Below are positions 1-64,000 of a stretch of 64,000 nt of DNA, in pieces. Position 1 is the stretch's first letter. Each line of letters starts with the position of its first letter. The notes under the pieces were generated by a model that saw only the letters and a list, made by a program, of their open reading frames with translations, made no database searches and was not told where the DNA came from. This stretch comes from Rhodothermia bacterium (GTDB taxonomy: Bacteria > Bacteroidota > Rhodothermia > Rhodothermales > UBA2364): positions 62,001 through 126,000 of the forward strand of contig JAFLBZ010000003.1 in the NCBI GenBank assembly GCA_017303715.1, written 5' to 3'. Made by a program: the position numbers and the translations under genes.

Positions 1-52
1 TGAATGGGCAGAAGATGAGAAAGTTGAAGACGAACCTTTATCACTTCCGGAA

Positions 53-673
53 GTGATGTTCCAAACGGGCGATCGCCCAGCCGTTTTTTTAGACCGTGAC
101 GGCACGATCAACGTGGAAGTCCAATATTTACACCGGATCGAAGACTTTCAGTGGGTATCGGGCGCACCAGAAGCCATCCGTTGGCTAAATGAAAACGGTT
201 ATGCCGTCATTGTTGTCACCAACCAAGCCGGAATTGCTCATGGGTATTATCACGAAGAAGATGTAACGTGCCTTCATGAATTTATGCAGGCGGAGTTGTC
301 AAAGACAAAGGCACATATAGACGCTTTTTATTATTCGCCTTATCACCCAGAAGGCAAGGTGGAAGCCTATCGTAGAGAACATCCGGACCGAAAACCGGGC
401 ACGGGACTTTTCGTCCGAGCGATCGAAGAATGGGGAATTGACCCTAAGCACTCATTTGTAATCGGCGACCGCAATACCGATATTGATGCAGGGCGGGCAT
501 TGGGCATGATGACCCTATTGGTCTTAACTGGATACGGAAAACAAGAACGTTTGGAGACCTTGGCACACTTCATTGTACGCGACGTTGTAGATGCCGTTGA
601 ACACATCGAAATGCTACAGACCCGAAAGCGAAAGGGACTAAACTCCGACCTTTGGGACGAGGGAGACCAGTAA
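53..673 (+). CDS. HAD-IIIA phosphatase, GmhB-like (heptose-1,7-bisphosphate 7-phosphatase family)
   Basis: Predicted cytoplasmic phosphatase of the GmhB/HisB-N group, which removes the 7-phosphate of D-glycero-manno-heptose 1,7-bisphosphate during LPS or S-layer heptose synthesis. Visible HAD motifs: DRDGTIN at residues 14-20 (nucleophile D14, acid/base D16), VVTNQAG at 54-60, KPG at 114-116, and GDRNTDID from 138. The zinc-loop cysteines of classical GmhB are absent; the loop reads YSPYHPEG, so the substrate could be another sugar phosphate. Starts GTG at 53 and ATG at 56 are both possible (GGAAG just upstream), but the frame stays open leftward to base 2, encoding an acidic stretch (EWAEDEKVEDEP...). 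The gene may therefore be longer and cut by the window edge. The family is clear; the exact substrate is inferred. Confidence 0.8.
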   Translation: MMFQTGDRPAVFLDRDGTINVEVQYLHRIEDFQWVSGAPEAIRWLNENGYAVIVVTNQAGIAHGYYHEEDVTCLHEFMQAELSKTKAHIDAFYYSPYHPEGKVEAYRREHPDRKPGTGLFVRAIEEWGIDPKHSFVIGDRNTDIDAGRALGMMTLLVLTGYGKQERLETLAHFIVRDVVDAVEHIEMLQTRKRKGLNSDLWDEGDQ

Positions 674-687
674 GTTTTTATACAAAT

Positions 688-1446
688 TCAGTAGGGCTTT
701 TCTGCAAACAAGGTCTGCATCAAGTCTTTCACCCCAATAGGACTGTTGTGGTATAAAAACGGCTCGCCATATTTTGCACCAATGCGATAGCCAAAGGTAC
801 GTGCCCGTGCCTCTAACCAGTCCATAAATGCAGGTGAAGAGATAAAGGTTTCTGGCTCATTTGATGCCGGATTGTAATCTGGCGTCCAGAATTGTGAACG
901 AAATGCTTGCATGGCCTGTACCCGTTGCGCCCATACCTCGGTGACATCGACGACAAAGGTTGGCGAAAGGTCATCCATGTCCGATTGCAAATAATGCAGT
1001 ACATGGCTTGGTCGCCAAGGCAACTGCTCACTCCCCTCTGCTTCGTGGGTGACAATCTTACGAAGACCCGCATAAAAAATGGCCTCTATCGCCAAATTAG
1101 CCGCATTCGGATGGTCTGGATGACGATCCTTTGGCGCATTCACCAATACAATATGAGGGCGGTAACGTCGGAGAACCCGAATGACCTTTAGGCGATTTTC
1201 CGGCGTATTGACAATATTCCCATCCGCCATCCCCAAATTCTCCCTTGCATGGATGCCCATCACTTTAGATGCCGCTGCCGCTTCTTCTTCCCGAAGTTCT
1301 GGTGTTCCACGAGAACCCAACTCTCCACGTGTAAAATCCACAACGCCTACTTTGTAGCCTTGCTTCACCATTAAACAAACCGTTCCGCCGCAGGACAACT
1401 CGATATCATCAGGATGAGCCGCCAATGCCAATACGTCTAACTTCAT
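688..1446 (-). CDS. bshB1: Bacillithiol biosynthesis deacetylase BshB1
   Basis: Zinc-dependent LmbE-like deacetylase that removes the acetyl group from GlcNAc-malate, the second step of bacillithiol synthesis, in the cytoplasm. The 252-residue product has the family's metal motif AHPDD (H11, D13, D14), the third ligand region RHPDHP (H112), and the conserved DFTRGELGSRGT stretch at 37-48. Length fits the family (about 235-250). The start is ATG at 1446. It is transcribed away from the Y-family polymerase-like gene across a 236-bp intergenic region with DnaA-box matches. The other bacillithiol genes (bshA, bshC) are not in the window. Bacillithiol use is known in Bacteroidota and Rhodothermota, so the call is secure; specificity for GlcNAc-malate is from the family. 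Confidence 0.9.
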   Translation of the reverse strand: MKLDVLALAAHPDDIELSCGGTVCLMVKQGYKVGVVDFTRGELGSRGTPELREEEAAAASKVMGIHARENLGMADGNIVNTPENRLKVIRVLRRYRPHIVLVNAPKDRHPDHPNAANLAIEAIFYAGLRKIVTHEAEGSEQLPWRPSHVLHYLQSDMDDLSPTFVVDVTEVWAQRVQAMQAFRSQFWTPDYNPASNEPETFISSPAFMDWLEARARTFGYRIGAKYGEPFLYHNSPIGVKDLMQTLFAEKPY

Positions 1447-1517
1447 AAGTTTACTTTTTTTGAGGGGTAAAGTACAAATAAACAGGCCCTTTATAAAAAC
1501 AGAACTTTTTCAGAAGT

Positions 1518-1648
1518 ACATATGTGGATAACATGTTAACGATACTTTTTTAGCTGTTTCTACAAGTGTAAGATTTACAACAACAAAGGGGCTCCTCTTT
1601 GTCTTGTGCAGGTCAAGTTGTTATCCACAAATTACATATTACATATGT
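1518..1648. promoter_or_regulatory. Divergent intergenic region with two inverted perfect DnaA boxes
   Basis: Two exact matches to the DnaA box TTATCCACA lie in opposite orientation: 1523-1531 (as TGTGGATAA) and 1621-1629. Each sits beside an ACATATGT palindrome (1518-1525 and 1641-1648). A further small inverted repeat, TGTAA-GAT-TTACA, occupies 1567-1579. The region separates bshB1 (leftward) from the Y-family polymerase-like gene (rightward), so it should carry both promoters. Regulation by DnaA is inferred from the boxes only. Confidence 0.45.
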
Positions 1649-1682
1649 GTAACTATTGTGTGGCTTGTAAATTCACCGTAAT

Positions 1683-2795
1683 ATGGTTCCAGAAACCATC
1701 CACAAGCCCATAACGAACATGATCGGCTATCTCTACATCCAAGACTTTCCGGCATGGGTTACCGCCCGCCAAAACAACAGAACCCAACAAACCGCTGTTT
1801 ACCAACGAAACCGCATTTCCTCTCGCACGCCTGATTTGGCGGAAGCGGGGCTTACCGTAGGAATGTCTTTGGAAGAAGCGCAATCTCGCTTTCCAGATGC
1901 TCATTTTGCGCCCTTAGACCCTGTTATGTGTACCCGAATTTGGCATGAGGTCATCCAAGAAGTCTATGCCCTAACGCCCTTTATGTACCCCATCGCGCCG
2001 GGACAATTGGTTTTTCGCTACTTAACCCATGAAGAGGCAATAGAACTTGCTGCGGTCTTGAATGCACAAGTGGGGTGTGGAGAAAATTTAAATACAGCTA
2101 AGTTTGCGGCTATGTACAGCCAGCCCGGCCAGCTAACAGATATTCCAGAAGGTATGGGGCGCGACTTTTTGGCAACCTGCAGTATAGACATTCTCCGCTC
2201 TTGGCTGTTCAATACAGAAATTTTGGATCGCTTGGAAAATGGAGGCTACCGTTCACTTTCATCTATTATGGGGTGGACATTGGAATATTGGCTTCTTTCG
2301 TATGGAGAGGAGGGCCGTGCAGTTCATACGGTTTTGCACCCGCCTTCTTACGATCGGGAGTTACACAACTTTGTTCCGCCTGTTTCCATTCGCCGCTCCC
2401 TTGCTGTTTCCACAAACAACAAAAAAACCGATTTTCTGGCAGAGTGCATTGCCTCTTTGGTGCGGAATGTCTTGGTTGATGTACAAAATGTTGCATCTCC
2501 ACGTTTGGTCTTAGAGGTTACGCCCTCCACCAGTAGCACGGTGATGCGATACAGCCGTTCGCTCCAACATATACCCCGCACCGAGGATGAATATAACCAG
2601 TTGTTGAGTGCCTTATTGGGCAGCCAAAAAACAGGACGAGGTACGATTCAGAACCTGACTTACACGTTGCATGGCTTTGCCCCAACACCGTTAGGTCTCC
2701 CACCAAGAGGGCGCGATAACCACCCTATAACCACGCAAGGAACCCGTATTCAACACATTTTACATGGGGATAACAGCCGAAGAGCAGCTTCTTAA
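1683..2795 (+). CDS. Y-family DNA polymerase-like protein, probably non-catalytic (ImuB-like)
   Basis: A 370-residue protein with the opening pattern of the ImuB/DinB-like branch: a short strand (IGYLYIQDFPAWV), then SSRTPDLAEAGLTVGMSLEEA, the 'A...G...GM...A' helix typical of Y-family palms, and a helix-hairpin-helix-like stretch around TDIPEGMGRDFLATC. The usual DxD and SxDE catalytic acids of active Y polymerases are not visible, so it is more likely an accessory translesion factor like ImuB than a polymerase. No DnaE2 or ImuA partner is adjacent. ATG 1683 is followed by an in-frame ATG at 1719 (MIGYLYIQ) that better matches the family start. Ends about 120 bp before a terminator hairpin. 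Family assignment moderate; function inferred. Confidence 0.6.
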   Translation: MVPETIHKPITNMIGYLYIQDFPAWVTARQNNRTQQTAVYQRNRISSRTPDLAEAGLTVGMSLEEAQSRFPDAHFAPLDPVMCTRIWHEVIQEVYALTPFMYPIAPGQLVFRYLTHEEAIELAAVLNAQVGCGENLNTAKFAAMYSQPGQLTDIPEGMGRDFLATCSIDILRSWLFNTEILDRLENGGYRSLSSIMGWTLEYWLLSYGEEGRAVHTVLHPPSYDRELHNFVPPVSIRRSLAVSTNNKKTDFLAECIASLVRNVLVDVQNVASPRLVLEVTPSTSSTVMRYSRSLQHIPRTEDEYNQLLSALLGSQKTGRGTIQNLTYTLHGFAPTPLGLPPRGRDNHPITTQGTRIQHILHGDNSRRAAS

Positions 2796-2913
2796 AAACA
2801 ACAACCAACATTATTTTGGCGTTAGCCAACATTTATACAAGTGTGACATCGCCTTTATGTATCACCAAACGGGAGAGTGCCTATAGAGGAAAGAAAACAT
2901 CGCGGATAAGGGG

Positions 2914-2955
2914 GAAAGTGGTTTGTAGCTGGCACTACGAGCCACTTTCTTTTTA
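2914..2955 (+). terminator. Intrinsic terminator after the Y-family polymerase-like gene
   Basis: Stem GAAAGTGG (2914-2921) pairs with CCACTTTC (2942-2949); an inner GTAG/CTAC stem is nested, and TTTTT follows. Correct position and orientation for the rightward gene ending at 2795. The remainder of 2796-3145 shows no convincing gene. Confidence 0.75.
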
Positions 2956-3145
2956 TGAAAACGGCCTCGCCGTTGTGACGTTCTATCCAGCCCCACGGCA
3001 TAGATCATAACCACCACGCACCATAGCATCACCCAAACTACTTGCATTTTGCAAAATAAAAGAATCAGGCGTCTTATTTCCGATTAAAGTTGTGTTTTGC
3101 GTATCTTGCCTTTTTATCCTCCGTTCCTCTTTTCCGCAAAACAAC

Positions 3146-3739
3146 ATGAGCTTCTGGCAAACCAAAAAAATTCGACTCCGAGAAATGGATACCGAAGATG
3201 TAGATATTCTGATTGAATGGCGTAATGACAGCGAGGCATTCCGACAATTAGACCTTTTACCGCCATTGGTCGCCAAAACATGGCAAAAACACCTGATTGA
3301 GCGGCACAATACCGCACCAATTGATGATGATAACTATCGCTTTTTGATTGAAGATACGAACAAAGAAGTAGTCGGTGGGATTACCACTATCGCTTGTGAT
3401 AGACGGGTTGGTTCATTTTCCTATGAAGTATTTATCGAGAAAGAGTTTCGGCGTAAAGGATATGCAACCGACGCCATCGGCTTGATCTTGCGTTTTTTCT
3501 TTGAGGAATTGCGCTACCAAAAAGTCACCATCGCTACACTATCCACTAATGAGGCAGGGCTTGCCCTACACAAAAAACTGTCCTTCCAAACTGAGGGATG
3601 TTTACGCCATATGGCATATTCGGGTGGCAAACACTTAGATTTAAACCTCCTCGGTTTGATTCGGGATGAATGGGAAGAACAATTCCCCCACCCAGAACGA
3701 TTCTTAGAAACCGGAAACAAGAAAAAATTAGGCTTCTAA
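3146..3739 (+). CDS. GNAT family N-acetyltransferase (RimJ/RimL type)
   Basis: Acetyl-CoA-dependent N-acetyltransferase, 198 residues from ATG 3146 (MSFWQTKKIRLREM). An upstream frame extension from 3092 reads MFCVSCLF..., which is not family-like, so the internal ATG is preferred. The fold is seen in the RLREMDTEDVDILIEWRND opening, the acetyl-CoA loop EFRRKGYATDAI (R/Q-x-x-G-x-A) and the C-terminal ALHKKLSFQTEG segment with a final GLIRDEW typical of the RimJ/L branch. The stop overlaps the start of the next gene (TAATG at 3738-3741), suggesting translational coupling. Substrate unknown: it could be a ribosomal protein or a small amine such as spermidine. Confidence 0.8.
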   Translation: MSFWQTKKIRLREMDTEDVDILIEWRNDSEAFRQLDLLPPLVAKTWQKHLIERHNTAPIDDDNYRFLIEDTNKEVVGGITTIACDRRVGSFSYEVFIEKEFRRKGYATDAIGLILRFFFEELRYQKVTIATLSTNEAGLALHKKLSFQTEGCLRHMAYSGGKHLDLNLLGLIRDEWEEQFPHPERFLETGNKKKLGF

Positions 3740-4371
3740 TGAAAAATTTATTCCTCCTTGTTTTTTTTGCCCTTACGTTGGGGCTTTCGAGCGGCATGTA
3801 CGCGCAAGCACCTAAATCCTCAGGAAAAGCCTTGTTCAGGAGTGTGGTATTGCCCGGCTGGGGACAACAATACCTTAATGATGGTTCTTGGAAGGGCAAA
3901 GCTTCGGCCTATGCAACGGTTGACCTTGGCTTGTGGCTGGGTGTATTGACGTCCATCCGCCGTCATGGCCATTATACCCATGCAGCTCAAAACTATGCAC
4001 AATTTCAAGCTAATGCCTCTTTAGAAGGCAAAGATCGAGATTTCTTGGTTCGGATTGGAAACTACGACAGTAGCCAAGACTACCTCTATGCGCTTGAATT
4101 GGCACGCAGATGGAACTTAATTGAAGCAGCCTCGGAGCCAGTAAACTCATGGACGTGGGGAAGTACCGAAGAACGGGCAACGTATTCACAACTTAGGGAT
4201 CAGGCCGAGGCCATGCGCCGTCAACGCATATTGTTTACAGGGCTTTTGGTGGGCAATCGGTTGCTCTCTGCCATATCTGCCGCGAGAGGCACACGCCTTC
4301 ACAACAAATCCTTGGTTCAGTTTTCTACCCAAGATGGCGCTCCAAGCCTTAGTCTTACAGTTCAGTTCTGA
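3739..4371 (+). CDS. DUF5683 domain protein, exported
   Basis: A 210-residue protein with an N-terminal signal peptide (MKNLFLLVFFALTLGL, cleavage near MYAQA). After the signal comes GKALFRSVVLPGWGQQYLN, the 'PGWGQ' signature of DUF5683, a Bacteroidota family of small membrane or periplasmic proteins of unknown role, followed by a hydrophobic stretch (ATVDLGLWLGVLTS). The ATG at 3739 overlaps the acetyltransferase stop by one base, so the two are probably co-translated. Converges with the DUF4249 gene, leaving five bases between the two stops. Function unknown. Confidence 0.7.
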   Translation: MKNLFLLVFFALTLGLSSGMYAQAPKSSGKALFRSVVLPGWGQQYLNDGSWKGKASAYATVDLGLWLGVLTSIRRHGHYTHAAQNYAQFQANASLEGKDRDFLVRIGNYDSSQDYLYALELARRWNLIEAASEPVNSWTWGSTEERATYSQLRDQAEAMRRQRILFTGLLVGNRLLSAISAARGTRLHNKSLVQFSTQDGAPSLSLTVQF

Positions 4372-4376
4372 TGGCT

Positions 4377-5279
4377 TTATAATTTATACCGAATACCATT
4401 ATAACTGGCCAAAATTCCCAAGCCCCCTTTTACATTCCCATAGACATTTGATGGCTCATTCCCAAGTACTGCCCCATTATTTTGATTGCTGCCAAGGGTT
4501 GCATCATATTTCGTGATCTCCTCGGAAATCGCCCCTACAAAAACATAACTACTGGAACCGTTTCGATCATCTACATCAAAAACGTTCAGGGTAAAAGCAT
4601 TACCTTCGGCTTTCATCAAAAGGTCATTGAACGTCAGTCTATTGCCACAATACAACCCCCCAATTTCTGAATTTTCGAAATTGAATTGTGATTGAGGAAT
4701 AAAAATCGCTTTCATAACACAATACTTAGGCATTACGGATTGTGGTATGGTATAGGGCGGATAACCTACAACACTATAAAGCACAGGAGGTATAACTTCA
4801 TAAGCAGAAACCATATAAATATTCTTTTTAGCTGGATTATCGTCCAGTGTAAAATCCAAGGTAATGTTGGATTGCTGTTTAGAAATATTTGCGCGTAGTT
4901 TTATAGGCTCTGGGATGGTGGTTTCCGCTTCTACCTCTGGAAAATCGGCAGAGGTAGCTTTTATCCGATAGGTTTTTCCGGGTTGTGGGTAAAAATCTTT
5001 CAAAGCAAAACGTCCTTCAACTCCTGTCCATGTCAAATTACCCAAGAGCTTATTGTCCTCCCATGCCGTTACCGTTGCATTGTTTACAAACGCTGGAGAT
5101 TCCAATCTTCCTACGGCTGCGGAGGTCTTTGAGAGGTGAATGGTGAGGCTACTATCGGGGCATAACGCACCATTAAGCACCAACTGAGACTTCAGGGGTA
5201 CTTCAAGGTCAATCACTTGCTCAAAGTCACACCCCCAAATAAAGAAACTTATCGCAAAGAGGATACTTATTTTTTTCAT
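4377..5279 (-). CDS. DUF4249 family lipoprotein
   Basis: A 300-residue lipoprotein: hydrophobic signal ending in a lipobox (IWGC, C17), then an acidic stretch DFEQVIDLEVPLKSQLVLNG that is the hallmark opening of DUF4249, and two beta-rich domains. DUF4249 genes are routinely found directly downstream of TonB-dependent receptors in Bacteroidota. Here the gap to the upstream receptor is 11 bases, so one transcript is expected. By analogy with SusD-like partners it may help the receptor bind its ligand at the cell surface, but the ligand is unknown. Confidence 0.8.
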   Translation of the reverse strand: MKKISILFAISFFIWGCDFEQVIDLEVPLKSQLVLNGALCPDSSLTIHLSKTSAAVGRLESPAFVNNATVTAWEDNKLLGNLTWTGVEGRFALKDFYPQPGKTYRIKATSADFPEVEAETTIPEPIKLRANISKQQSNITLDFTLDDNPAKKNIYMVSAYEVIPPVLYSVVGYPPYTIPQSVMPKYCVMKAIFIPQSQFNFENSEIGGLYCGNRLTFNDLLMKAEGNAFTLNVFDVDDRNGSSSYVFVGAISEEITKYDATLGSNQNNGAVLGNEPSNVYGNVKGGLGILASYNGIRYKL

Positions 5280-5290
5280 GGGTGAAGTCC

Positions 5291-7786
5291 TTATAATTTG
5301 AACGTATATGAGATAGAGGGGATAACGGGAATGATGCTAACTTGCTTATACTTTGTTACCAATACAAACTCACCTGTATCAAATTCATTTTGTGTGGATA
5401 AATAAATGTAGAATGGATTTTTATGGTTATACGCATTGTAAGCCCCAAACGTCCAAGTGCGGATGCGCTTCCCAAAAAGCGACATTGCCTTGTCTCTATG
5501 AACATTAACGGCTATATCCAAGCGGTGTGTCGGTGTCATCCGATAACCATTTCTACTCCCATAATCCGTGAGTACAACCCTTGAATCATGCGGTTTATTG
5601 GACAAACCAATATAGTAGGCAACAAAATCCCCCGGAACCTGATCCAAGCCTCGATATCTTGCTTGTGCAAGTGTTACGGCATTTCCAGAGCCAAAGACCC
5701 AATTAAAGGCAAAGTCCACCTTTTTGGAGAACTTATGGCTCACCACCACCGCGATGTCGTGCCTACGGTCGTAACGATAGGGGAATGTTTCGCCATTGTT
5801 TAGGTTGGGAAATATTCGGTTACTCCAAGAGAGCGTATAACCAATCCAACCGCTTGTGCGTCCAATTTTCTTCTGCAAGAAAAACTCCAAGCCATAGGCT
5901 TCTCCATTACCAATCTCCACCTTATCTTGCCAATCGGTTGAAGGATCATTCAGGAAATTTGCGCCAGCTTTGTATTCGATCAGGTTTTTCATGGGTTTAT
6001 AATATCCTTCTATACTCGCTTCTAAGCCCACGTCCGAGAATACCCGCGAGACGCCCGCCGCCACCTGCCATGCCGCCTGCGGTTTCACGCGATCGGTTGC
6101 GGGTAGCCACAAATCCGTCGGTAGCCCCACGCCACTATTGGCCAAAAGGTGAATATATTGCCGCATGGTCACAAACGAGGCTTTTAGGGCATATGGCCCA
6201 ACCAAATAACGAAATGCCAAACGTGGTTGTAGTGAAGGATAAAACGATTTCCCCACCCAAAATCCGGAGGCATGTAGCCCAAAATTCATCTTCATTTTTC
6301 CAGACAACGTCCAGTCGTCCTCGATGTATGCCGCCATCTCTGTGGCTTTTGTAAGTTTGGTTTTGGGAACCAAAGTGGTGTCTATGGGTACTTCGCCCGT
6401 TGCTTCTACCCGAATACTTGCCGCACCGGGGCGATATTCGTGCCAAATATTGGAAAGTCCAAACTTTATGGCATGAGTGGGAACTGGTAAATAATCAAAA
6501 TCTATTCTGGCGCTTTTATCCGTAATTCCAGAGAAATAACGGGCACGTTGATAATCCCTATCCACCACGCTGCCATTCACTAAATTTTTAAACTCAGAGG
6601 AAATATCAATATTAAAGGCATAATCCGAATAGGTGAGCATGGTATTGGCAAAAAGTTTTTGGGAGAACAAATGGTTCCAACGTAAGGAAGTCGTTTGGTT
6701 TCCCCATTTCAAATTACCATCTATCCTTTCGTGGGAAGCAATGGTAACAGGATCCTCAGAAGGCCCACTGGATTTATATTCTGAAATCGAGGCAATATCC
6801 GTATAGGCATGATCTTTCCCATTATATGTACTAAGATAGATACGGTCTTTAGGAGATATAATGTAGTTTAACTTTGCATTAAGGTCATAGAAATAATATC
6901 CCACATCGCCTCCCGGCCCTTCACCCCGTGCGTTTAACGCCCTTATAACCGGCCTTGCCAACACGTCCACATATGTTCTACGCCCCGAAACGAGAAGACT
7001 CATTTTGTCTTTGATCACGGGGCCTTGCACCGTAAGCCGCGAAGAAATAATGCCTATGCCACCATCCGCCTGCCACTCCCGCAAATTGCCCTCCTTCATA
7101 CTAATGTCTAACACCGAAGAAAGCCGTCCACCATAGCGTGCTGGAAAACCACCTTTGGTGAGTTCAACGTGCTGTATCGCATCGGTATTAAACACCGAGA
7201 AGAACCCAAACAAATGGCTGGCATTATAAACAGGAGCGCCATCCAAAAGAATGAGGTTCTGGTCTGGACCTCCACCCCGCACATACATCCCAGAGGATCC
7301 TTCAGTCCCGCCCTTAACACCGGGCAGAAGTTGTATCGCTTTCAACAAATCCCGCTCACCCAAAATAGCGGGCACATTGCGGATTTGCTCTATTGGCACA
7401 TCTATTGTGCCCATTCTGGTGGACTGAACCACGTTTTCTACCCGCTCCCCCAAGATTTCCGTCTCGTTGGAAGCGGGTTCTGGTACTAAACGGAAGTTCA
7501 TGACCACATCCTTTCGCAGAGGGATATCCTGAAGTTGCACTTTATAACCTACAAACGACACCACGAATTTCACCACATCGGCGGCTGGAAGAGTAATGCT
7601 ATAAAAGCCGTATTTATTCGCCACCGTACCCGCTTTCAAGTCAGGTGCATAGATGGTAGCACCAATCAGTTTTTCACCACTTTCTATATCTTCGACATAT
7701 CCGCTAATGGTAAAACGATTTTGTGCATAACTCGCCTCGGCGAATACCAAAAGGCACAAGAACAAACTCCATAAGTATTTTAACAT
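5291..7786 (-). CDS. TonB-dependent outer-membrane receptor (CarboxypepD_reg-like plus plug plus barrel)
   Basis: An 831-residue receptor for energy-dependent uptake across the outer membrane. Signal peptide to about residue 22 (EASYAQ), carboxypeptidase-regulatory-like beta-sandwich at roughly 25-105, plug domain at about 130-235 (with LLPGVKGGTEGSSGMYVRGG and LILLDGAPVYN), then a C-terminal beta-barrel ending in ISYTFKL. Start: GTG 7792 and ATG 7786 are both possible; AGAGGA lies just upstream. It leads an operon with the DUF4249 lipoprotein. The 293-base region upstream (7787-8083) holds a perfect 12-bp palindrome at 7874-7885 but no clear consensus promoter. The substrate is unknown. Confidence 0.9.
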   Translation of the reverse strand: MLKYLWSLFLCLLVFAEASYAQNRFTISGYVEDIESGEKLIGATIYAPDLKAGTVANKYGFYSITLPAADVVKFVVSFVGYKVQLQDIPLRKDVVMNFRLVPEPASNETEILGERVENVVQSTRMGTIDVPIEQIRNVPAILGERDLLKAIQLLPGVKGGTEGSSGMYVRGGGPDQNLILLDGAPVYNASHLFGFFSVFNTDAIQHVELTKGGFPARYGGRLSSVLDISMKEGNLREWQADGGIGIISSRLTVQGPVIKDKMSLLVSGRRTYVDVLARPVIRALNARGEGPGGDVGYYFYDLNAKLNYIISPKDRIYLSTYNGKDHAYTDIASISEYKSSGPSEDPVTIASHERIDGNLKWGNQTTSLRWNHLFSQKLFANTMLTYSDYAFNIDISSEFKNLVNGSVVDRDYQRARYFSGITDKSARIDFDYLPVPTHAIKFGLSNIWHEYRPGAASIRVEATGEVPIDTTLVPKTKLTKATEMAAYIEDDWTLSGKMKMNFGLHASGFWVGKSFYPSLQPRLAFRYLVGPYALKASFVTMRQYIHLLANSGVGLPTDLWLPATDRVKPQAAWQVAAGVSRVFSDVGLEASIEGYYKPMKNLIEYKAGANFLNDPSTDWQDKVEIGNGEAYGLEFFLQKKIGRTSGWIGYTLSWSNRIFPNLNNGETFPYRYDRRHDIAVVVSHKFSKKVDFAFNWVFGSGNAVTLAQARYRGLDQVPGDFVAYYIGLSNKPHDSRVVLTDYGSRNGYRMTPTHRLDIAVNVHRDKAMSLFGKRIRTWTFGAYNAYNHKNPFYIYLSTQNEFDTGEFVLVTKYKQVSIIPVIPSISYTFKL

Positions 7787-7873
7787 TTCCACTTCCTCTT
7801 TGTTTTGGCCTTCATGGCCTTCCTTTACCTTGAAGTAAAAGTTAACCGATCGGCATCTTATTTGAGAGATTGG

Positions 7874-7885
7874 ATCAATATTGAT
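7874..7885. promoter_or_regulatory. 12-bp perfect palindrome upstream of the TonB receptor
   Basis: ATCAATATTGAT is a perfect palindrome about 90 bp upstream of the receptor start, in an AT-rich intergenic region. It may be a dimeric regulator site; no other support. Confidence 0.25.
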
Positions 7886-8083
7886 TTACTGAATCAAAAT
7901 AGTGATAAACATAGCAAACCGCAATCGTAATATAAGAATACACCATAAAGCATTTTTACAACCAAGCACACCTACTCCTCAACAGTATTGCTGATGATAG
8001 AATTGGATATATGGGGGAACGCATGACAAATAACTTGATTATTCCAAACCAAATCTTGCAACCAAAGCAAGTTTTAAATAAAC

Positions 8084-10330
8084 TTATTTCACTTCGACAC
8101 GAACGCCTATTGTCGGAAAAAAGCCAAATTGGTTTACTCGTTTATCCGCATAAATATCGTAATAAAAAAGATTTTCGCGCCCTGAAAGATTTTGTCCACT
8201 CGCCATCAGGCTACCTTTAAAAAATTGATTTTCCCAAAGCCACTCCACAGAAATATCTATACGGCTATATGCTGGCAATCTTCGGACATACGGCTCTCCA
8301 AAAATAGGCGTTAGCACGGAGGCTCGATTGTGGAAACGCGGGTCATCCGCCTGAAGTGGTAATGTGGATGCAAAACCGATAAACGGCGTATAGGGGAAAC
8401 CACTCCCGAATTGCCATTTCGTGCTCACTTGGAAGCGGCTTATTTGCCAGTTCCCGATCAGGCTTAGGTTGTGTCGGCGGTCATGGCCCGGATAAAAACT
8501 CGTAGTAGCGGTCTTATACCGCACTTGGGACAGGCTATAGGCCAACGAAATACTGCCCGACGTATGAATGGCCCGTAGCTGTAGATCCATGCCATTGGCA
8601 TTACCCGTTGCAGATTGTAAGCCCTCATTTCCTGCCAGAACCGACAGATAAGACATGTTTTTATGGTAAACCTCTGTTTGCGTCCAAAGCCAAGAATACA
8701 AACGATGTCTTTGTCCAGCGATAAAATGCCAAGCAACGGGCACTTCAAAAGTCGCAGGCGCCCAAACGGTAAAGACCTCCCCCACATCTTGCTCGTCTTG
8801 TAGCCCAACAATTTGTTGATGGTACTGGCCAATCGCCATATGCCACTGCGCCCCCTTTTCTTTTCCTTTCGGAAACCAAGTTGCGCGGAAACGAGGCTCT
8901 AAGGTGTTGATACCCTGACTTGGGAAGTTGTGCATTCTTAGTCCCGGCTCCACCGTAAGCCGCTCATGGATAAAAATGGCGGCATCAAAATAGCCACCGC
9001 CCTCAATCGTGTAGTTTTCTTGATCTTTTTTTCGGTTGAGGCGGTAATCGAACTGGTTGATACGGGCAAACATACCAAAACGGGCTTCCCAACGTTTTAG
9101 CAAGTAGTCAAAATTAAAGCCACCTTGAAAGCCTTTCACTTTCCCAAAACGGACAGGCGCCTCCTCCGAGCCAAAGGCAGAATCGAAGCGGGTAGAAGTG
9201 ATGACTATGTCTAAAAGTGCCGGAAATGAAGGCGGCAAATACAGAAAACGACCACCAATAGCTTGGTTTTCCCAGGAAATACGGTCTTCTATCGCGCCAT
9301 TTCCTTCCAAATCTCCCACATCATGCGAACGTAAACCCACCAATGAAAAACTGCTTGTGGGCGTAAGCCATGCGTGGATTTTTGCAAATTGATCGCCAAA
9401 TTCAAATGGACGACGCCATTTTCCGGGTAATCGGTCTAATAAAGACTGGCGATAGGAGACCAAAAAAGAGGCTGCTCCCGGATACAATGGCCCTTCCAAG
9501 CGTACAGCCCCCATAAACGGATCCACCGAGGCCGCACCTGCAAACTGTTTTTTGTTACCATGCCGTGTACCAACATCCACTACCGAGGCCAACCTCCCAC
9601 CATATCGTGCGCCCCAGCCACCCGTATAGACATCTGCTTGCGCAATTAGATCTTCTGGAATAACAGAAAACCCACTCACCATATGAAAAGGCTGGTAAAC
9701 CGCAACACCATCCACCAAGACCTGATTCTGGGTGGGTGTTCCTCCGCGTACATAGAGTTGCCCACCCCGATCCGCTGGCGCTACAAATCCGGGAACGGTT
9801 TGGAGAAACGAGGCCAAATCCCGTGACATGCTGGTGGTAGGGATGGCCTCCAGATCACCCGGACGGATGGTTGTAAGCCCAGACCCCACCTCCACACCCG
9901 GCTGGTATTTTTTTCGGGACGAGATGGTCACATTCCCAGCTTGTGTAGTAGTTATCGCCATGCGCAAACTAAGGCGCTCTAAGACACCCGGATACACCTC
10001 AATAATTTCTGTGAGCGGCTCGTAACCTACCAAGCTAAAGCGTAAATAATACCGATCTGGATTGAGCGAACTGAACGCAAAATAGCCATTTGCATCACTA
10101 AAGAGACCCTGTAACGTAAGTCCATCGTCTTTTTGTAACCGAACGGTGACACCAGAAAGCGGCTGCCCAGTCCCGTCATCCACGATCACCCCGCGAATAC
10201 TCCCCACCTGAGCAAGAATGGATTGAGGAGAACCGACCCAAAAAACCAATACCACGGCCAGCAGATGGGCGAAAAGGAGGCTTCGGAGGCCATGTAACCA
10301 AGTACTTTCAGGACAATTTACCATACACAT
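8084..10330 (-). CDS. TonB-dependent outer-membrane receptor
   Basis: A second receptor, 748 residues from ATG 10330 (another ATG at 10324 is equally plausible; the frame extends to 10372 but the extra residues precede the signal). Signal peptide with hydrophobic core LLFAHLLAVVLVFWV and cleavage after SILAQ, carboxypeptidase-regulatory-like domain (GSIRGVIVDDGTGQPLSGVTV), plug domain with FLQTVPGFVAPADRGGQLYVR and QVLVDGVAVYQ, and a beta-barrel to the C terminus. It resembles its neighbour in architecture but has no DUF4249 partner after it. It lies in the same direction as, and upstream of, the 5291-7786 receptor, with about 300 bases between. Ligand unknown. Confidence 0.88.
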   Translation of the reverse strand: MCMVNCPESTWLHGLRSLLFAHLLAVVLVFWVGSPQSILAQVGSIRGVIVDDGTGQPLSGVTVRLQKDDGLTLQGLFSDANGYFAFSSLNPDRYYLRFSLVGYEPLTEIIEVYPGVLERLSLRMAITTTQAGNVTISSRKKYQPGVEVGSGLTTIRPGDLEAIPTTSMSRDLASFLQTVPGFVAPADRGGQLYVRGGTPTQNQVLVDGVAVYQPFHMVSGFSVIPEDLIAQADVYTGGWGARYGGRLASVVDVGTRHGNKKQFAGAASVDPFMGAVRLEGPLYPGAASFLVSYRQSLLDRLPGKWRRPFEFGDQFAKIHAWLTPTSSFSLVGLRSHDVGDLEGNGAIEDRISWENQAIGGRFLYLPPSFPALLDIVITSTRFDSAFGSEEAPVRFGKVKGFQGGFNFDYLLKRWEARFGMFARINQFDYRLNRKKDQENYTIEGGGYFDAAIFIHERLTVEPGLRMHNFPSQGINTLEPRFRATWFPKGKEKGAQWHMAIGQYHQQIVGLQDEQDVGEVFTVWAPATFEVPVAWHFIAGQRHRLYSWLWTQTEVYHKNMSYLSVLAGNEGLQSATGNANGMDLQLRAIHTSGSISLAYSLSQVRYKTATTSFYPGHDRRHNLSLIGNWQISRFQVSTKWQFGSGFPYTPFIGFASTLPLQADDPRFHNRASVLTPIFGEPYVRRLPAYSRIDISVEWLWENQFFKGSLMASGQNLSGRENLFYYDIYADKRVNQFGFFPTIGVRVEVK

Positions 10331-10512
10331 GTACAAGATAAAATCGGGATCAGCAACCCTAAAGATAAGCATAACGAAAAAGCACGCCCGAAATTTTCCG
10401 ATGAACCGTCGCTATTTCGGCTTAATGGCAAAATTTATAAAATTAACCACCACCAGAAACACACCCCTTTTGAACGGGTTGAAGGGCAACAAACACCTAA
10501 AAGCCTTACATC

Positions 10513-10926
10513 ATGAACCAGTACGCGACAGAACACCCGCAAACCAAGCCACAAAAACCCCTTATCAAACGGCTTATTCCGGTAATCTTAGTCCTTTTTG
10601 TACTTTTCGCCTTTGGACGTGCAATGGGTTGTTGGGACAATAGTCCCTATACAGCGATCAACCATGGCAATCACAAACACTATATGCCCGCTGAGCGAGA
10701 TGCTGGCATTGGCATGGATAATTGCCCAACCCGTCCACCCACAACCGACGAATTTCTGTCGCGCCAGTGCCAAATCATTCGACAAGTCACACAGAATGGA
10801 ACCACCTATTTTGTGCCTGATGACGCACAAGAAGGCTTACCTATCACGGTCTTCCCAACGAAAGCCCCCGGCGCCAGCGAACGCATCTCGCCACAAGGCC
10901 AACTGACGAAGGTGGTAGCAGAGTAA
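10513..10926 (+). CDS. Hypothetical small membrane-anchored protein
   Basis: A 137-residue protein with one predicted N-terminal membrane helix (about residues 19-37, LIPVILVLFVLFAFGRAM) and a polar, proline-rich remainder of about 100 residues containing cysteines at CWDN, DNCPT and RQCQ. It is most likely anchored in the inner membrane with the C-terminal part outside. Transcribed away from the TonB receptor on its left and towards the T9SS cargo gene on its right, with the repeat-armed terminator between them. Not recognised as a known family. Confidence 0.55.
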   Translation: MNQYATEHPQTKPQKPLIKRLIPVILVLFVLFAFGRAMGCWDNSPYTAINHGNHKHYMPAERDAGIGMDNCPTRPPTTDEFLSRQCQIIRQVTQNGTTYFVPDDAQEGLPITVFPTKAPGASERISPQGQLTKVVAE

Positions 10927-11031
10927 TCAAATAGGCTCAATTATGATTTCAAGTTGCTGCGGATCTTTGAAAAAAAGAGATGCAACTACAAGATTTATAT
11001 AACAACTGTTTGAATCCATAATACACCAAAA

Positions 11032-11132
11032 TAAAAAGCCCGCTGTTCGGTACAACGGGCTTTTCGGTACAACGGGCTTTTCGGTACAACGGGCTTTTCG
11101 GTACAACGGGCTTTTCGGTACAACGGGCTGTT
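11032..11132. terminator. Bidirectional terminator with a tandemly repeated arm (five 17-bp units)
   Basis: Five head-to-tail copies of a 17-bp unit, CGGTACAACGGGCTTTT (last copy ends in CTGTT), occupy 11048-11132, followed by a partial sixth. Just left of them, AAAAAGCCCG at about 11034-11043 is the complement of the repeat's CGGGCTTTT. On the minus strand this makes a standard GC stem with a U-tract downstream of the T9SS cargo gene, the upstream arm being present in five alternative copies. It would also stop rightward transcripts from the 10513-10926 gene. Confidence 0.75.
11048..11132. repeat. 17-bp tandem repeat, five copies
   Basis: Units begin at 11048, 11065, 11082, 11099 and 11116; the first four are identical. 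The array has no spacers, so it is not a CRISPR. Copy number is likely to vary by slippage. Confidence 0.9.
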
Positions 11133-11153
11133 CGGTAAATGCTCGCGTACTGC

Positions 11154-14100
11154 CTACCGCATGAGTACCATTTTTCCGGTTTGGGCGGTGCGTTCGGTTT
11201 CGATTCGATAAAAATACAGGCCATTCGGCAAGTTGTTATCCGGTTGCCACCTCACCTCGTGACTTCCAGCGGCACGGAGTTCATCCGAGAGCAAATTCAA
11301 GCGCCGTCCGGTGAGGTCATACACCGAAATCTGTACTTTTTCCGATGTGCCTACCGTAAACCGAAGCGTGGTCGAGGTACTAAAAGGGTTCGGGAACGCT
11401 TGCTGAACCGTAAGGCCATTCGGCAACGGGGTGGTTTCTTCTTCTCGGTTCACACTCGCATCGGCGGGCGTGAGTACAAAATCAAACTGACGGCTTCCGT
11501 TGGTCAACTGTATCGGCTGATTTTGCGCAAGGCTATTTGCACCGTCTTGATATTGGCCTTTGTATCCATGTTTGCTTGCATAAACCCGTAGCTGTGAACC
11601 TGCGGACAAGTCTGCAATCTGGAACGTTCCATCTTTTTGGGTAGTGGTCATAGAGATTGGCTCTCCGGCTTCATCCATCACATAGACCGAAGCACCAGCA
11701 ACGGCTTCGCCCGTCACCGCTAAAACACGACCGGTAATGCGTGCAGACGTATTGGCCTCGGCGGGAGATTTATTAATGTTTCCGTTGGTATCCAACCAGC
11801 GATAATACACCCCATGTAGTTTAAGCACCACGCCTTCCATTGTTGGCTGGTCGTTGTCTATGCGGATGACCTCAGCTTGGGCAGGATCCCAAGTGTTTTT
11901 AAAATACATCGGCATATGATAAGGTGCTTGAGCTTTTAAGAGGTATGCGCCATCGGGGAGGCCAGCGATTCTAAAACTACCGTCTTTTTTGGGCAGGGCG
12001 GTAAAGACCTCATCGGTTCTCGCGTTTGTCAGTGTGACCAAGCTGTTCTCTACGGGCAAACGGTTTTCATTGACGACCCAGCCAGACAATATGCCTTTTC
12101 CGGTTAGACGTTGGGGGATAGCGATCAATTCGACGGGTGTTTTGACACCACCTTCTACGACAATCGCAACAGCATCTTCTGGATTGGTGGCATTGCCACT
12201 ATACATCCGGATGCCATCGGCAAATGCAGCAACTTCGTATTCGCCGCGAAAGACCTGATCAAACACAAACCGGCCATTTTCATCGGTTCGGGTGGTTTGT
12301 TGGAACGACATCATTTTAAAGAACATCCAATCCATTCCCTCGGTATTGGCTGGTTTAAGCTCAACCAAGGCATCCTGAATGGGCTTGCCGTCTTTTGTGG
12401 TAATTGTACCAACCACTGCGCCAAAAATCGGTTTAGGATCAAGTACTACTTTTAGGTTGTCCCGGACTTCATTCACCGCAAGCACAATCGCTGTGGCCTC
12501 GGTCAAATCTTTTTTTCCGTCGTACCATGCTTCGGCCATGATCCCACCTTCGCCATACCAAGAAGTAAACAAATGGTATTCTCCTTCTGGAATTTCTTTG
12601 ATTACAAATTGACCATTTTCGTCTGTATTGGTATAACCACCCACCATCGCTCTGGTCGTATTTGTCCCAGTTGCGCTTCCAGTTGGGTCTGGTTTTTGAT
12701 TGTTGAACAAAGAAATATTGGCATATGGCAATGGATTTCCATTTTTATCCGTCACAATTCCACTAACCACAGCCGTTCCTTTTGCGATAGGCAACTTGAA
12801 TTCAATGATTTCAGGAATGCTTATTCCGTTTACAACTTTAATTAGGGTTGCATCTTCCGGCGTTTCTGCTTGTTTATACCAGATATAAGCACACGTAAAC
12901 GAGATACAAGCGCTCACACTTAGGAGATAATCACCATCTGGAAGGTTATTCATCACAAACTTGCCGTCTGGGTCGGTTTGAACGTAGATCCGCGTTTGGG
13001 CAATAGGGTCTGTGGATTCCGCAATGACGCCTGCTTGTAGGATTGGATTCCCATTCTTATCCTTCACCACGCCCGAAATACGGCCATTCATGGATGCGAT
13101 TTCAATAGTTAGACCATTGGTTTCGGTATTTTCCGTGATGGTAATCGGATTGGGGTAATTTATGCTGGCCAATTGCCCCCAGTTGGAGGTTAAGACCTGC
13201 ACCGTCAATTGATACGTTCCTGCCAAAACTCGGTCGAAACGGAACGTCCCATCCGGTTCTAATTTGGTACTGTACATACCCCGTCCAGTGTTTTCTGCAT
13301 TTATCGGAGACAACGTCACGTAGCCCGCCGAGACGGGTGTACCCTCTTTTGTCGTTACTTTTCCTTTTGCACTGCCATACATGTACCGAACATCCAACTT
13401 AAAATTGATGTCTTTTGCCTCGCTACCATTCGATACCGTAACGGGTGTGGCTTGGGCCACGTCTTTTGCATTCGGATACCAAAGGGTCACGGCTAAATCT
13501 TGCACAACCACTTGTACGTAGTAGTCATCCGGTTCTAAAGCCGACAAGACGTATTCTCCTTTTTCGTTGGTCGTGGTGGTGATTCCGCCCCAATTCCAAG
13601 TCAAGCGGCTTTTGGAAATGGCGCTTACCTCTATACCGGGGATGGGATTTCCGGAGACGTCTATCACCCTTCCAGAGATTTGACCGGGTAACTGCATCGT
13701 AATGTCTATTCCTGAGACGGTCTCATCCTTACCTAAACTCACGGGTGAAAAACCTCTTGGATCATCGCCCTTACGATAATAAGAAGCGCTGTAACGATCT
13801 GCCCATGCTTGCACGATAAAAGTTCCTTCAGGCAACCCAGATAGGACATACTCGCCGTTTGCATCGCTTGGAGACCCACCCCAATAACCCACTTGCGGAT
13901 CCTGCACGGTCACTTTTGCATATTCAATCGGCTGTCCGGCAGGGTCTGTTATTCGTCCTTTGATGACCCCATTACCCATAGGCGGTGGTGGCGGTGGTGA
14001 GATAATGACATTGTTAAAATCAAAATTCACGCCATCAGTCACACTACCTTCTTTCACTTCAATTGGTTTGGATTCTCCTTCGGTCGTGCCGCCGCCATAG

Positions 14101-14378
14101 AATTGTTGGATATTATTTGCCGTGGCATAGACATAATACAGCCCTTCCGGAAGGTCTTTCAGTTCGTAGGTTCCATCGGGCAGTACTTCGACACGGGTTT
14201 TTATAACAGCAGGTGGTAAGCCATACGCAACCACTATTGCTTTAGTTGTGTTTCCAGTCGCATCTTTGGGGAGGGCAACCGTCCCGCGAATGTTTCCACC
14301 AGCTTTTTCAATTCCTGCCGTGACCGGAAGAACGGCCAACCACAGCAATAGAAAGGAAAGATAATAACGGAGTTTCAT
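11154..14378 (-). CDS. Large secreted protein of repeated carboxypeptidase-regulatory-like domains with T9SS sorting tail
   Basis: A 1074-residue exported protein from ATG 14378 (MKLRYYLSFLLLWLAVLPV signal; an 18-codon upstream extension is disregarded). After the signal come about ten beta-sandwich repeats, each with the pattern 'G...G.P...A.V......G....T..DG.F.....L..G.Y.L', as in carboxypeptidase-regulatory-like domains, and a PPPPPP linker between early repeats. The last 90 or so residues are a T9SS type A sorting domain (QQAFPNPFSTSTTLRF, VSVYDLTGR-like ISVYDLTGRRL, NGLYFYRI) ending in GKMVLMR. The protein should be carried through the outer membrane and released or anchored at the surface. 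No enzymatic domain is visible; an adhesive, matrix or surface-layer role is an inference. Confidence 0.85.
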   Translation of the reverse strand: MKLRYYLSFLLLWLAVLPVTAGIEKAGGNIRGTVALPKDATGNTTKAIVVAYGLPPAVIKTRVEVLPDGTYELKDLPEGLYYVYATANNIQQFYGGGTTEGESKPIEVKEGSVTDGVNFDFNNVIISPPPPPPMGNGVIKGRITDPAGQPIEYAKVTVQDPQVGYWGGSPSDANGEYVLSGLPEGTFIVQAWADRYSASYYRKGDDPRGFSPVSLGKDETVSGIDITMQLPGQISGRVIDVSGNPIPGIEVSAISKSRLTWNWGGITTTTNEKGEYVLSALEPDDYYVQVVVQDLAVTLWYPNAKDVAQATPVTVSNGSEAKDINFKLDVRYMYGSAKGKVTTKEGTPVSAGYVTLSPINAENTGRGMYSTKLEPDGTFRFDRVLAGTYQLTVQVLTSNWGQLASINYPNPITITENTETNGLTIEIASMNGRISGVVKDKNGNPILQAGVIAESTDPIAQTRIYVQTDPDGKFVMNNLPDGDYLLSVSACISFTCAYIWYKQAETPEDATLIKVVNGISIPEIIEFKLPIAKGTAVVSGIVTDKNGNPLPYANISLFNNQKPDPTGSATGTNTTRAMVGGYTNTDENGQFVIKEIPEGEYHLFTSWYGEGGIMAEAWYDGKKDLTEATAIVLAVNEVRDNLKVVLDPKPIFGAVVGTITTKDGKPIQDALVELKPANTEGMDWMFFKMMSFQQTTRTDENGRFVFDQVFRGEYEVAAFADGIRMYSGNATNPEDAVAIVVEGGVKTPVELIAIPQRLTGKGILSGWVVNENRLPVENSLVTLTNARTDEVFTALPKKDGSFRIAGLPDGAYLLKAQAPYHMPMYFKNTWDPAQAEVIRIDNDQPTMEGVVLKLHGVYYRWLDTNGNINKSPAEANTSARITGRVLAVTGEAVAGASVYVMDEAGEPISMTTTQKDGTFQIADLSAGSQLRVYASKHGYKGQYQDGANSLAQNQPIQLTNGSRQFDFVLTPADASVNREEETTPLPNGLTVQQAFPNPFSTSTTLRFTVGTSEKVQISVYDLTGRRLNLLSDELRAAGSHEVRWQPDNNLPNGLYFYRIETERTAQTGKMVLMR

Positions 14379-14645
14379 CGTAATTAATGGATTTGGGTAA
14401 AAGGGTCTGTTTTTCCAATACCCGCCAAACATGTCGGATGCCCAAGCATGTTGTACACCACGACAATTCTTTGGGATTATTTGTATGGTATCTGGTATCT
14501 ATTTCGGGCGGGGTTTATTTGGTCACTACCTGTTCTACATTAGGACACAAGCCATTGATTTCCAAACACCTAATTGGCATTAATGGCGAGTTTAGATGTT
14601 GGACAAGTCTTTATGATTAAAAGTATAAGGTCGGTTTTACGGTCT

Positions 14646-16247
14646 TTATGTACCACGGGGTGTCATGTCTTCTCCGCAATATTGATGTACCAATAATCTG
14701 AATTGCCGGACTTGTTCGGCTTCCCATTGTTCATCCCATCCCAATTCTTTTGCCAACCATTTTGCCACCAAAGGTGCTGCCTCCAGCACTGTTTTTGCAT
14801 CCAGTAAGAGCCACCGAGTACGGCGTGCCAAGACATCTTCTATTGTTCTGGCCATTTCGTAACGAGCCGCCCAAACCACATGTGCCACCTTAAATGGGTA
14901 ATTGGGGTGGAGTTCCTTTGCAAATTCCGGAGACTCCACCATCAATGCACGAATAAGTTGTTCATCTGTCCCATAATAGGCCAGCTGGTGTGTTCCAAAC
15001 CCAACGTCTTTGCACCCATACAATTTTAAATCTTTTGTTTTACTTGATTTATGCGTACCCAAAATTTTGTCTTCGGCTTCATTGATGAGTTCTTCTCCCA
15101 TTGCCCGATAGGTTGTCCACTTCCCCCCGACAATACTGATTAGTCCTTTGGGAGATACGTATATTTTATGGCTTCGCGAAATTTCTTTTGTTTTGCCGCC
15201 CTCTTCGTTTGGCGCAGCCAGCGGCCTTAGTCCCGCCCAGCAAGACAGAACATCTGTTCGTATGGGCGATTTCGCCAAATAGGGTTTAGCCGTTTCCAAG
15301 ATATAGGCAATTTCCTCCTCCGAGACCTTCGGCTCCAAATCGGCGTATTGGACGGGCCGATCGGTTGTGCCGAGTACCACTTTATTGTGCCAAGGGATTG
15401 CAAAAAGCACCCGCCCATCGCTCGTTTTAGGAATCATAAGAGCGGTTTCGGATGGAAAAAAATCCCGATTCAACACCACATGTGCGCCTTGGCTTAGCGT
15501 CACCGTTTTGCGTGCCTCGGCATCTTCCAGACGTGCAATTTCGTCCACCCAAACCCCGGTTGCATTAATGACCACCTCCGCATAAACCTCAAAGGTTTCC
15601 CCGTTTTCCATGTCTTGCACCGTCACCCCGTGCAGTTTCCCGTTTTCCTCCAAAAAACCGCAGACCTGCATATAATTCAGTGGTAGTCCGCCTTCGCGAA
15701 AAAACGTTTGCGCCAGATTAAGCGCCAAGCGGCTATCGTCAAATTGCCCATCGTAATACAAAATCCCCCCTTTTAGTCGTTCCGCATTTACGCCCGGCAT
15801 TTGCGTCAATACTTCTTTTTTCTCCAGCACCTGCGTTTTTCCCAATCGCCACCTTCCAGAAAGTGCGTCATACACCCTCAACCCCACGCCATAAAACACC
15901 AAATCCCAATAGGTATAGCAAGGGATGATAAATGCTTGTTTTTTTGTAACATGTGGCGCGTTTTTAAGCAAAATACCTCGCTCTCGTAGTGCTTCCCGAA
16001 CCAACTTCACGTCGCCCTGTTTTAGGTAGCGCACCCCGCCATGAACCAATTTTGTTGCTTTTGAGGACGTTCCCTTGGCAAAATCTGCCTGTTCGAACAG
16101 TACGCACGCATATCCCCGTGATGCCGCTTCAAGTGCCGCCCCCAGACCAGAAGCACCTCCACCAATAACCACCACCTGCCAAACCTCCGTCTCGCGAAGT
16201 CGGCGTAACTGCTCGGATCGTGAAATCATTTCGAGATAATGATTCAT
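14646..16247 (-). CDS. glpD: Aerobic glycerol-3-phosphate dehydrogenase (FAD)
   Basis: Membrane-associated flavoprotein that oxidises sn-glycerol 3-phosphate to dihydroxyacetone phosphate and passes electrons to quinone. The 533-residue product has the FAD-binding loop GGGASG (29-34), the KATKLVHGGVRYLKQG signature of GlpD enzymes, and the C-terminal DAO_C helical domain. ATG 16247. Its metabolic partner, glycerol kinase, is at the right end of the window (63205 onward), about 47 kb away, so the glycerol genes are not in one operon. It follows the carbamoyltransferase in the same direction after 92 bases. Confidence 0.93.
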   Translation of the reverse strand: MNHYLEMISRSEQLRRLRETEVWQVVVIGGGASGLGAALEAASRGYACVLFEQADFAKGTSSKATKLVHGGVRYLKQGDVKLVREALRERGILLKNAPHVTKKQAFIIPCYTYWDLVFYGVGLRVYDALSGRWRLGKTQVLEKKEVLTQMPGVNAERLKGGILYYDGQFDDSRLALNLAQTFFREGGLPLNYMQVCGFLEENGKLHGVTVQDMENGETFEVYAEVVINATGVWVDEIARLEDAEARKTVTLSQGAHVVLNRDFFPSETALMIPKTSDGRVLFAIPWHNKVVLGTTDRPVQYADLEPKVSEEEIAYILETAKPYLAKSPIRTDVLSCWAGLRPLAAPNEEGGKTKEISRSHKIYVSPKGLISIVGGKWTTYRAMGEELINEAEDKILGTHKSSKTKDLKLYGCKDVGFGTHQLAYYGTDEQLIRALMVESPEFAKELHPNYPFKVAHVVWAARYEMARTIEDVLARRTRWLLLDAKTVLEAAPLVAKWLAKELGWDEQWEAEQVRQFRLLVHQYCGEDMTPRGT

Positions 16248-16339
16248 GTTTAGTACATCCTAAACCTTTAGGTCGTAAAGGTGGTTTAATAGGTCATTTT
16301 AGGGAGGATGAAAACCCCTAATCCAAGACATAAGCTATT

Positions 16340-18157
16340 TTAATCCAATCCATAGGTTTCGGCAATTTTATCTGCTGAAAACGCCTCATGGAACTTTTCG
16401 GGGAGCATATTCTTGGTGATGAGAAAAGGCCCAAGCACCAAAGCATCTAAATGTGTACGGACAAAACAGTTAAACGCCTCTTGTGGGCTGCACACAATCG
16501 GCTCGCCCCGTACATTAAAGCTGGTATTCACCAACACCGGACAGCCTGTTTGTGCCTCAAATGCCGTCAGAAGGCGGTGGTAAAGAGGGTTCAGTGCCGG
16601 ATGAACTGTTTGGATACGTGCAGAGCCATCCACATGGGTTACGGCAGGGATTGGGGAATGTGCCTGCTGGGTTTCTAAACGACTTTGCATATGGGCATTT
16701 GGGGTAACGTTTGGTGCTTGCCAGCCTTTTACGGGTGCCACCAAAAGCATGTAGGGGCTATCGGTCTCTAAACCAAACCACTCCTGTACCCGATGACGCA
16801 AAACAGATGGGGCGAAAGGTCTAAAACTTTCTCGGAATTTAATTTTCAGGTTAACGTTTTTTTGAACATCGGTTCCTCGCGGATCGGCCAAAATAGAGCG
16901 ATTTCCCAAAGCCCGTGGGCCAAACTCCATACGTCCTTGAAACCATCCCACGGTACGTTGTGCGGCCAGTAATGCCGCCGTTCGGTCTGGAAGCACCTCG
17001 TATCCCACCTCCTCGAAAGGGATGGCTTCTGTCTCTAAAAATCTCCGGATGGCTTCGTCGGTATAAGCCGGACCCAAATAAGGATCAAAAAGCGCATTTG
17101 CCGGCATACGATCTTCTTGCACATATTCATGCCAAGCCAAAAGTGCCGCTCCCAAAGCACCGCCCGCATCACCCGATGCTGGCTGAATCCAAATTTCCTT
17201 AAACCCAGACTCACGGTGCAGGCGGCCATTCGCCACACAGTTTAGGGCGACTCCACCCGCCAGACAAAGGTTCTCGGCTCCAGTTTCCTTGCGGATGTGC
17301 CATGCGGTTTTGAGCATTATTTCCTCTGTCACTACCTGAACCGATCGCGCCAAGTCCATTTCACGCTGTGTAATGGGCGATTCGGGCTTCCGTGCCACAC
17401 CACCAAACAGTGCTTCAAATTTGCGTCCGGTCATACGCAAACCCGTCATATAGGTAAAATAATCAAGATTCAGGCGATAAGATCCATCTTCTTTGACCGA
17501 GATCAGGTGGTCATAAATCGTCTGAACGTAACGTGGCTCACCATAGGGTGCAAGGCCCATCAGTTTATATTCGCCGGAGTTCACCCGAAATCCCGTGAAG
17601 TACGTAAAGGCGGAGTAGAGCAAACCTAAAGAATGTGGAAAGTTTAGCTCGGCCTGAATCCGCAGTGTTTTGTCTTCCCCCATGCCCCAACTGGAGGTTG
17701 CCCATTCACCCACGCCATCCGTTGTTAGAAAAGCGGCTTTCTTAAATGGAGATGGGTAAAATGCACTCGCGGCATGACTTTCGTGGTGTTCGGTAAATAA
17801 CACCTTTCCTTCCCATTCCAATTCTTTTTGGATGAGGTCTGGAATCCAGAGTTTTTGCTTTAACCAAACGGGCATCGCCTTCAGGAACGAAGGCCAGCCA
17901 TAAGGCGCATTGGCGACATAGGTTTCTAAGAGCCGCTCAAACTTTAGAAATGGCTTTTCATAGAACACCACATGATCTACATCGCGGATGGATATTCCGG
18001 CTTGCTGCAAACAAAAAGCCACCGCCTGACGTGGGAACGCGGGATCGTGTTTTATGCGCGAAAACGCCTCCTCTTGTACGGCGGCAACCGCTTTCCCATC
18101 TTGTACCAAACAAGCCGAAGCGTCGTGATAATAGCAGGATAAACCAAGAATATTCAA
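16340..18157 (-). CDS. NodU/CmcH family carbamoyltransferase
   Basis: Transfers the carbamoyl group of carbamoyl phosphate to a hydroxyl of a secondary metabolite, sugar or nodulation factor in characterised relatives. The 605-residue product has the N-terminal MNILGLSCYYHDASACL motif, FTEHHESHAASAFY at 122-134 with the conserved histidines, TTDGVGEW, and the C-terminal domain (GRMEFGPRALGNRSILADPR, NTSFN). The start codon is TTG at 18157: codons before it give no ATG, and MNILGLS is the standard family beginning. It begins four bases after the stop of the upstream substrate-binding protein, so coupling is likely. No glycosyl or polyketide genes are nearby to suggest the acceptor. Confidence 0.85.
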   Translation of the reverse strand: MNILGLSCYYHDASACLVQDGKAVAAVQEEAFSRIKHDPAFPRQAVAFCLQQAGISIRDVDHVVFYEKPFLKFERLLETYVANAPYGWPSFLKAMPVWLKQKLWIPDLIQKELEWEGKVLFTEHHESHAASAFYPSPFKKAAFLTTDGVGEWATSSWGMGEDKTLRIQAELNFPHSLGLLYSAFTYFTGFRVNSGEYKLMGLAPYGEPRYVQTIYDHLISVKEDGSYRLNLDYFTYMTGLRMTGRKFEALFGGVARKPESPITQREMDLARSVQVVTEEIMLKTAWHIRKETGAENLCLAGGVALNCVANGRLHRESGFKEIWIQPASGDAGGALGAALLAWHEYVQEDRMPANALFDPYLGPAYTDEAIRRFLETEAIPFEEVGYEVLPDRTAALLAAQRTVGWFQGRMEFGPRALGNRSILADPRGTDVQKNVNLKIKFRESFRPFAPSVLRHRVQEWFGLETDSPYMLLVAPVKGWQAPNVTPNAHMQSRLETQQAHSPIPAVTHVDGSARIQTVHPALNPLYHRLLTAFEAQTGCPVLVNTSFNVRGEPIVCSPQEAFNCFVRTHLDALVLGPFLITKNMLPEKFHEAFSADKIAETYGLD

Positions 18158-18161
18158 GGGT

Positions 18162-19193
18162 TTATTGATTTGAATTTGTGCTTGTTTCTGCCAAAAAAGC
18201 CGCGCCTCGCCCCTTCACCCGCTCATCCCATTGCTTCATCCACGTTTTTGCGGATTTACCCAACGATTGCCAATTTATGGCCATTGCGGAAATGGGGTAT
18301 TCTTGCATCCAAGCCGGCAGACGATCTGCCGGAATGTCTTTCCGTACTGGAATCCGATACATTTCTTCGGCTTGGTCGCGCATGGACTCTTGCGAAGTGA
18401 TGAACTCGTAGAACTGTATCGCTTCTTTTGGGCTTCGTCCTCCTTTTACCAATGCAATCGCATCTATCAATACGGGTGTTTCTCCGGTAGGAAATGCTAT
18501 GCCAAATGGATTCCCTTTTTTTTGTTGGAGCAAGATGTCGGGGAGGTTCCAAAGTGTCAGATCGCCTTCTTGCCGCGCCAATTTAATGTAAAGTTGGGTA
18601 GGATCGGCAGTATAGGTTTTGGTTTGTTGGTCTAATTTGGCCAACCAGCGCATCCCTTCTTGCTCGGTGGGTTGCCGCAAAATGAGTGCCCCAAAAAGGG
18701 CAACCATTGTACCCGACTCTAAGGGGTAACGCACCAATATCCGGCCTTTCCATTTGGGATCCAAGAGTTCATCCCATGTTTTTGGTGGGTCTTTAACGGT
18801 TTCTGCATTAAAGGCAATGCCTACGGGCGTCAGGAAATTACCATACCAGCGGTCTTTTGTATCGCGGTGTGTTTCCTCCACTTGGCTTGCCCACGAAGGC
18901 CGATAGGGCATCAGCAACCCTTCATCAGCGGCTTGTTGAAAAAGAATATTTGGCGCTCCCCACCAGAGATCGGCTTGTGGGTTTGCGGCCTCCGTCCGGA
19001 TTCTCTCATAAACGGCCTGTGCCCCCATGTCTAACCAGACCACATCTACACGTGGATATTGGGCCTCGAAGGCCACTTCGTATGCCTTTAGTAAATCCTT
19101 ACCATGTGGCGAGTACACCACCACTTTTTTACGGCTATCCTCCACACAGCCCATCATCAACAACATCAATAGCCCGATTCCAAAACGTTTCAT
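18162..19193 (-). CDS. Extracellular solute-binding lipoprotein, ferric-iron/family 1 type
   Basis: Periplasmic binding component of an ABC importer, 343 residues from ATG 19193 (MKRFGIGLLMLLMMGC: a lipobox with C16). A longer frame beginning at 19292 would overlap tdk and lacks a signal at its start. The fold is the FbpA/FutA-like type: VVVYSPHGKDLLKAYEVAFEAQYP, DLWWGAP, LTPVGIAFNAETV, TWDELLDPKWKGRI, RIPVRKDIP. Such proteins bind Fe3+, thiamine, putrescine or phosphonates. The two-domain permease at 21311-22966 is the obvious partner but is on the opposite strand two genes away; no ATPase is in the window. Ligand probably ferric iron, but not proven. Confidence 0.8.
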   Translation of the reverse strand: MKRFGIGLLMLLMMGCVEDSRKKVVVYSPHGKDLLKAYEVAFEAQYPRVDVVWLDMGAQAVYERIRTEAANPQADLWWGAPNILFQQAADEGLLMPYRPSWASQVEETHRDTKDRWYGNFLTPVGIAFNAETVKDPPKTWDELLDPKWKGRILVRYPLESGTMVALFGALILRQPTEQEGMRWLAKLDQQTKTYTADPTQLYIKLARQEGDLTLWNLPDILLQQKKGNPFGIAFPTGETPVLIDAIALVKGGRSPKEAIQFYEFITSQESMRDQAEEMYRIPVRKDIPADRLPAWMQEYPISAMAINWQSLGKSAKTWMKQWDERVKGRGAAFLAETSTNSNQ

Positions 19194-19251
19194 GGCAATC
19201 TCCGTTTGGCAGAAGTTCGGGTTGAAAAGAAAATGAACAGAGGACAAGGGT

Positions 19252-19818
19252 TTAGTCGGGCCATTCGAAACAATGCCGACATCTTGGCTCATAGGCGTCT
19301 TTTTCCCCTAAGAGTAGCCGCTCATTGCTCGCAACAATTCTTTGGCTATGGTTGGCAGGTGCGCCACAAACCACACAAATGGCGTGCAGTTTGGTCACAT
19401 ATTCAGCCAATGCCATCAATTGCGCCATTTGTTCAAACGGCTGTGCAAGATAATCCTGATCCAATCCGGCAATAATGACGCGCCGTCCCTTTCGTGCCAA
19501 AGCTACACAAACCCGAGGCAAGTCGTTATCAAAAAAATGCGCCTCATCAATCCCGATCACTTGTGCATTTCCCGCTTTTTGCAGAATTTCGGCAGCACTT
19601 ACCACCACGACGGAGGGAATACTGGTTCGGTTGTGCGAAACTACCTCGGTCTCGGCATAGCGCATATCAAACGCAGGTTTAAAGATCTCCACCTGCTGTC
19701 TGGCAATTTCGGCACGCCGAATACGTCGGATCAGCTCTTCCGTTTTCCCAGAGAACATAGAGCCGCACACCACCTCAATCCAACCCGTCTCTTCTCTTTT
19801 TATGACAAAGGGTTCCAT
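19252..19818 (-). CDS. tdk: Thymidine kinase, type II
   Basis: ATP-dependent phosphorylation of thymidine to dTMP in nucleotide salvage. The 188-residue product has the P-loop GSMFSGKT (19-26), the Walker B/catalytic DEAHF (D91, E92 as base), and a structural zinc site from CVVC (C148, C151) and CRHC (C180, C183), the hallmark of type II enzymes. Length is typical. Located 58 bases upstream of the substrate-binding protein in the same direction; followed on its left by that gene and the carbamoyltransferase. Confidence 0.95.
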   Translation of the reverse strand: MEPFVIKREETGWIEVVCGSMFSGKTEELIRRIRRAEIARQQVEIFKPAFDMRYAETEVVSHNRTSIPSVVVVSAAEILQKAGNAQVIGIDEAHFFDNDLPRVCVALARKGRRVIIAGLDQDYLAQPFEQMAQLMALAEYVTKLHAICVVCGAPANHSQRIVASNERLLLGEKDAYEPRCRHCFEWPD

Positions 19819-19884
19819 TTATTTAATTTCGTAGGGTATCCAATGTAGTTGCTGTACCCAAAATAAGACATTCTGAACGGGTTT

Positions 19885-21060
19885 TCAGGAAAAAGCCAAG
19901 TTTACATTTTGGAACCCTTCATACCAAGTCGCTTCCGGCAAAAGACCATAAGTGGCTAAGTCCTGAAGATATAAATCCGGTGGTAAAACAAACTCCGGTG
20001 TTGCAACTCCGGCTCCAGAAACCGCGCCTCGCCCCAAAATCGTTGCTACGGCTGCAACCGATGCCCCCATACAATGTTTTACGGCAGAGCCACCTTTAGC
20101 TTCATCATAGTCTTCTCTAAGCTGATACACCAAGGAGCGCTCTTTGCCATCTTTTATACCATTAATCACCACACGCAGCAATACCGCATCTTTCACATCA
20201 CCTCCCATCCGCTTGCGAATCCGGCGCGTCAAGACATCCCGATACGTGAGGTGTGTACCAACATCAATCATGCGTTTTTCGGCAAAACCCAGCGCCATCA
20301 AAAAGCTCATTTGGCGGGCATGGTGTGGGTATCGAATGGCCTTAAAGTCCAATTTTTGAACTTTACCCACCATTCTGGGCGCCATTTGTGCCAATACACC
20401 CGAAACATAAAAACTTTCCAATTCCCCAAAAGGTTCTGTGAAGTGGATCGGTTCCACGCTTGTGAGCGGTGTTTGCATCACCACCTCGCCTCCTTCTAAC
20501 GAAAATGCAGGCTCGGTGTATTCCTCAATCAACTTCTCAGCCGAGAAAAAAGAAGCAAAGTTTAAGGGCGGGTTTGGTGCTAAGGGAATGGTTCCGGCCC
20601 GCAAATAGGCTGATTCCACCTTATCGAACTTATTCATACCGTGCATACACAAGATGTTCACCAATCCCGGAGCCAAACCACAATTCGGAACCACCCAAAC
20701 ACCAGCAGTCTTCGCCGACTCATCCAGCTCCATCACCCGCTCTACAGCAGAACGATAGCCGCCTAAGTCACAAAAATGCACCCCTTCCTCGATGGCAAGT
20801 TGTGCCAACACCGGACTCATCTCGGAGGCAATACAATTCACCACCACCCGGCTGGCAAAGAGCAATGGCTTAAGTTGCGATAGGTGGCGAGCATCCAGCT
20901 CATGCGTCCGGATCTTGTGGGTATGTAACTGATTTTGAAGGGTTTGTAACGCACCCGGACGGGCGTCGCAAACATGGATATGAGAAACCTCAGTTTTCTG
21001 GGCAAGTGCAGAGACAACGGCAGAGCCCATCGTTCCTGCTCCTATAACGGTAATAACCAT
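19885..21060 (-). CDS. Saccharopine dehydrogenase family protein (lysine-ketoglutarate reductase-like)
   Basis: NAD(P)-dependent oxidoreductase of the saccharopine dehydrogenase superfamily, 391 residues from ATG 21060 (MVITVIGAGTMGSAVV, Rossmann loop GAGTMG at 7-12). An upstream extension to 21222 has no similarity to the family. Other visible signatures: FCDLGGYRSAVERVMELD and VPNCGLAPGLVNILC, typical of the bacterial branch annotated as saccharopine dehydrogenase or L-lysine dehydrogenase. The reaction could be oxidative deamination of lysine or formation of a related imino acid; the context (tdk on one side, ABC permease on the other) does not decide. Confidence 0.78.
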   Translation of the reverse strand: MVITVIGAGTMGSAVVSALAQKTEVSHIHVCDARPGALQTLQNQLHTHKIRTHELDARHLSQLKPLLFASRVVVNCIASEMSPVLAQLAIEEGVHFCDLGGYRSAVERVMELDESAKTAGVWVVPNCGLAPGLVNILCMHGMNKFDKVESAYLRAGTIPLAPNPPLNFASFFSAEKLIEEYTEPAFSLEGGEVVMQTPLTSVEPIHFTEPFGELESFYVSGVLAQMAPRMVGKVQKLDFKAIRYPHHARQMSFLMALGFAEKRMIDVGTHLTYRDVLTRRIRKRMGGDVKDAVLLRVVINGIKDGKERSLVYQLREDYDEAKGGSAVKHCMGASVAAVATILGRGAVSGAGVATPEFVLPPDLYLQDLATYGLLPEATWYEGFQNVNLAFS

Positions 21061-21310
21061 ACGGTAAATAATCTTGTTGAATAGCGGAGACAAGGCAAAA
21101 TAATGCCAAATTTGTTGAACAGAAAAGGAAGATTCAGCCCACATCAAACAAAAGCGCTTCCAAAAGATTAGGATGCGCATCATTGATGGGCCGCCACGAC
21201 TTAACCCACCCCCAATAGGCACTGATTTATGAACAAATCAAGAAACATGTTTTAGAATCGCCCCTTCTTCAAGACTTTCCACTTAGTTTTGCCTGCTCAA
21301 AAGAAAATCC

Positions 21311-22966
21311 ATGTTTTCCAAAAAAACCGCTTACCTTCTTTTTATTCCAACACTTGCCATCCTCATCGGGTATGTGGTATGGCCCTTTTTACGCACGGTA
21401 GAATTGGGCTTACAGGACGAGGCATGGCAGGCATTTTTTAAAGACTGGGATGCCCCAAACGTAAAAGCACTTTATCAGTCTGTGATATTGGGCCTCCTGA
21501 GTGTCTTGGGAGCAGGTGTTTTGGGAACGGGGCTGGCGTGGCTGTTTTATCGGTTCGATTTCCCGATGCGACGATGGTTACAGGCAATGGCTGCCCTCCC
21601 ACTTGCCTTACCGCCTTTGGTGGGTGTCATGGCCTTTTTGTACCTATATGGCCCCTCTGGAATGTTGCCCCGCGCCCTGCAAGTGGTATTGGGATGGCAG
21701 GAAGTCCCATTCGCATTCGAGGGGTTTACGGCAGTTTGGTTGGTACATGTTTACACGCAGTTTGTTTATTTCTACCTCTTTGTTTCTGCTGCACTTAAAA
21801 ACATGGATGGTAGTTTATTAGAGGCAGCAGCAGATTTGGGTGCAGGTGAAGTTCGCACCTTCTTTCAGGTTGTTTTACCCTTGTTACGTCCCTCTATGGT
21901 GGGTGCTGGCGTTTTGGTCTTTATGGTTTCGATGGCCAGTTTCACCGCGCCATTGCTCTTCGATGGCGGCGGTCGCTACCTGACCTTACAAATCTACAAT
22001 TATAAAACCAATGGAGAACGCGAATTGGCCGCTGTCGTTTCTACGGTACTCACCCTGCTTTGCCTACTGCTCTTGGTTTTCGCGGAGTGGAGACCTATTA
22101 CTACGACACGCCAAACCTCGAAAGGAACGGGTAGCAGGCCCAAACCCCTTCTATCACGCTGGAAGCAGTTTGGGGCACTCTTTGGGGCTATACAAATTTT
22201 GATATTTTTGGGTTTGCCCGTACTCGCCATCGTCTTGCTCTCATTTGCAGAAGAAGGTAGTTGGACTACGCAAATCTTCCCCGTTGCCTATACCCTAGAC
22301 CATTACCGATTGTTGTTCAATGATCCAACCTTTGCCGAGCCGATCCGAAACAGCCTTCAAATGGCGGCCATTGCAACCGCCGGTAATGTGGTCTTTGGTG
22401 TTATAGCCTCCCTTTTGATGGTAAAATCGCAGCTTCCAGGACGTTCCCTTCTTCGGCTGATGACCGCACTCCCCTTTGCCATTCCGGGCACGGTGATTGC
22501 ACTGAACCTCATCCTCCGTTTTAATGCGCCCTCCGCTTGGTCTTTTGGACAGGTTTTGGTGGGCACGTATGCCATCTTGCCTTTGGCCTATTTTATCCGG
22601 CACATTCCCTTGGTGGTGCGGGCTACCACAGCCGCTTTGGAAAACTACGACGACCGATTGACCGAGGCCGCATCGGACTTGGGAGCGGGCACTTGGCACA
22701 CCTTCCGGAATGTCATGCTTCCCATTTTGATGCCGGCCATTGTCGCAGGGACATTGCTTAGTTTTGTAACCGCACTTGGCGAGTTTGTCTCCTCCATTAT
22801 GCTCTACATCATAGACAATCGGCCTATAAGTGTAGAGATTTTGGCCCAACTCCGGCAATTTAATTTTGGTGGCGCAGCAGCTTATAGCGTCCTTTTGATG
22901 GTTCTGATTGGCTTCTCTACGTTTGCAACACGTTGGATTGGGCGCTCCACTCCTTCGCAACGTTGA
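21311..22966 (+). CDS. ABC transporter permease, two MetI-like domains (iron/thiamine type)
   Basis: Inner-membrane permease of 551 residues made of two tandem MetI-like domains, as in FbpB, SfuB and ThiP. Around twelve hydrophobic helices are visible. Each half carries the EAA loop that contacts the ATPase: EAAADLGAGEVRTFFQVVLP near residue 178 and EAASDLGAGTWHTFRNVMLP near 455. The binding protein is encoded on the opposite strand at 18162-19193 and no ATP-binding subunit is present between or beside them. The region to its right drops in GC content and carries a restriction-modification island, so an ATPase gene might once have followed; this is speculation. Confidence 0.88.
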   Translation: MFSKKTAYLLFIPTLAILIGYVVWPFLRTVELGLQDEAWQAFFKDWDAPNVKALYQSVILGLLSVLGAGVLGTGLAWLFYRFDFPMRRWLQAMAALPLALPPLVGVMAFLYLYGPSGMLPRALQVVLGWQEVPFAFEGFTAVWLVHVYTQFVYFYLFVSAALKNMDGSLLEAAADLGAGEVRTFFQVVLPLLRPSMVGAGVLVFMVSMASFTAPLLFDGGGRYLTLQIYNYKTNGERELAAVVSTVLTLLCLLLLVFAEWRPITTTRQTSKGTGSRPKPLLSRWKQFGALFGAIQILIFLGLPVLAIVLLSFAEEGSWTTQIFPVAYTLDHYRLLFNDPTFAEPIRNSLQMAAIATAGNVVFGVIASLLMVKSQLPGRSLLRLMTALPFAIPGTVIALNLILRFNAPSAWSFGQVLVGTYAILPLAYFIRHIPLVVRATTAALENYDDRLTEAASDLGAGTWHTFRNVMLPILMPAIVAGTLLSFVTALGEFVSSIMLYIIDNRPISVEILAQLRQFNFGGAAAYSVLLMVLIGFSTFATRWIGRSTPSQR

Positions 22967-23181
22967 ATAACGGGAGTTACGGGTTTTAAATTATTGACTT
23001 ATTTTCCTTAAGATGGGTCAATTTTATCCATTTATGCAATTGAACCAAGCGCCTATTTAACACCCGTACTTTGGGTACTTTAGTTATCTGTAGCCAAAAA
23101 CTTATTCAAAAATGCAAGAAAACAATTTTACAGGGTCAAATATTGTCTCTAAATTTGCATACTATAATTAGCTATTTGGAA

Positions 23182-23928
23182 ATGGAACAAAAAGACTTAT
23201 TCGGAAACATTATTCAGTCCACCGGAAAACAAAAAGTTGTTTCGGGTTATCGTATTTATGATGCCGAACAAAAAAGAAGGACTGTAAGAAATGATTTACC
23301 AAGCCTATATCCCGACTTACCCGAAAAAAAATATGACATTATATATTGTGACCCACCTTGGGATTACGGTGGCAAAATGCAGTTTGATAAAAGTGGGAAA
23401 AAGGATTTCAATAGAAACTGGGAAAAGAATATATTCATAAGTGCTGCCAATTTTCAGTACCCCACAGTTAAAACAAGGGATTTGATGAAAATCCCAATTA
23501 CAGAAATTGCAAAAGATGATTGTCTGTTATTTATGTGGGTGACAAGTCCACATATGGAACAAGGTATCGCATTAGGAAAGGCTTGGGGCTTTGAATTTAG
23601 AACTGTTGCGTTTGTTTGGGATAAGATGGTTCATAATCCCGGTCAATATACATTGTCTTATTGCGAAATGTGTTTAGTTTTCAAACGGGGTCGGATACCA
23701 ACACCAAGAGGTTCACGAAATGAAAAACAACTTGTACGAGTTCCGAGAAGTGAACACAGTCAAAAGCCAATAGAGGTGTTAAAAGCAATTGAGAGAATGT
23801 TTCCTATGCAAGATAAAATAGAGTTGTTTGCAAGACACAAACCCGATGGCTGGGATGTTTGGGGGCTTGATGTAAGAGAAGAGTATGAAGATGACGTTAA
23901 TCCAATAGAGGTTTTATCTTCTCAATAA
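23182..23928 (+). CDS. MT-A70 family adenine-N6 DNA methyltransferase (MunI-type R-M system)
   Basis: S-adenosylmethionine-dependent adenine methyltransferase, 248 residues from ATG 23182 (MEQKDLFGNI). An upstream open extension from 23071 lacks family features. The catalytic DPPW motif is at 57-60 (IIYCDPPWDYGG); later come LLFMWVTSPHMEQGIALGKAWGF and the SEHSQKPIEV cofactor-site segment. Its 3' end overlaps that of the convergent nuclease gene by 32 bases. It should protect the site cut by the neighbouring enzyme. M.MunI belongs to the same MT-A70-related group, and the nuclease looks MunI-like, so the predicted target is CAATTG. The gene is clearly AT-richer than the flanks, suggesting horizontal transfer. 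Confidence 0.85.
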   Translation: MEQKDLFGNIIQSTGKQKVVSGYRIYDAEQKRRTVRNDLPSLYPDLPEKKYDIIYCDPPWDYGGKMQFDKSGKKDFNRNWEKNIFISAANFQYPTVKTRDLMKIPITEIAKDDCLLFMWVTSPHMEQGIALGKAWGFEFRTVAFVWDKMVHNPGQYTLSYCEMCLVFKRGRIPTPRGSRNEKQLVRVPRSEHSQKPIEVLKAIERMFPMQDKIELFARHKPDGWDVWGLDVREEYEDDVNPIEVLSSQ

Positions 23929-24496
23929 AATGTTCTATTAAGGATTCGGGATTTGCAGCATCTCTCCAAAAGAAAAAATGTGCATCTAAATCATCATACC
24001 AACAAGTTATCTCTCTTACTCGGCATGGGTCTCTTGTAATATCTCCTTGAAAAACTGTCCAAAAGGGAAGTATGTCCTCACCAAGATTACCTGCTTCCCT
24101 TAATATTTTCTGCAAACCTGGTGTAAAAAACTTACAAGACCTTTCGTGTGCATTACCCCGACCTGCGGAACGTGGTTTACCTTCAACCCAACCGTCCTGT
24201 CTTTTAACTTCAATATAAATTGTCTTTTGTGTTTCTCTGTTTGTTATTGCATAATCTGGGAAAACCCCGTGTCTTGTAATTTCAATATCAGGTGCGTAAA
24301 TTTCAGCGAGTACTTTTTCGCTTAGAGGTACATTTACATATATTTTACTAAACTCATTTGGTTGAGATCTTACCGAATATTCAGTACCTTCAAACAAATT
24401 TGTAAATGTTTCGTGAAAACTTCTTTCAGCGTGTCCTGCATTATTTCCACTATAGTCTTGCCATTTTTTTCTTAGACGATTTGAGTCACTTCCCAT
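23897..24496 (-). CDS. MunI-like type II restriction endonuclease (predicted CAATTG)
   Basis: PD-(D/E)XK nuclease of 199 residues from ATG 24496 (TTG at 24502 is an alternative). Catalytic residues are visible as PD (80-81) and EVK (96-98), followed by RQDGWVEG and AGRGNAHERSCKFFTPGL, a block I associate with MunI, whose catalytic Asp and Glu lie at very similar positions. MunI is related to EcoRI and cleaves CAATTG. The gene overlaps the end of the controller gene by 11 bases and converges on the methylase, a standard arrangement that delays nuclease synthesis after entry into a new host. Family recognition is from memory of the MunI sequence; recognition site is a prediction. Confidence 0.8.
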   Translation of the reverse strand: MGSDSNRLRKKWQDYSGNNAGHAERSFHETFTNLFEGTEYSVRSQPNEFSKIYVNVPLSEKVLAEIYAPDIEITRHGVFPDYAITNRETQKTIYIEVKRQDGWVEGKPRSAGRGNAHERSCKFFTPGLQKILREAGNLGEDILPFWTVFQGDITRDPCRVREITCWYDDLDAHFFFWRDAANPESLIEHFIEKIKPLLD

Positions 24497-24713
24497 TGTC
24501 AAACTTCAATAAATTGTCAATACTTGTTTCTAAAGCATTTGCAATTTTTTCAATATTGACAAGAGTTATATTTTTTTCGGCACGTTCTATCATCCCGATA
24601 TACGTCCTATGAAGGTCAGCTTTGAAAGAAAGTTCTTCTTGTGAAAGATTCTTTTCTTTTCTCAACTGTCTAACACGTTGTCCGAATTTTATTAAAATTT
24701 CTCTGCTTCCCAT
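24486..24713 (-). CDS. XRE/Cro-type controller protein of the restriction-modification system
   Basis: A 75-residue protein made almost entirely of one helix-turn-helix domain (FGQRVRQLRKEKNLSQEELSF, then TYIGMIERAEKNI), as in C proteins of type II restriction-modification systems. It lies immediately upstream of the nuclease gene, whose start overlaps its stop, so expression is coupled. C proteins first repress and later activate their own C-R operon, timing nuclease production after methylation. A candidate operator (TATAG-N8-CTATA at 24743-24760) lies about 30 bases upstream. Confidence 0.82.
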   Translation of the reverse strand: MGSREILIKFGQRVRQLRKEKNLSQEELSFKADLHRTYIGMIERAEKNITLVNIEKIANALETSIDNLLKFDNGK

Positions 24714-24742
24714 TGAGTAAATTACAATAGGGCAAAGCTACT

Positions 24743-24760
24743 TATAGTATGCAACCTATA
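24743..24760 (-). promoter_or_regulatory. Candidate controller-protein operator
   Basis: Inverted repeat TATAG (24743-24747) and CTATA (24756-24760) sits 30 bases upstream of the controller gene, where C-boxes are normally found. The arms are short, so this is tentative. Confidence 0.3.
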
Positions 24761-24844
24761 CCACAGACTAAAGTTAGCATTTTTATCGTTAAGCGAACGC
24801 CAAGGAATTAGATTCCGTTTTCTATAAGCAACAAGCCCCGTTCT

Positions 24845-25606
24845 TTATATCCGCTCCACCGGATACACCCGTACCGCCACATTTTCCGCACGGGCAACCA
24901 CATCTGGCGGACGCCCTGCCACCCCCATCCCATTCCAATCCAAAGGTGCGCTGCTCCATGTAGCACATTTTGCCGCCCCCACCTGATACGGTTCATGCCA
25001 AACTCGGCCTTTGAACAAACGATTAGAATGGACATCGTGCGCAAACAGCCAATAGCGATCCACCAGAAAAGAAGTCAACGACCCCGCCACTGCTTCTTTT
25101 ACGGCTCCATCGGGTGCATATGCAAAATGTGCCGCTTCGCGCTCTCCTTTCCTTTGGGCAAAATATGCCACCTCATGACCCTGATTTGTGGCCCTCATTT
25201 TGGCATCCATATAAGGCAAATAGAAAAAACGCCTCGCCGCCCGAACGGCAATCGGCTGGTTACAATCCAACGAAAAAAACCAAACCCCCGGCAAACCTGT
25301 TTCGTCCGTCACATATGTTCGGACATTGAGTTCCAAGAAATAAGAGACCCAAGGTACTGCAGGTAAAAACCGTGGGCGGATATGCTGCATAAAAAAAGGA
25401 ACCACGCCCACATAAGCAACGCCGTTGTAGGTATCCAAATGTAAGCCTTTGGGGAGTTTGGATTGTAACGCTTCGCGGTCAACAGCCCAATGGAGAAACA
25501 ACAATTCCTCCCAATGCTGGTACATAACGGGACTATCCTTTTCTGGACGTTTTTTTTGCCTTTGTATAGCTTCAATGCTCGAAGTCATTTGGGTAAGGGT
25601 TTTCAT
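24845..25606 (-). CDS. DUF2071 (YqjF-like) family protein
   Basis: A 253-residue protein from ATG 25606 (a TTG at 25618 also lies in frame). It matches the YqjF/DUF2071 pattern: HWEELLFLHWAVDREALQSKLPKGLHLDTYNGVAYVGVVPF, then ELNVRTYV, GVWFFSLDCNQ and a C-terminal region with RLFKGRVWHEPY. The family has an acetoacetate-decarboxylase-like fold, and no enzyme activity is established. It is divergent from the cysteine-rich protein gene at 25730, sharing a 123-base intergenic region. Confidence 0.8.
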   Translation of the reverse strand: MKTLTQMTSSIEAIQRQKKRPEKDSPVMYQHWEELLFLHWAVDREALQSKLPKGLHLDTYNGVAYVGVVPFFMQHIRPRFLPAVPWVSYFLELNVRTYVTDETGLPGVWFFSLDCNQPIAVRAARRFFYLPYMDAKMRATNQGHEVAYFAQRKGEREAAHFAYAPDGAVKEAVAGSLTSFLVDRYWLFAHDVHSNRLFKGRVWHEPYQVGAAKCATWSSAPLDWNGMGVAGRPPDVVARAENVAVRVYPVERI

Positions 25607-25619
25607 TACATCTAACAAT

Positions 25620-25631
25620 AAGGAATTCCTT
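25620..25631. promoter_or_regulatory. 12-bp palindrome in divergent promoter region
   Basis: AAGGAATTCCTT is a perfect palindrome between the divergent DUF2071 and 25730 genes; a second small hairpin, CCCTT-AGTAG-AAGGG, follows about 15 bases later. Possible operator shared by both genes; no regulator is recognised. Confidence 0.25.
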
Positions 25632-25729
25632 TATTTTAAGGTATTCCCTTAGTAGAAGGGTATGGTTTTATTTATGGATCCCCTAAATCTTACAAAAAAA
25701 TTTACCCTAACCCTTAATTTTTGTTCAAT

Positions 25730-27529
25730 ATGCTTCATTCTTTCCACATTCCCGTTATGGGGTTGGGCTTTACGCTCGAAACGCCCATAAAAGTGGCACG
25801 CTTTGGTATTTCTTCCGTGATGTCTATTGTAGAGGATCAACTCGTCGAGGCGATGCGGAAATACCACACCGAACGTTTGGGGCTTCCCTTCGTACCCATT
25901 CACGCCCAAGAGACCGATGCACGTGCCCGCCGGATTACAGCCTATCTAAACTTGGTACACCAAATTGTATCCGACCAAATGCATGTATTGCGGAACGAAC
26001 CATTTGAGCAAGGAAACGATATTGTGAAATATTTTGAATTATTGCCTGATGAATCTCCCGCAAAGCAAGCCTACCTCCAGATGCTAACGCTTACGGGAGA
26101 AGCCCAAAAGGATGCACAAGAAGCCCTACGGACATACATCCAGCCCGGCGCTTTGGACGTGAACATCATGGCAAAAGTGGATAAAAACAACTATGCCCGA
26201 AATGGAGAAATGTTGCCCGCCGAATACTCCGATGCCTTGTCCGCCCTCCGAGGTTTTGCAAACAGCACCCTTTCTTCATCGGTGGTATTTTCTGCTGGCT
26301 ATAACCCACGTCTTTACAGCTATTTAGACCAACATTCCGATTTTTATCCCGATGCAAACGGCAACCTAAATAAACGGGTTATCCTCAAAGTGAGTGATTT
26401 CCGGTCTGCACTTACGCAAGGTAAAATCTTGGCAAAAAAAGGCATCTGGATTTCGGAGTACCGCATAGAGTCTGGATTAAATTGTGGCGGACATGCGTTT
26501 GCAACCGATGGTTTACTCCTTGGGCCTATTCTCGAAGAGTTTAAGGCCAAAAAAGCGGACATGCTGACAGAACTCCAAACCATGTGCAATAAAGCACTTG
26601 CCGAAAAACAGTTGCCCACCTTCACAAACATTCCCCAAACCCATGTAACGGTGCAAGGTGGTATTGGTACGGCAAGCGAAGATCGGTTTCTTCGGACGTA
26701 CTATCAGGTGGATGGAACGGGTTGGGGCTCGCCATTCTTATTGGTTCCCGAAGCAACCACCATAGACGTACCCACCCTCAATGCCTTGGCAACGGCAGAA
26801 AAGGAAGACTTCTACATAAGCCATGCCTCTCCGTTAGGCGTTCCGTTTAACAACTTCCGTAAGACCACCTCGGCTCAACAGATCGAGGCCCGCGTAGCAA
26901 AAGGAAAACCCGGCAGTCCATGTTATAAACAATTTTTGGTAGCCAATACCGAGTTTACCGATAAACCGATTTGCACATCCTCGCGGCAGTACCTCCATGC
27001 CAAGTTTAAGCAATTGGAAAACATGGACTTACCCGAAGACGTGCTTCGTGCCGAGAAAGCCAAACTCACGGAAAAAGACTGTTTGTGTGAAGGGTTGGGA
27101 GCGGGTACGTTAATTAAGAATGGGATAACACCAGCGTACAACTTGATTGCTTCCTTGGTTTGCCCCGGCCCCAACTTAGCCTATTTCAGTGGCATTTTTA
27201 GCCTACGCGAAATGGTGGATCACATTTATGGCCGCACACAACTCCTCAACACAAGGGAACGTGCCAACATGTTCATTAACGAGTTGGAACTTTATATAGA
27301 ACATCTACAACGCGAGTTAGAAGCATCTGTAAATGAACTCAACTCCAAAAAAATCAAGTACTTCAACACTTTCAAGAACAACCTCTTCAACGGTATTGCC
27401 TATTATCGTGATACCTTAGCAGCCAAATTACCAGACTCCGACGATTTGAGAGACGCCTTCCGGAGTGCATTGGCCCAATTTGAAGAAAAACTAGAGGCCA
27501 TCACCATCGGCGAGCCTATTGCCGCCTAA
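25730..27529 (+). CDS. Uncharacterised conserved protein, TIM-barrel/FMN-oxidoreductase-like with cysteine cluster
   Basis: A 599-residue protein without signal peptide or membrane helix (start ATG 25730; TTG 25721 in frame). I recall similar unnamed proteins in Bacteroidota, opening with IPVMGLGFTLETPIKVARFGISSV. Strand-loop patterns resemble nitronate monooxygenase or glutamate-synthase-type flavin barrels: IWISEYRIESGLNCGGHAF near 240-257, VQGGIGTASED near 308-318 (a phosphate-binding-like loop), and GTGWGSPFLLVPEAT. The second half has cysteines at about 398, 415, 451, 453 (DCLCEG) and 478 (VCPGPN), enough for an iron-sulfur cluster. A long helical C terminus follows. Followed by a terminator; it appears to be a single-gene unit. 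No function can be stated. Confidence 0.7.
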   Translation: MLHSFHIPVMGLGFTLETPIKVARFGISSVMSIVEDQLVEAMRKYHTERLGLPFVPIHAQETDARARRITAYLNLVHQIVSDQMHVLRNEPFEQGNDIVKYFELLPDESPAKQAYLQMLTLTGEAQKDAQEALRTYIQPGALDVNIMAKVDKNNYARNGEMLPAEYSDALSALRGFANSTLSSSVVFSAGYNPRLYSYLDQHSDFYPDANGNLNKRVILKVSDFRSALTQGKILAKKGIWISEYRIESGLNCGGHAFATDGLLLGPILEEFKAKKADMLTELQTMCNKALAEKQLPTFTNIPQTHVTVQGGIGTASEDRFLRTYYQVDGTGWGSPFLLVPEATTIDVPTLNALATAEKEDFYISHASPLGVPFNNFRKTTSAQQIEARVAKGKPGSPCYKQFLVANTEFTDKPICTSSRQYLHAKFKQLENMDLPEDVLRAEKAKLTEKDCLCEGLGAGTLIKNGITPAYNLIASLVCPGPNLAYFSGIFSLREMVDHIYGRTQLLNTRERANMFINELELYIEHLQRELEASVNELNSKKIKYFNTFKNNLFNGIAYYRDTLAAKLPDSDDLRDAFRSALAQFEEKLEAITIGEPIAA

Positions 27530-27550
27530 GCCTCCATAGACACATCCACA

Positions 27551-27585
27551 AACCGCTCGGCGTTAGGGTTGGGCGGTTTTTATTT
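27551..27585 (+). terminator. Intrinsic terminator after the 25730 gene
   Basis: AACCGC (27551-27556) pairs with GCGGTT (27573-27578), followed by TTTATTTTAT. Placed about 20 bases after the stop codon. Confidence 0.7.
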
Positions 27586-27635
27586 TATACACGCGCGATG
27601 TCCAAACAAAATCCTCCGCTATGGCGTTATCTTAT

Positions 27636-27679
27636 TTTTACGCGCACCGTACAAAAGTTTTACGCGCACCGTACAAAAG
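27636..27679. repeat. Perfect 22-bp tandem duplication upstream of the small membrane-protein cluster
   Basis: The 22-bp sequence TTTTACGCGCACCGTACAAA plus AG occurs twice without a gap, at 27636-27657 and 27658-27679, about 50 bases before the first small gene. It may be a duplicated operator or promoter part. Confidence 0.85.
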
Positions 27680-27727
27680 CCAAAGCAACGTGTATCACCC
27701 GTAACATAACCCTAAACCCCAAATCCT

Positions 27728-28033
27728 ATGCTTGCAATTTTTGTGGTTTTTATGGCGCTCGTCATTGGCATCATCCTCATGGCAACGGTCTTCAGTTTGT
27801 CGGCAGGAAAGAAACACCGTAGCAGCCTCCCGCCAGCCACTACAACGGAGGACAGCATCTCGGTAGGTGAACTCAAAAGCATGATCCGGGAGGCAGTCGC
27901 GGAGAGCAACGTACCTTTGCAAGACCGGCTAAACCGTTTGGAAAAACGCCTACCTTCGGATAAAACATCCTTGGGGAGCCACGAAAATCCCAAAGAGGAC
28001 CTCATTATACAATCCAAAAAAACAAGAATTTGA
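27728..28033 (+). CDS. Small membrane protein with coiled-coil tail (paralogue A)
   Basis: A 101-residue protein: one N-terminal membrane helix (LAIFVVFMALVIGIILMATVF, about residues 2-22), a polar linker and a helix with coiled-coil character, ISVGELKSMIREAVAES then PLQDRLNRLEKRL. The tail aligns without gaps to that of the 117-residue protein two genes downstream (SRSELTTLIQQAVSDS, PLTERIESLERKL), so the two are paralogues. The layout resembles PspB-like proteins, but the sequence is not recognisably PspB. First of three small genes spaced 13 and 18 bases apart. Confidence 0.65.
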   Translation: MLAIFVVFMALVIGIILMATVFSLSAGKKHRSSLPPATTTEDSISVGELKSMIREAVAESNVPLQDRLNRLEKRLPSDKTSLGSHENPKEDLIIQSKKTRI

Positions 28034-28046
28034 ACCAAATACCTTT

Positions 28047-28163
28047 ATGGAATACCTTGGCATCATCGTTTTTTTCTGTTTCGTGTCTATGGGCATCGGC
28101 TACCTCATCGGCAAGTGGTACATCAAGCATTGGATGGACAAAAATGAACCCCCTTCCCGCTAA
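28047..28163 (+). CDS. 38-residue single-span membrane protein
   Basis: A very short gene between the two paralogues. It starts at ATG 28047 and reads MEYLGIIVFFCFVSMGIGYL, then IGKWYIKHWMDKNEPPSR and a stop at 28161-28163. One membrane helix spans about residues 4-23, with a basic, aromatic segment (KWYIKHW) on the likely cytoplasmic side. It lies 13 bases after the 101-residue gene and 18 before the 117-residue gene, so all three appear co-transcribed. Its position and hydrophobicity support a real gene; function unknown. Confidence 0.55.
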   Translation: MEYLGIIVFFCFVSMGIGYLIGKWYIKHWMDKNEPPSR

Positions 28164-28181
28164 ACCAAAATAGAAACGCTT

Positions 28182-28535
28182 ATGAACGATTTTATAGAAG
28201 GGATGATTGGTGTTTTCGCCTTGACGGTTGTTGCAGCAATACCGATTTCTATATTCTTCTTTCGGTATAAAACGCAACAGTTGGCGATTGAAGCGAAACA
28301 GACAAAAACCTCCGAGGCTGCGTCCGAGTCCCTCTCCCGCTCGGAACTTACAACCCTTATCCAGCAGGCTGTTTCCGATTCCGTAGAACCGCTAACAGAG
28401 CGCATTGAGTCCCTTGAGCGTAAATTAGAGCATTCGTCCATACGCCAAGACTTTCGCGATGGCTTGATAGACGCCCTCCCCGACGATGAGCCACCGCCCA
28501 ACATTCGTTCCGTAGGCAGGCAGCCTTCGGCCTAA
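28182..28535 (+). CDS. Small membrane protein with coiled-coil tail (paralogue B)
   Basis: A 117-residue protein with one membrane helix (about residues 9-27, IGVFALTVVAAIPISIFFF), a linker rich in Lys/Thr/Ser/Glu, and a coiled-coil-like helix SRSELTTLIQQAVSDS followed by PLTERIESLERKLE. The tail matches paralogue A, while the C-terminal 30 residues (RDGLIDALPDDEPPPNI) are unique. Likely part of a membrane complex with the other two products. No known family recognised. Confidence 0.65.
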   Translation: MNDFIEGMIGVFALTVVAAIPISIFFFRYKTQQLAIEAKQTKTSEAASESLSRSELTTLIQQAVSDSVEPLTERIESLERKLEHSSIRQDFRDGLIDALPDDEPPPNIRSVGRQPSA

Positions 28536-28647
28536 TGGGTAACATTTTGGCGCTTGGTAGCGTCATCTCTATATGCAGTATCGGGTATTCACCATTCATA
28601 CCTTATATTGTGTGTTTCCTTTTTTCCATTCCAAACCCAAACCCGCT

Positions 28648-30789
28648 ATGATTCACCGTTTCTGGCGCATTCTTCCGGTCGTGCTTCTCCTTAGCATCTC
28701 GGTTGCAAACGCCCAATATTGGTTACAGCCCGGAGATGGCAAAACCAATAACTCGCAATTTCGTCCGCTTCCCGATTGGCCAACCCCAAATGAATACAGA
28801 ACGTCTTCCGGATCCCCCGGCCCAAAATATTGGCAACAAAAGGTGGACTACAAAATTGACGTTACGTTAGACACTACCGCCCACAAATTGATTGGTAAAG
28901 AACGCATTACCTATAAAAACAACTCTCCAGATGTATTGCGCTTTATTTGGGTGCAAATGGATCAAAACCTTTCTTCCCTAAACAACAGCCGTAATGGAAA
29001 GGCCGCAAAATCCTTGCCCAATTCCATTCCGCCCGCCGCCCGCCGCTTCCTGAATGTGGATCCATTCGATGGTGGCTACCAAGTAACACGGGTACAAGTC
29101 ATGTCGGCCACGGGTAAATTGGTCAATGCAGATTATTGGCTGAACGACACCATCATGAAAATTAACCTCCCAACGCCGCTACAGTCCGGCGGAACAGTGG
29201 TTTTTGATATTGATTGGAACCACATTGTACCGGATAATGGACGTGGTGCGAAAGAAAAAATTGCCGATGGTTGGCTATACCTCAATGCCCAATGGTTCCC
29301 CCGTGTATCGGTCTATGATGATACCAATGGCTGGCAAACAGACCAATATTTGGGACGCGGTGAGTTCCACCTTGAATTTGGTGACTACGAAGTAAACATC
29401 ACTGTGCCCTGGAATCACATCGTAGGCTCGACAGGTGTTTTGCAAAACCCGACCGAAGTCCTCACCGCCGAGCAGCAACGCCGTGTAGCTAAAGCTTTGA
29501 CGGTAACCGACCTTAAAGCGGCTGATCCCGTCTTTATTGTTGGGCCGAACGAGGTCAACAAAGCGGCATTCCGTCCTAAATCCTCCGGAATGCTCACTTG
29601 GAAGTTCAAAGCACAAAATGTGCGGGATTTCTCTTGGGCTTCCTCTAAAACCTTTGTTTGGGATGCCGCCGGCTACAAATACCGTCCAAATGAGAAGGCG
29701 ATTCAGTTAAACAGTTATTACCCACGCGCCGCAATGCCACTCTGGGACAAAGCATCCACACGTTCCATTTGGGAAACCTTATTCACGTATGGACGGATGT
29801 CCTTGGAGTACCCCTATCCTCAAGCCTCGAACGTGAATGGCCCTGTTGGTGGTATGGAGTACCCCATGATCGCGTTCTGTGGTGGACGCCCAAACAAGGA
29901 GGGTAAATTTAATGAAGCCCAAGAACGTGCCCTGATCTCGGTGAGTATCCATGAGGTAGGACATAACTGGTTCCCGATGATCATTTCTTCGGATGAACGC
30001 AAATGGACTTGGCAGGACGAAGGCATTAACTCGTTCTATCAGTATTACAGCGAAAACGACTATGCTGCACGCTATACAGGAACAAAATATGGAGAGCAAT
30101 TCAAAGATGGTAAATACGACAACAACCGGAACCTTGGAAAAGGGATTGTACCCTATATGCGCCAAAAAGACCAAGTACCGATTATGATTCACTCGGACTT
30201 GATCCACACGGGCTTTGGTCCCAATGGCTACACCAAACCGGCTGCCGGCCTCTGGATTTTGCGAGAACATGTTCTTGGTAACAAAGCCTTCGACGAAGCC
30301 TTTAAAGAGTACTCGCAGAAATGGGCTTTTAAACACCCATTACCATACGATTTCTTCCGCACAATGGAAGAGGGTGCTGGCGAAGACTTGGCGTGGTTCT
30401 GGCGCGGATGGATGTATTCCACATATGCAAACGATCAGGCCATTGCAGAAGTCAAATCTCAAAAAGCAGCCGACTTGGTGGGCGATGAAAAGCGCGGTAA
30501 GAATTACTGGCGTGTAACCATCGAAAACAAAGGGGGGATGCTGATGCCCGTCATTATGGAAGTAACCTACGACGATGGCTCCAAAGAACGCATGAAACTT
30601 CCTGTGGACATTTGGCGCTACAACGAACTGAAGTTTGAAAAAGGCTTCTTCTCCGATAAAAATGTAACCAAGGTGGTTCTGGATCCAGATGAAGTCTTTG
30701 CCGACGTGGACACGAAGAACAATACTTGGGATATAACCAAATTAGAACAGCCTAAACCGCAAGAGGCACCCGGAACATCAGGTAACTAA
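28648..30789 (+). CDS. M1 family zinc metallopeptidase, exported
   Basis: Exported aminopeptidase-like enzyme, 713 residues from ATG 28648 (MIHRFWRILPVVLLLSISVANAQ signal; an upstream extension to 28573 lacks it). The zinc site is complete: HEVGH at 435-439 with the third ligand E458 in WQDEG, the exact HExxH-x18-E spacing. The exopeptidase motif is GGMEYP about 45 residues before. Residues before that form the beta-sandwich N-terminal domain; the C-terminal 150 residues are beta-rich with acidic stretches. It probably trims peptides in the periplasm, in keeping with amino-acid use indicated by tryptophanase and PEP carboxykinase nearby. Confidence 0.9.
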   Translation: MIHRFWRILPVVLLLSISVANAQYWLQPGDGKTNNSQFRPLPDWPTPNEYRTSSGSPGPKYWQQKVDYKIDVTLDTTAHKLIGKERITYKNNSPDVLRFIWVQMDQNLSSLNNSRNGKAAKSLPNSIPPAARRFLNVDPFDGGYQVTRVQVMSATGKLVNADYWLNDTIMKINLPTPLQSGGTVVFDIDWNHIVPDNGRGAKEKIADGWLYLNAQWFPRVSVYDDTNGWQTDQYLGRGEFHLEFGDYEVNITVPWNHIVGSTGVLQNPTEVLTAEQQRRVAKALTVTDLKAADPVFIVGPNEVNKAAFRPKSSGMLTWKFKAQNVRDFSWASSKTFVWDAAGYKYRPNEKAIQLNSYYPRAAMPLWDKASTRSIWETLFTYGRMSLEYPYPQASNVNGPVGGMEYPMIAFCGGRPNKEGKFNEAQERALISVSIHEVGHNWFPMIISSDERKWTWQDEGINSFYQYYSENDYAARYTGTKYGEQFKDGKYDNNRNLGKGIVPYMRQKDQVPIMIHSDLIHTGFGPNGYTKPAAGLWILREHVLGNKAFDEAFKEYSQKWAFKHPLPYDFFRTMEEGAGEDLAWFWRGWMYSTYANDQAIAEVKSQKAADLVGDEKRGKNYWRVTIENKGGMLMPVIMEVTYDDGSKERMKLPVDIWRYNELKFEKGFFSDKNVTKVVLDPDEVFADVDTKNNTWDITKLEQPKPQEAPGTSGN

Positions 30790-30809
30790 GTACCCAAAAC
30801 AAACTCTTG

Positions 30810-30846
30810 ACCGGAGGATCCAAATGGGTTCTCCGGTTTTTTATCC
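30810..30846 (+). terminator. Intrinsic terminator after the M1 peptidase gene
   Basis: ACCGGAG (from 30810) pairs with CTCCGGT ending near 30837, with a four-base inner extension GATCC/GGGTT, followed by TTTTTTAT. Confidence 0.8.
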
Positions 30847-30856
30847 TCTTACCCAC

Positions 30857-30899
30857 AAAAAAGAAGCCGACACCCCAAGCAGGAGGTCGGCTTCTTTTT
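30857..30899. terminator. Bidirectional terminator between M1 peptidase and pckA
   Basis: A 14-bp stem, AAAAAGAAGCCGAC against GTCGGCTTCTTTTT, flanked by A- and T-runs on both sides, lies 15 bases beyond the pckA stop and after the peptidase terminator. It suits leftward pckA transcripts and backs up the rightward one. Confidence 0.88.
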
Positions 30900-30914
30900 A
30901 TGCGTTAAACGGCA

Positions 30915-32498
30915 TTAAAGGACTTTCGGCCCTGCATTCTTGATCGCATCGGAACTACCTTCAGCAAACTGTACAAAGTTCTTTTGGAACAATTGTGCAA
31001 GATGGTTCGCCTTTGCTTCGTATGCGTCGCCATTTTTCCACGTATTTTTAGGGATCAGCACCTCTTGAGGGACATTTGGGCAAGAAGTAGGCACTTCAAA
31101 ACCAAAACGCGGATCCAACACTACCTCTACATTTTCCAAATCACCGTTGTGGATGGCATCTATAATGGCACGGGTAATTTTGAGCTTCATCCGCTCGCCC
31201 TCGCCATATGCGCCACCACTCCAGCCGGTATTCACCAACCACGCTTTGGCATGGTGTTTATTCATGTTCTCGGCCAGCAATTCCGCATATTTGCTCGGAT
31301 GCCATACCATGAAAGCAGCGCCAAAACATGCAGAGAAGGTTGCAGTAGGTTCTGTAACACCCATTTCCGTTCCAGCCACTTTTGCCGTATATCCACTGAT
31401 AAAGTGGTACATGGCTTGTTCAGGCATCAGGCGTGCCACAGGCGGCAGTACCCCAAAAGCATCACAGGTTAAGAAAATGATGTTCTTTGGATGCCCACCC
31501 ACACACGGAACTTTGGCATTCGGAATGTACTCAATCGGGTATGCAGCGCGGGTATTTTCGGTAATCGAGGTATCTGAATAATCAACCGCATGAGACTCCG
31601 AATCAAAAACCACATTTTCCAAGACCGTACCAAACTTAATGGCGCCATAAATTTCCGGTTCTTTTTCCGCAGAAAGGTCAACAGCTTTTGCATAGCACCC
31701 TCCTTCAATATTAAACACGCCGTCATCTGTCCAGCAATGCTCATCATCCCCAATTAAGTAGCGGTTGGGGTCGGCAGAAAGGGTTGTTTTTCCTGTTCCG
31801 CTTAATCCAAAGAACAACGAAACATCGCCCTCTTTCCCTTCATTTGCCGAGCAGTGCATAGAGAGTACTCCGCGTTCTGGCATAATGTAGTTCATGATGG
31901 TGAAAACACCTTTTTTCATTTCACCGGCATATTCTGTACCCAAGATCACAAACTGTTTCCGTTCGAAGCACAGATCCACACTGGTTTTAGAGGTCATGCC
32001 ATCTGTATAGCGGTTTGCACCGAAAGCTCCGGCATTGTAGATCACATAATCTGGTTCACCAAATTGCGCCAACTCCTCTTTCGTAGGACGGATAAGCATA
32101 TTGTTCATGAACAGTGCATGATAAGGCCGTGTACAAATAATCCGTACTTTGATACGATACTTTGGATCCCAACCCGCAAAGCCATCCATTACATAAATAC
32201 GATCGCGGGTATTCAAGTAATCTATCGCACGTTCATGGTTGATCTCAAACGTATGTTCATCCATACCAATATTGATGTTTCCCCACCAGATGTTCCCTTG
32301 GCTATTGGGATGAACCACGATCCGTTTGTCTTTCGGGCTACGTCCGGTTTTTTGTCCGGAACGGATCATCAACGCACCTGTATCCGAGAAACCAGCACCT
32401 TTTTCGTACTGAAGCGCTTCTTCATATAAGACCGCTGGTGCAATATTGCGGATCACATTCCGAACGGTTATTCCATATTTTTTCAGGTCTAAAGACAT
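30915..32498 (-). CDS. pckA: Phosphoenolpyruvate carboxykinase (ATP)
   Basis: Converts oxaloacetate and ATP to phosphoenolpyruvate, the entry step of gluconeogenesis, in the cytoplasm. From ATG 32498 ([10 protein letters not shown]) the product is 527 residues, the normal size; an extension to 32570 would overlap tryptophanase and is rejected. Signatures: [14 protein letters not shown] near the N terminus, the kinase P-loop [16 protein letters not shown], the metal site [22 protein letters not shown], and NTGWSGG. Lies 64 bases downstream of tryptophanase in the same direction, so pyruvate or C4 acids from amino acids can feed sugar synthesis. Strong terminator follows. Confidence 0.96.
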
Positions 32499-32562
32499 GA
32501 TGGTAAAGTTTTGGTGTAACAGGACCGGCATATTATCCGGTATTATTTTAATCAATGTTAGG

Positions 32563-33939
32563 TTAGGCATCCTCGATTGGCAGAAACTGCGCCGTAAAAT
32601 GCCGGAGCATTGGCGGCTCCCAAATAATTTTCATGCTACTCAAGGTGTCTTTTTGTTGGTTGATCTTTTCAAAAACTTCGATCACATAGTCCATGTGGCT
32701 TTGGGTATAAACCCGCCTTGGAATGGCCAACCGTACCAACTCCATTGCAGCAGGTTGTTCACGGCCATCCGGCTGTTTTCCAAACATCACCGAGCCAATT
32801 TCGCACGCCCGAATGCCTCCCGTTTCGTAGAGCGCCACCACCAACGATTGCCCCGGGTACGCCAATGGGGCAATATGAGGCAAAAAAGCCCGAGCATCTA
32901 TATAAACCGCATGGCCGCCCACTGGCCGAACGATCGGAATACCTAGCCCGGTTAAGGCTTCTCCCACATACGCCGTAGAAGCGATGCGGTAATGCAAATA
33001 ATCCTCCTGAACCACCTCTTCCAATCCCAAGGCCATTGCCTCCAAATCACGCCCTGAAAGACCACCATACGTGGGGAAGCCCTCCGTGATAATCAAAAGG
33101 TTTCGTGCGCCCGACGCCCAATGTTCGTCGTTCAACGCCAACCAACCGCCCATGTTGACCAAAGCATCTTTTTTTGCACTCATCGTCATACCATCGGCAT
33201 AAGAAAACATTTCCTGAACGATGCTTTTGACCGTCCGGTCTGCGTATCCATTTTCGCGGAGTTTGATGAAGTACGCATTCTCGGCAAAACGGCAGGCATC
33301 AATAAACAAGGGTTTCCCATATTGTTCGCAAAGTGCCTTCGTCTCCCGAATGTTCTTCATGGATACAGGTTGCCCACCGCCAGAATTATTGGTAATCGTA
33401 AGCATGACCAAAGGAATGGCCTCGTGCTGCTCGTTCAAGAGCTTGGCTAACTTTTCGAGATCTATATTTCCTTTAAAGGGGTAATCGGACTGTGGATCTT
33501 TGCCTTCTTCGATCACCAAATCCAGACTAAGCGCACCGGAGAACTCCACATTGGCGCGGGTCGTGTCAAAATGGGTATTGTTTGGGATGATCTTTCCTTT
33601 TCCACCTACGATAGAGAACAGGATTTTCTCGGCTGCACGCCCTTGGTGGGTAGGAATGATGAACTTAAACGGCATCAATTCGCGAACGGCTTCCTCGAAA
33701 CGGTAGTAGGAGGGCGAGCCTGCGTAGCTTTCGTCTCCTCGCATAATGCCAGACCATTGGGCGGCACTCATGGCAGAGGTACCGGAATCGGTAAGCAAGT
33801 CAATCATAACGTCTTCGGACTTCAAGCCGAAGGCATTGTAGTGTACCTTTTGGATAGCTGTCTTCCGCTCCTCACGTGTCGTCATCCTGATAGGCTCTAC
33901 CGCCTTGATTTTGAAGGGTTCGATAATGGTTTTCATCAT
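32563..33939 (-). CDS. tnaA: Tryptophanase (PLP beta-eliminating lyase)
   Basis: PLP enzyme of 458 residues that splits L-tryptophan into indole, pyruvate and ammonia. The PLP lysine is K257 in [10 protein letters not shown]; other family blocks are [52 protein letters not shown]. The closely related tyrosine phenol-lyase differs at two substrate residues: it has Thr and Arg where tryptophanase has Asp and Ile. Here D125 (THFDTTR) and I381 (RACEIGS) match tryptophanase. No tnaC-like leader peptide is visible because the gene follows the HDAC-like gene by only 27 bases. Indole production and use of tryptophan as carbon source are expected. Confidence 0.85.
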
Positions 33940-33966
33940 TGGGGGTTAGGGGACTTGGTTTTTGGT

Positions 33967-35001
33967 TTAAACGCGCCAAAAGTGCGCAATGCTGTTTATC
34001 AATTCTTCGGCTTTCATTTCGCCGTCTTTGTATGGGCCAAAGGGGTCTTCTAATTTTGCATCAGGATTGTTCAGCAAGGCTAAGGTTTGTGTAACGCTAT
34101 GCGCTAAGGCATTTACATGATAACCGCCCTCCAGCGTAGCAATGAGCCGCCCCCCAGCATATTGATCCGCCCACGACATTAAGGCTAAGATCATCGCATT
34201 AAATCCAGCGGTAGAGACGTGCATATGTGCCATTGGATCCATCCAGTGAGCATCATAGCCAGCCGAGACAAAGATTGCTTGTGGCTTAAAGCGGGCAACC
34301 AAGGGTTCAAAAACCCGCTGAAAAACGTGCAGATAGGTCTCATCTCCAGCTCCGGGCAATAACGGCACATTAACCGTATAGCCTTCTCCTTCCTCGCGCC
34401 CTGTCTCCTGAATAAAACCAGATTCGGGATAAAACGGGGGTGCGCCATGCACGCTCATAAACAAGATGTTAGGATCGTCATAGAGCATTTCCTGTGTGCC
34501 ATTGCCATGATGCACATCAAAGTCCAAAACTAAAATTTTCTCTAAGCCATACTTGCGCTGTGCATATTTCGCCGCAATTGCCACATTTCCGAACAAACAA
34601 AAGCCCATCGCCGCATGTGGCCGGGCATGATGACCGGGTGGACGTAAAAGCGCCATGCCATTATCCGCCTTTCCCGTAAGAACAGCGTCTGTGATATTAA
34701 GCAAGCCACCCACCCCGCGAAGTGCTACTTCTAAGGAATGTTGCGTACAGTAGGTATCGGGATCTAAATAACTCAATCCCTGATGTACCATATAATGCAA
34801 ATGGTCTATATAACGGGTACTATGAACCACTTTAATGTGCGACATATCGGCCTCTGGCGTCTCCAAGCGCACCAATTGGTCGGTCAGTCCGGCATCACTC
34901 ATCACTTTCCATACGCGCTCCAGTCGGCCTTTTTGTTCCGGATGCCCGGAAGTCATGTGCTCCACATGTGAAGGATCAAAGGTATAAACGGTTTTTTTCA
35001 T
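33967..35001 (-). CDS. Histone deacetylase superfamily protein (AcuC/HDLP-like)
   Basis: Zinc amidohydrolase of the class II HDAC-like bacterial family, 344 residues from ATG 35001 (MKKTVYTFDPSHVEH); the frame extends to 35040 without family similarity. Catalytic features: RPPGHHA with H124/H125, DFDVHHGNGTQ with zinc ligands D162 and H164, and SAGYDAH with D250. Bacterial relatives deacetylate acetyl-lysine proteins, acetylpolyamines or acetoin-related substrates. It is the first gene of a probable operon with tryptophanase and pckA (27 and 64 bases between), which hints at control of central metabolism by deacetylation, but that is inference. Confidence 0.88.
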   Translation of the reverse strand: MKKTVYTFDPSHVEHMTSGHPEQKGRLERVWKVMSDAGLTDQLVRLETPEADMSHIKVVHSTRYIDHLHYMVHQGLSYLDPDTYCTQHSLEVALRGVGGLLNITDAVLTGKADNGMALLRPPGHHARPHAAMGFCLFGNVAIAAKYAQRKYGLEKILVLDFDVHHGNGTQEMLYDDPNILFMSVHGAPPFYPESGFIQETGREEGEGYTVNVPLLPGAGDETYLHVFQRVFEPLVARFKPQAIFVSAGYDAHWMDPMAHMHVSTAGFNAMILALMSWADQYAGGRLIATLEGGYHVNALAHSVTQTLALLNNPDAKLEDPFGPYKDGEMKAEELINSIAHFWRV

Positions 35002-35164
35002 AATAGAAACGGAACAAAGCTCGGAGCGTTTGAAAAGCAATTTAGAGATCGCACTTAAAATACTTCAACCATCATGTTACTTTGTAAGGGAATTTTGCAC
35101 ACTGCTCCAGAATCCTTTTAGATAAGGTGAATATTAAACGGAGGTTTGGTAAATCCAATACACA

Positions 35165-35196
35165 AAAAGGGTGGGCCATCTCTGACCCACCCTTCT
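35165..35196 (-). terminator. Intrinsic terminator of the receptor/T9SS/PorV operon
   Basis: AAGGGTGGG (35167-35175) pairs with CCCACCCTT (35186-35194), with a T-run on the minus strand (complement of CACAAAAA). It lies just beyond the stop of the 35216-36238 gene, which reads leftward. Confidence 0.82.
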
Positions 35197-35215
35197 TTCG
35201 GATAAACCGTTTCGA

Positions 35216-36238
35216 TTAGAACTTAAGACCAACCGTAATGGTCTGTGGAGCCGTAAAGTAGTTGGTTGCGCGGTAGGCGTAATCCACACTCATTTGGAAG
35301 CCACTTACGTCAATGTTCAGACCAGCGCCAGCGCTAAGCCCTGTGTACATCGAGTTGTCGTTGCCACCCGTGACGCCTTGATAGCCACCACGTACAAAGA
35401 AGAGATTACGGAAGCCCAACTCAACACCGCCCGTAAATACGTCTGGGCCTAAGCTCGTAGAACGGAAGTTCCCAAGCAAAGTAGCAGAAGCACTACCAGC
35501 CAAAGAGCGCGTATAAGTTGCACCAAAGTTCAAGGCTGCAGGAGACTCAAAGTCTTCGGCTGCAATCCGGAAGGGTGTTTGGGCCGCGTTCGGTGGTTGG
35601 TTTTGGATACGGTTGAAGCGGATAAGACCATCTCCAGAGAAAGCAGCCTTCGGACCGAAGTTCAAAAGGGCAACCCCAAAGCGGAGGCCAGACTCACCAA
35701 CAGTATAGGTCATACCACCATCAACCGTTACGCGAGATTGGCTCAGGTCGTCAATGCGTTCGTTAGACGCTTTAACGGTAAGACCTGTTGCAATCCGGTC
35801 GGTAAGCTGACGGGAGTAAGAAACACCAATCACCGAGGTGGCCGCTGAATAGGTAACGCCATCTTCAACTTCTGGCTTAGCTTCGGTCTGACGGGAAATG
35901 TCCCCGAAGTTCCATGCGGTGAAGGTTAGCGCGAGGTTGCGTGTTCCGAGGTTTTGGGCAACCCCAAAGGTGCTAATCCCAATATCGGCGACATAATTCA
36001 TCCGGCTAAACAAGGCAGCCGTTCCGGTGTTGTCAGAAAGTCCTGACGGGTTACTGGCCATCGCCTCAACGGGGTTCATCCCTTTTACGGCGGTGGTGGC
36101 CACCGAACCCAACCCGATGGTGCGGGCAGTGGTCGGAACCATAAGGTGCATAGATCCTGTGGTTCCTTCTTCTTGCGCAAATGCTCCATTAGACACAAGC
36201 AAGAGGAGCAGGAATGCACATATGAATTTCAATTTCAT
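35216..36238 (-). CDS. PorV/PorQ family outer-membrane beta-barrel protein
   Basis: A 340-residue exported barrel protein: signal peptide MKLKFICAFLLLLLVSNGAFAQ, then the PorV-like opening MVPTTARTIGLGSVATTAVKGMNPVEAMASNPSGLS, repeated amphipathic strands, and a C-terminal FxVGLKF-like end (TITVGLKF). PorV-type proteins act as shuttle or receptor subunits in T9SS, bringing cargo to the attachment complex; members adjacent to a cargo gene often serve that particular cargo. It is the third gene of an operon led by a TonB receptor. The start ATG has the strong RBS AAGGAGAATCAAAT, the same sequence as before the cargo gene. Confidence 0.8.
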   Translation of the reverse strand: MKLKFICAFLLLLLVSNGAFAQEEGTTGSMHLMVPTTARTIGLGSVATTAVKGMNPVEAMASNPSGLSDNTGTAALFSRMNYVADIGISTFGVAQNLGTRNLALTFTAWNFGDISRQTEAKPEVEDGVTYSAATSVIGVSYSRQLTDRIATGLTVKASNERIDDLSQSRVTVDGGMTYTVGESGLRFGVALLNFGPKAAFSGDGLIRFNRIQNQPPNAAQTPFRIAAEDFESPAALNFGATYTRSLAGSASATLLGNFRSTSLGPDVFTGGVELGFRNLFFVRGGYQGVTGGNDNSMYTGLSAGAGLNIDVSGFQMSVDYAYRATNYFTAPQTITVGLKF

Positions 36239-36278
36239 ATTTGATTCTCCTTATAAATCGGTAATACCGGGATAAAGA

Positions 36279-39200
36279 TTAGAAGGCCGACAATTGGATC
36301 TTCTTGCGAACAACCCCAAACTTCAACACTTTCTCCCCAACATTCGGTACATCAACATGGATCAAGTACATGCCACTTGCCAAACGGAGACCATTTTCAT
36401 TGGCCATATCCCATGTGAGGTAGCCATTTGGCGAGTTGTGTGAAAGGGTACGTACAAGCGTTCCATCAAGGGTAAATACCCGAATGGTACAATTATCTGG
36501 CAAGTCCGTAAAGCGTACTTCATCTTTGATGTTCGAGGTTTCAAAAGCAGAAGCACCCTTATATGGGTTTGGTGTAATACCAATACGATCCAAGCTAAAG
36601 TTCGCAGCATCTCCTTTGAGCGCTTTCTTATCCGCAGTGGTTACTTTATGAATAACACCCGGTACGTTTGGCTTCGTGGAGATGAGGCGGTAAATACTGC
36701 CTTGTTCTGGCATCGTGGAGTTGTAAGGACCGTTCGGGATATTACCACCGTTCATATTGAAGAACACGGTACGAGCGAACAATTCGTGATCCACTTCAGC
36801 ACCGGCAGCATCACAGACATTGCCCTCACCACAACCAGCCGCTGCTGCTGCATAAGCATCATAGGTGGTTGCTGGCGTGTACCAATAGATCCAGTCTGTT
36901 GTTGGGTCGTTTGTACCTCCAGAAGCAGGGTGATCCACAGCGTTCATATTGAACTTGCCATCTCCGTCATTATCAAAGATTACAGGGATCAAACGCTTGT
37001 CGTCAGCAGCATTGTCATACGTTCCAACACCCACATTCCAGAGTTCGAAAGGCACTTTGATCACTGCACCAGTAGAGAAGCCGAGGTATCCCCAACTTCC
37101 ACCAGCCGTAAAGCGTACTTCAAAATCGTTTGGTACGATGTCAGCAAAGCCATTTCGCATACATTGTGGGATAAAGCCTGCGGCATAGCCATTAGGAGCA
37201 CTTGCCCGACAAGCAAAGAGCCATGTGCTGTTGTTCGTGTTTTGCCAAGGACCACCAAAGGCGTTCGGACGACCAGAAGCAAATGGGAAGCCTAAGCTGT
37301 TAAAGTTAGGAGCACCCGCAAATGGTGGATTGATTGGACCAGCCGCATTCGCAACCTGCAACATATCCTTCCATGCAAATGGTGCACCATTCACAGTAAA
37401 TTGCAATCCATCAATGGTTGTTACAGGAACGTTTTCAGGTGCGTCAGCTTTGAGGGCCTCAACGGCTTTTTTACCATCGAAAACCACCGTATTGTTTTTC
37501 GTAACATTGATGATGTCGTACGTTTTGTAGGTAGTACCACCTACAACATGCTCGTAGAACTTCACTTGATACTCATCACCTGTTACTGCTAAAGGATCAA
37601 CAACAACAGCTTTAACAAAACCATCTGTTCCTGCACCAATAGAGGTACTGATGATTTCATCACCAGCCTTCGCTTGTAACTTGGTCCCGCCATTGAGTGC
37701 TTGTGCATCTGTAGGAACAAATTCAACACGTTTTTCAATTCCAAGCAGCACTTTTGGCACCCCTGCCGAGTTGTAGGCATAGGCTTGTACCCCAAAGTAC
37801 ATGTTTTGGTAGTTTACCACGCCATCCACAATATGGGAAGTTTTCAGCCCAGAATCGCTACCTGCTACGATAAGTGCAGAAGCAAGTGGGTCATTTTCAT
37901 CCACATCATAAATCCGTTGAATGTCATTGGCTTTGTCATAAACAGCAACAATCGTACCTTCTTGGTCAACTGCGCTCGCATACTGCTTCACAATATAGCC
38001 TTCCAGATTGTAGTTATATTGCGTTTCTTTGTAGCTATCCAAGTAGTTATCGCTATTGGTAGCCCAAGACCAGTTCAAGAAGATTTGGCCATCGTTAGAG
38101 GAGACGGTTACGTTTGGCGCATCTGGGGGGTTGGGTGCAACGAAGTTGTTGTCGAAAAGTGCTTGGGCTTTGGCATCTGCCAGACGGAGTTTAGCCAAAG
38201 AGCCGAGAGCTGTTTTTGCACGCGCCCAAACAATACCATAAACAATTTCTTGTACTTCACCCGGCTTCATCGTCCAAGGACCGGTGGACATCACAAAACG
38301 GCGGTCACCGTTTGGGGAACGACCACCAGCACCGTTGTTGTTCATCTCAGACCAACCTCTACCGGTTACAGGATCACCCGTAAAGGCAAAATTGGTGTAT
38401 GGTGGGTTTCCGCTCGAACCATCACCCGTAGCCGATAACCGGCGACCGTCACGACAGCGACCCGTTTGTGCATAGCGATACTCGGTACTACTTGCAGCAG
38501 GGTCACCGCATACAGGGCTACCATTTAAGAAATAGTGGAAGTAGGTAACGCCCAAGTGTTTACCATCTACCAAGGGGCCTTGGAAGAAGTCATACCCAAT
38601 GGCTGGCGGTGCAGTACCATAGCCATGGTCGCCACCATCCAATTCATCCGAGTTATACACATAGCCCAAACTCAACGTAGTATCTACACCCAGATAATCA
38701 TCAGAGGAATCCCCTAAGTCCACATCAGACCAGAGCGAGAGCATGGTTTCGGTCAGGTTAGACTTGCCTTTGTAAATGATTTTGGTGCGATAAAACGTCA
38801 TATTGCCCAAGTCACCTGCTTGGTTAAAAGCAAATGCGGTGGTTTGGACTTCAACCCCAATCGGGTCGGTGCTGGTACGTTTGTGAGCAGCGCCCACGTC
38901 ATTCATCACCCACCAAATCATTTGATCCCCAATCATTTCTGGGCGATCACCTTTGGTGATATCGTAGTTGTTCGGGTTACCATCACCGTCTTTTACGGGT
39001 GCCCCAATTTGCCAAGGCCACTCTGCAATATCCGAGGTGGCAACCCCAGTTTCATTCAGTGTAGTAATGTCGGTCAGCGACACCTTGTAAATCCGGTCGT
39101 AGGTCGAGCAGTCTGCCGGTGGGTTTCCGTTGGCATCCAATGGGCCGGGCCAGAACTCCCAAGTGCCATAGGTGGCAGCCGCCATACGGAGTTTGTTGTC

Positions 39201-39470
39201 GCCCTCGGTAATCCCACTCAACCAAATCCCACCAGCGAAGATGGCATCTGACTTACCACCTTTGGGAACAGTGTAAACGTTGGGGTCACCATTCCAGAAC
39301 AAGCCCCCCACATTCAGGATACGCGCCCGAACGTTATTAACGTCTAAATATTTTTCGGCTTTCCCAGTAACACAGTTCCCAACCGTTTGTGCCTCTGCAC
39401 GCGGCGCAAAGAAGGCAAAGCAGAGAACAATGGCCAAGAAGGAAAGTCCTTTATGGATGTAAGAATGCAT
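36279..39470 (-). CDS. Large secreted T9SS cargo protein with fibronectin-like domain
   Basis: A 1063-residue exported protein. Signal peptide to about residue 27 (APRAEAQ), a long beta-rich N-terminal region rich in Asp/Gly/Asn with repeated WLSG, SDVD and DGDG-type stretches, a fibronectin type III-like segment (PPDAPNVTVSSNDGQIFLNWSW), and a C-terminal T9SS type A-like domain with NPYKGAS, IRVFTLDGTLVRTL, SGMYLIHVDVP and the basic tail VVRKKIQL. Several cysteine pairs (CGDPA, CRDGR, CGEGNVC) may form disulfides outside the cell. The RBS is GAGGAGAATCAAAA. It lies between the receptor and the PorV-like gene and is probably the operon's surface product. Function unknown. Confidence 0.8.
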   Translation of the reverse strand: MHSYIHKGLSFLAIVLCFAFFAPRAEAQTVGNCVTGKAEKYLDVNNVRARILNVGGLFWNGDPNVYTVPKGGKSDAIFAGGIWLSGITEGDNKLRMAAATYGTWEFWPGPLDANGNPPADCSTYDRIYKVSLTDITTLNETGVATSDIAEWPWQIGAPVKDGDGNPNNYDITKGDRPEMIGDQMIWWVMNDVGAAHKRTSTDPIGVEVQTTAFAFNQAGDLGNMTFYRTKIIYKGKSNLTETMLSLWSDVDLGDSSDDYLGVDTTLSLGYVYNSDELDGGDHGYGTAPPAIGYDFFQGPLVDGKHLGVTYFHYFLNGSPVCGDPAASSTEYRYAQTGRCRDGRRLSATGDGSSGNPPYTNFAFTGDPVTGRGWSEMNNNGAGGRSPNGDRRFVMSTGPWTMKPGEVQEIVYGIVWARAKTALGSLAKLRLADAKAQALFDNNFVAPNPPDAPNVTVSSNDGQIFLNWSWATNSDNYLDSYKETQYNYNLEGYIVKQYASAVDQEGTIVAVYDKANDIQRIYDVDENDPLASALIVAGSDSGLKTSHIVDGVVNYQNMYFGVQAYAYNSAGVPKVLLGIEKRVEFVPTDAQALNGGTKLQAKAGDEIISTSIGAGTDGFVKAVVVDPLAVTGDEYQVKFYEHVVGGTTYKTYDIINVTKNNTVVFDGKKAVEALKADAPENVPVTTIDGLQFTVNGAPFAWKDMLQVANAAGPINPPFAGAPNFNSLGFPFASGRPNAFGGPWQNTNNSTWLFACRASAPNGYAAGFIPQCMRNGFADIVPNDFEVRFTAGGSWGYLGFSTGAVIKVPFELWNVGVGTYDNAADDKRLIPVIFDNDGDGKFNMNAVDHPASGGTNDPTTDWIYWYTPATTYDAYAAAAAGCGEGNVCDAAGAEVDHELFARTVFFNMNGGNIPNGPYNSTMPEQGSIYRLISTKPNVPGVIHKVTTADKKALKGDAANFSLDRIGITPNPYKGASAFETSNIKDEVRFTDLPDNCTIRVFTLDGTLVRTLSHNSPNGYLTWDMANENGLRLASGMYLIHVDVPNVGEKVLKFGVVRKKIQLSAF

Positions 39471-39498
39471 TTTTGATTCTCCTCAAAATTGTTTTAAC

Positions 39499-39534
39499 AC
39501 CATGTGACCCCACCCAGAAGCGGGATCACATGGT
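39499..39534 (-). other. Intercistronic hairpin between receptor and cargo gene
   Basis: ACCATGTGA (39499-39507) pairs with TCACATGGT (39526-39534), extended by CCC/GGG inside with one bulged A. There is no T-run on the minus strand, so it is not a terminator. It may protect the downstream mRNA from decay or mark a processing point, allowing the cargo and PorV genes to be expressed more than the receptor. Confidence 0.6.
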
Positions 39535-39544
39535 AAAGGAATCC

Positions 39545-42500
39545 TTAGAAGGTGAAACGCAAACCAAGGCGGGTCATACGCGGTAAGCCATATGCACCTC
39601 GGTTGTTGTTGGCAATTAAGGAATACTGATCACGGCGAAGGCTACCAACAGGGTACTTTGCAAGACCATCTGGCTCAATCAAGAAGCCATCATAGTCTGG
39701 CAAGCCAGTAGCGGCATATACACCAAAGATGTTTTCTTGATTCAAGAGGTTTTGTACTTCGAGATAAGCCACCATATTGGCTTTGCCGAGTGCAAAACGA
39801 CGGTCAACCTTCAGGTCAATACGGCTTGTAGGGGGCGTTTCACCGTTGTTGATCCCACCAACCAAAAAGCCGGCTACTTCAGGACCCGGAGAAATGGCAT
39901 CTACTGCACGGGTACGCATGGTGTAAGGACGTCCGGTTTTGAACACGCCCAATACATTCACCCCAAAGTTCTCAAGGAGTTTCATACCAGCGATTTCTGG
40001 ACCTTCACCTTTACCAATACGATAGTCCAAAGAAACGTTTACCGCATGACGGCTATCGAAGTTCATCCGGCTAAGGAAGTTTGGATAGAAGGGGTCTTCA
40101 CCACCCAGCCAAGAAATGTTACCAAAGGTTGCAGGGTCAGATCCTGTTCCTTCTGCAAAAGAGAGCGTATAGTTTACGTTCATCTGGAAGCCTTTCATCC
40201 GACGGAGTTCCACCTCGGCTTCAACACCTTTGATAGAAGCAAAGTCCACGTTTTGACGTTGGTCATTTGCAGACCATGGGTAGGTAAAGATGAGTTTACG
40301 GTTACCCACTTGGCCTTTTTGTTGACGGATAAATCCCGTAAGGGTAGCAGCCATTTTTTCGCCGAGACGTTGACGGAAACCGAGTGAGTACTCGATGGTA
40401 CGGGGTGGCGCAAGGTCGGTATTGCTGGTCAAACTACCCGAATTTTCCCGTTGAAAGCGTAAATAGCCATAGGTCGAAAGGTAGTTGGAGCTTGGGCGCT
40501 GAGACGTTACCCCATAGCTTGCAAAGAACAAAGCTTGGTCAGTTACAGGGAAGCTCATCCCGATACGCGGCATGAGGTTCAAGCGAGGCTTGTAGTCCTT
40601 AAACACGTTCGGAGTTAAGTCTTCCGACTTAGAAACGTGCTTTGCACCAAAGTCATTGCGGAGTTGAACGAAGGTGGTTGCTTCGCCATTGGCAGTGAAG
40701 AAGTCACCTTCGACACTACGATAGCCCACAATCGCTTGCTTGCTATCACCATCTTTATACAATACGCCAAAGTCTTCTCCAATATTGGAAGGACGGTTGG
40801 CTACTTCGTTAGCACGAATGATCTCAACCAACGCATAAGGGTCTTTCAATACGAGTGCGTTGTTGTCGAAGATGTCGGCACGGAGACCCAGATTCAATAC
40901 CAAGTCCTTGTATTCGATTTTGTCTTGGATAAAACCGCCAAAGAAAATGGGACGATAAGGCGCGGTATTGGCATAGCTCTTGTCTAAGGTAGAGTTCTTA
41001 GAAATCGCCACCAAGTTTGCAATATCCTCGGTATCGGTTTCTTCGGTTCCAAGGTAATTATAGCCGTAATAAGCAATGTTTTTATCCAATGCACCAAATA
41101 CGAGATCATTCCATGAAGACACTTTACCTTGGTCTTTCAGGGTAACTTCCACATTTCCATCATCATAAACGCGGGCAAGCGAAGCGGGAGCTACGGTATA
41201 AGCACGCTGTGTTTGTTGCTCGTATTCTGCCCCAAATTGGATCTGGTGGATACCAACCTGTGTGGTTGCCTCGGCAGAGAAGTGCGTTTTTTGGGTACGG
41301 CTTTTTGAATAGTTCGGCAAGAATGAGCCCGGCATACTATAAAAGCCATTCACCCCGATACTCGCAAATACACCGTCTCTTGCAATTTGATTGAAGACAA
41401 TATCCGTCAACGCGCCACTGGTTAAGGTAGAAGTTGCAGAACGGTATTTTGCGTTCATTGCATTGGCTGCATTGTCAACATCGCCATAGAACAAAGCGTC
41501 TTCCACTTTATTGCTGAAGTTAGGATTATAGGTAACGCCGCTTGCGTCCACATAGTCGAACTGCAATTGATAGAAGGTATTGTTCGATAAACGGTGTGTG
41601 AGGGTAGCAAAACCTTGACGGTTGCTGCTTTCGTTTTTGGTAAAGAAGTTATAGTTCGAAATCGCTGTTCCGCCGCCACCAGTATTGTTGGACGTTTGCG
41701 AACCACCCACGCGGAGACGAATTTCTTTTGAAAGATCAAACGTCATGTTACCACGAAGGTTCAAACGCTCGAAATTATCGCGGCTGGCCGCACGCATTTC
41801 GTATTGGTCAACGGGCAATACTTCCCCTTTGCGCCACATTTCAACAACCGTTCCGCCCACCAAGAAGAGCTTATTGTCGGCTCCCAAATCCACTTTACGG
41901 ACTTCGTTACCAGCTTTGTCAATGAAGATCAGGTTGTTACCATCATATACAGGTAAATGCGTTGCGGCATCTACCTTAATCCGTGTACCGCTCGGTAAAT
42001 CTCCGGGCAAATCCACATATGATTTTACACCAGCAGCGTTAACAACCGCAATCACTTGTGGGCTGTTTTGCCACTCTGCAACCAATGCTTCTGGAACTGC
42101 GGGGAATTTTTTCCAAGCGGGGTTGGTGTCCAATTGATTCGTATAAGAACCAGAGGCGAAGAAACTGACTTTCCCCTTAACAATCGGACCACCTAATGAG
42201 GCCTCAGCCAAATTATAGCCGTAGGGATCCAAGAATTGGGAGGTTACACCTTCCACGGTTCCAAAGAATTTAGTCGTACCAGATTTGGTAGTAATGTTTA
42301 CCACACCCGACATCGCATCGCCGTAGCGGGCCGAGATATTGCCCACCATCATTTCTTGTTCTGAAATAGCGCCTTGTGGGATGGCCAAGTCTCCGGTACG
42401 TATCCCGTCAACATAGTAAACAATTTCACCACTCCGACCACCGCGCGCATTCGAGCCACCACGGTCGGTGGTAGAAATACCGGCTTGGATGCCGAGCGCG

Positions 42501-42943
42501 CCGTTTACACCACGCACTGGCAAGTTCTGGATGTCCTCACCACTAATCGTTTTTTCTGCCCCAACCGCATCCTTTGCGATAAGTGGTTTTTCAAAAACAA
42601 TTTCGGTCACCAAGTAAGTTGAATTCTCCTCGGCGAGGACGATGTTTAGTTCGGTGGTACGTCCGGAACTAATCCGAACGCCCAATTCTGTTTTGGTTTT
42701 GTAACCGACGAACGTTGACCGCACATTGTAAGCACCGACTGGCACCCCAATGATAAAGTAATTTCCGTTAGCGTCGCTTACCGCTCCCAACTGAGTGCCC
42801 TCCACCTGTACGGTAGCACCCGGGATTGGAGTTCCTGCAGCAGCATCAGTGATGCGCCCAGAAATCTTACCCGTGTTTTGTGCCAACGCCAGGAACGGTA
42901 AGCAAAGCAGTGTAAGCACTAGTGTACTCCATTTGCGAGACAT
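39545..42943 (-). CDS. TonB-dependent receptor with regulatory-like domain (operon leader)
   Basis: A 1132-residue outer-membrane receptor: signal peptide (MSRKWSTLVLTLLCLPFLALAQ), carboxypeptidase-regulatory-like domain (GKISGRITDAAAGTPIPGATV), a plug with LPVRGVNGALGIQAG, YYVDGIR and SGVVNITTKSG, and a large barrel ending in LGLRFTF, the usual aromatic end. The length is near that of SusC-like proteins but the gene is followed by a T9SS cargo and a PorV-like protein rather than SusD. The RBS is exceptionally good (GGAGGAGGT just before ATG 42943). It is preceded by a roughly 290-base structured leader and a strong promoter. Substrate unknown. Confidence 0.9.
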   Translation of the reverse strand: MSRKWSTLVLTLLCLPFLALAQNTGKISGRITDAAAGTPIPGATVQVEGTQLGAVSDANGNYFIIGVPVGAYNVRSTFVGYKTKTELGVRISSGRTTELNIVLAEENSTYLVTEIVFEKPLIAKDAVGAEKTISGEDIQNLPVRGVNGALGIQAGISTTDRGGSNARGGRSGEIVYYVDGIRTGDLAIPQGAISEQEMMVGNISARYGDAMSGVVNITTKSGTTKFFGTVEGVTSQFLDPYGYNLAEASLGGPIVKGKVSFFASGSYTNQLDTNPAWKKFPAVPEALVAEWQNSPQVIAVVNAAGVKSYVDLPGDLPSGTRIKVDAATHLPVYDGNNLIFIDKAGNEVRKVDLGADNKLFLVGGTVVEMWRKGEVLPVDQYEMRAASRDNFERLNLRGNMTFDLSKEIRLRVGGSQTSNNTGGGGTAISNYNFFTKNESSNRQGFATLTHRLSNNTFYQLQFDYVDASGVTYNPNFSNKVEDALFYGDVDNAANAMNAKYRSATSTLTSGALTDIVFNQIARDGVFASIGVNGFYSMPGSFLPNYSKSRTQKTHFSAEATTQVGIHQIQFGAEYEQQTQRAYTVAPASLARVYDDGNVEVTLKDQGKVSSWNDLVFGALDKNIAYYGYNYLGTEETDTEDIANLVAISKNSTLDKSYANTAPYRPIFFGGFIQDKIEYKDLVLNLGLRADIFDNNALVLKDPYALVEIIRANEVANRPSNIGEDFGVLYKDGDSKQAIVGYRSVEGDFFTANGEATTFVQLRNDFGAKHVSKSEDLTPNVFKDYKPRLNLMPRIGMSFPVTDQALFFASYGVTSQRPSSNYLSTYGYLRFQRENSGSLTSNTDLAPPRTIEYSLGFRQRLGEKMAATLTGFIRQQKGQVGNRKLIFTYPWSANDQRQNVDFASIKGVEAEVELRRMKGFQMNVNYTLSFAEGTGSDPATFGNISWLGGEDPFYPNFLSRMNFDSRHAVNVSLDYRIGKGEGPEIAGMKLLENFGVNVLGVFKTGRPYTMRTRAVDAISPGPEVAGFLVGGINNGETPPTSRIDLKVDRRFALGKANMVAYLEVQNLLNQENIFGVYAATGLPDYDGFLIEPDGLAKYPVGSLRRDQYSLIANNNRGAYGLPRMTRLGLRFTF

Positions 42944-43037
42944 ATGCTACCTCCTCCGTAATGGGTTGTTTGGTAATGATTTGGGTTGTTGTTTGTTTGG
43001 CTGAATCTAAAGTGGGGTTCACTTCAGGGTTGGCTGA

Positions 43038-43153
43038 TAAAAAACCGTCTCTTGAGCAAGGAGGGCTAATCCATATTCGCAAGACGGCGGTTGTTTTCTT
43101 AGTTGGTGGACAGCAGGTACTGCCTTAGCCGGAACGTAAATTGAAAAGCAGTA
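43038..43153 (-). promoter_or_regulatory. Structured mRNA leader with attenuator-like terminator and alternative hairpins
   Basis: In the leader of the receptor operon, on the minus strand, TACTGC (43148-43153) can pair with GCAGTA (43118-43123), or GCAG (43120-43123) can instead pair with CTGC (43113-43116). The two are mutually exclusive. Downstream, CCGTCT (43082-43087) and AGACGG (43045-43050) form a stem followed by TTTTTTAT, a terminator shape. The arrangement resembles transcription attenuation, but no known riboswitch consensus was recognised. Confidence 0.4.
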
Positions 43154-43236
43154 TCGCGTTTTTTCCATATCCTTTTTCTTTTAGGCTTAGGGGTGGGTTT
43201 TATAAAGTTTCAATATACGACGGCCTGTATCAAACT

Positions 43237-43268
43237 CAAATATAGCACGCCAACAAGTTTAATGTCAA
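43237..43268 (-). promoter_or_regulatory. Promoter of the receptor/T9SS/PorV operon
   Basis: Minus-strand TTGACA (43263-43268) is followed after 18 bases by TATATTTG (43237-43244), which matches the Bacteroidota -7 element TAnnTTTG exactly and also a sigma-70-like -10. Transcription would begin near 43230, leaving a leader of about 285 bases. The rest of 43269-43638 is very AT-rich and shows no gene. Confidence 0.6.
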
Positions 43269-43638
43269 GAAAAACAAATCTCCTTTCAAAATCAAGGCCA
43301 TTTCCTATCCCCATAAGTAAATTCAAAAAAAATAGGCTAACAACTTGTTTTTAATAGACAAACCTTCAGAGGCAAGCCTTTATGTCCTTGTAAATTTAAT
43401 ACCTATTTATATGTATATCAACTTGAAATATTTGTTTGCAAATTTCTATCCAGCACGCTATTTGTTTGATATTAGACCTAGAATCTTAAATATATTATAG
43501 ATGGAAGCGTTACCTACGTAAAAAAACGGGGTGAAAAACGGAAGAGCAAGATTATCCATATTTACAAAGAACCTTCCCAAACCAAAAGAGCCGTCCATAG
43601 AAGACAGCCCATTCGATTTGGTACTTGTATTAAAAACC

Positions 43639-45225
43639 TTAAGGCACAAAAACCACCTTTACATTTTGAACCCCGTCAATGGCAGCAATTTGTGCTTTAA
43701 CGACATCTGTCATGGTATCATCCACACATACAGCGGTAATGGCTTCACCACCTTTTCCGGTGCGCCCAAGCGTGAAGGTTGCAATATTGATTTGGTTTTC
43801 CGCCAAAATCCGACCTACTGCCGCCACCATACCTGGGCGATCCACATTGGTGTAGAACAAAATATGCCCTTCCGGCTTAACTTCCAATGGATAACCGTCT
43901 ATCTCCACGATGCGTGGGTTTTCTCCTACAAACACCGTTCCGGTTAATTTTCGGGTTCCAGTTGTTGTGACAAAGGAGACTTCTAACAATTCAGTGAATG
44001 CTCCGGCATCATCGCTTCGTTGTTCCTCGAACACTACGCCCATCTCTTGTGCGATCACCGAGGCATTGATGTAGTTTACATAACTATGCCATTTAGACAA
44101 AATCCCGCGCATCACGGCCAAAGAAAGCAACTCGGAATAGCGCTTGGGCACATCCCCCATACAGCGTACAACCACTTTTTGGAGCGAGCCATCCATGAGT
44201 TGTCCTGCAACTTGCCCTAATTTCTCTGCCAATTTTAAGAAGGATTGAACTTCGCTACGAGCGGCCATACGAATGGCAAAGGAGTTCACGGAGGTACGAA
44301 CCGAACGGCCTTGTAAAGCCTCGATCAATTCGGCGGTGACTTCCTCCGCCACTTTGAGTTGTGCTTCTTTGGTAGAGGCCGCAATATGAGGTGTGGCCAC
44401 CACCTTGGGATGTTCGATAAGGGGACGAAGGCTCGGGCCGGGTGGCTCGGCAGAATACACATCAAGTGCCGCTCCACCTACTTGTCCGGACTCCAACGCC
44501 TCAAGGAGTTCCAATTCGTTGATGATTTCACCACGAGCGCAGTTTACCACCAAAACCCCTTTCTTACACTTGGCAAAGGTTTCGCGGTTCAGCAAGCCAT
44601 TGGTTTCCTCGGTCAGTGGTGTATGCACGGTAATAATGTCACTTTGCGCATACAGTTCATCCAGCGAAACCAAAACGATACCCAACCTTTCCGCCACCGC
44701 ATGGTTCAACATAGGGTCGAAGGCCACCACATTCATTCCAAAACCTCTCATGCGTTCGGCGACCGCCCGTCCGATTTTTCCAGCGCCGATGACGCCCAAT
44801 GTTTTGCCAAAAAGCTCGGTTCCATTAAATTTATTGCGTTCCCATGCACCAGACTTGAGCGACGAATGTGCTTGTGGCAAGTGGCGAGCAAGGGATTGCA
44901 TCATGGCACAGGTATGCTCGGCGGTAGAAAGCGTATTCCCATCTGGCGAGTTCATCACCAATATCCCTTTTCGGGTGGCAGCATCCAGATCCACATTGTC
45001 CACACCTACACCCGCACGGCCAATCACTTTCAGATTGGGTGCAGCCTCCATCAGTTCTGGCGTGATCTTGGTTCCGCTTCGGATGATCCAGCCTTCGTAC
45101 TCCGGCAAAATGGCAACAAGTTCTTCTTTCGGAAGTTTCAGTTTCACATCCGCCTGAATGCCCTTTGCTTCCAGCATCTCGACGCAGGCTTTATCTACTG
45201 CATCCGTAATAATGACCTTTTGCAT
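43639..45225 (-). CDS. serA: D-3-phosphoglycerate dehydrogenase
   Basis: First enzyme of serine synthesis, oxidising 3-phosphoglycerate with NAD+ in the cytoplasm. From ATG 45225 (MQKVIITDAVDKACVEML) it has 528 residues; an 11-codon extension is not family-like. Signatures: GRAGVGVDNVDL, the Rossmann loop GVIGAGKIGRAVAERM, VVNCARGEIINE with the catalytic arginine, TPHIAAST with the catalytic histidine, an intervening (ASB) domain and a C-terminal ACT domain (DRPGMVAAVGRILAENQINIA) for serine feedback. This is the long form typical of SerA in many bacteria. Lies 65 bases downstream of engB in the same direction. Confidence 0.95.
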   Translation of the reverse strand: MQKVIITDAVDKACVEMLEAKGIQADVKLKLPKEELVAILPEYEGWIIRSGTKITPELMEAAPNLKVIGRAGVGVDNVDLDAATRKGILVMNSPDGNTLSTAEHTCAMMQSLARHLPQAHSSLKSGAWERNKFNGTELFGKTLGVIGAGKIGRAVAERMRGFGMNVVAFDPMLNHAVAERLGIVLVSLDELYAQSDIITVHTPLTEETNGLLNRETFAKCKKGVLVVNCARGEIINELELLEALESGQVGGAALDVYSAEPPGPSLRPLIEHPKVVATPHIAASTKEAQLKVAEEVTAELIEALQGRSVRTSVNSFAIRMAARSEVQSFLKLAEKLGQVAGQLMDGSLQKVVVRCMGDVPKRYSELLSLAVMRGILSKWHSYVNYINASVIAQEMGVVFEEQRSDDAGAFTELLEVSFVTTTGTRKLTGTVFVGENPRIVEIDGYPLEVKPEGHILFYTNVDRPGMVAAVGRILAENQINIATFTLGRTGKGGEAITAVCVDDTMTDVVKAQIAAIDGVQNVKVVFVP

Positions 45226-45290
45226 ATTTTTTATAGAATAAAAATGATTAAAAAACAAATAATTCTATTACAGCAAGACTACCTAAGGGC

Positions 45291-45920
45291 TTAGCTGCAT
45301 AGGGATAGGATTTCCCGCCTACCGATTCTTTTGACTGCCGAGGTTTCCAGAATCTGTACTTCCAATCCTTTTTCAGAGAGTACTTGATCCAACATACGTC
45401 GGGTTGAATGTCGCTCTTTTTGGTTAAGTTTATCGAACTTTGTCAAGATCACGACATATAGTATAGGCAGCCCCTTCATAAAGTCCATCACCTCTTGGTC
45501 TAATTCCGTAGGCGCATGACGGCTATCTATCAGGTGAAAAACGGTTTGCAGGTTTTCGCGTTCGTTCAGATACCGCGAGATGAGTTTCCCCCAAGATAGC
45601 CTGTTCGTTTTTGATGTGCGTGCATAACCAAAGCCCGGTAAATCCACAAAATAGAAGGCTCGGTTAACAAGGTAAAAATTGAGGGTTTGGGTTTTTCCCG
45701 GCGTGCCACTGGTATGCGCCAAGCCTTTACGCTCCGCCAGCATATTGATGAGTGAACTTTTCCCCACATTCGAGCGCCCGATGAAGGCGTATTCCGACAG
45801 GCCATCTTCGGGCAAGTCTTTCCAGCCGGAAGCGCTTTTTATAAACTTCACCTCCAACGGTGCATTTTGTGACGCATGCCGTCTTTCAGGCTGCTTAACA
45901 GCGTTGCGAGGAGTTTCCAT
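45291..45920 (-). CDS. engB: Ribosome biogenesis GTP-binding protein YihA/YsxC (EngB)
   Basis: Essential GTPase for late 50S subunit assembly. The 209-residue product shows the G1 loop GRSNVGKSS, the switch I threonine in SGTPGKTQTLNF, G3 DLPGFGY, G4 TKFDK and the G5-like TSAVKRIG. Length is normal. The stop is 65 bases from serA, and sucD lies upstream after 61 bases, all on the same strand. Confidence 0.95.
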   Translation of the reverse strand: METPRNAVKQPERRHASQNAPLEVKFIKSASGWKDLPEDGLSEYAFIGRSNVGKSSLINMLAERKGLAHTSGTPGKTQTLNFYLVNRAFYFVDLPGFGYARTSKTNRLSWGKLISRYLNERENLQTVFHLIDSRHAPTELDQEVMDFMKGLPILYVVILTKFDKLNQKERHSTRRMLDQVLSEKGLEVQILETSAVKRIGRREILSLCS

Positions 45921-45981
45921 CTTTCAAAGATAAGTAGGATGGGCGCACCTCAATACGGCACGCCCAAAACATTAGGTTTAA

Positions 45982-46851
45982 TTAGGCATTGAGAGTGGCA
46001 GCAACCGTTTCGCCAATAAGCGCTGGATTCTCCACAATGGTGGCGCCAGCAGCCTTTAGAACAGCAAATTTCTCATCAGCAGTGCCTTTCCCGCCGGAGA
46101 TAATTGCACCGGCATGACCCATTCTACGCCCCGGAGGCGCTGTTTTCCCTGCAATAAAGGCAAAGACAGGCTTCGTCATTGTTTTGATGAACTCGGCCGC
46201 TTCTTCCTCGGCAGTTCCGCCAATTTCCCCAATCATCACCACAGCCTCGGTCTCGGTATCGGCCTCAAACAACTCCAACGCATCCCGAAAGCGTGTCCCG
46301 ATAATGGGATCGCCACCAATTCCTACGGCGGTTGTCTGGCCTAAACCGCGACGGGTAAGTTGATCTACCGCTTCATAGGTGAGTGTGCCAGAACGGGAGA
46401 CCACACCCACTGGGCCGGGGGTAAAAATCATGCCGGGCATAATCCCCACTTTTGCCTGATTTGGCGTCAGTACACCGGGGCAATTTGGCCCTACAAACCG
46501 TGCCCCAACTTTTTTCCCGTAGTGATAAACCGGCAACATGTCTTTGATCGGTATGCCCTCGGTGATACAGATCACCAACTTAATGCCTGCGTCGAAGGCT
46601 TCCAGAATGGCATCTGCGGCAAACGCCGGAGGCACAAAAATGATAGAGGTGTTGGCGTCTTCTGCTTCTACGGCCTTTTGTACGGTATCAAATACCGGAC
46701 GATCTAAGTGCTTGGTGCCACCTTTTCCGGGCGTAACGCCCCCGATAACGTTTGTCCCATACTCGATCATTTGCTCGGCGTGGAACGTACCTTCCTTTCC
46801 GGTAAAACCTTGAACCACAAGGCGGGTATTCCGATCTACAAGGATGCTCAT
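45982..46851 (-). CDS. sucD: Succinyl-CoA synthetase, ADP/GDP-forming, alpha subunit
   Basis: Alpha subunit of the TCA-cycle enzyme that interconverts succinyl-CoA and succinate with formation of ATP or GTP. The 289-residue product has the CoA-binding domain opening ([20 protein letters not shown]), [20 protein letters not shown], and the phosphohistidine loop [14 protein letters not shown]. The beta subunit gene sucC is not in the window. With methylmalonyl-CoA epimerase (62089) it would process propionyl-CoA to succinate. ATG 46851. Confidence 0.95.
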
Positions 46852-47219
46852 ACTATTTTGGGCTTATAAGGGTTATGGTTTGGGTGATATTCGCTGTTGT
46901 TGAAATTGTTGAATATGGGAAAGTAAGCAACAGCACCAGAAAAAAACGTGAAGCAGATCGGCATTTCATGCGAAAGTTTGTGGAATTGACAAAAACAATC
47001 TGGTCTCCGCGTGTTTTATCAATGCAAAATATGAAATTCAAATTATTGTTATTAAATAAGTTATTGCCTTAAAATTAGTCTAATTTCTTCTAATTACATA
47101 ATCCCGTATAGTCTAACAATCTTGGTAAACGTACAAGTGTTGACCATCTACAGCCTGATTAACCCATAACTTGCGTAAGACCAACGACTTAGTTAGGTTT
47201 ACAACTAAACCACATCTGG
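46852..47219. other. Intergenic region without a recognised feature
   Basis: 368 bases between sucD and the metallo-beta-lactamase-fold gene, both leftward. AT-rich around 47020-47100 (TTATTGTTATTAAATAAG). It should contain the sucD promoter, but no exact -7 element was found, and small open frames here have no recognisable features. Confidence 0.6.
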
Positions 47220-48293
47220 TTAGCCTGCCCACACAAAAGACTCGCCTTCCTTCAGCACCACAAAGGCTTCCGGTGATACGCCCTGTTGCTTAAGGGCTTC
47301 TACTAAGTCAACTAACGGATCGGATTGGCCTTCATCCGCCATTTCAAAAGTTCCATAATGCATGGGAATAGAGGTTTTAATGCCCAACTCGCGGTGCATT
47401 TGCACAGATTGTGCGGGGGAAACATGTACCGGTGACATAAACCACTCTGGGCGATACGCCCCAATGGGCAATAAACCCACCTCAAATCCCTCCGGAAATC
47501 GCTCCTTTATTTGATGGACAAATGGCCCATATCCGGTATCGCCCGCAAAATAAAGTTGCTTGCCTTGCACCTTTAGCACAAAGCCCGCCCAAAGCGTTTT
47601 GTTACGATCGGAAAGCCCTCTCCCAGAAAAATGCTGCGCCGGAACACAAGTCAGTTGCACCGCCTCCGCCAAATTGAGCGCATCCCACCAATCCAATTCG
47701 CGAATATCCAGGAGGTTTTGCGCGGTAAGAAAAGCTTTGTTGCCCAGCGTTGTCACAATTTTGCACCCAAACCGATTTTGCAGTTGGCGTAGGGTTTGCG
47801 GATCGCAATGGTCGTAGTGGTTATGGGTAAGCAGAACCACATCAATCGGTGGCAAATCTTCAAAACGGATACCGGGTGGCCGGACGCGCTCCGGTCCCAA
47901 CCAAGTAAACGGGCTTACCCGACGCCCATACACGGGATCGGTAAGGATGTTTAGGCCGTTCCACTGTAGCAACAAAGTTGCATGGTTAATGAACGTGATC
48001 CGCAAACCTGTATCTATTCGATTGGGTGGCTTTTCGCCATAGGGCTGTTCGGCAAAAGGGGGCCAGTACCCTACATTTTTCCGGTTTATACGCCACCTAA
48101 CCACATCCCAAAACCCTTTTTGTGGCACATCGCCTATGTTATGGAACTGCGTACCATCAAAATGTTCACTTGGGGGGCCAGTATATCCCGGCGCTGAAAA
48201 CGAATGGTCTGCCAACCAAGTTCCTATACCACTCAATGCCAGTAGCCCTCCAACACCTTTTGCGGCCTTTCGTAAAAAGATTCTACGGTTCAT
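47220..48293 (-). CDS. MBL-fold metallohydrolase, NAPE-PLD-like, exported
   Basis: A 357-residue zinc hydrolase related to N-acyl-phosphatidylethanolamine phospholipase D and UlaG-type lactonases. The metal motif THNHYDH is at 156-162, later histidines are visible in PAQHFSGRG (ligand after the D-x-x-x turn) and FAGDTGYG, and MHYGTFE near the C terminus. A signal-like N terminus (NRRIFLRKAAKGVGGLLALSG) has a twin arginine but not a strict Tat consensus. It likely acts on a lipid or lactone at the membrane or in the periplasm. Sits divergently next to the BlaI regulator (182 bases between); that regulator might also control it. Confidence 0.8.
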   Translation of the reverse strand: MNRRIFLRKAAKGVGGLLALSGIGTWLADHSFSAPGYTGPPSEHFDGTQFHNIGDVPQKGFWDVVRWRINRKNVGYWPPFAEQPYGEKPPNRIDTGLRITFINHATLLLQWNGLNILTDPVYGRRVSPFTWLGPERVRPPGIRFEDLPPIDVVLLTHNHYDHCDPQTLRQLQNRFGCKIVTTLGNKAFLTAQNLLDIRELDWWDALNLAEAVQLTCVPAQHFSGRGLSDRNKTLWAGFVLKVQGKQLYFAGDTGYGPFVHQIKERFPEGFEVGLLPIGAYRPEWFMSPVHVSPAQSVQMHRELGIKTSIPMHYGTFEMADEGQSDPLVDLVEALKQQGVSPEAFVVLKEGESFVWAG

Positions 48294-48435
48294 CTTGTTT
48301 TTTGTCGTTAAACATCCATTTTAGACACATACCTTTTGGGACTTGAAAGGTTGCAGCAAGGGTTTTATTCACTTTGGCTTATACGTCCTTTATTTGGGGC
48401 ACGTCATTTACTTTAGTTGTACTATTGCATTCCTG

Positions 48436-48469
48436 CTACGTTTGTAGTACATTAAAACTACAAACGTAG
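48436..48469. promoter_or_regulatory. BlaI-type operator: 12-bp perfect inverted repeat
   Basis: CTACGTTTGTAG (48436-48447) and its exact complement CTACAAACGTAG (48458-48469) lie just before the BlaI start at 48476. Each arm is itself a CTAC...GTAG dyad, similar to the TACA/TGTA dyads bound by BlaI/MecI dimers. Position over the start region implies autorepression. Confidence 0.75.
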
Positions 48470-48475
48470 TACATT

Positions 48476-48868
48476 ATGAAACGACGCATTTTACATCCAG
48501 TAGGAGAAGCCGAATTCGAGGTTCTCCAAGCGGTTTGGCAAATGGGCGAAGCCACCGTAAGCCAAGTACACGAGCGTATTCTCACACACCGCGAAGTGGC
48601 CTATACCACGATAATGACGTTGATGAAGCGCTTAACAGACAAAGGCTATTTGTCTTATCAGAATCGTGGGAATACCTATCATTACCAAGCCCAAGTGACC
48701 TACGAAGCGTTTAGAGCATCAATGGCTTCGGAAATGGTGGAAAAGGTTTTTGACGGCTCGCCAATGGCCTTGGTACAAACACTTTTTAAACAAGAATCTT
48801 TTTCGGAAGAAGAACGTGCCGAAATCGAATCACTTCTCAACCAGATCCGCACCCACACAAACCCTTAA
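48476..48868 (+). CDS. BlaI/MecI/CopY family transcriptional repressor
   Basis: A 130-residue winged-helix repressor: EAEFEVLQAVWQMGEATVSQVHERI, the recognition helix region VAYTTIMTLMKRLTDKGYLS and a C-terminal dimerisation helix (ASEMVEKVFDGSPMALVQTLF). In known systems it is inactivated by proteolysis when a membrane M56 sensor (BlaR1/MecR1) detects its signal; such a sensor gene follows 11 bases later. Binds the inverted repeat just upstream. No beta-lactamase gene is adjacent; the MBL-fold enzyme upstream is not of the class B beta-lactamase type, so the signal need not be an antibiotic. Confidence 0.88.
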   Translation: MKRRILHPVGEAEFEVLQAVWQMGEATVSQVHERILTHREVAYTTIMTLMKRLTDKGYLSYQNRGNTYHYQAQVTYEAFRASMASEMVEKVFDGSPMALVQTLFKQESFSEEERAEIESLLNQIRTHTNP

Positions 48869-48879
48869 TTTAGAGCATC

Positions 48880-49779
48880 ATGACCGAATACTTGGGAATA
48901 ACATTACTCTATAAGCTATGGTTTCCGATGGTTGTCTGGACTATCCTTGCCAGTACAATAGTACTACTTTCGCGACGCACGATTACCCTACATCCTGCCA
49001 TTAGATACCAAGTCCTTTGGTTTGTAATTGGTTTATTGCCCACTGGTTTGGTAGCCATTTCTATTTTTCCCTCACCCATATTATACCAGAACAACCTTGT
49101 CTTGATTCCTCCGGACAGGGAATTTGAAAAACGGATCATACATTCCGCCACGAGCATCCCCTTCAATCCCAACCAAGAAAACTATTTAGAGGTTGCACCA
49201 ATACCAATTCATCAACAAAGCAAAACGGCTGATTGGTGGCATGTTTTGAATGGGGTTAGTATAGGTTTTGCTGGTCTTGCCTGCCTCTGGGCTTTCCTCC
49301 GAATAGGCCGCTTGATTCACGAGCATCTCGGATTGCTTCGTTTTAGACAAAGCCTTTCCGAAGTTTCTATCGCGTGGCAAAAGGCTGCCCTCCAGAGCAT
49401 AAATTTGCCTTATGAAGTCCAAATCACCCATTCAGAGAACCTTCACTCGCCCATCACCTTTGGTTGGCCGAATCCCTACATTGTTCTGCCTACGCCTTTG
49501 TTAGAAGACCAAGACGGCGCCAGAATTGCCATCTTGCACGAACTAAGTCATATACGTCATCACGATTTTGCCCAACAATATTTTTTACGTTTTTTAGATG
49601 CCATATTTGCCATCAATCCCATGATGCGCTACCTCATCCTACAACTCGAAATCGAACGCGAGATTTTGCGAGACCAAGAAGTCGTCCATCAATCGGAGAT
49701 TCCAGTTCATGTTTATGCAAAGACGCTCTATAAACTTGCAACTTCCTATCAAGGAAAAACCTTTTTTACAAATGCTTAG
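48880..49779 (+). CDS. M56 family metallopeptidase sensor, N-terminal part (BlaR1-like)
   Basis: Membrane zinc protease, 299 residues up to an in-frame TAG. Three membrane helices are visible (about 8-30, 45-64 and 123-143), then a cytoplasmic protease domain with HELSH at 220-224 and the downstream EIEREILRDQEVV helix holding the third ligand. M56 proteins normally continue into a fourth helix and an extracytoplasmic sensor domain. Here the TAG at 49777-49779 interrupts, and the same frame resumes in the next gene. Unless read through or reinitiated, the protease loses its sensor. Together with the BlaI gene it forms a proteolytic signalling pair. Confidence 0.8.
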   Translation: MTEYLGITLLYKLWFPMVVWTILASTIVLLSRRTITLHPAIRYQVLWFVIGLLPTGLVAISIFPSPILYQNNLVLIPPDREFEKRIIHSATSIPFNPNQENYLEVAPIPIHQQSKTADWWHVLNGVSIGFAGLACLWAFLRIGRLIHEHLGLLRFRQSLSEVSIAWQKAALQSINLPYEVQITHSENLHSPITFGWPNPYIVLPTPLLEDQDGARIAILHELSHIRHHDFAQQYFLRFLDAIFAINPMMRYLILQLEIEREILRDQEVVHQSEIPVHVYAKTLYKLATSYQGKTFFTNA

Positions 49780-49791
49780 CCCAACAAACAG

Positions 49792-50961
49792 ATGCAATAC
49801 CCTTCTCTTGCCATTTATGCGGTTGGCTCGAAAACAAAACTAAAAGCCCGCCTTACAAACCTTGCTAAAGGAGGCATTCTAAAGCCTTCCACATCTTGGA
49901 AAGTCACCTTTTTACTCATAGTCCTTAGTATTACTGTTCTATTTTTCGGGGTCGGATATTTCGGAGATGCGCCCAATACGCCACCCACTTTACAAGAAGC
50001 AAAAGATTTTATCTCGCAAAAAAATCCAAATGCTGCTACATCCGATGACCCGTATGCTTCCACGATGGTTCTCACCAACCTGACCTGTTGGGCCGGTGAA
50101 AAAAGGGTTTGCACACACCAAACCACGTTCAACATTGAACATATTGGTGTGATCTACCTGCAAAATATGGGCTTGATAACCTTTTCTTTGAAACCCTTTT
50201 CGGATGCAAAACCGATTGGAAAAGTGGAAGGAAAGGAAATAACACTTAGCCTACCAACCCAGAAAATGCGTTTGATCTCCATGTTTGATGTACTTATAAA
50301 ATCAGCGAGCAAGACTCACGTTCTTTATGCCAAGCAAGATTTACAGTACGATTATCGCAAATTAATAGGTACTGCACCCGATTACCAGAATGTTAGTACG
50401 TTACAGATGGCAACTTCCTTCGGGGGGAAACAATATAAAACCATATTTGGCATTACAAAAACGAGTACCTATGAAGCCCTTTATCCAAAACGTCCGAAAC
50501 CACCCCTTGCAATACACTATACTTCCATCCAAGTAGGAGACAAGGTTTTTAACGCAAACCCAGACCAACCCCAAAGGCAAATGTGGCTATCAAAAGGGAA
50601 CCAGACCCATAAAGTAAAGGACATCGTCACCTTAAATGGCTTAGCATCCCTTGGCCTCTTTCAATTTTCCCTCCTTCCTTTTAAAAACGCAACCAAAACG
50701 GCTTGGGTAAATGGAAATACCTTACAAGTAGAGACGGAAGTTGGTTTACTCAAAATTATCTCCTCGGAGAACATTCTCTTGACCGAAACAGGGAATTTGT
50801 GGTTCCTCTTTACCCCGTCCAACCCCAGTAAAAAACAGGAATTTCAACGCGAAATTGCACAGTGTCTCAAAGATTTAGAAAGCACTCCTGACTTTTCCGA
50901 GTTGGTTTGCAAAGAAGGAGGCTTCAAGAACCCCATCTATTTTTCTCGGAAAGCCTCTTAA
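49792..50961 (+). CDS. M56 sensor, C-terminal part (fourth membrane helix and extracytoplasmic domain)
   Basis: A 389-residue frame beginning ATG 49792, in phase with the preceding gene and only 12 bases after its stop. Its first residues (AIYAVGSKTKLKARLTNLAK) are the positively charged segment that normally precedes the last membrane helix in M56 sensors, and the helix follows at about 38-58 (VTFLLIVLSITVLFFGVGYF). The remaining 330 residues are a beta-rich domain of two similar halves (IGVIYLQNMGLITFSLKPF and LGLFQFSLLPF), probably extracytoplasmic and ligand-sensing. As a separate protein it has no protease. Joined, the two would make a sensor of about 690 residues. Overlaps the convergent dehydrogenase gene by four bases. 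Confidence 0.7.
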   Translation: MQYPSLAIYAVGSKTKLKARLTNLAKGGILKPSTSWKVTFLLIVLSITVLFFGVGYFGDAPNTPPTLQEAKDFISQKNPNAATSDDPYASTMVLTNLTCWAGEKRVCTHQTTFNIEHIGVIYLQNMGLITFSLKPFSDAKPIGKVEGKEITLSLPTQKMRLISMFDVLIKSASKTHVLYAKQDLQYDYRKLIGTAPDYQNVSTLQMATSFGGKQYKTIFGITKTSTYEALYPKRPKPPLAIHYTSIQVGDKVFNANPDQPQRQMWLSKGNQTHKVKDIVTLNGLASLGLFQFSLLPFKNATKTAWVNGNTLQVETEVGLLKIISSENILLTETGNLWFLFTPSNPSKKQEFQREIAQCLKDLESTPDFSELVCKEGGFKNPIYFSRKAS

Positions 50962-51827
50962 CGCACCGGCCATCGAACACCCGTAATGGCTTCGGTTTCT
51001 GTCCAGAGAGCCTCCCCTAAAGCCTCATCATAGCTCAATGGAATGGATTTTATGGCTTTCCGCTTGCTAAAATAGCGTCCGCTAATGCCTTCCACTTCGG
51101 GAGACGTTGCCAAATAGACCTGCGTGGAAGCGCCTTTCTCTACGGAAATAGCCGAAAGTTTTTTCGCAAAGCGCCAAACCCCGACAAAGAGCTTGCCAAT
51201 GGTTCCGGAGGCATTGTTGTCTCCAAATTCGGAGGCTACAAATCCCGGATGCAAGCAATTGATGCTTACGCCGCTCTCTTGCAAACGTCGGTGGGCCGCA
51301 TAGGTAAACATAATGTTCATCAGTTTGCTATTACAATATTGACCCCAGCCACTGTATCCCTGCTTCATTTGTAAGTCAGAGAGGTTTATTTTACCGGGCC
51401 GATGCGCATCCGAAGCCACATTGACCACCCTTGCCCCTTTTGTTTGATGTAAAAGGGGTAAAAGCTCGTGCGTCAACAAAAAATAGTTGATATGATTAAG
51501 TGCAAACGTCATCTCAAGGCCGTCCGGACTTTCTTCGTATTTCAAAAACATGGCTCCGGCATTGTTCAGCAAGACATCGAGACGGTCGTAGCGGGCTTTA
51601 AAATCGCTCGCCAATTGTCTCACGGCAGCCATGGAGGACAAATCTGCCACCAAATAGTCCAGTTTGTTGTGGCTTGTTTCGCGTTGTACCTCGGAAATGA
51701 TCCGTTGGCACTTGCCCTCGTTCCGGCCCACAAGTACGACGTGAGCGCCTTTTTTAGCCAATTGTTTTACGGATTCTGCCCCAATTCCGGCAGTCGCTCC
51801 TGTGACCAAAATGATTTTGTTTTCCAT
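50958..51827 (-). CDS. Short-chain dehydrogenase/reductase (retinol dehydrogenase-like)
   Basis: NAD(P)H-dependent oxidoreductase of 289 residues with TGATAGIG (10-17), DLSSM, LLNNAGAM, the catalytic Ser in VNVASDAH and YCNSK (Tyr and Lys of YxxxK). The ARG/Lys after the first strand (VLVGRNEGKC) suggests NADPH preference. Its C-terminal region (EGISGRYFSKRKAI) matches the classical RDH/WW-oxidoreductase-like branch. Substrate unknown. Transcribed away from the aldolase gene across 199 bases. Confidence 0.87.
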   Translation of the reverse strand: MENKIILVTGATAGIGAESVKQLAKKGAHVVLVGRNEGKCQRIISEVQRETSHNKLDYLVADLSSMAAVRQLASDFKARYDRLDVLLNNAGAMFLKYEESPDGLEMTFALNHINYFLLTHELLPLLHQTKGARVVNVASDAHRPGKINLSDLQMKQGYSGWGQYCNSKLMNIMFTYAAHRRLQESGVSINCLHPGFVASEFGDNNASGTIGKLFVGVWRFAKKLSAISVEKGASTQVYLATSPEVEGISGRYFSKRKAIKSIPLSYDEALGEALWTETEAITGVRWPVR

Positions 51828-52026
51828 GGTGTTCTAAAGGTTTGAGAAAGTTTAAACCAAAACGATGAAGCCCTTGGTTGGTTGCCCCATTGGTCGCATT
51901 AAACCTGCAACTCAACCGGAATCGCTTTTCTTCCCGTTTAATTCGTTTTGGCAAATTCACACGGCTTCACTTTTTCTTTAGCTTTGTTAAAATAACCTTT
52001 TTCCGATTCACCATTACACTGCATTT

Positions 52027-53103
52027 ATGAGTCAAGCCCTTTCCAACACAGCATCCATTTTGGCGGACAAAGCCGAATATTATTTGGGATTTAACGCACC
52101 CAAGATCAACAAAGACCAACTTCACTTACCCGGAGCGGATTTTGTTGACCGCATTTTTGGTATTAGCGACCGGACGCCACAGGTTTTGCGTTCGCTTCAA
52201 GCCATGTACGGAACCGGACGTCTGGCGAACACGGGCTACCTTTCCATCCTGCCCGTTGACCAAGGCATAGAGCACTCTGCCGGAGCCTCTTTTGCCAAGA
52301 ACCCCATTTATTTTGACCCCGAAAACATCATCAAATTGGCCATTGAAGGCGGATGTAATGCGGTTTGCTCTACCTATGGCGCACTTGGATCGGTAGCGCG
52401 GAAATATGCGCATAAAATCCCGATGATGCTTAAAATCAACCACAACGAATTGTTAACCTATCCCAACAAATTTGACCAAATTATGTTTGCACAGGTCAAA
52501 AATGCGTGGGATATGGGCTGTGTCTCTATTGGCGCAACGGTTTATTTTGGCTCTGACCAATCCACGCGGCAATTGATGGAGGTCTCCGAAGCATTTGCCT
52601 ATGCACACGAACTTGGGATGTCCACCGTGTTGTGGTGTTATACCCGCAACAATGCCTTCAAGGTAAATGGCGTAAACTATGAAACGGGTGCAGACCTTAC
52701 TGGCCAAGCCAACCACCTCGGCGCAACCATAGAAGCCGACATCGTGAAGCAAAAACAACCGGACTGCAACGGCGGCTTCAAAGCCTTAAATTCGGGCAAC
52801 TCCAGCTATGGCAAATTGGACGAACGCATGTACACCGACTTGGCAAGTGACCACCCGATTGACCTGACGCGCTACCAAGTGGCGAATGGCTACATGGGTC
52901 GGATCGGCCTCATCAACTCCGGTGGTGGCTCCGGCGCTAACGACTTACAAGACGCGGTTATCACGGCAGTGGTGAACAAACGGGCTGGCGGTATGGGCCT
53001 CATTTCGGGGCGCAAAGCCTTCCAGCGTCCAATGAATGAAGGTGTCGCGATCTTGAATGCTATCCAAGATGTGTTCTTAGACGAGGCCGTAACGATTGCC
53101 TAA
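52027..53103 (+). CDS. fbaB: Class I fructose-bisphosphate aldolase (DhnA type)
   Basis: Schiff-base aldolase that interconverts fructose 1,6-bisphosphate with dihydroxyacetone phosphate and glyceraldehyde 3-phosphate. The 358-residue product has [29 protein letters not shown], the [12 protein letters not shown] segment and the phosphate-binding loop [11 protein letters not shown], typical of the DhnA-like class I family used by many bacteria and archaea. With pckA it supports gluconeogenesis. A terminator follows the stop. Confidence 0.92.
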
Positions 53104-53123
53104 GCCACACGCTTATCGGTTTT

Positions 53124-53159
53124 TAAGCCTCTGTCTTTTAATAGATGGGGGCTTTTTTA
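53124..53159 (+). terminator. Intrinsic terminator after fbaB
   Basis: Imperfect stem AAGCCTCTGTCT against AGATGGGGGCTT (from 53125), followed by TTTTTTAT. The rest of 53160-53433 holds no gene. Confidence 0.7.
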
Positions 53160-53339
53160 TTGGGAACCATTTGTGGTATCCCCAACAACGGAAGATATTA
53201 ACGTACAATCCCTACTGCCCCGATATTTTTACAAAACAACATACACTCACCCATGTCAATCACTGGATTTTTCCCACTACCGGATTTTATAGTATCTTAT
53301 ACGCGATGATACCGCATCATTAAGCCTTCATTATTCCCC

Positions 53340-53380
53340 CTTAATTTACCGAACAAACCTAAATTCGTTGGTAAATTAAG
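53340..53380. promoter_or_regulatory. 11-bp perfect inverted repeat upstream of mtaB
   Basis: CTTAATTTACC (53340-53350) and GGTAAATTAAG (53370-53380) are exact complements with a 19-base spacer that adds GAA/TTC. It lies 54 bases before the mtaB start. It could be a regulator site or an RNA hairpin in the leader. Confidence 0.4.
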
Positions 53381-53433
53381 TTTATGTATAAGCCTTCCAC
53401 GCCCTAACACCAAACCCATAAGCATTTATCGCC

Positions 53434-54753
53434 ATGTCTCGCGTCTCGTTTCACACCCTTGGTTGCAAACTAAATTATGCAGAAACCAGCACCATTGCCC
53501 GCGACTTTCGGGCGAATGGCTACGAAACGGTACCCTTCGAGACCGCTTCCGATGTGACGGTGATCAACACCTGCACCGTCACCGAGCAGGCAGAGGCAAA
53601 ATGCCGTAATGCCATCCGGCGTGCCTTACGTGCGAACCCAGATACCTTTGTGATTGTAACAGGTTGTTATGCGCAATTACGTCCGGAAGAAATATCAAAA
53701 ATTCCGGGTGTAGATATGGTTTTGGGCGCACAAGAAAAATTCCGCATTTTCTCGCTCATAGAGGCATTCGAGAAGCAAAACCAAACGCAGGTGGCCGTTT
53801 CGTGCATAGACGACGTAACCGCCTTTGGGCCTTCGTACTCATCGGGAGAGCGCACACGCGCATTTTTAAAAGTACAAGATGGATGTGATTATATTTGTTC
53901 GTTTTGTACCATCCCACAGGCCCGCGGAAAAAGCCGCTCCGCATCCATACAAGACACGCTAAAATCCGCTCGCGAAGTAGCGCAAAAAGGATACAAAGAA
54001 ATCGTCTTAACGGGCATCAATATCGGTCTATATGGGCAAGAACATGGGACAGACCTCTTGGCACTTTTACAGGAATTAGACCAATTGGATGGCGTAGAGC
54101 GCTTTAGGATTTCTTCCATAGAACCCAATCTCCTTACCAACGAGATCATCCACTTTGTAGCCGCTTCCCATAAGTTCCAACCACATTTCCACATCCCACT
54201 CCAAAGCGGAGACAACGAGGTCTTAGGAAAAATGCGCCGCCGTTACCGCAGAGAGTTGTACGCAGACCGCGTCCAGACCATCCGCACCCTTATGCCACAT
54301 GCTTGCATTGGGGTGGATGTAATCGTGGGGTTTCCGGCGGAAACCGAGACCCATTTCGAGGAAACATACCTCTTTTTGAATGAATTACCAGTGTCCTATT
54401 TCCATGTTTTCACCTACTCGGAAAGGCCACATACAACGGCAGTAGATCAAATTGCACGCATGGGAACACCCGTACCCCAAAAAGAAAGAGAACGACGGAG
54501 CAAGATGTTACGTATTTTATCCGCAAAAAAACGCTTGGCCTTCCACCAAGCACATACTCACACCACGCGCTCGGTACTTTGGGAAGACGAAAAGAAAGGG
54601 GAACTTATGTTTGGCTTTACGGACAATTATGTTAAAGTACAAGCCGCTTATGATGTTGATAAAGTTGGACATATAGAAAATGTATATTTAGGCGAATTGG
54701 CAGAGGACGGCACGGTTAAGGCAACAGAAGCGGTTTTTATCTCCTTACTTTGA
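53434..54753 (+). CDS. mtaB: tRNA (t6A37) methylthiotransferase MtaB
   Basis: Radical-SAM enzyme that adds a methylthio group to N6-threonylcarbamoyladenosine at position 37 of ANN-decoding tRNAs. The 439-residue product has the UPF0004 domain with the three auxiliary-cluster cysteines C11 (LGCKLNYAE), C47 and C78, the radical-SAM CxxxCxxC at 151-158 (CDYICSFC), and a TRAM domain at the end. ATG 53434 (MSRVSFHTLGCKLN) is the normal family start. Stand-alone gene. Confidence 0.94.
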   Translation: MSRVSFHTLGCKLNYAETSTIARDFRANGYETVPFETASDVTVINTCTVTEQAEAKCRNAIRRALRANPDTFVIVTGCYAQLRPEEISKIPGVDMVLGAQEKFRIFSLIEAFEKQNQTQVAVSCIDDVTAFGPSYSSGERTRAFLKVQDGCDYICSFCTIPQARGKSRSASIQDTLKSAREVAQKGYKEIVLTGINIGLYGQEHGTDLLALLQELDQLDGVERFRISSIEPNLLTNEIIHFVAASHKFQPHFHIPLQSGDNEVLGKMRRRYRRELYADRVQTIRTLMPHACIGVDVIVGFPAETETHFEETYLFLNELPVSYFHVFTYSERPHTTAVDQIARMGTPVPQKERERRSKMLRILSAKKRLAFHQAHTHTTRSVLWEDEKKGELMFGFTDNYVKVQAAYDVDKVGHIENVYLGELAEDGTVKATEAVFISLL

Positions 54754-54964
54754 TGCCGATTTTAGATCACAAACCGCATCTTTTCCGCCTCCTATCAATT
54801 ATTTTTCTTAAGCGTTATATTTTGGCGCGATTTTTAGTCGTTATTATACATAGAACACCGCCACCAAGCCGGAGCAAATGAGGGAGTACTCCGGAAAATC
54901 TTTAACATAACCAAACGCCCAACAAAGATCCATAAATACCGAGTTGGGTAAAACCACGCGCTGC

Positions 54965-57250
54965 ATGGAAAACAACTCCCTTACCGACCTCTCGCAAGTC
55001 CACTACTTGGTCGTCGTTCATGGCATGGGCGAACCACGCGAAGGTGCAACTGTCTTACCTGTCATTAACCGAATGGCCGAAATTCGGGCGCAAGAACTCC
55101 ATCCCAAGTTACAACTCAAACTGGGCGTTAAGGAAAATACGATCTCTTTAGGACGGATGTTACCCTCAGGGACACGCCAGAAGTGGGTTGAGTTTAAGGG
55201 CATCCCGACCAAAATCAACCGAGACACCGCTACCCTTTGCGAACCGGGTAACACCTCACAATCAGCGACCTTCTTGGGCGAACCGTCGGAGTGTGGAACC
55301 AATATCCGTTTTGTAGATATGTTTTGGGGTGATGTCACCACACAACTCTTTCCAAAAGCCGCAGAACCTGTAAAGCTCTGGACGCGGGCTTTGATCAATC
55401 GGGTTGAACAACGTTGGGCTGCACAAAAAAGCGAGCAAGTCACCAATTCGAGACTTTATCAAGCCAATGTCGAGATCCAACTTAAGGTACTTTTAGACAA
55501 TCTTAGGAAAACCCTTATTCCCATTCAAGAGGTACTTTCACTCCGGTTCAGGTTTTTATCGGAATTGATTTTCGACAAGTTTATCGGGGATGTCCAGCTT
55601 TATGCAGAATATATGACGTGTCGAGAAGACGCCATTAAGCGCTTTCACCATAAAATGAATGAGGTACACCGCGCGCACGAAATGTCGGAAATGGAGCGCA
55701 AACTCTTAGGGCAAGAACCCCGAAAACCTGTCTATCATATTATTGCACATAGTTTGGGAACCGTCATGTCCTTAGACGCTTTGGTGGAAGCCGCTGCACT
55801 TGAGGTTTCTTGGTTCTCACATGTCAAAAACTACGTAACCTTGGGTTCGCCTTTAGACAAGTTCTTGATGCTATGGCCAGAAAATTACAAGCATTTAGAT
55901 GACCTCAATCATCCCAAATGGAAAGGGGTTATATGGGCCAAACGTTCAGAAACCATACAGAAAATACGCCACTTTAACTATTGTGACGAACAAGACCCAG
56001 TAGGGCACAATTTGGATTTATTAGAAAAAAAACCCATCATTGGTCATTTATTCGAAACCATCGAAGACAAAGTCTTTGTCCGATATCCCATACCCGGAAA
56101 AGCTCATGTGGATTATTGGACAGATGCCGACCTTTTCCGACACATTTTGCACGTAACGGTGGACGAAAAGCCACTCCCCAGCACGAAACCACGCGAAAAA
56201 CAGAATTTCAGGGAAACCATGCTCAACATGATGGCCTTTGACCAAAAGGCGGAGGCAAAAGAATTAAAAAAACATGAAGCCACTTCTGTTCAGTGGTATA
56301 TTCCCAAAGTCTATAAAGAAGTCACCAAAATATCGTATGTGCTGTTGCCACTAATTTTCTGGACAGCATTTAGCGCTTTACTCCTGTTTTTTGGATTAGG
56401 AACCTCTTTCTCGAAAGAAGGCGCAGGGAAATTATTCGATGACTCCGAGTTGGTCGCACGTACCTTGCTTGCCTTCACCTTTTTGGGTGGATATGGCCTT
56501 ACAGAAATGCTTTCAAGCCTCACTGGAAAGTCCTTGCCAGAGTGGCTAACGTCTCGTAAAAGACCTGCACTCTGGATAACCATAGGCTTAACCGCCTTAG
56601 CACCCATTATTTTTACCGGCATTATTACCATTGGGACTTGGGCAATGGTTTTGATGTCTATCGGATTGGGTATTTTATGGCTCTATTTTCGGATTATGGA
56701 ATTGATGATCCAATGGCGACAAATGACGGTTATGCTCACGGATTCGACGAATAGCAACGCACCAGAGTTGGAGGATCGCAAATTAAAGCGTATAACCCTT
56801 CGCATCAGAATTGCGGCTTGGGGCATCATTACACCGCTACTGTTCTTGATTTTTGGATCAGAATGGCTTGATCGTGTGGTGGATTTAAAAATATTCATGA
56901 CCACACCCTTGCCCTTTTTCACAAATCTGTACCACCAATTATCCCTTGCACTCGCCGACCAATTGTTCCCGATTGCCATGTTAATCGGCCCAAATCCAGA
57001 TTATGCACGTTATTATAATGTAACCATCACCACGTTTGTGCTATTGGCTTTTTCAGGTACTTTGGTATTTGGTTATCGTGCTTTGAAGTATTTCATTGAG
57101 CGGTCAAAAACGGTTAAAATGAAACGTGCCATCAAGGAGCGACTCGCCGTTTTCCATCCAGAAATGCAACCCGACGCACCTTCGGAGGCTACGCATGGCA
57201 CAGCAAATGCCCAAGCCCAACAATACCCCGCCGCACCAATAAATCAATAA
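54965..57250 (+). CDS. Membrane-anchored alpha/beta-hydrolase (lipase-like) protein
   Basis: A 761-residue protein from ATG 54965 (TTG 54944 is in frame seven codons earlier; numbering below uses the longer form). The N-terminal half is an alpha/beta hydrolase: VVVHGMGE oxyanion region near 23-30, nucleophile S270 in IIAHSLGTV, then VTLGSPLDKF, with D351 (DEQDPVGH) and H388 (KAHVDYWTD) in place for the triad. The C-terminal half has about six hydrophobic helices (for instance ISYVLLPLIFWTAFSALLLFF, LLAFTFLGGYGL, IGLTALAPIIF, WAMVLMSIGLGI) and a soluble tail. It suggests a phospholipase or esterase fixed in the inner membrane with the catalytic domain in the cytoplasm. Family not recognised by name. 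Confidence 0.65.
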   Translation: MENNSLTDLSQVHYLVVVHGMGEPREGATVLPVINRMAEIRAQELHPKLQLKLGVKENTISLGRMLPSGTRQKWVEFKGIPTKINRDTATLCEPGNTSQSATFLGEPSECGTNIRFVDMFWGDVTTQLFPKAAEPVKLWTRALINRVEQRWAAQKSEQVTNSRLYQANVEIQLKVLLDNLRKTLIPIQEVLSLRFRFLSELIFDKFIGDVQLYAEYMTCREDAIKRFHHKMNEVHRAHEMSEMERKLLGQEPRKPVYHIIAHSLGTVMSLDALVEAAALEVSWFSHVKNYVTLGSPLDKFLMLWPENYKHLDDLNHPKWKGVIWAKRSETIQKIRHFNYCDEQDPVGHNLDLLEKKPIIGHLFETIEDKVFVRYPIPGKAHVDYWTDADLFRHILHVTVDEKPLPSTKPREKQNFRETMLNMMAFDQKAEAKELKKHEATSVQWYIPKVYKEVTKISYVLLPLIFWTAFSALLLFFGLGTSFSKEGAGKLFDDSELVARTLLAFTFLGGYGLTEMLSSLTGKSLPEWLTSRKRPALWITIGLTALAPIIFTGIITIGTWAMVLMSIGLGILWLYFRIMELMIQWRQMTVMLTDSTNSNAPELEDRKLKRITLRIRIAAWGIITPLLFLIFGSEWLDRVVDLKIFMTTPLPFFTNLYHQLSLALADQLFPIAMLIGPNPDYARYYNVTITTFVLLAFSGTLVFGYRALKYFIERSKTVKMKRAIKERLAVFHPEMQPDAPSEATHGTANAQAQQYPAAPINQ

Positions 57251-57283
57251 CGGTTAATAAAAGCTCCAGCCATTTAAAGCGCA

Positions 57284-57319
57284 AAACATATCCGTTGGTC
57301 TTCACTGACGGATATGTTT
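57284..57319. terminator. Strong hairpin after the membrane hydrolase gene
   Basis: A perfect 12-bp stem AAACATATCCGT (57284-57295) with ACGGATATGTTT (57308-57319) and a 12-base loop, followed by GTCTGTTT. Lies 34 bases past the stop codon; probably terminates the rightward transcript. Confidence 0.65.
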
Positions 57320-57332
57320 GTCTGTTTAAAAG

Positions 57333-57623
57333 TTAAACCTTTTCCTCTTCTGGTGAGGAACGAATACCGAACCAATTTTCCAACTCTGCTGCTGACATAA
57401 AGAATAGAGCAACATCAAAAAATTGATCCCTCTCCGATGGCGATAAGGACGCTATCAGCGGACGATAAGTAGCAGCCACCACTTCCCCAAAACGACGAGA
57501 AACCAAGCGAAGATTCGTTGTTCGCTTGGCAAGGAGTTTTTCTTTCTCAAGACCTTCAACCCGGCCCCTCTCCAGACCCTTCTCAATCCATTCATTCGTG
57601 ATTATTGAACCCCAACAACTTCC
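57333..57623 (-). pseudogene. Truncated Rpn/PD-(D/E)XK transposase-like protein, C-terminal fragment
   Basis: A minus-strand frame, open from 57623 to the stop at 57333-57335, encodes EWIEKGLERGRVEGLEKEKL and then RFGEVVAATYRPLIASLS and VALFFMSAAELENWF. This is the ending typical of Rpn-family recombination-promoting nucleases and DUF4351 proteins. A stop codon (57624-57626) precedes it immediately, there is no suitable start, and the catalytic nuclease half is missing. It is a remnant of a mobile gene. Confidence 0.6.
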
Positions 57624-57815
57624 TTAGAAATATTTGTAATGATATTTATCCCAATGTCGAAGAACGTTTATTTTTTGAAACTTAATTAGCCCCTTTAGGT
57701 TGCGCTCACCCCCGCCCTGACGTGTTGTATTAATAGTCTATTTGGCCTTGTTTTTCCTTGCTTTACGCCTCCATTCAGATGAGCGGCGTTGCCACCTGCG
57801 TTCCGGATTGACATT

Positions 57816-57900
57816 AACCCCATGCTTCAGCGTGGGGTTGTCCGTAGCCAGCTACGGCTTTAGCCCTGACGAAGCACAGCCCGGCCCGTAGGGGTGGCAT
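57816..57900. repeat. REP-like palindromic cluster
   Basis: Two adjacent hairpins: AACCCCA/TGGGGTT (57816-57839, with a TTCA tetraloop) and CCGTAGC/GCTACGG (57842-57857). They are followed by a GC-rich run with GCCCGGCCC. The look is that of REP or IS200-related palindromes. No other copy was noticed in this window. The whole stretch 57251-58009 has no intact gene. Confidence 0.5.
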
Positions 57901-58009
57901 CTTCATATCATCACAATCTTGTCATTCGAAATGAAATGCATTCGCACAAGCTCCACTTGCCTACATTAGGATAATCAACGCAAGCACACATCCAGCCTCC
58001 CATCAGGGC

Positions 58010-58756
58010 TTATGTACGTAGTTTGGCCGTAGAGAAACAGTTAAGGTCTAATGATTCTTTGTTGTGCCAACACCAAAAAGCCTGACATGGGAAGCGGTTC
58101 TCATAAAGGGCACGATTGATGACGACCGCATCTATCCGGCGGTCTAAAGAGCGTGCTACTTGCAGTTTAGAAAAGTCCGAGACCCCGCCAGAGATCACCA
58201 ACTTCATCCGTCGGATCCCTTCTGCAAGTGCTTTAAAGACCGAGGGTTCAAAAACGGCCCGTTGATCGGCATTTCGGACGGTGCAGACGGCGCGATAACA
58301 GCGGGCTTGCTCTAAGGCTTTCAGATAGGCCACCGCCTCGAATGGTTCCGATCCACACACCACCTGGTTTCCGGTGATGTTCACATGCACCCCAATCCGA
58401 TGCGAAGGAAAATACCGGAAAAGGTTTTGCATTTGTTCTGGCGAACGTGCGCTTACAATCACCTTATGCACCTGAAGGGAGAGCAACGCCTCCACCTCGT
58501 CGGCAGTACGTACCCCACCAGAGGCCATCACGGGAATGTCCAGTTCACGACAAATGGTCTCAATAAATGCGAAGTTGTTCTTGTCGGTATAAGCGGCGTC
58601 GTGGTCAAAAACCAAGAGGGTTCGGGCATTTTGTAGTCGCCATAGCTTGGCCATTTTGACCGGATCCTCAAAAAAGGTACGATTTGCACCCGCTTGGTAT
58701 GCGGTGCGGAACAGACAAGAGCCGTTTTGGAGGACTATGGTGGGGATAATAAGCAA
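58010..58756 (-). CDS. HisA/HisF-like TIM-barrel protein lacking the HisA catalytic aspartate
   Basis: A 248-residue (beta/alpha)8 barrel of the HisA/HisF superfamily with both phosphate-binding loops: ASGGVRT (78-84) and ISGGVSD (188-194). HisA isomerases begin 'PAIDL' with a catalytic Asp at about residue 8; here the same place reads IIPTIVLQNG, with valine. The second catalytic Asp region reads GVHVNITGN (122-130), without the aspartate. So this is a paralogue and is unlikely to do the normal histidine-pathway isomerisation. It lies 10 bases after proC in the same direction. Possible phosphosugar or phosphoribosyl-ligand binding; role unknown. Confidence 0.7.
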   Translation of the reverse strand: MLIIPTIVLQNGSCLFRTAYQAGANRTFFEDPVKMAKLWRLQNARTLLVFDHDAAYTDKNNFAFIETICRELDIPVMASGGVRTADEVEALLSLQVHKVIVSARSPEQMQNLFRYFPSHRIGVHVNITGNQVVCGSEPFEAVAYLKALEQARCYRAVCTVRNADQRAVFEPSVFKALAEGIRRMKLVISGGVSDFSKLQVARSLDRRIDAVVINRALYENRFPCQAFWCWHNKESLDLNCFSTAKLRT

Positions 58757-58766
58757 GTTTAACGCC

Positions 58767-59588
58767 TTATTTTTTCTTACTTAGGGCATGGGCGCGTTCG
58801 GTGGCGGCCCCTACTGCATTGATAAACATCGTTCGTAGGCCATTGCGCTCCAAATCTGCAATGGCGGCAATAGTGGTTCCGCCCGGTGTGGTCACTTCAT
58901 CGCGTAGAATGGCTGGATGTTTCTCCGTTTCGATCATCATTTTGGCCGCGCCATAGACCGTCTGTACTGCCAGCTTTGCGGCAACTGGCCGTGGGATTCC
59001 TTGATTGACGCCTCCATCTGTAAGCGCCTCGATGACCATATAGATATAGGCTGGCCCACTTCCCGAAAGCCCTGTTACGGCATCCATCAGGTATTCGGGC
59101 ACTTTTTCCACCAAACCAACCGCTTTAAAAATTTCACTGGCCACGTTCCAATGTGTTTCGCGGGCATGAGTTCCGGCGGCAATGGCCGTCGCGGCAGCAT
59201 CCACCAAAGCGGGCGTATTGGGCATGGCCCGCACCACAGGCAATGCAACGCCGAGCATTTCACAAATGGACGCGGTGGTAATTCCGGCCAAAATGGAAAT
59301 GATTTGGGTTTGGGGTGTAACCACCGATCGGATGTCGTCCAAAACCTCCGAAATACTTTGTGGTTTAACGGAAAGCACCACAATATCGGCCATGTTTGCG
59401 GCCTCTGCATTTGAAGTGGTGGTATGAATACCCGAAAAATTACGCTCCAATTCTTCCAAAGCATATGGATTTCTTCGGGTAGCCCAAATTTGATTTGGAC
59501 GTACATCTTCGCCTCGAATCAGGCCGCCGATGAGGGCGCGGGCAATATTACCCGCTCCGAGAAAGGCGATGGTTTGGTTGGTCAGCAA
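58767..59588 (-). CDS. proC: Pyrroline-5-carboxylate reductase
   Basis: Last enzyme of proline synthesis, reducing 1-pyrroline-5-carboxylate with NAD(P)H. The 273-residue product has the Rossmann opening IAFLGAGNIARALIGGL, VVLSVKPQ, the RAMPNTPALV motif, and the C-terminal signature GLSGSGPAYIYMVIEALTDGGV and DEVTTPGGTTIAAI. Length and start fit the family. Leads a two-gene unit with the HisA-like protein and is divergent from the amidohydrolase. Confidence 0.95.
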   Translation of the reverse strand: MLTNQTIAFLGAGNIARALIGGLIRGEDVRPNQIWATRRNPYALEELERNFSGIHTTTSNAEAANMADIVVLSVKPQSISEVLDDIRSVVTPQTQIISILAGITTASICEMLGVALPVVRAMPNTPALVDAAATAIAAGTHARETHWNVASEIFKAVGLVEKVPEYLMDAVTGLSGSGPAYIYMVIEALTDGGVNQGIPRPVAAKLAVQTVYGAAKMMIETEKHPAILRDEVTTPGGTTIAAIADLERNGLRTMFINAVGAATERAHALSKKK

Positions 59589-59753
59589 TGCAAAAACGAT
59601 TTAGTTGAAGAAGAACCGATGTCCCAATCCGAATTATGATGAATAAAACGAATTTGGGTTGGTAAAATTACTACTTTTCAAAAAACGAACCTGCAATCTG
59701 TTTCAAACAGCACGATAATTAAAAACGAATTATTGGCACAAACACCCAAATTT

Positions 59754-61334
59754 ATGTCCTCTTTCCTGTTTTTCAATGGAACCATCCTTACGATGGATCC
59801 GCGCGTACCCGAAGTGGAAGCGGTTTGGGTTGAAAACGACCGTATCCGTGAGGTTGGTTCATTTGCGGCACTTCGCGCCCTTTCACCGGAGGCAACCCTC
59901 TTAGACTTGGCCGGAAAATGCCTCTTACCCGGTTTTGTGGAGGCGCACATCCACGTTTGGAAAGTTGGGAACCTGCAAACCCATACCCTCGACTTGCGCG
60001 GCACAACCAATATCCCCGAACTTCAGGAGCGTTTGCGGGTCTTTGCAGCAGAACGTCCAGAGGCAACATGGATTCAGGCACGGGGCTTTAACGAAGCCGC
60101 CATGCAAGAAGGACGAATGCCCACCCGCGAAGATTTGGATGCCGCCATTCCGGATCGTCCCGTGTTGGTGCAGCGGACTTGCGCACACATTTTGGTATTG
60201 AACACACTGGCTCTTGAAGCGGCCAATATCACCGAAAAAACACCCATACCGCCCGGCGGGGAAATCCGACTGGGCACGGATGGCAAACCCAATGGCGTCT
60301 TAACCGAGACTGCGCAAGGCTTGGGATTTCGGGCTGCACCTGCGTTTAAGGCGGCGGATTATGCCACAATGATCGAGGCTGCTACGCAGACCTTGCTTGC
60401 ACATGGCTTTACGACGGCGACCGATCCGGGCGTGATGCCAGACCTTTTGGCCGTTTATCAAGAGATGGATGCGGAAAAACGCTTAAGAATGCGCTTTAAC
60501 GTGATGCCCATTCGCTTGCCCGATGGTGGGACTACCGCACTGCCGCTCCCCGAACGCTCGACCTCGGACTTTTTAGAGGTCAATACCGTCAAGTTTTTTG
60601 CCGATGGTGGCCTCAGCGGAAAAACCTCGGCGGTGAGCCGTCCATATCGAGGCACAACAACGGAATATGGCGTTTTGCGTTTGCCGCCAGACTTTTTTTA
60701 CGAATTGGCACATGAGCCGCATGAAAAGGGTTGGAAAATTGCGACCCATGCCATTGGTGATGTGGCCATCGAGGGCATTTTGTCCACCTATGAGCGTCTT
60801 TATCGTGAGACGCCATCTTTAGCCCGACACCGGATTGAGCACTTGGGGCTACCTCGTCCAGATCATCTAAAGCGTGTTGCTGCTGCGGGCATTGCCGTTG
60901 CCCCCCAACCCATGTTTTTGCGGGAATTGGGCGGGAACTTCCGGCAATATCTGGACGATGCGTTCTTGGCGCAGTGTTATCCCATACGTTCTATGCTGGA
61001 TGCGGGCATTGCCGTCGCCTTTTCGTCGGATGCGCCCGTCGTAAAAAATATTCATCCATTAGAAAACCTACATGCGGCCTATTTCCGGCGGGATCGGACG
61101 GGAGCGGTTATTGCCCCTGGAGAGTCGGTCTCGGTGGCAGAAGGCTTGTATGCCTGCACGATGGGCGGGGCGATTGCAAACAGCATGGAAGACAAAATAG
61201 GCTCGATCACCTCCGGCAAGTTCGCCGACTTGGTGATTTTAGAAACCTCACCGCTTGCTGTTGATCCGGAAGACCTACCGAAAATCCGCATTATGGCTAC
61301 ATGGGTGGGAGGACAAGAAGTCTATACACGGTAA
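59754..61334 (+). CDS. Amidohydrolase, YtcJ-like (COG1574)
   Basis: Metal-dependent hydrolase of 526 residues from ATG 59754 (MSSFLFFNGTILTMDP; a TTG at 59733 is also in frame). It belongs to the amidohydrolase superfamily: N-terminal strand motif EAHIHVWK after LPGFV, the metal-ligand histidines in WKIATHAIGDVAIEG and RIEHLG, and the final Asp in AFSSDAPVV. Natural substrates of YtcJ relatives are poorly known; some hydrolyse formamides or imides. Single gene with its own promoter region; divergent from proC. Confidence 0.88.
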   Translation: MSSFLFFNGTILTMDPRVPEVEAVWVENDRIREVGSFAALRALSPEATLLDLAGKCLLPGFVEAHIHVWKVGNLQTHTLDLRGTTNIPELQERLRVFAAERPEATWIQARGFNEAAMQEGRMPTREDLDAAIPDRPVLVQRTCAHILVLNTLALEAANITEKTPIPPGGEIRLGTDGKPNGVLTETAQGLGFRAAPAFKAADYATMIEAATQTLLAHGFTTATDPGVMPDLLAVYQEMDAEKRLRMRFNVMPIRLPDGGTTALPLPERSTSDFLEVNTVKFFADGGLSGKTSAVSRPYRGTTTEYGVLRLPPDFFYELAHEPHEKGWKIATHAIGDVAIEGILSTYERLYRETPSLARHRIEHLGLPRPDHLKRVAAAGIAVAPQPMFLRELGGNFRQYLDDAFLAQCYPIRSMLDAGIAVAFSSDAPVVKNIHPLENLHAAYFRRDRTGAVIAPGESVSVAEGLYACTMGGAIANSMEDKIGSITSGKFADLVILETSPLAVDPEDLPKIRIMATWVGGQEVYTR

Positions 61335-61557
61335 GTATGAAATTAACATGGATGGTAAGTCTTTTTTTTGGACAAATATTTGTGTTTAAAGGAATTAACC
61401 TGATGAGACAATCACAAAATGATTCATAAACCAATATGTCGCTTCTTTGAATGGTAAGAATAGCCATTGCAAATATCTTGAAAAATTGCTATTCTTCTTT
61501 TCAACAAACATCCGCCGGCGGCTGAGCAGCCCTTTTACATCAATCCCACATTTCCTC

Positions 61558-62052
61558 ATGGGCAATATACACTTAGACGAATTAGATTTCGCCATTCTGC
61601 GATCCCTCCAAAAAGATGGGCGTATGTCCTTCACGGACTTGGCAAAGGAATTGAATGCCTCCGTCGGGACTATCCGGAACCGCTACCACCGTTTGGCCGA
61701 GGAAAAAACGCTCACCGTATTTGGCCGTGTCAATCCAGAACATATCGGCCTAAACGTGTATGCTCATGTGCAAATTGCCGTCCGTCCTGCCTCCAGAATA
61801 GACGAGGTGGCGGCCTCCATCGCTGCGATTACCGAGGTCTCTTTTCTCGCGATGATCTCTGGCGATTATGAGTTGGAGGTAAATCTCATGTGTCGTAACA
61901 ACCAGCATCTCATCGAAATTATGAATACCATGCACAAGATTGACGGGATTTTCAGTACAAAAACCACCATGTATTTGCGGGTTTATAAAATCGCACAACC
62001 CGATTTACATTTGGTGCGTCCGGTTGAAACGGAATTGGCTTCGGAAAACTAA
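61558..62052 (+). CDS. Lrp/AsnC family transcriptional regulator
   Basis: A 164-residue regulator from ATG 61558 (MGNIHLDELDFAILRSLQKDGR); the frame is open from 61447 but the extra residues are not family-like. Helix-turn-helix: SFTDLAKELNASVGTIRNRYHRL, followed by the RAM (ligand) domain with VNPEHIGLNVYAHVQIAV, ISGDYELEVNLMC and KTTMYLRVYKI. These proteins sense amino acids as octamers. The gene lies 36 bases upstream of the methylmalonyl-CoA epimerase fusion, which might be its target or co-transcribed. Confidence 0.9.
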   Translation: MGNIHLDELDFAILRSLQKDGRMSFTDLAKELNASVGTIRNRYHRLAEEKTLTVFGRVNPEHIGLNVYAHVQIAVRPASRIDEVAASIAAITEVSFLAMISGDYELEVNLMCRNNQHLIEIMNTMHKIDGIFSTKTTMYLRVYKIAQPDLHLVRPVETELASEN

Positions 62053-62088
62053 TCCGTTTTTGCCTTTTTTCAACAAGTCCTTATTTTC

Positions 62089-63051
62089 ATGAAACTCGAA
62101 CACATTGGGATTGCCGTTCAAGACGTGAAAACCGTCGAGTCACTCTATAACACACTTTTAGGTATCGTTCGCTATAAATCCGAGACCGTAGAACGTGAAG
62201 GGGTGCGAACACACTTTTTGGCTGCCGGAAACGTGAAATTGGAACTTTTAGAGGCCCTACACGACGCTTCGCCCGTAGCAAAATACCTTGCGACAAAAGG
62301 ACAAGGCTTGCACCACTTGGCCTTTGAAGTGCCTGATGCCGAGGACGCCATGCGCCGTTTGGTGGAGGCGGGATTTAAGCCCCTTGCCGATGCGCCCAAA
62401 GCCGGAGCAGATGGGAAACGCATTTTTTTCCTGCACCCCAAGCAAACCCATGGCGTTTTGGTGGAATTGTGCCAATCCACACCCGTAACGTTTGACTATA
62501 CCGAATACGAAACCAGCGCCGGAGGTGTGCGAATTTGCGAACGCGGCGCCCCCTCGAACCCTGTGCTGTTGCTCTTGCCAAGCTCCGAAGTCCCTGCAAC
62601 CGATTGGGCGAATCTTGTATTGACCTTGGAGCAACAATTTCGCGTTTTGGTTTTTGATCCGCAAGACCTGACCGCCGCAAAAGTGGAAAACACCCTCCGC
62701 CAATTACAGCTTTCCGAAGTTTATGTGGCCGCAACGTCTGCGCAATGTGTCTTGGCGTTAGAAATCGCACGAAACCAGCCGCAAGTCATCCAGAAAGTGG
62801 TTTTATACAACTTGCCGTTGTCAAAAATTGGCAACTCTCTTCTAAGCCAAGTCAAAACCCCTTTGCTCCTTGCCTGCGACGATACTCACCCGGAAGCGCC
62901 CCACTTGTTCTCCGTAAAAAACCTTGTTTCATCGGCTGAAATCGCCATTTTACCGACTCCAGCAGTAGATCCATCGAAACCTCTTCCGCCTCGTTCAACC
63001 CTATCGGTATTATTCGATACAGGCTTTATTAAGTGGTGGTACAACGCATAA
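62089..63051 (+). CDS. Methylmalonyl-CoA epimerase fused to a degenerate alpha/beta-hydrolase-like domain
   Basis: Residues 1-130 are a complete methylmalonyl-CoA epimerase (VOC fold), which interconverts the (S) and (R) forms of methylmalonyl-CoA in propionate metabolism: metal ligands H5 (LEHIGIAV), H76 (GLHHLAFEV) and E126 (VLVELC), normal family length. Residues 140-320 resemble an alpha/beta hydrolase (PVLLLLPSSEVPATDWANLV, VLVFDPQDL, then YVAATSAQCVLALEIA where the G-x-S-x-G elbow would be). Here both glycines are lost, so the nucleophile elbow is degenerate and activity is doubtful. Epimerases are normally single-domain, about 130-150 residues. With SucD and perhaps mutase elsewhere, it suggests a propionyl-CoA to succinyl-CoA route. 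Confidence 0.8.
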   Translation: MKLEHIGIAVQDVKTVESLYNTLLGIVRYKSETVEREGVRTHFLAAGNVKLELLEALHDASPVAKYLATKGQGLHHLAFEVPDAEDAMRRLVEAGFKPLADAPKAGADGKRIFFLHPKQTHGVLVELCQSTPVTFDYTEYETSAGGVRICERGAPSNPVLLLLPSSEVPATDWANLVLTLEQQFRVLVFDPQDLTAAKVENTLRQLQLSEVYVAATSAQCVLALEIARNQPQVIQKVVLYNLPLSKIGNSLLSQVKTPLLLACDDTHPEAPHLFSVKNLVSSAEIAILPTPAVDPSKPLPPRSTLSVLFDTGFIKWWYNA

Positions 63052-63087
63052 AGCCTGTGAATGTAGCTTATGAGCTGTATTCATTTT

Positions 63088-63125
63088 GGGGATGCCTTTC
63101 CGTCGAGCTGGGCATCCCTTTTTAT
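63088..63125 (+). terminator. Intrinsic terminator after the epimerase fusion
   Basis: GGGATGCC (63089-63096) pairs with GGCATCCC (63111-63118), followed by TTTTTATATTT. Confidence 0.88.
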
Positions 63126-63150
63126 ATTTAGTGCCAAAAAACGCTTCTAA

Positions 63151-64000
<850 letters not shown>

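What the first reader, a model, noticed from the sequence alone, without database searches (positions are those of the whole stretch)
48880..50961. BlaR1-like M56 sensor cut by one in-frame TAG
The protease half (HELSH at 220-224, three membrane helices) and the fourth helix plus extracytoplasmic domain are in the same reading frame, separated only by the TAG at 49777-49779 and 12 further bases to an ATG. The conserved pre-helix segment SKTKLKARL falls directly after the break. Possibilities are a natural split sensor, programmed readthrough or reinitiation, a recent nonsense mutation, or a sequencing error.
Basis: partly seen in the sequence, partly recalled or inferred. Interest (0 to 1): 0.6.

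Follow-up and report, generated by a model that had tools for sequence, protein, structure and literature searches.

The report
BlaR1-type sensor split into two genes
A membrane receptor-protease that other bacteria make as one protein is, in this uncultured bacterial genus, encoded by two adjacent genes, cut in the same loop where the best-studied relative (BlaR1) normally cuts itself; the cut is real, old and conserved, not a sequencing error.

Summary
ORF1 (48880-49779) is an M56 (BlaR1-type) membrane protease; ORF2 (49792-50961), in the same frame, carries the fourth membrane helix and an extracytoplasmic domain. Error, recent nonsense mutation and readthrough are disfavoured. The two other genomes of the genus carry the same split at the same locus, with about 41-48% amino-acid identity to the window. 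Their stops are TAA rather than TAG, and one lies 6 nt nearer the same conserved ATG. No other M56 frame listed in class-wide or phylum-wide surveys is split, apart from truncations at contig ends. By profile alignment the break falls in the autocleavage loop of S. aureus BlaR1 (271-289; scissile Ser283-Phe284). The invariant Asp (D246) is in ORF1; its salt-bridge partner (Arg294) is in ORF2, 19 residues after the new ATG. Both halves are under purifying selection. A BlaI-type repressor gene precedes them, behind a conserved promoter with two operator-like palindromes 22 bp apart. Best reading: one gene fission at the base of the genus made a two-chain BlaR1-type sensor, in effect born 'pre-cut'. 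The sensor domain is not a penicillin-binding domain; its ligand is unknown. Association of the chains and function are inferred. New variant of a known kind.

The parts
48425..48430 (+). putative -35 element TTGCAT
   Evidence: Read directly; TTGCAN then 17 bp then TANNTT in all three genomes of the genus. Inferred promoter.
48436..48447 (.). operator-like palindrome O1 CTACGTTTGTAG, in the promoter spacer
   Evidence: conserved as CTACNNNNGTAG in all three genomes.
48448..48453 (+). putative -10 element TACATT
   Evidence: Read directly; TATTTT and TATCTT in the two relatives.
48458..48469 (.). operator-like palindrome O2 CTACAAACGTAG, 22 bp from O1, about the expected transcription start
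   Evidence: 22-bp spacing in all three genomes; ACTACNNNNGTAGT occurs once in the whole genome, here.
48476..48868 (+). BlaI/MecI/CopY-type repressor, 130 aa
   Evidence: Pfam Penicillinase_R 5e-31; below the NCBIfam cut-offs for CopY, BlaI and MecI; 67-70% identical in relatives, dN/dS about 0.07.
48880..49779 (+). ORF1: M56 metalloprotease half, 299 aa (three TM helices, HELSH 220-224, E261, D265, Y279)
   Evidence: orthologues L006:1471-2373 and L007:1474-2382.
49777..49791 (+). TAG stop plus 12-nt spacer to the ORF2 ATG; lies in the BlaR1 autocleavage-loop equivalent
   Evidence: model residues 293-305 have pLDDT below 50.
49792..50961 (+). ORF2: 389 aa; rest of autocleavage loop, helix alpha-9 with invariant R20 (BlaR1 R294), TM4, extracytoplasmic two-repeat domain
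   Evidence: no Pfam or NCBIfam family.
50044..50826 (+). two-repeat extracytoplasmic (putative sensor) domain
   Evidence: Homologous repeats in the fused paralog and in fused M56-TonB_C proteins of family f16.
47220..48293 (-). divergent metallo-beta-lactamase-fold hydrolase with a Tat-like leader; possible co-target of the operators
   Evidence: Pfam Lactamase_B_2 3e-42; divergent at the same place in all three genomes. Co-regulation is inferred.

Best explanation
A single ancestral gene fission in this genus (the UBA2364 lineage, Bacteroidota) split a BlaR1-type M56 receptor into two co-transcribed proteins. ORF1 is the membrane-embedded zinc protease. ORF2 is a type II membrane protein whose cytoplasmic N-terminus supplies the end of the autocleavage loop and helix alpha-9 (with the active-site Arg), followed by TM4 and a two-repeat extracytoplasmic domain. 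The two chains probably assemble like a BlaR1 already cut in its autocleavage loop. A signal on the ORF2 outer domain would shift TM4 and alpha-9 and let ORF1 cleave the BlaI-type repressor, freeing the operon promoter and perhaps the divergent hydrolase gene. ORF2 is probably translated by termination-reinitiation or coupling from ORF1. Shown: conserved split, its position, conserved active-site residues on both chains, purifying selection, operator-like sites and synteny. Inferred: assembly, proteolysis of the repressor, signal transfer, translation mode, regulon.
For: The same split is in all three genomes of the genus at the same locus, with the ATG conserved and stops TAG, TAA, TAA at -15, -15, -9 from it. 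Both halves are homologous across species (41-48% to the window) and constrained (dN/dS 0.31 and 0.26 between the two relatives). In 245 class genomes and 247 phylum genomes, all other listed M56 frames are long except those running off contig ends. Invariant L321 and R324 (ORF2 L17 and R20) align across the stop with fused relatives. Profile alignment to 8exp/8exs puts Y279 on Y261, D265 on D246 and ORF2 R20 on R294, so the break is in loop 271-289 (loop and scissile bond from PMC9834060). In the AF2 read-through model the break is a pLDDT<50 loop while ORF2 alpha-9 is confident (85-91); Foldseek's best hits are BlaR1. The split proteins form one clade, 100/100. Promoter, twin operator-like sites and repressor gene are conserved.
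Against: No experiment shows that either protein is made, that they bind each other, or that ORF1 cleaves the repressor. The AF2 model was made on a read-through single chain, so packing of alpha-9 is favoured by the covalent link. ORF1 and ORF2 evolve faster than their neighbours, so relaxed constraint is possible. The sensor model is poor (pLDDT 51) and no fold was identified. Only three genomes of the genus are held.
Confidence: 0.72

Rival explanations
1. Programmed stop-codon readthrough: some ribosomes read through the stop to make a full-length sensor, others stop to make a free protease.
For: All three genomes keep ORF2 in the same frame as ORF1 and indels in the linker are whole codons.
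Against: Stop codon differs (TAG or TAA), its position moved by two codons between the two closest species, and post-stop residues (PNKQ, AQYS, YP) are not conserved, whereas the ATG and following residues are. The read-through linker (43-45 residues Y to R, stop included) exceeds 29-33 in 39 of 40 fused relatives. Frame identity follows simply from descent without a frameshift.
Confidence: 0.08
2. The split sensor is degenerating: the ancestral gene broke and the pieces are slowly decaying remnants.
For: ORF1 and ORF2 evolve faster than neighbours and than the repressor; long stem branch 1.53 in the tree.
Against: Catalytic HExxH, third ligand E, D, Y and the ORF2 Arg are all retained; both frames are open over about 690 codons at near-saturated synonymous divergence from the window; dN/dS 0.26-0.31; operator-like sites conserved. 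The fused paralog's outer region evolves at a similar dN/dS, about 0.22.
Confidence: 0.1
3. The halves have become independent: ORF1 is a sensorless M56 protease (like the M. tuberculosis BlaR1 homologue) and ORF2 serves elsewhere, not as its sensor.
For: Sensorless M56 proteins are known (PMC9834060, on the M. tuberculosis homologue); ORF2 has its own start and anchor.
Against: Every fused M56 in the 20-sequence alignment carries the Leu and Arg on alpha-9 that here sit on ORF2, and ORF2 keeps them plus the loop strand; the genes stay adjacent with 6-12 nt between them.
Confidence: 0.1
4. Sequencing or assembly error at 49777-49779.
For: A single TAG in one draft genome could be an error.
Against: Two other assemblies of different species carry the same break with other stop codons.
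Confidence: 0.005

Closest known systems
Staphylococcus aureus BlaR1 (MEROPS M56; PDB 8EXP-8EXT)
   Same: M56 protease with zinc ligands and active-site Asp, Tyr and Arg conserved; three TM helices, protease, alpha-9, TM4, outer domain; paired with a BlaI-type repressor.
   Different: BlaR1 is one chain that cuts itself at Ser283-Phe284; here the chain is encoded as two genes, with the break in the same loop but about 9 residues before the scissile position. The outer domain matches no class D/penicillin-binding family.
Fused M56 paralog of the same genus (G000:C3, 927 aa; L042, L043)
   Same: Same repeat type in the outer domain; BlaI-type gene upstream in the two relatives examined; HELVH protease.
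   Different: One continuous frame; long C-terminal extension; different palindromes upstream.
Fused M56-TonB_C proteins of family f16 (class-level relatives; L068-L074)
   Same: M56, TM4, then one copy of the same outer repeat.
   Different: Fused, and followed by TonB_C, which ORF2 lacks.
M. tuberculosis BlaR1 homologue
   Same: An M56 protease without an attached sensor domain (PMC9834060).
   Different: No sensor-bearing partner gene is described for it in the passage read; here the partner is the next gene.

Membership tests
Peptidase family M56 (BlaR1/MecR1 peptidases) | Pfam PF05569 above cut-off | tested here: met
   ORF1 80 bits, cut-off 31, matched to position 270 of 296.
Peptidase family M56 (BlaR1/MecR1 peptidases) | HExxH, third-ligand Glu, active-site Asp, Tyr and alpha-9 Arg | tested here: met
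   H220, E221, H224, E261, D265, Y279 in ORF1 and R20 in ORF2, invariant in 20 aligned sequences and in register with BlaR1.
Peptidase family M56 (BlaR1/MecR1 peptidases) | Zinc binding and proteolysis | not testable with these tools
   Needs biochemistry.
BlaR1/MecR1 beta-lactam sensor-transducer | Protease and sensor in one polypeptide | tested here: not met
   Two frames in all three genomes.
BlaR1/MecR1 beta-lactam sensor-transducer | C-terminal penicillin-binding (class D-like) sensor domain | tested here: not met
   ORF2 matches no Pfam or NCBIfam model; ORF1 is far below the blaR1_generic cut-off, 57.9 against 400.
BlaR1/MecR1 beta-lactam sensor-transducer | Autocleavage with bulky hydrophobic P1' | tested here: inconclusive
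   At the aligned P1' position (Arg minus 10) fused relatives have M/L/I in 30 of 40; the split proteins have A, A, T there but V/F/F one residue on.
BlaI/MecI/CopY repressor family | Pfam PF03965 above cut-off | tested here: met
   107.8 bits, cut-off 22.6.
BlaI/MecI/CopY repressor family | Binding to operator dyads at its own promoter | not testable with these tools
   Twin CTACNNNNGTAG sites are conserved at the promoter, but binding was not tested.

The most novel reading that the evidence does not exclude
A gene fission fixed in a genus replaces the self-cleavage of a BlaR1-type receptor: the autocleavage loop is never continuous, so the receptor is born as the two-chain form that BlaR1 reaches only after autoproteolysis, and activation depends only on signal-driven movement of a separate TM4/sensor chain.
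Probability: 0.4. Interest if true: 0.65.

Novelty: new variant of a known kind. Interest (0 to 1): 0.5.

Why it matters
Whether BlaR1 self-cleavage is a trigger, a maturation step or a by-product has been debated (PMC3356374 and PMC7593790 against PMC9834060). A lineage that encodes the two pieces separately, broken in the same loop, is a natural experiment: if the pair still signals, a continuous loop is not needed and regulated self-cleavage cannot be the switch. It also gives a ready two-chain system for study of the protease-sensor interface.

Tried and rejected
Sequencing error and recent nonsense mutation: rejected by two independent species with TAA stops. TAG reassignment or suppression: the orthologues use TAA. 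Readthrough: see rivals. Other split M56 genes in class and phylum: the short frames outside the genus that I checked (G053, G175, G169) run off contig ends; the match lists of those surveys are cut, so weak matches were not all seen. Naming the sensor fold: model confidence too low and no Foldseek hit at E<=0.001. Loss of the P1' residue as proof that self-cleavage is gone: dropped, because a one-residue slip would restore a V/F and fused relatives also vary. A wider regulon: the strict operator ACTACNNNNGTAGT occurs once in the genome, against 15 for the reversed-pattern control; weaker sites were not modelled. A GTDB contig scan with the C-half found only UBA2364. Paper searches found no description of a split M56 sensor, but the library is open-access only.

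Full report
What is there. The window carries, on the + strand, a BlaI-type repressor gene (48476-48868), ORF1 (48880-49779, 299 aa) and ORF2 (49792-50961, 389 aa). ORF1 ends with TAG; 12 bases later, in the same frame, ORF2 starts with ATG. ORF1 matches Peptidase_M56, the repressor matches Penicillinase_R, and ORF2 matches nothing in Pfam or NCBIfam.

It is not an error. The genome was searched with its relatives. The two other genomes of the same genus, G001 (whose contig has the same length as that of the public MAG UBA2364) and G002, carry the same two-frame arrangement: 302 + 381 aa and 300 + 381 aa. ORF1 is 41-45% and ORF2 47-48% identical to the window proteins. Gene order on both sides is the same: divergent metallo-beta-lactamase-fold gene, repressor, ORF1, ORF2, convergent dehydrogenase, aldolase. 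The stops are TAG at -15 (window), TAA at -15 (G002) and TAA at -9 (G001) from the ATG. G001 has TAT where G002 has its TAA, and TAA where G002 has CAA. The stop has thus moved while termination before the ATG was kept.

Both halves are constrained. Between G001 and G002, dN/dS is about 0.31 for ORF1, 0.26 for ORF2 and 0.07 for the repressor. Neighbouring genes give about 0.13 (hydrolase), 0.11 (dehydrogenase) and 0.02 (aldolase); the fused paralog gives 0.14 for the protease half and 0.22 for the rest. So the split genes evolve fast, but not as pseudogenes: HELSH/HELCH, the third ligand Glu, Asp265, Tyr279 and the ORF2 Arg are retained.

The split is restricted to this genus as far as searched. 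In 245 genomes of the class, 140 have an ORF1-like match. Among the matches listed, the only frames under about 370 aa outside the genus (G053, G175, G169) run off contig ends. A Pfam-M56 search of 247 high-completeness genomes of the phylum listed no other short frame. The same genome has three other M56 genes, all fused. In a tree of 42 protease domains the three split proteins form one clade with 100/100 support. One fission on the stem of the genus is the simplest history; the deeper placement is not resolved.

Where the break is. Aligning the read-through frame with fused relatives shows L321 and R324 (L17 and R20 of ORF2) invariant, with the break inside an insertion. A profile of that alignment finds S. 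aureus BlaR1 (8exp/8exs, E about 1e-17) and sets the register: Y279 with Y261, D265 with D246, ORF2 R20 with R294. In BlaR1 the loop 271-289 between helices alpha-8 and alpha-9 is the autocleavage loop, cut between S283 and F284; Arg294 of the domain-swapped alpha-9 bridges to Asp246 of the partner chain (PMC9834060). The stop and ATG lie in the equivalent of this loop; the ATG is about 9 residues before the scissile position. From Tyr to Arg, 40 fused relatives have 29-33 residues (one has 38); counted from the sequences the split frame has 45, 43 and 43, stop included. The AF2 model of the read-through frame has pLDDT below 50 at 293-305, exactly the break, but 85-91 around alpha-9 on the ORF2 side. 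Its best PDB matches are the BlaR1 structures.

The outer domain. ORF2 residues from about 85 on hold two copies of a beta-rich repeat. The same repeat type is in the fused 927-966-aa M56 paralog of the genus and, as a single copy between TM4 and a TonB C-terminal domain, in fused M56 proteins of family f16 of the class. Hence the sensor-protease combination is older than the split, and the fused form is the likely ancestor. The domain has no known family, a poor model and no solved fold match; it is not a penicillin-binding domain by any library searched, so nothing here indicates beta-lactam sensing.

Regulation. In all three genomes a TTGCAN-17 bp-TANNTT promoter-like sequence carries CTACNNNNGTAG in its spacer and a second copy 22 bp downstream, just before the repressor ATG. 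ACTACNNNNGTAGT occurs once in the window's genome, at this place. This fits self-repression by the BlaI-type protein, possibly also of the divergent hydrolase gene; binding is not shown. The paralog operon has different palindromes, so the two circuits look separate.

How it works, and how sure. The likeliest mechanism is a two-chain BlaR1-type receptor. ORF1 lacks the active-site Arg; ORF2 keeps it together with the loop strand and Leu, which is hard to explain unless ORF2 docks onto ORF1. No Shine-Dalgarno-like sequence precedes ORF2 (only 7 of 33 long ORFs in the window have one), and the genes are 6-12 nt apart, so reinitiation or coupling is likely. Whether the fission replaces self-cleavage is open: the residue aligned with P1' is A, A, T rather than the usual M/L, but a bulky V/F lies one residue on.

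Verdict. A real, conserved gene fission in a known receptor family, at a mechanistically telling place, for which no earlier description was found in the open-access library: a new variant of a known kind.

Noticed in passing
L039:1761-4544; L042:1616-4501; L043:1127-4027: A fused 927-966-aa M56 paralog with the same outer repeat and a long C-terminal extension, preceded by a secreted-looking protein of about 428 aa (no Pfam match for the L042 copy); in L042 and L043 a BlaI-type gene lies upstream with its own palindromes (ACGATCATCGT).
   Followed up: partly
window 47220-48293 (-): Metallo-beta-lactamase-fold hydrolase (Lactamase_B_2) with a Tat-like leader, divergent from the repressor in all three genomes; possibly under the same operators.
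   Followed up: partly
L068-L074, L060, L061, L063: Class-level M56 proteins of family f16 carry TM4, one copy of an unnamed beta-rich repeat, then TonB_C; the repeat looks like an undescribed M56-associated domain.
   Followed up: partly
window 48880-50961: ORF1 and ORF2 diverge much faster (about 40-47% identity to the relatives) than flanking genes (about 75-97%).
   Followed up: partly
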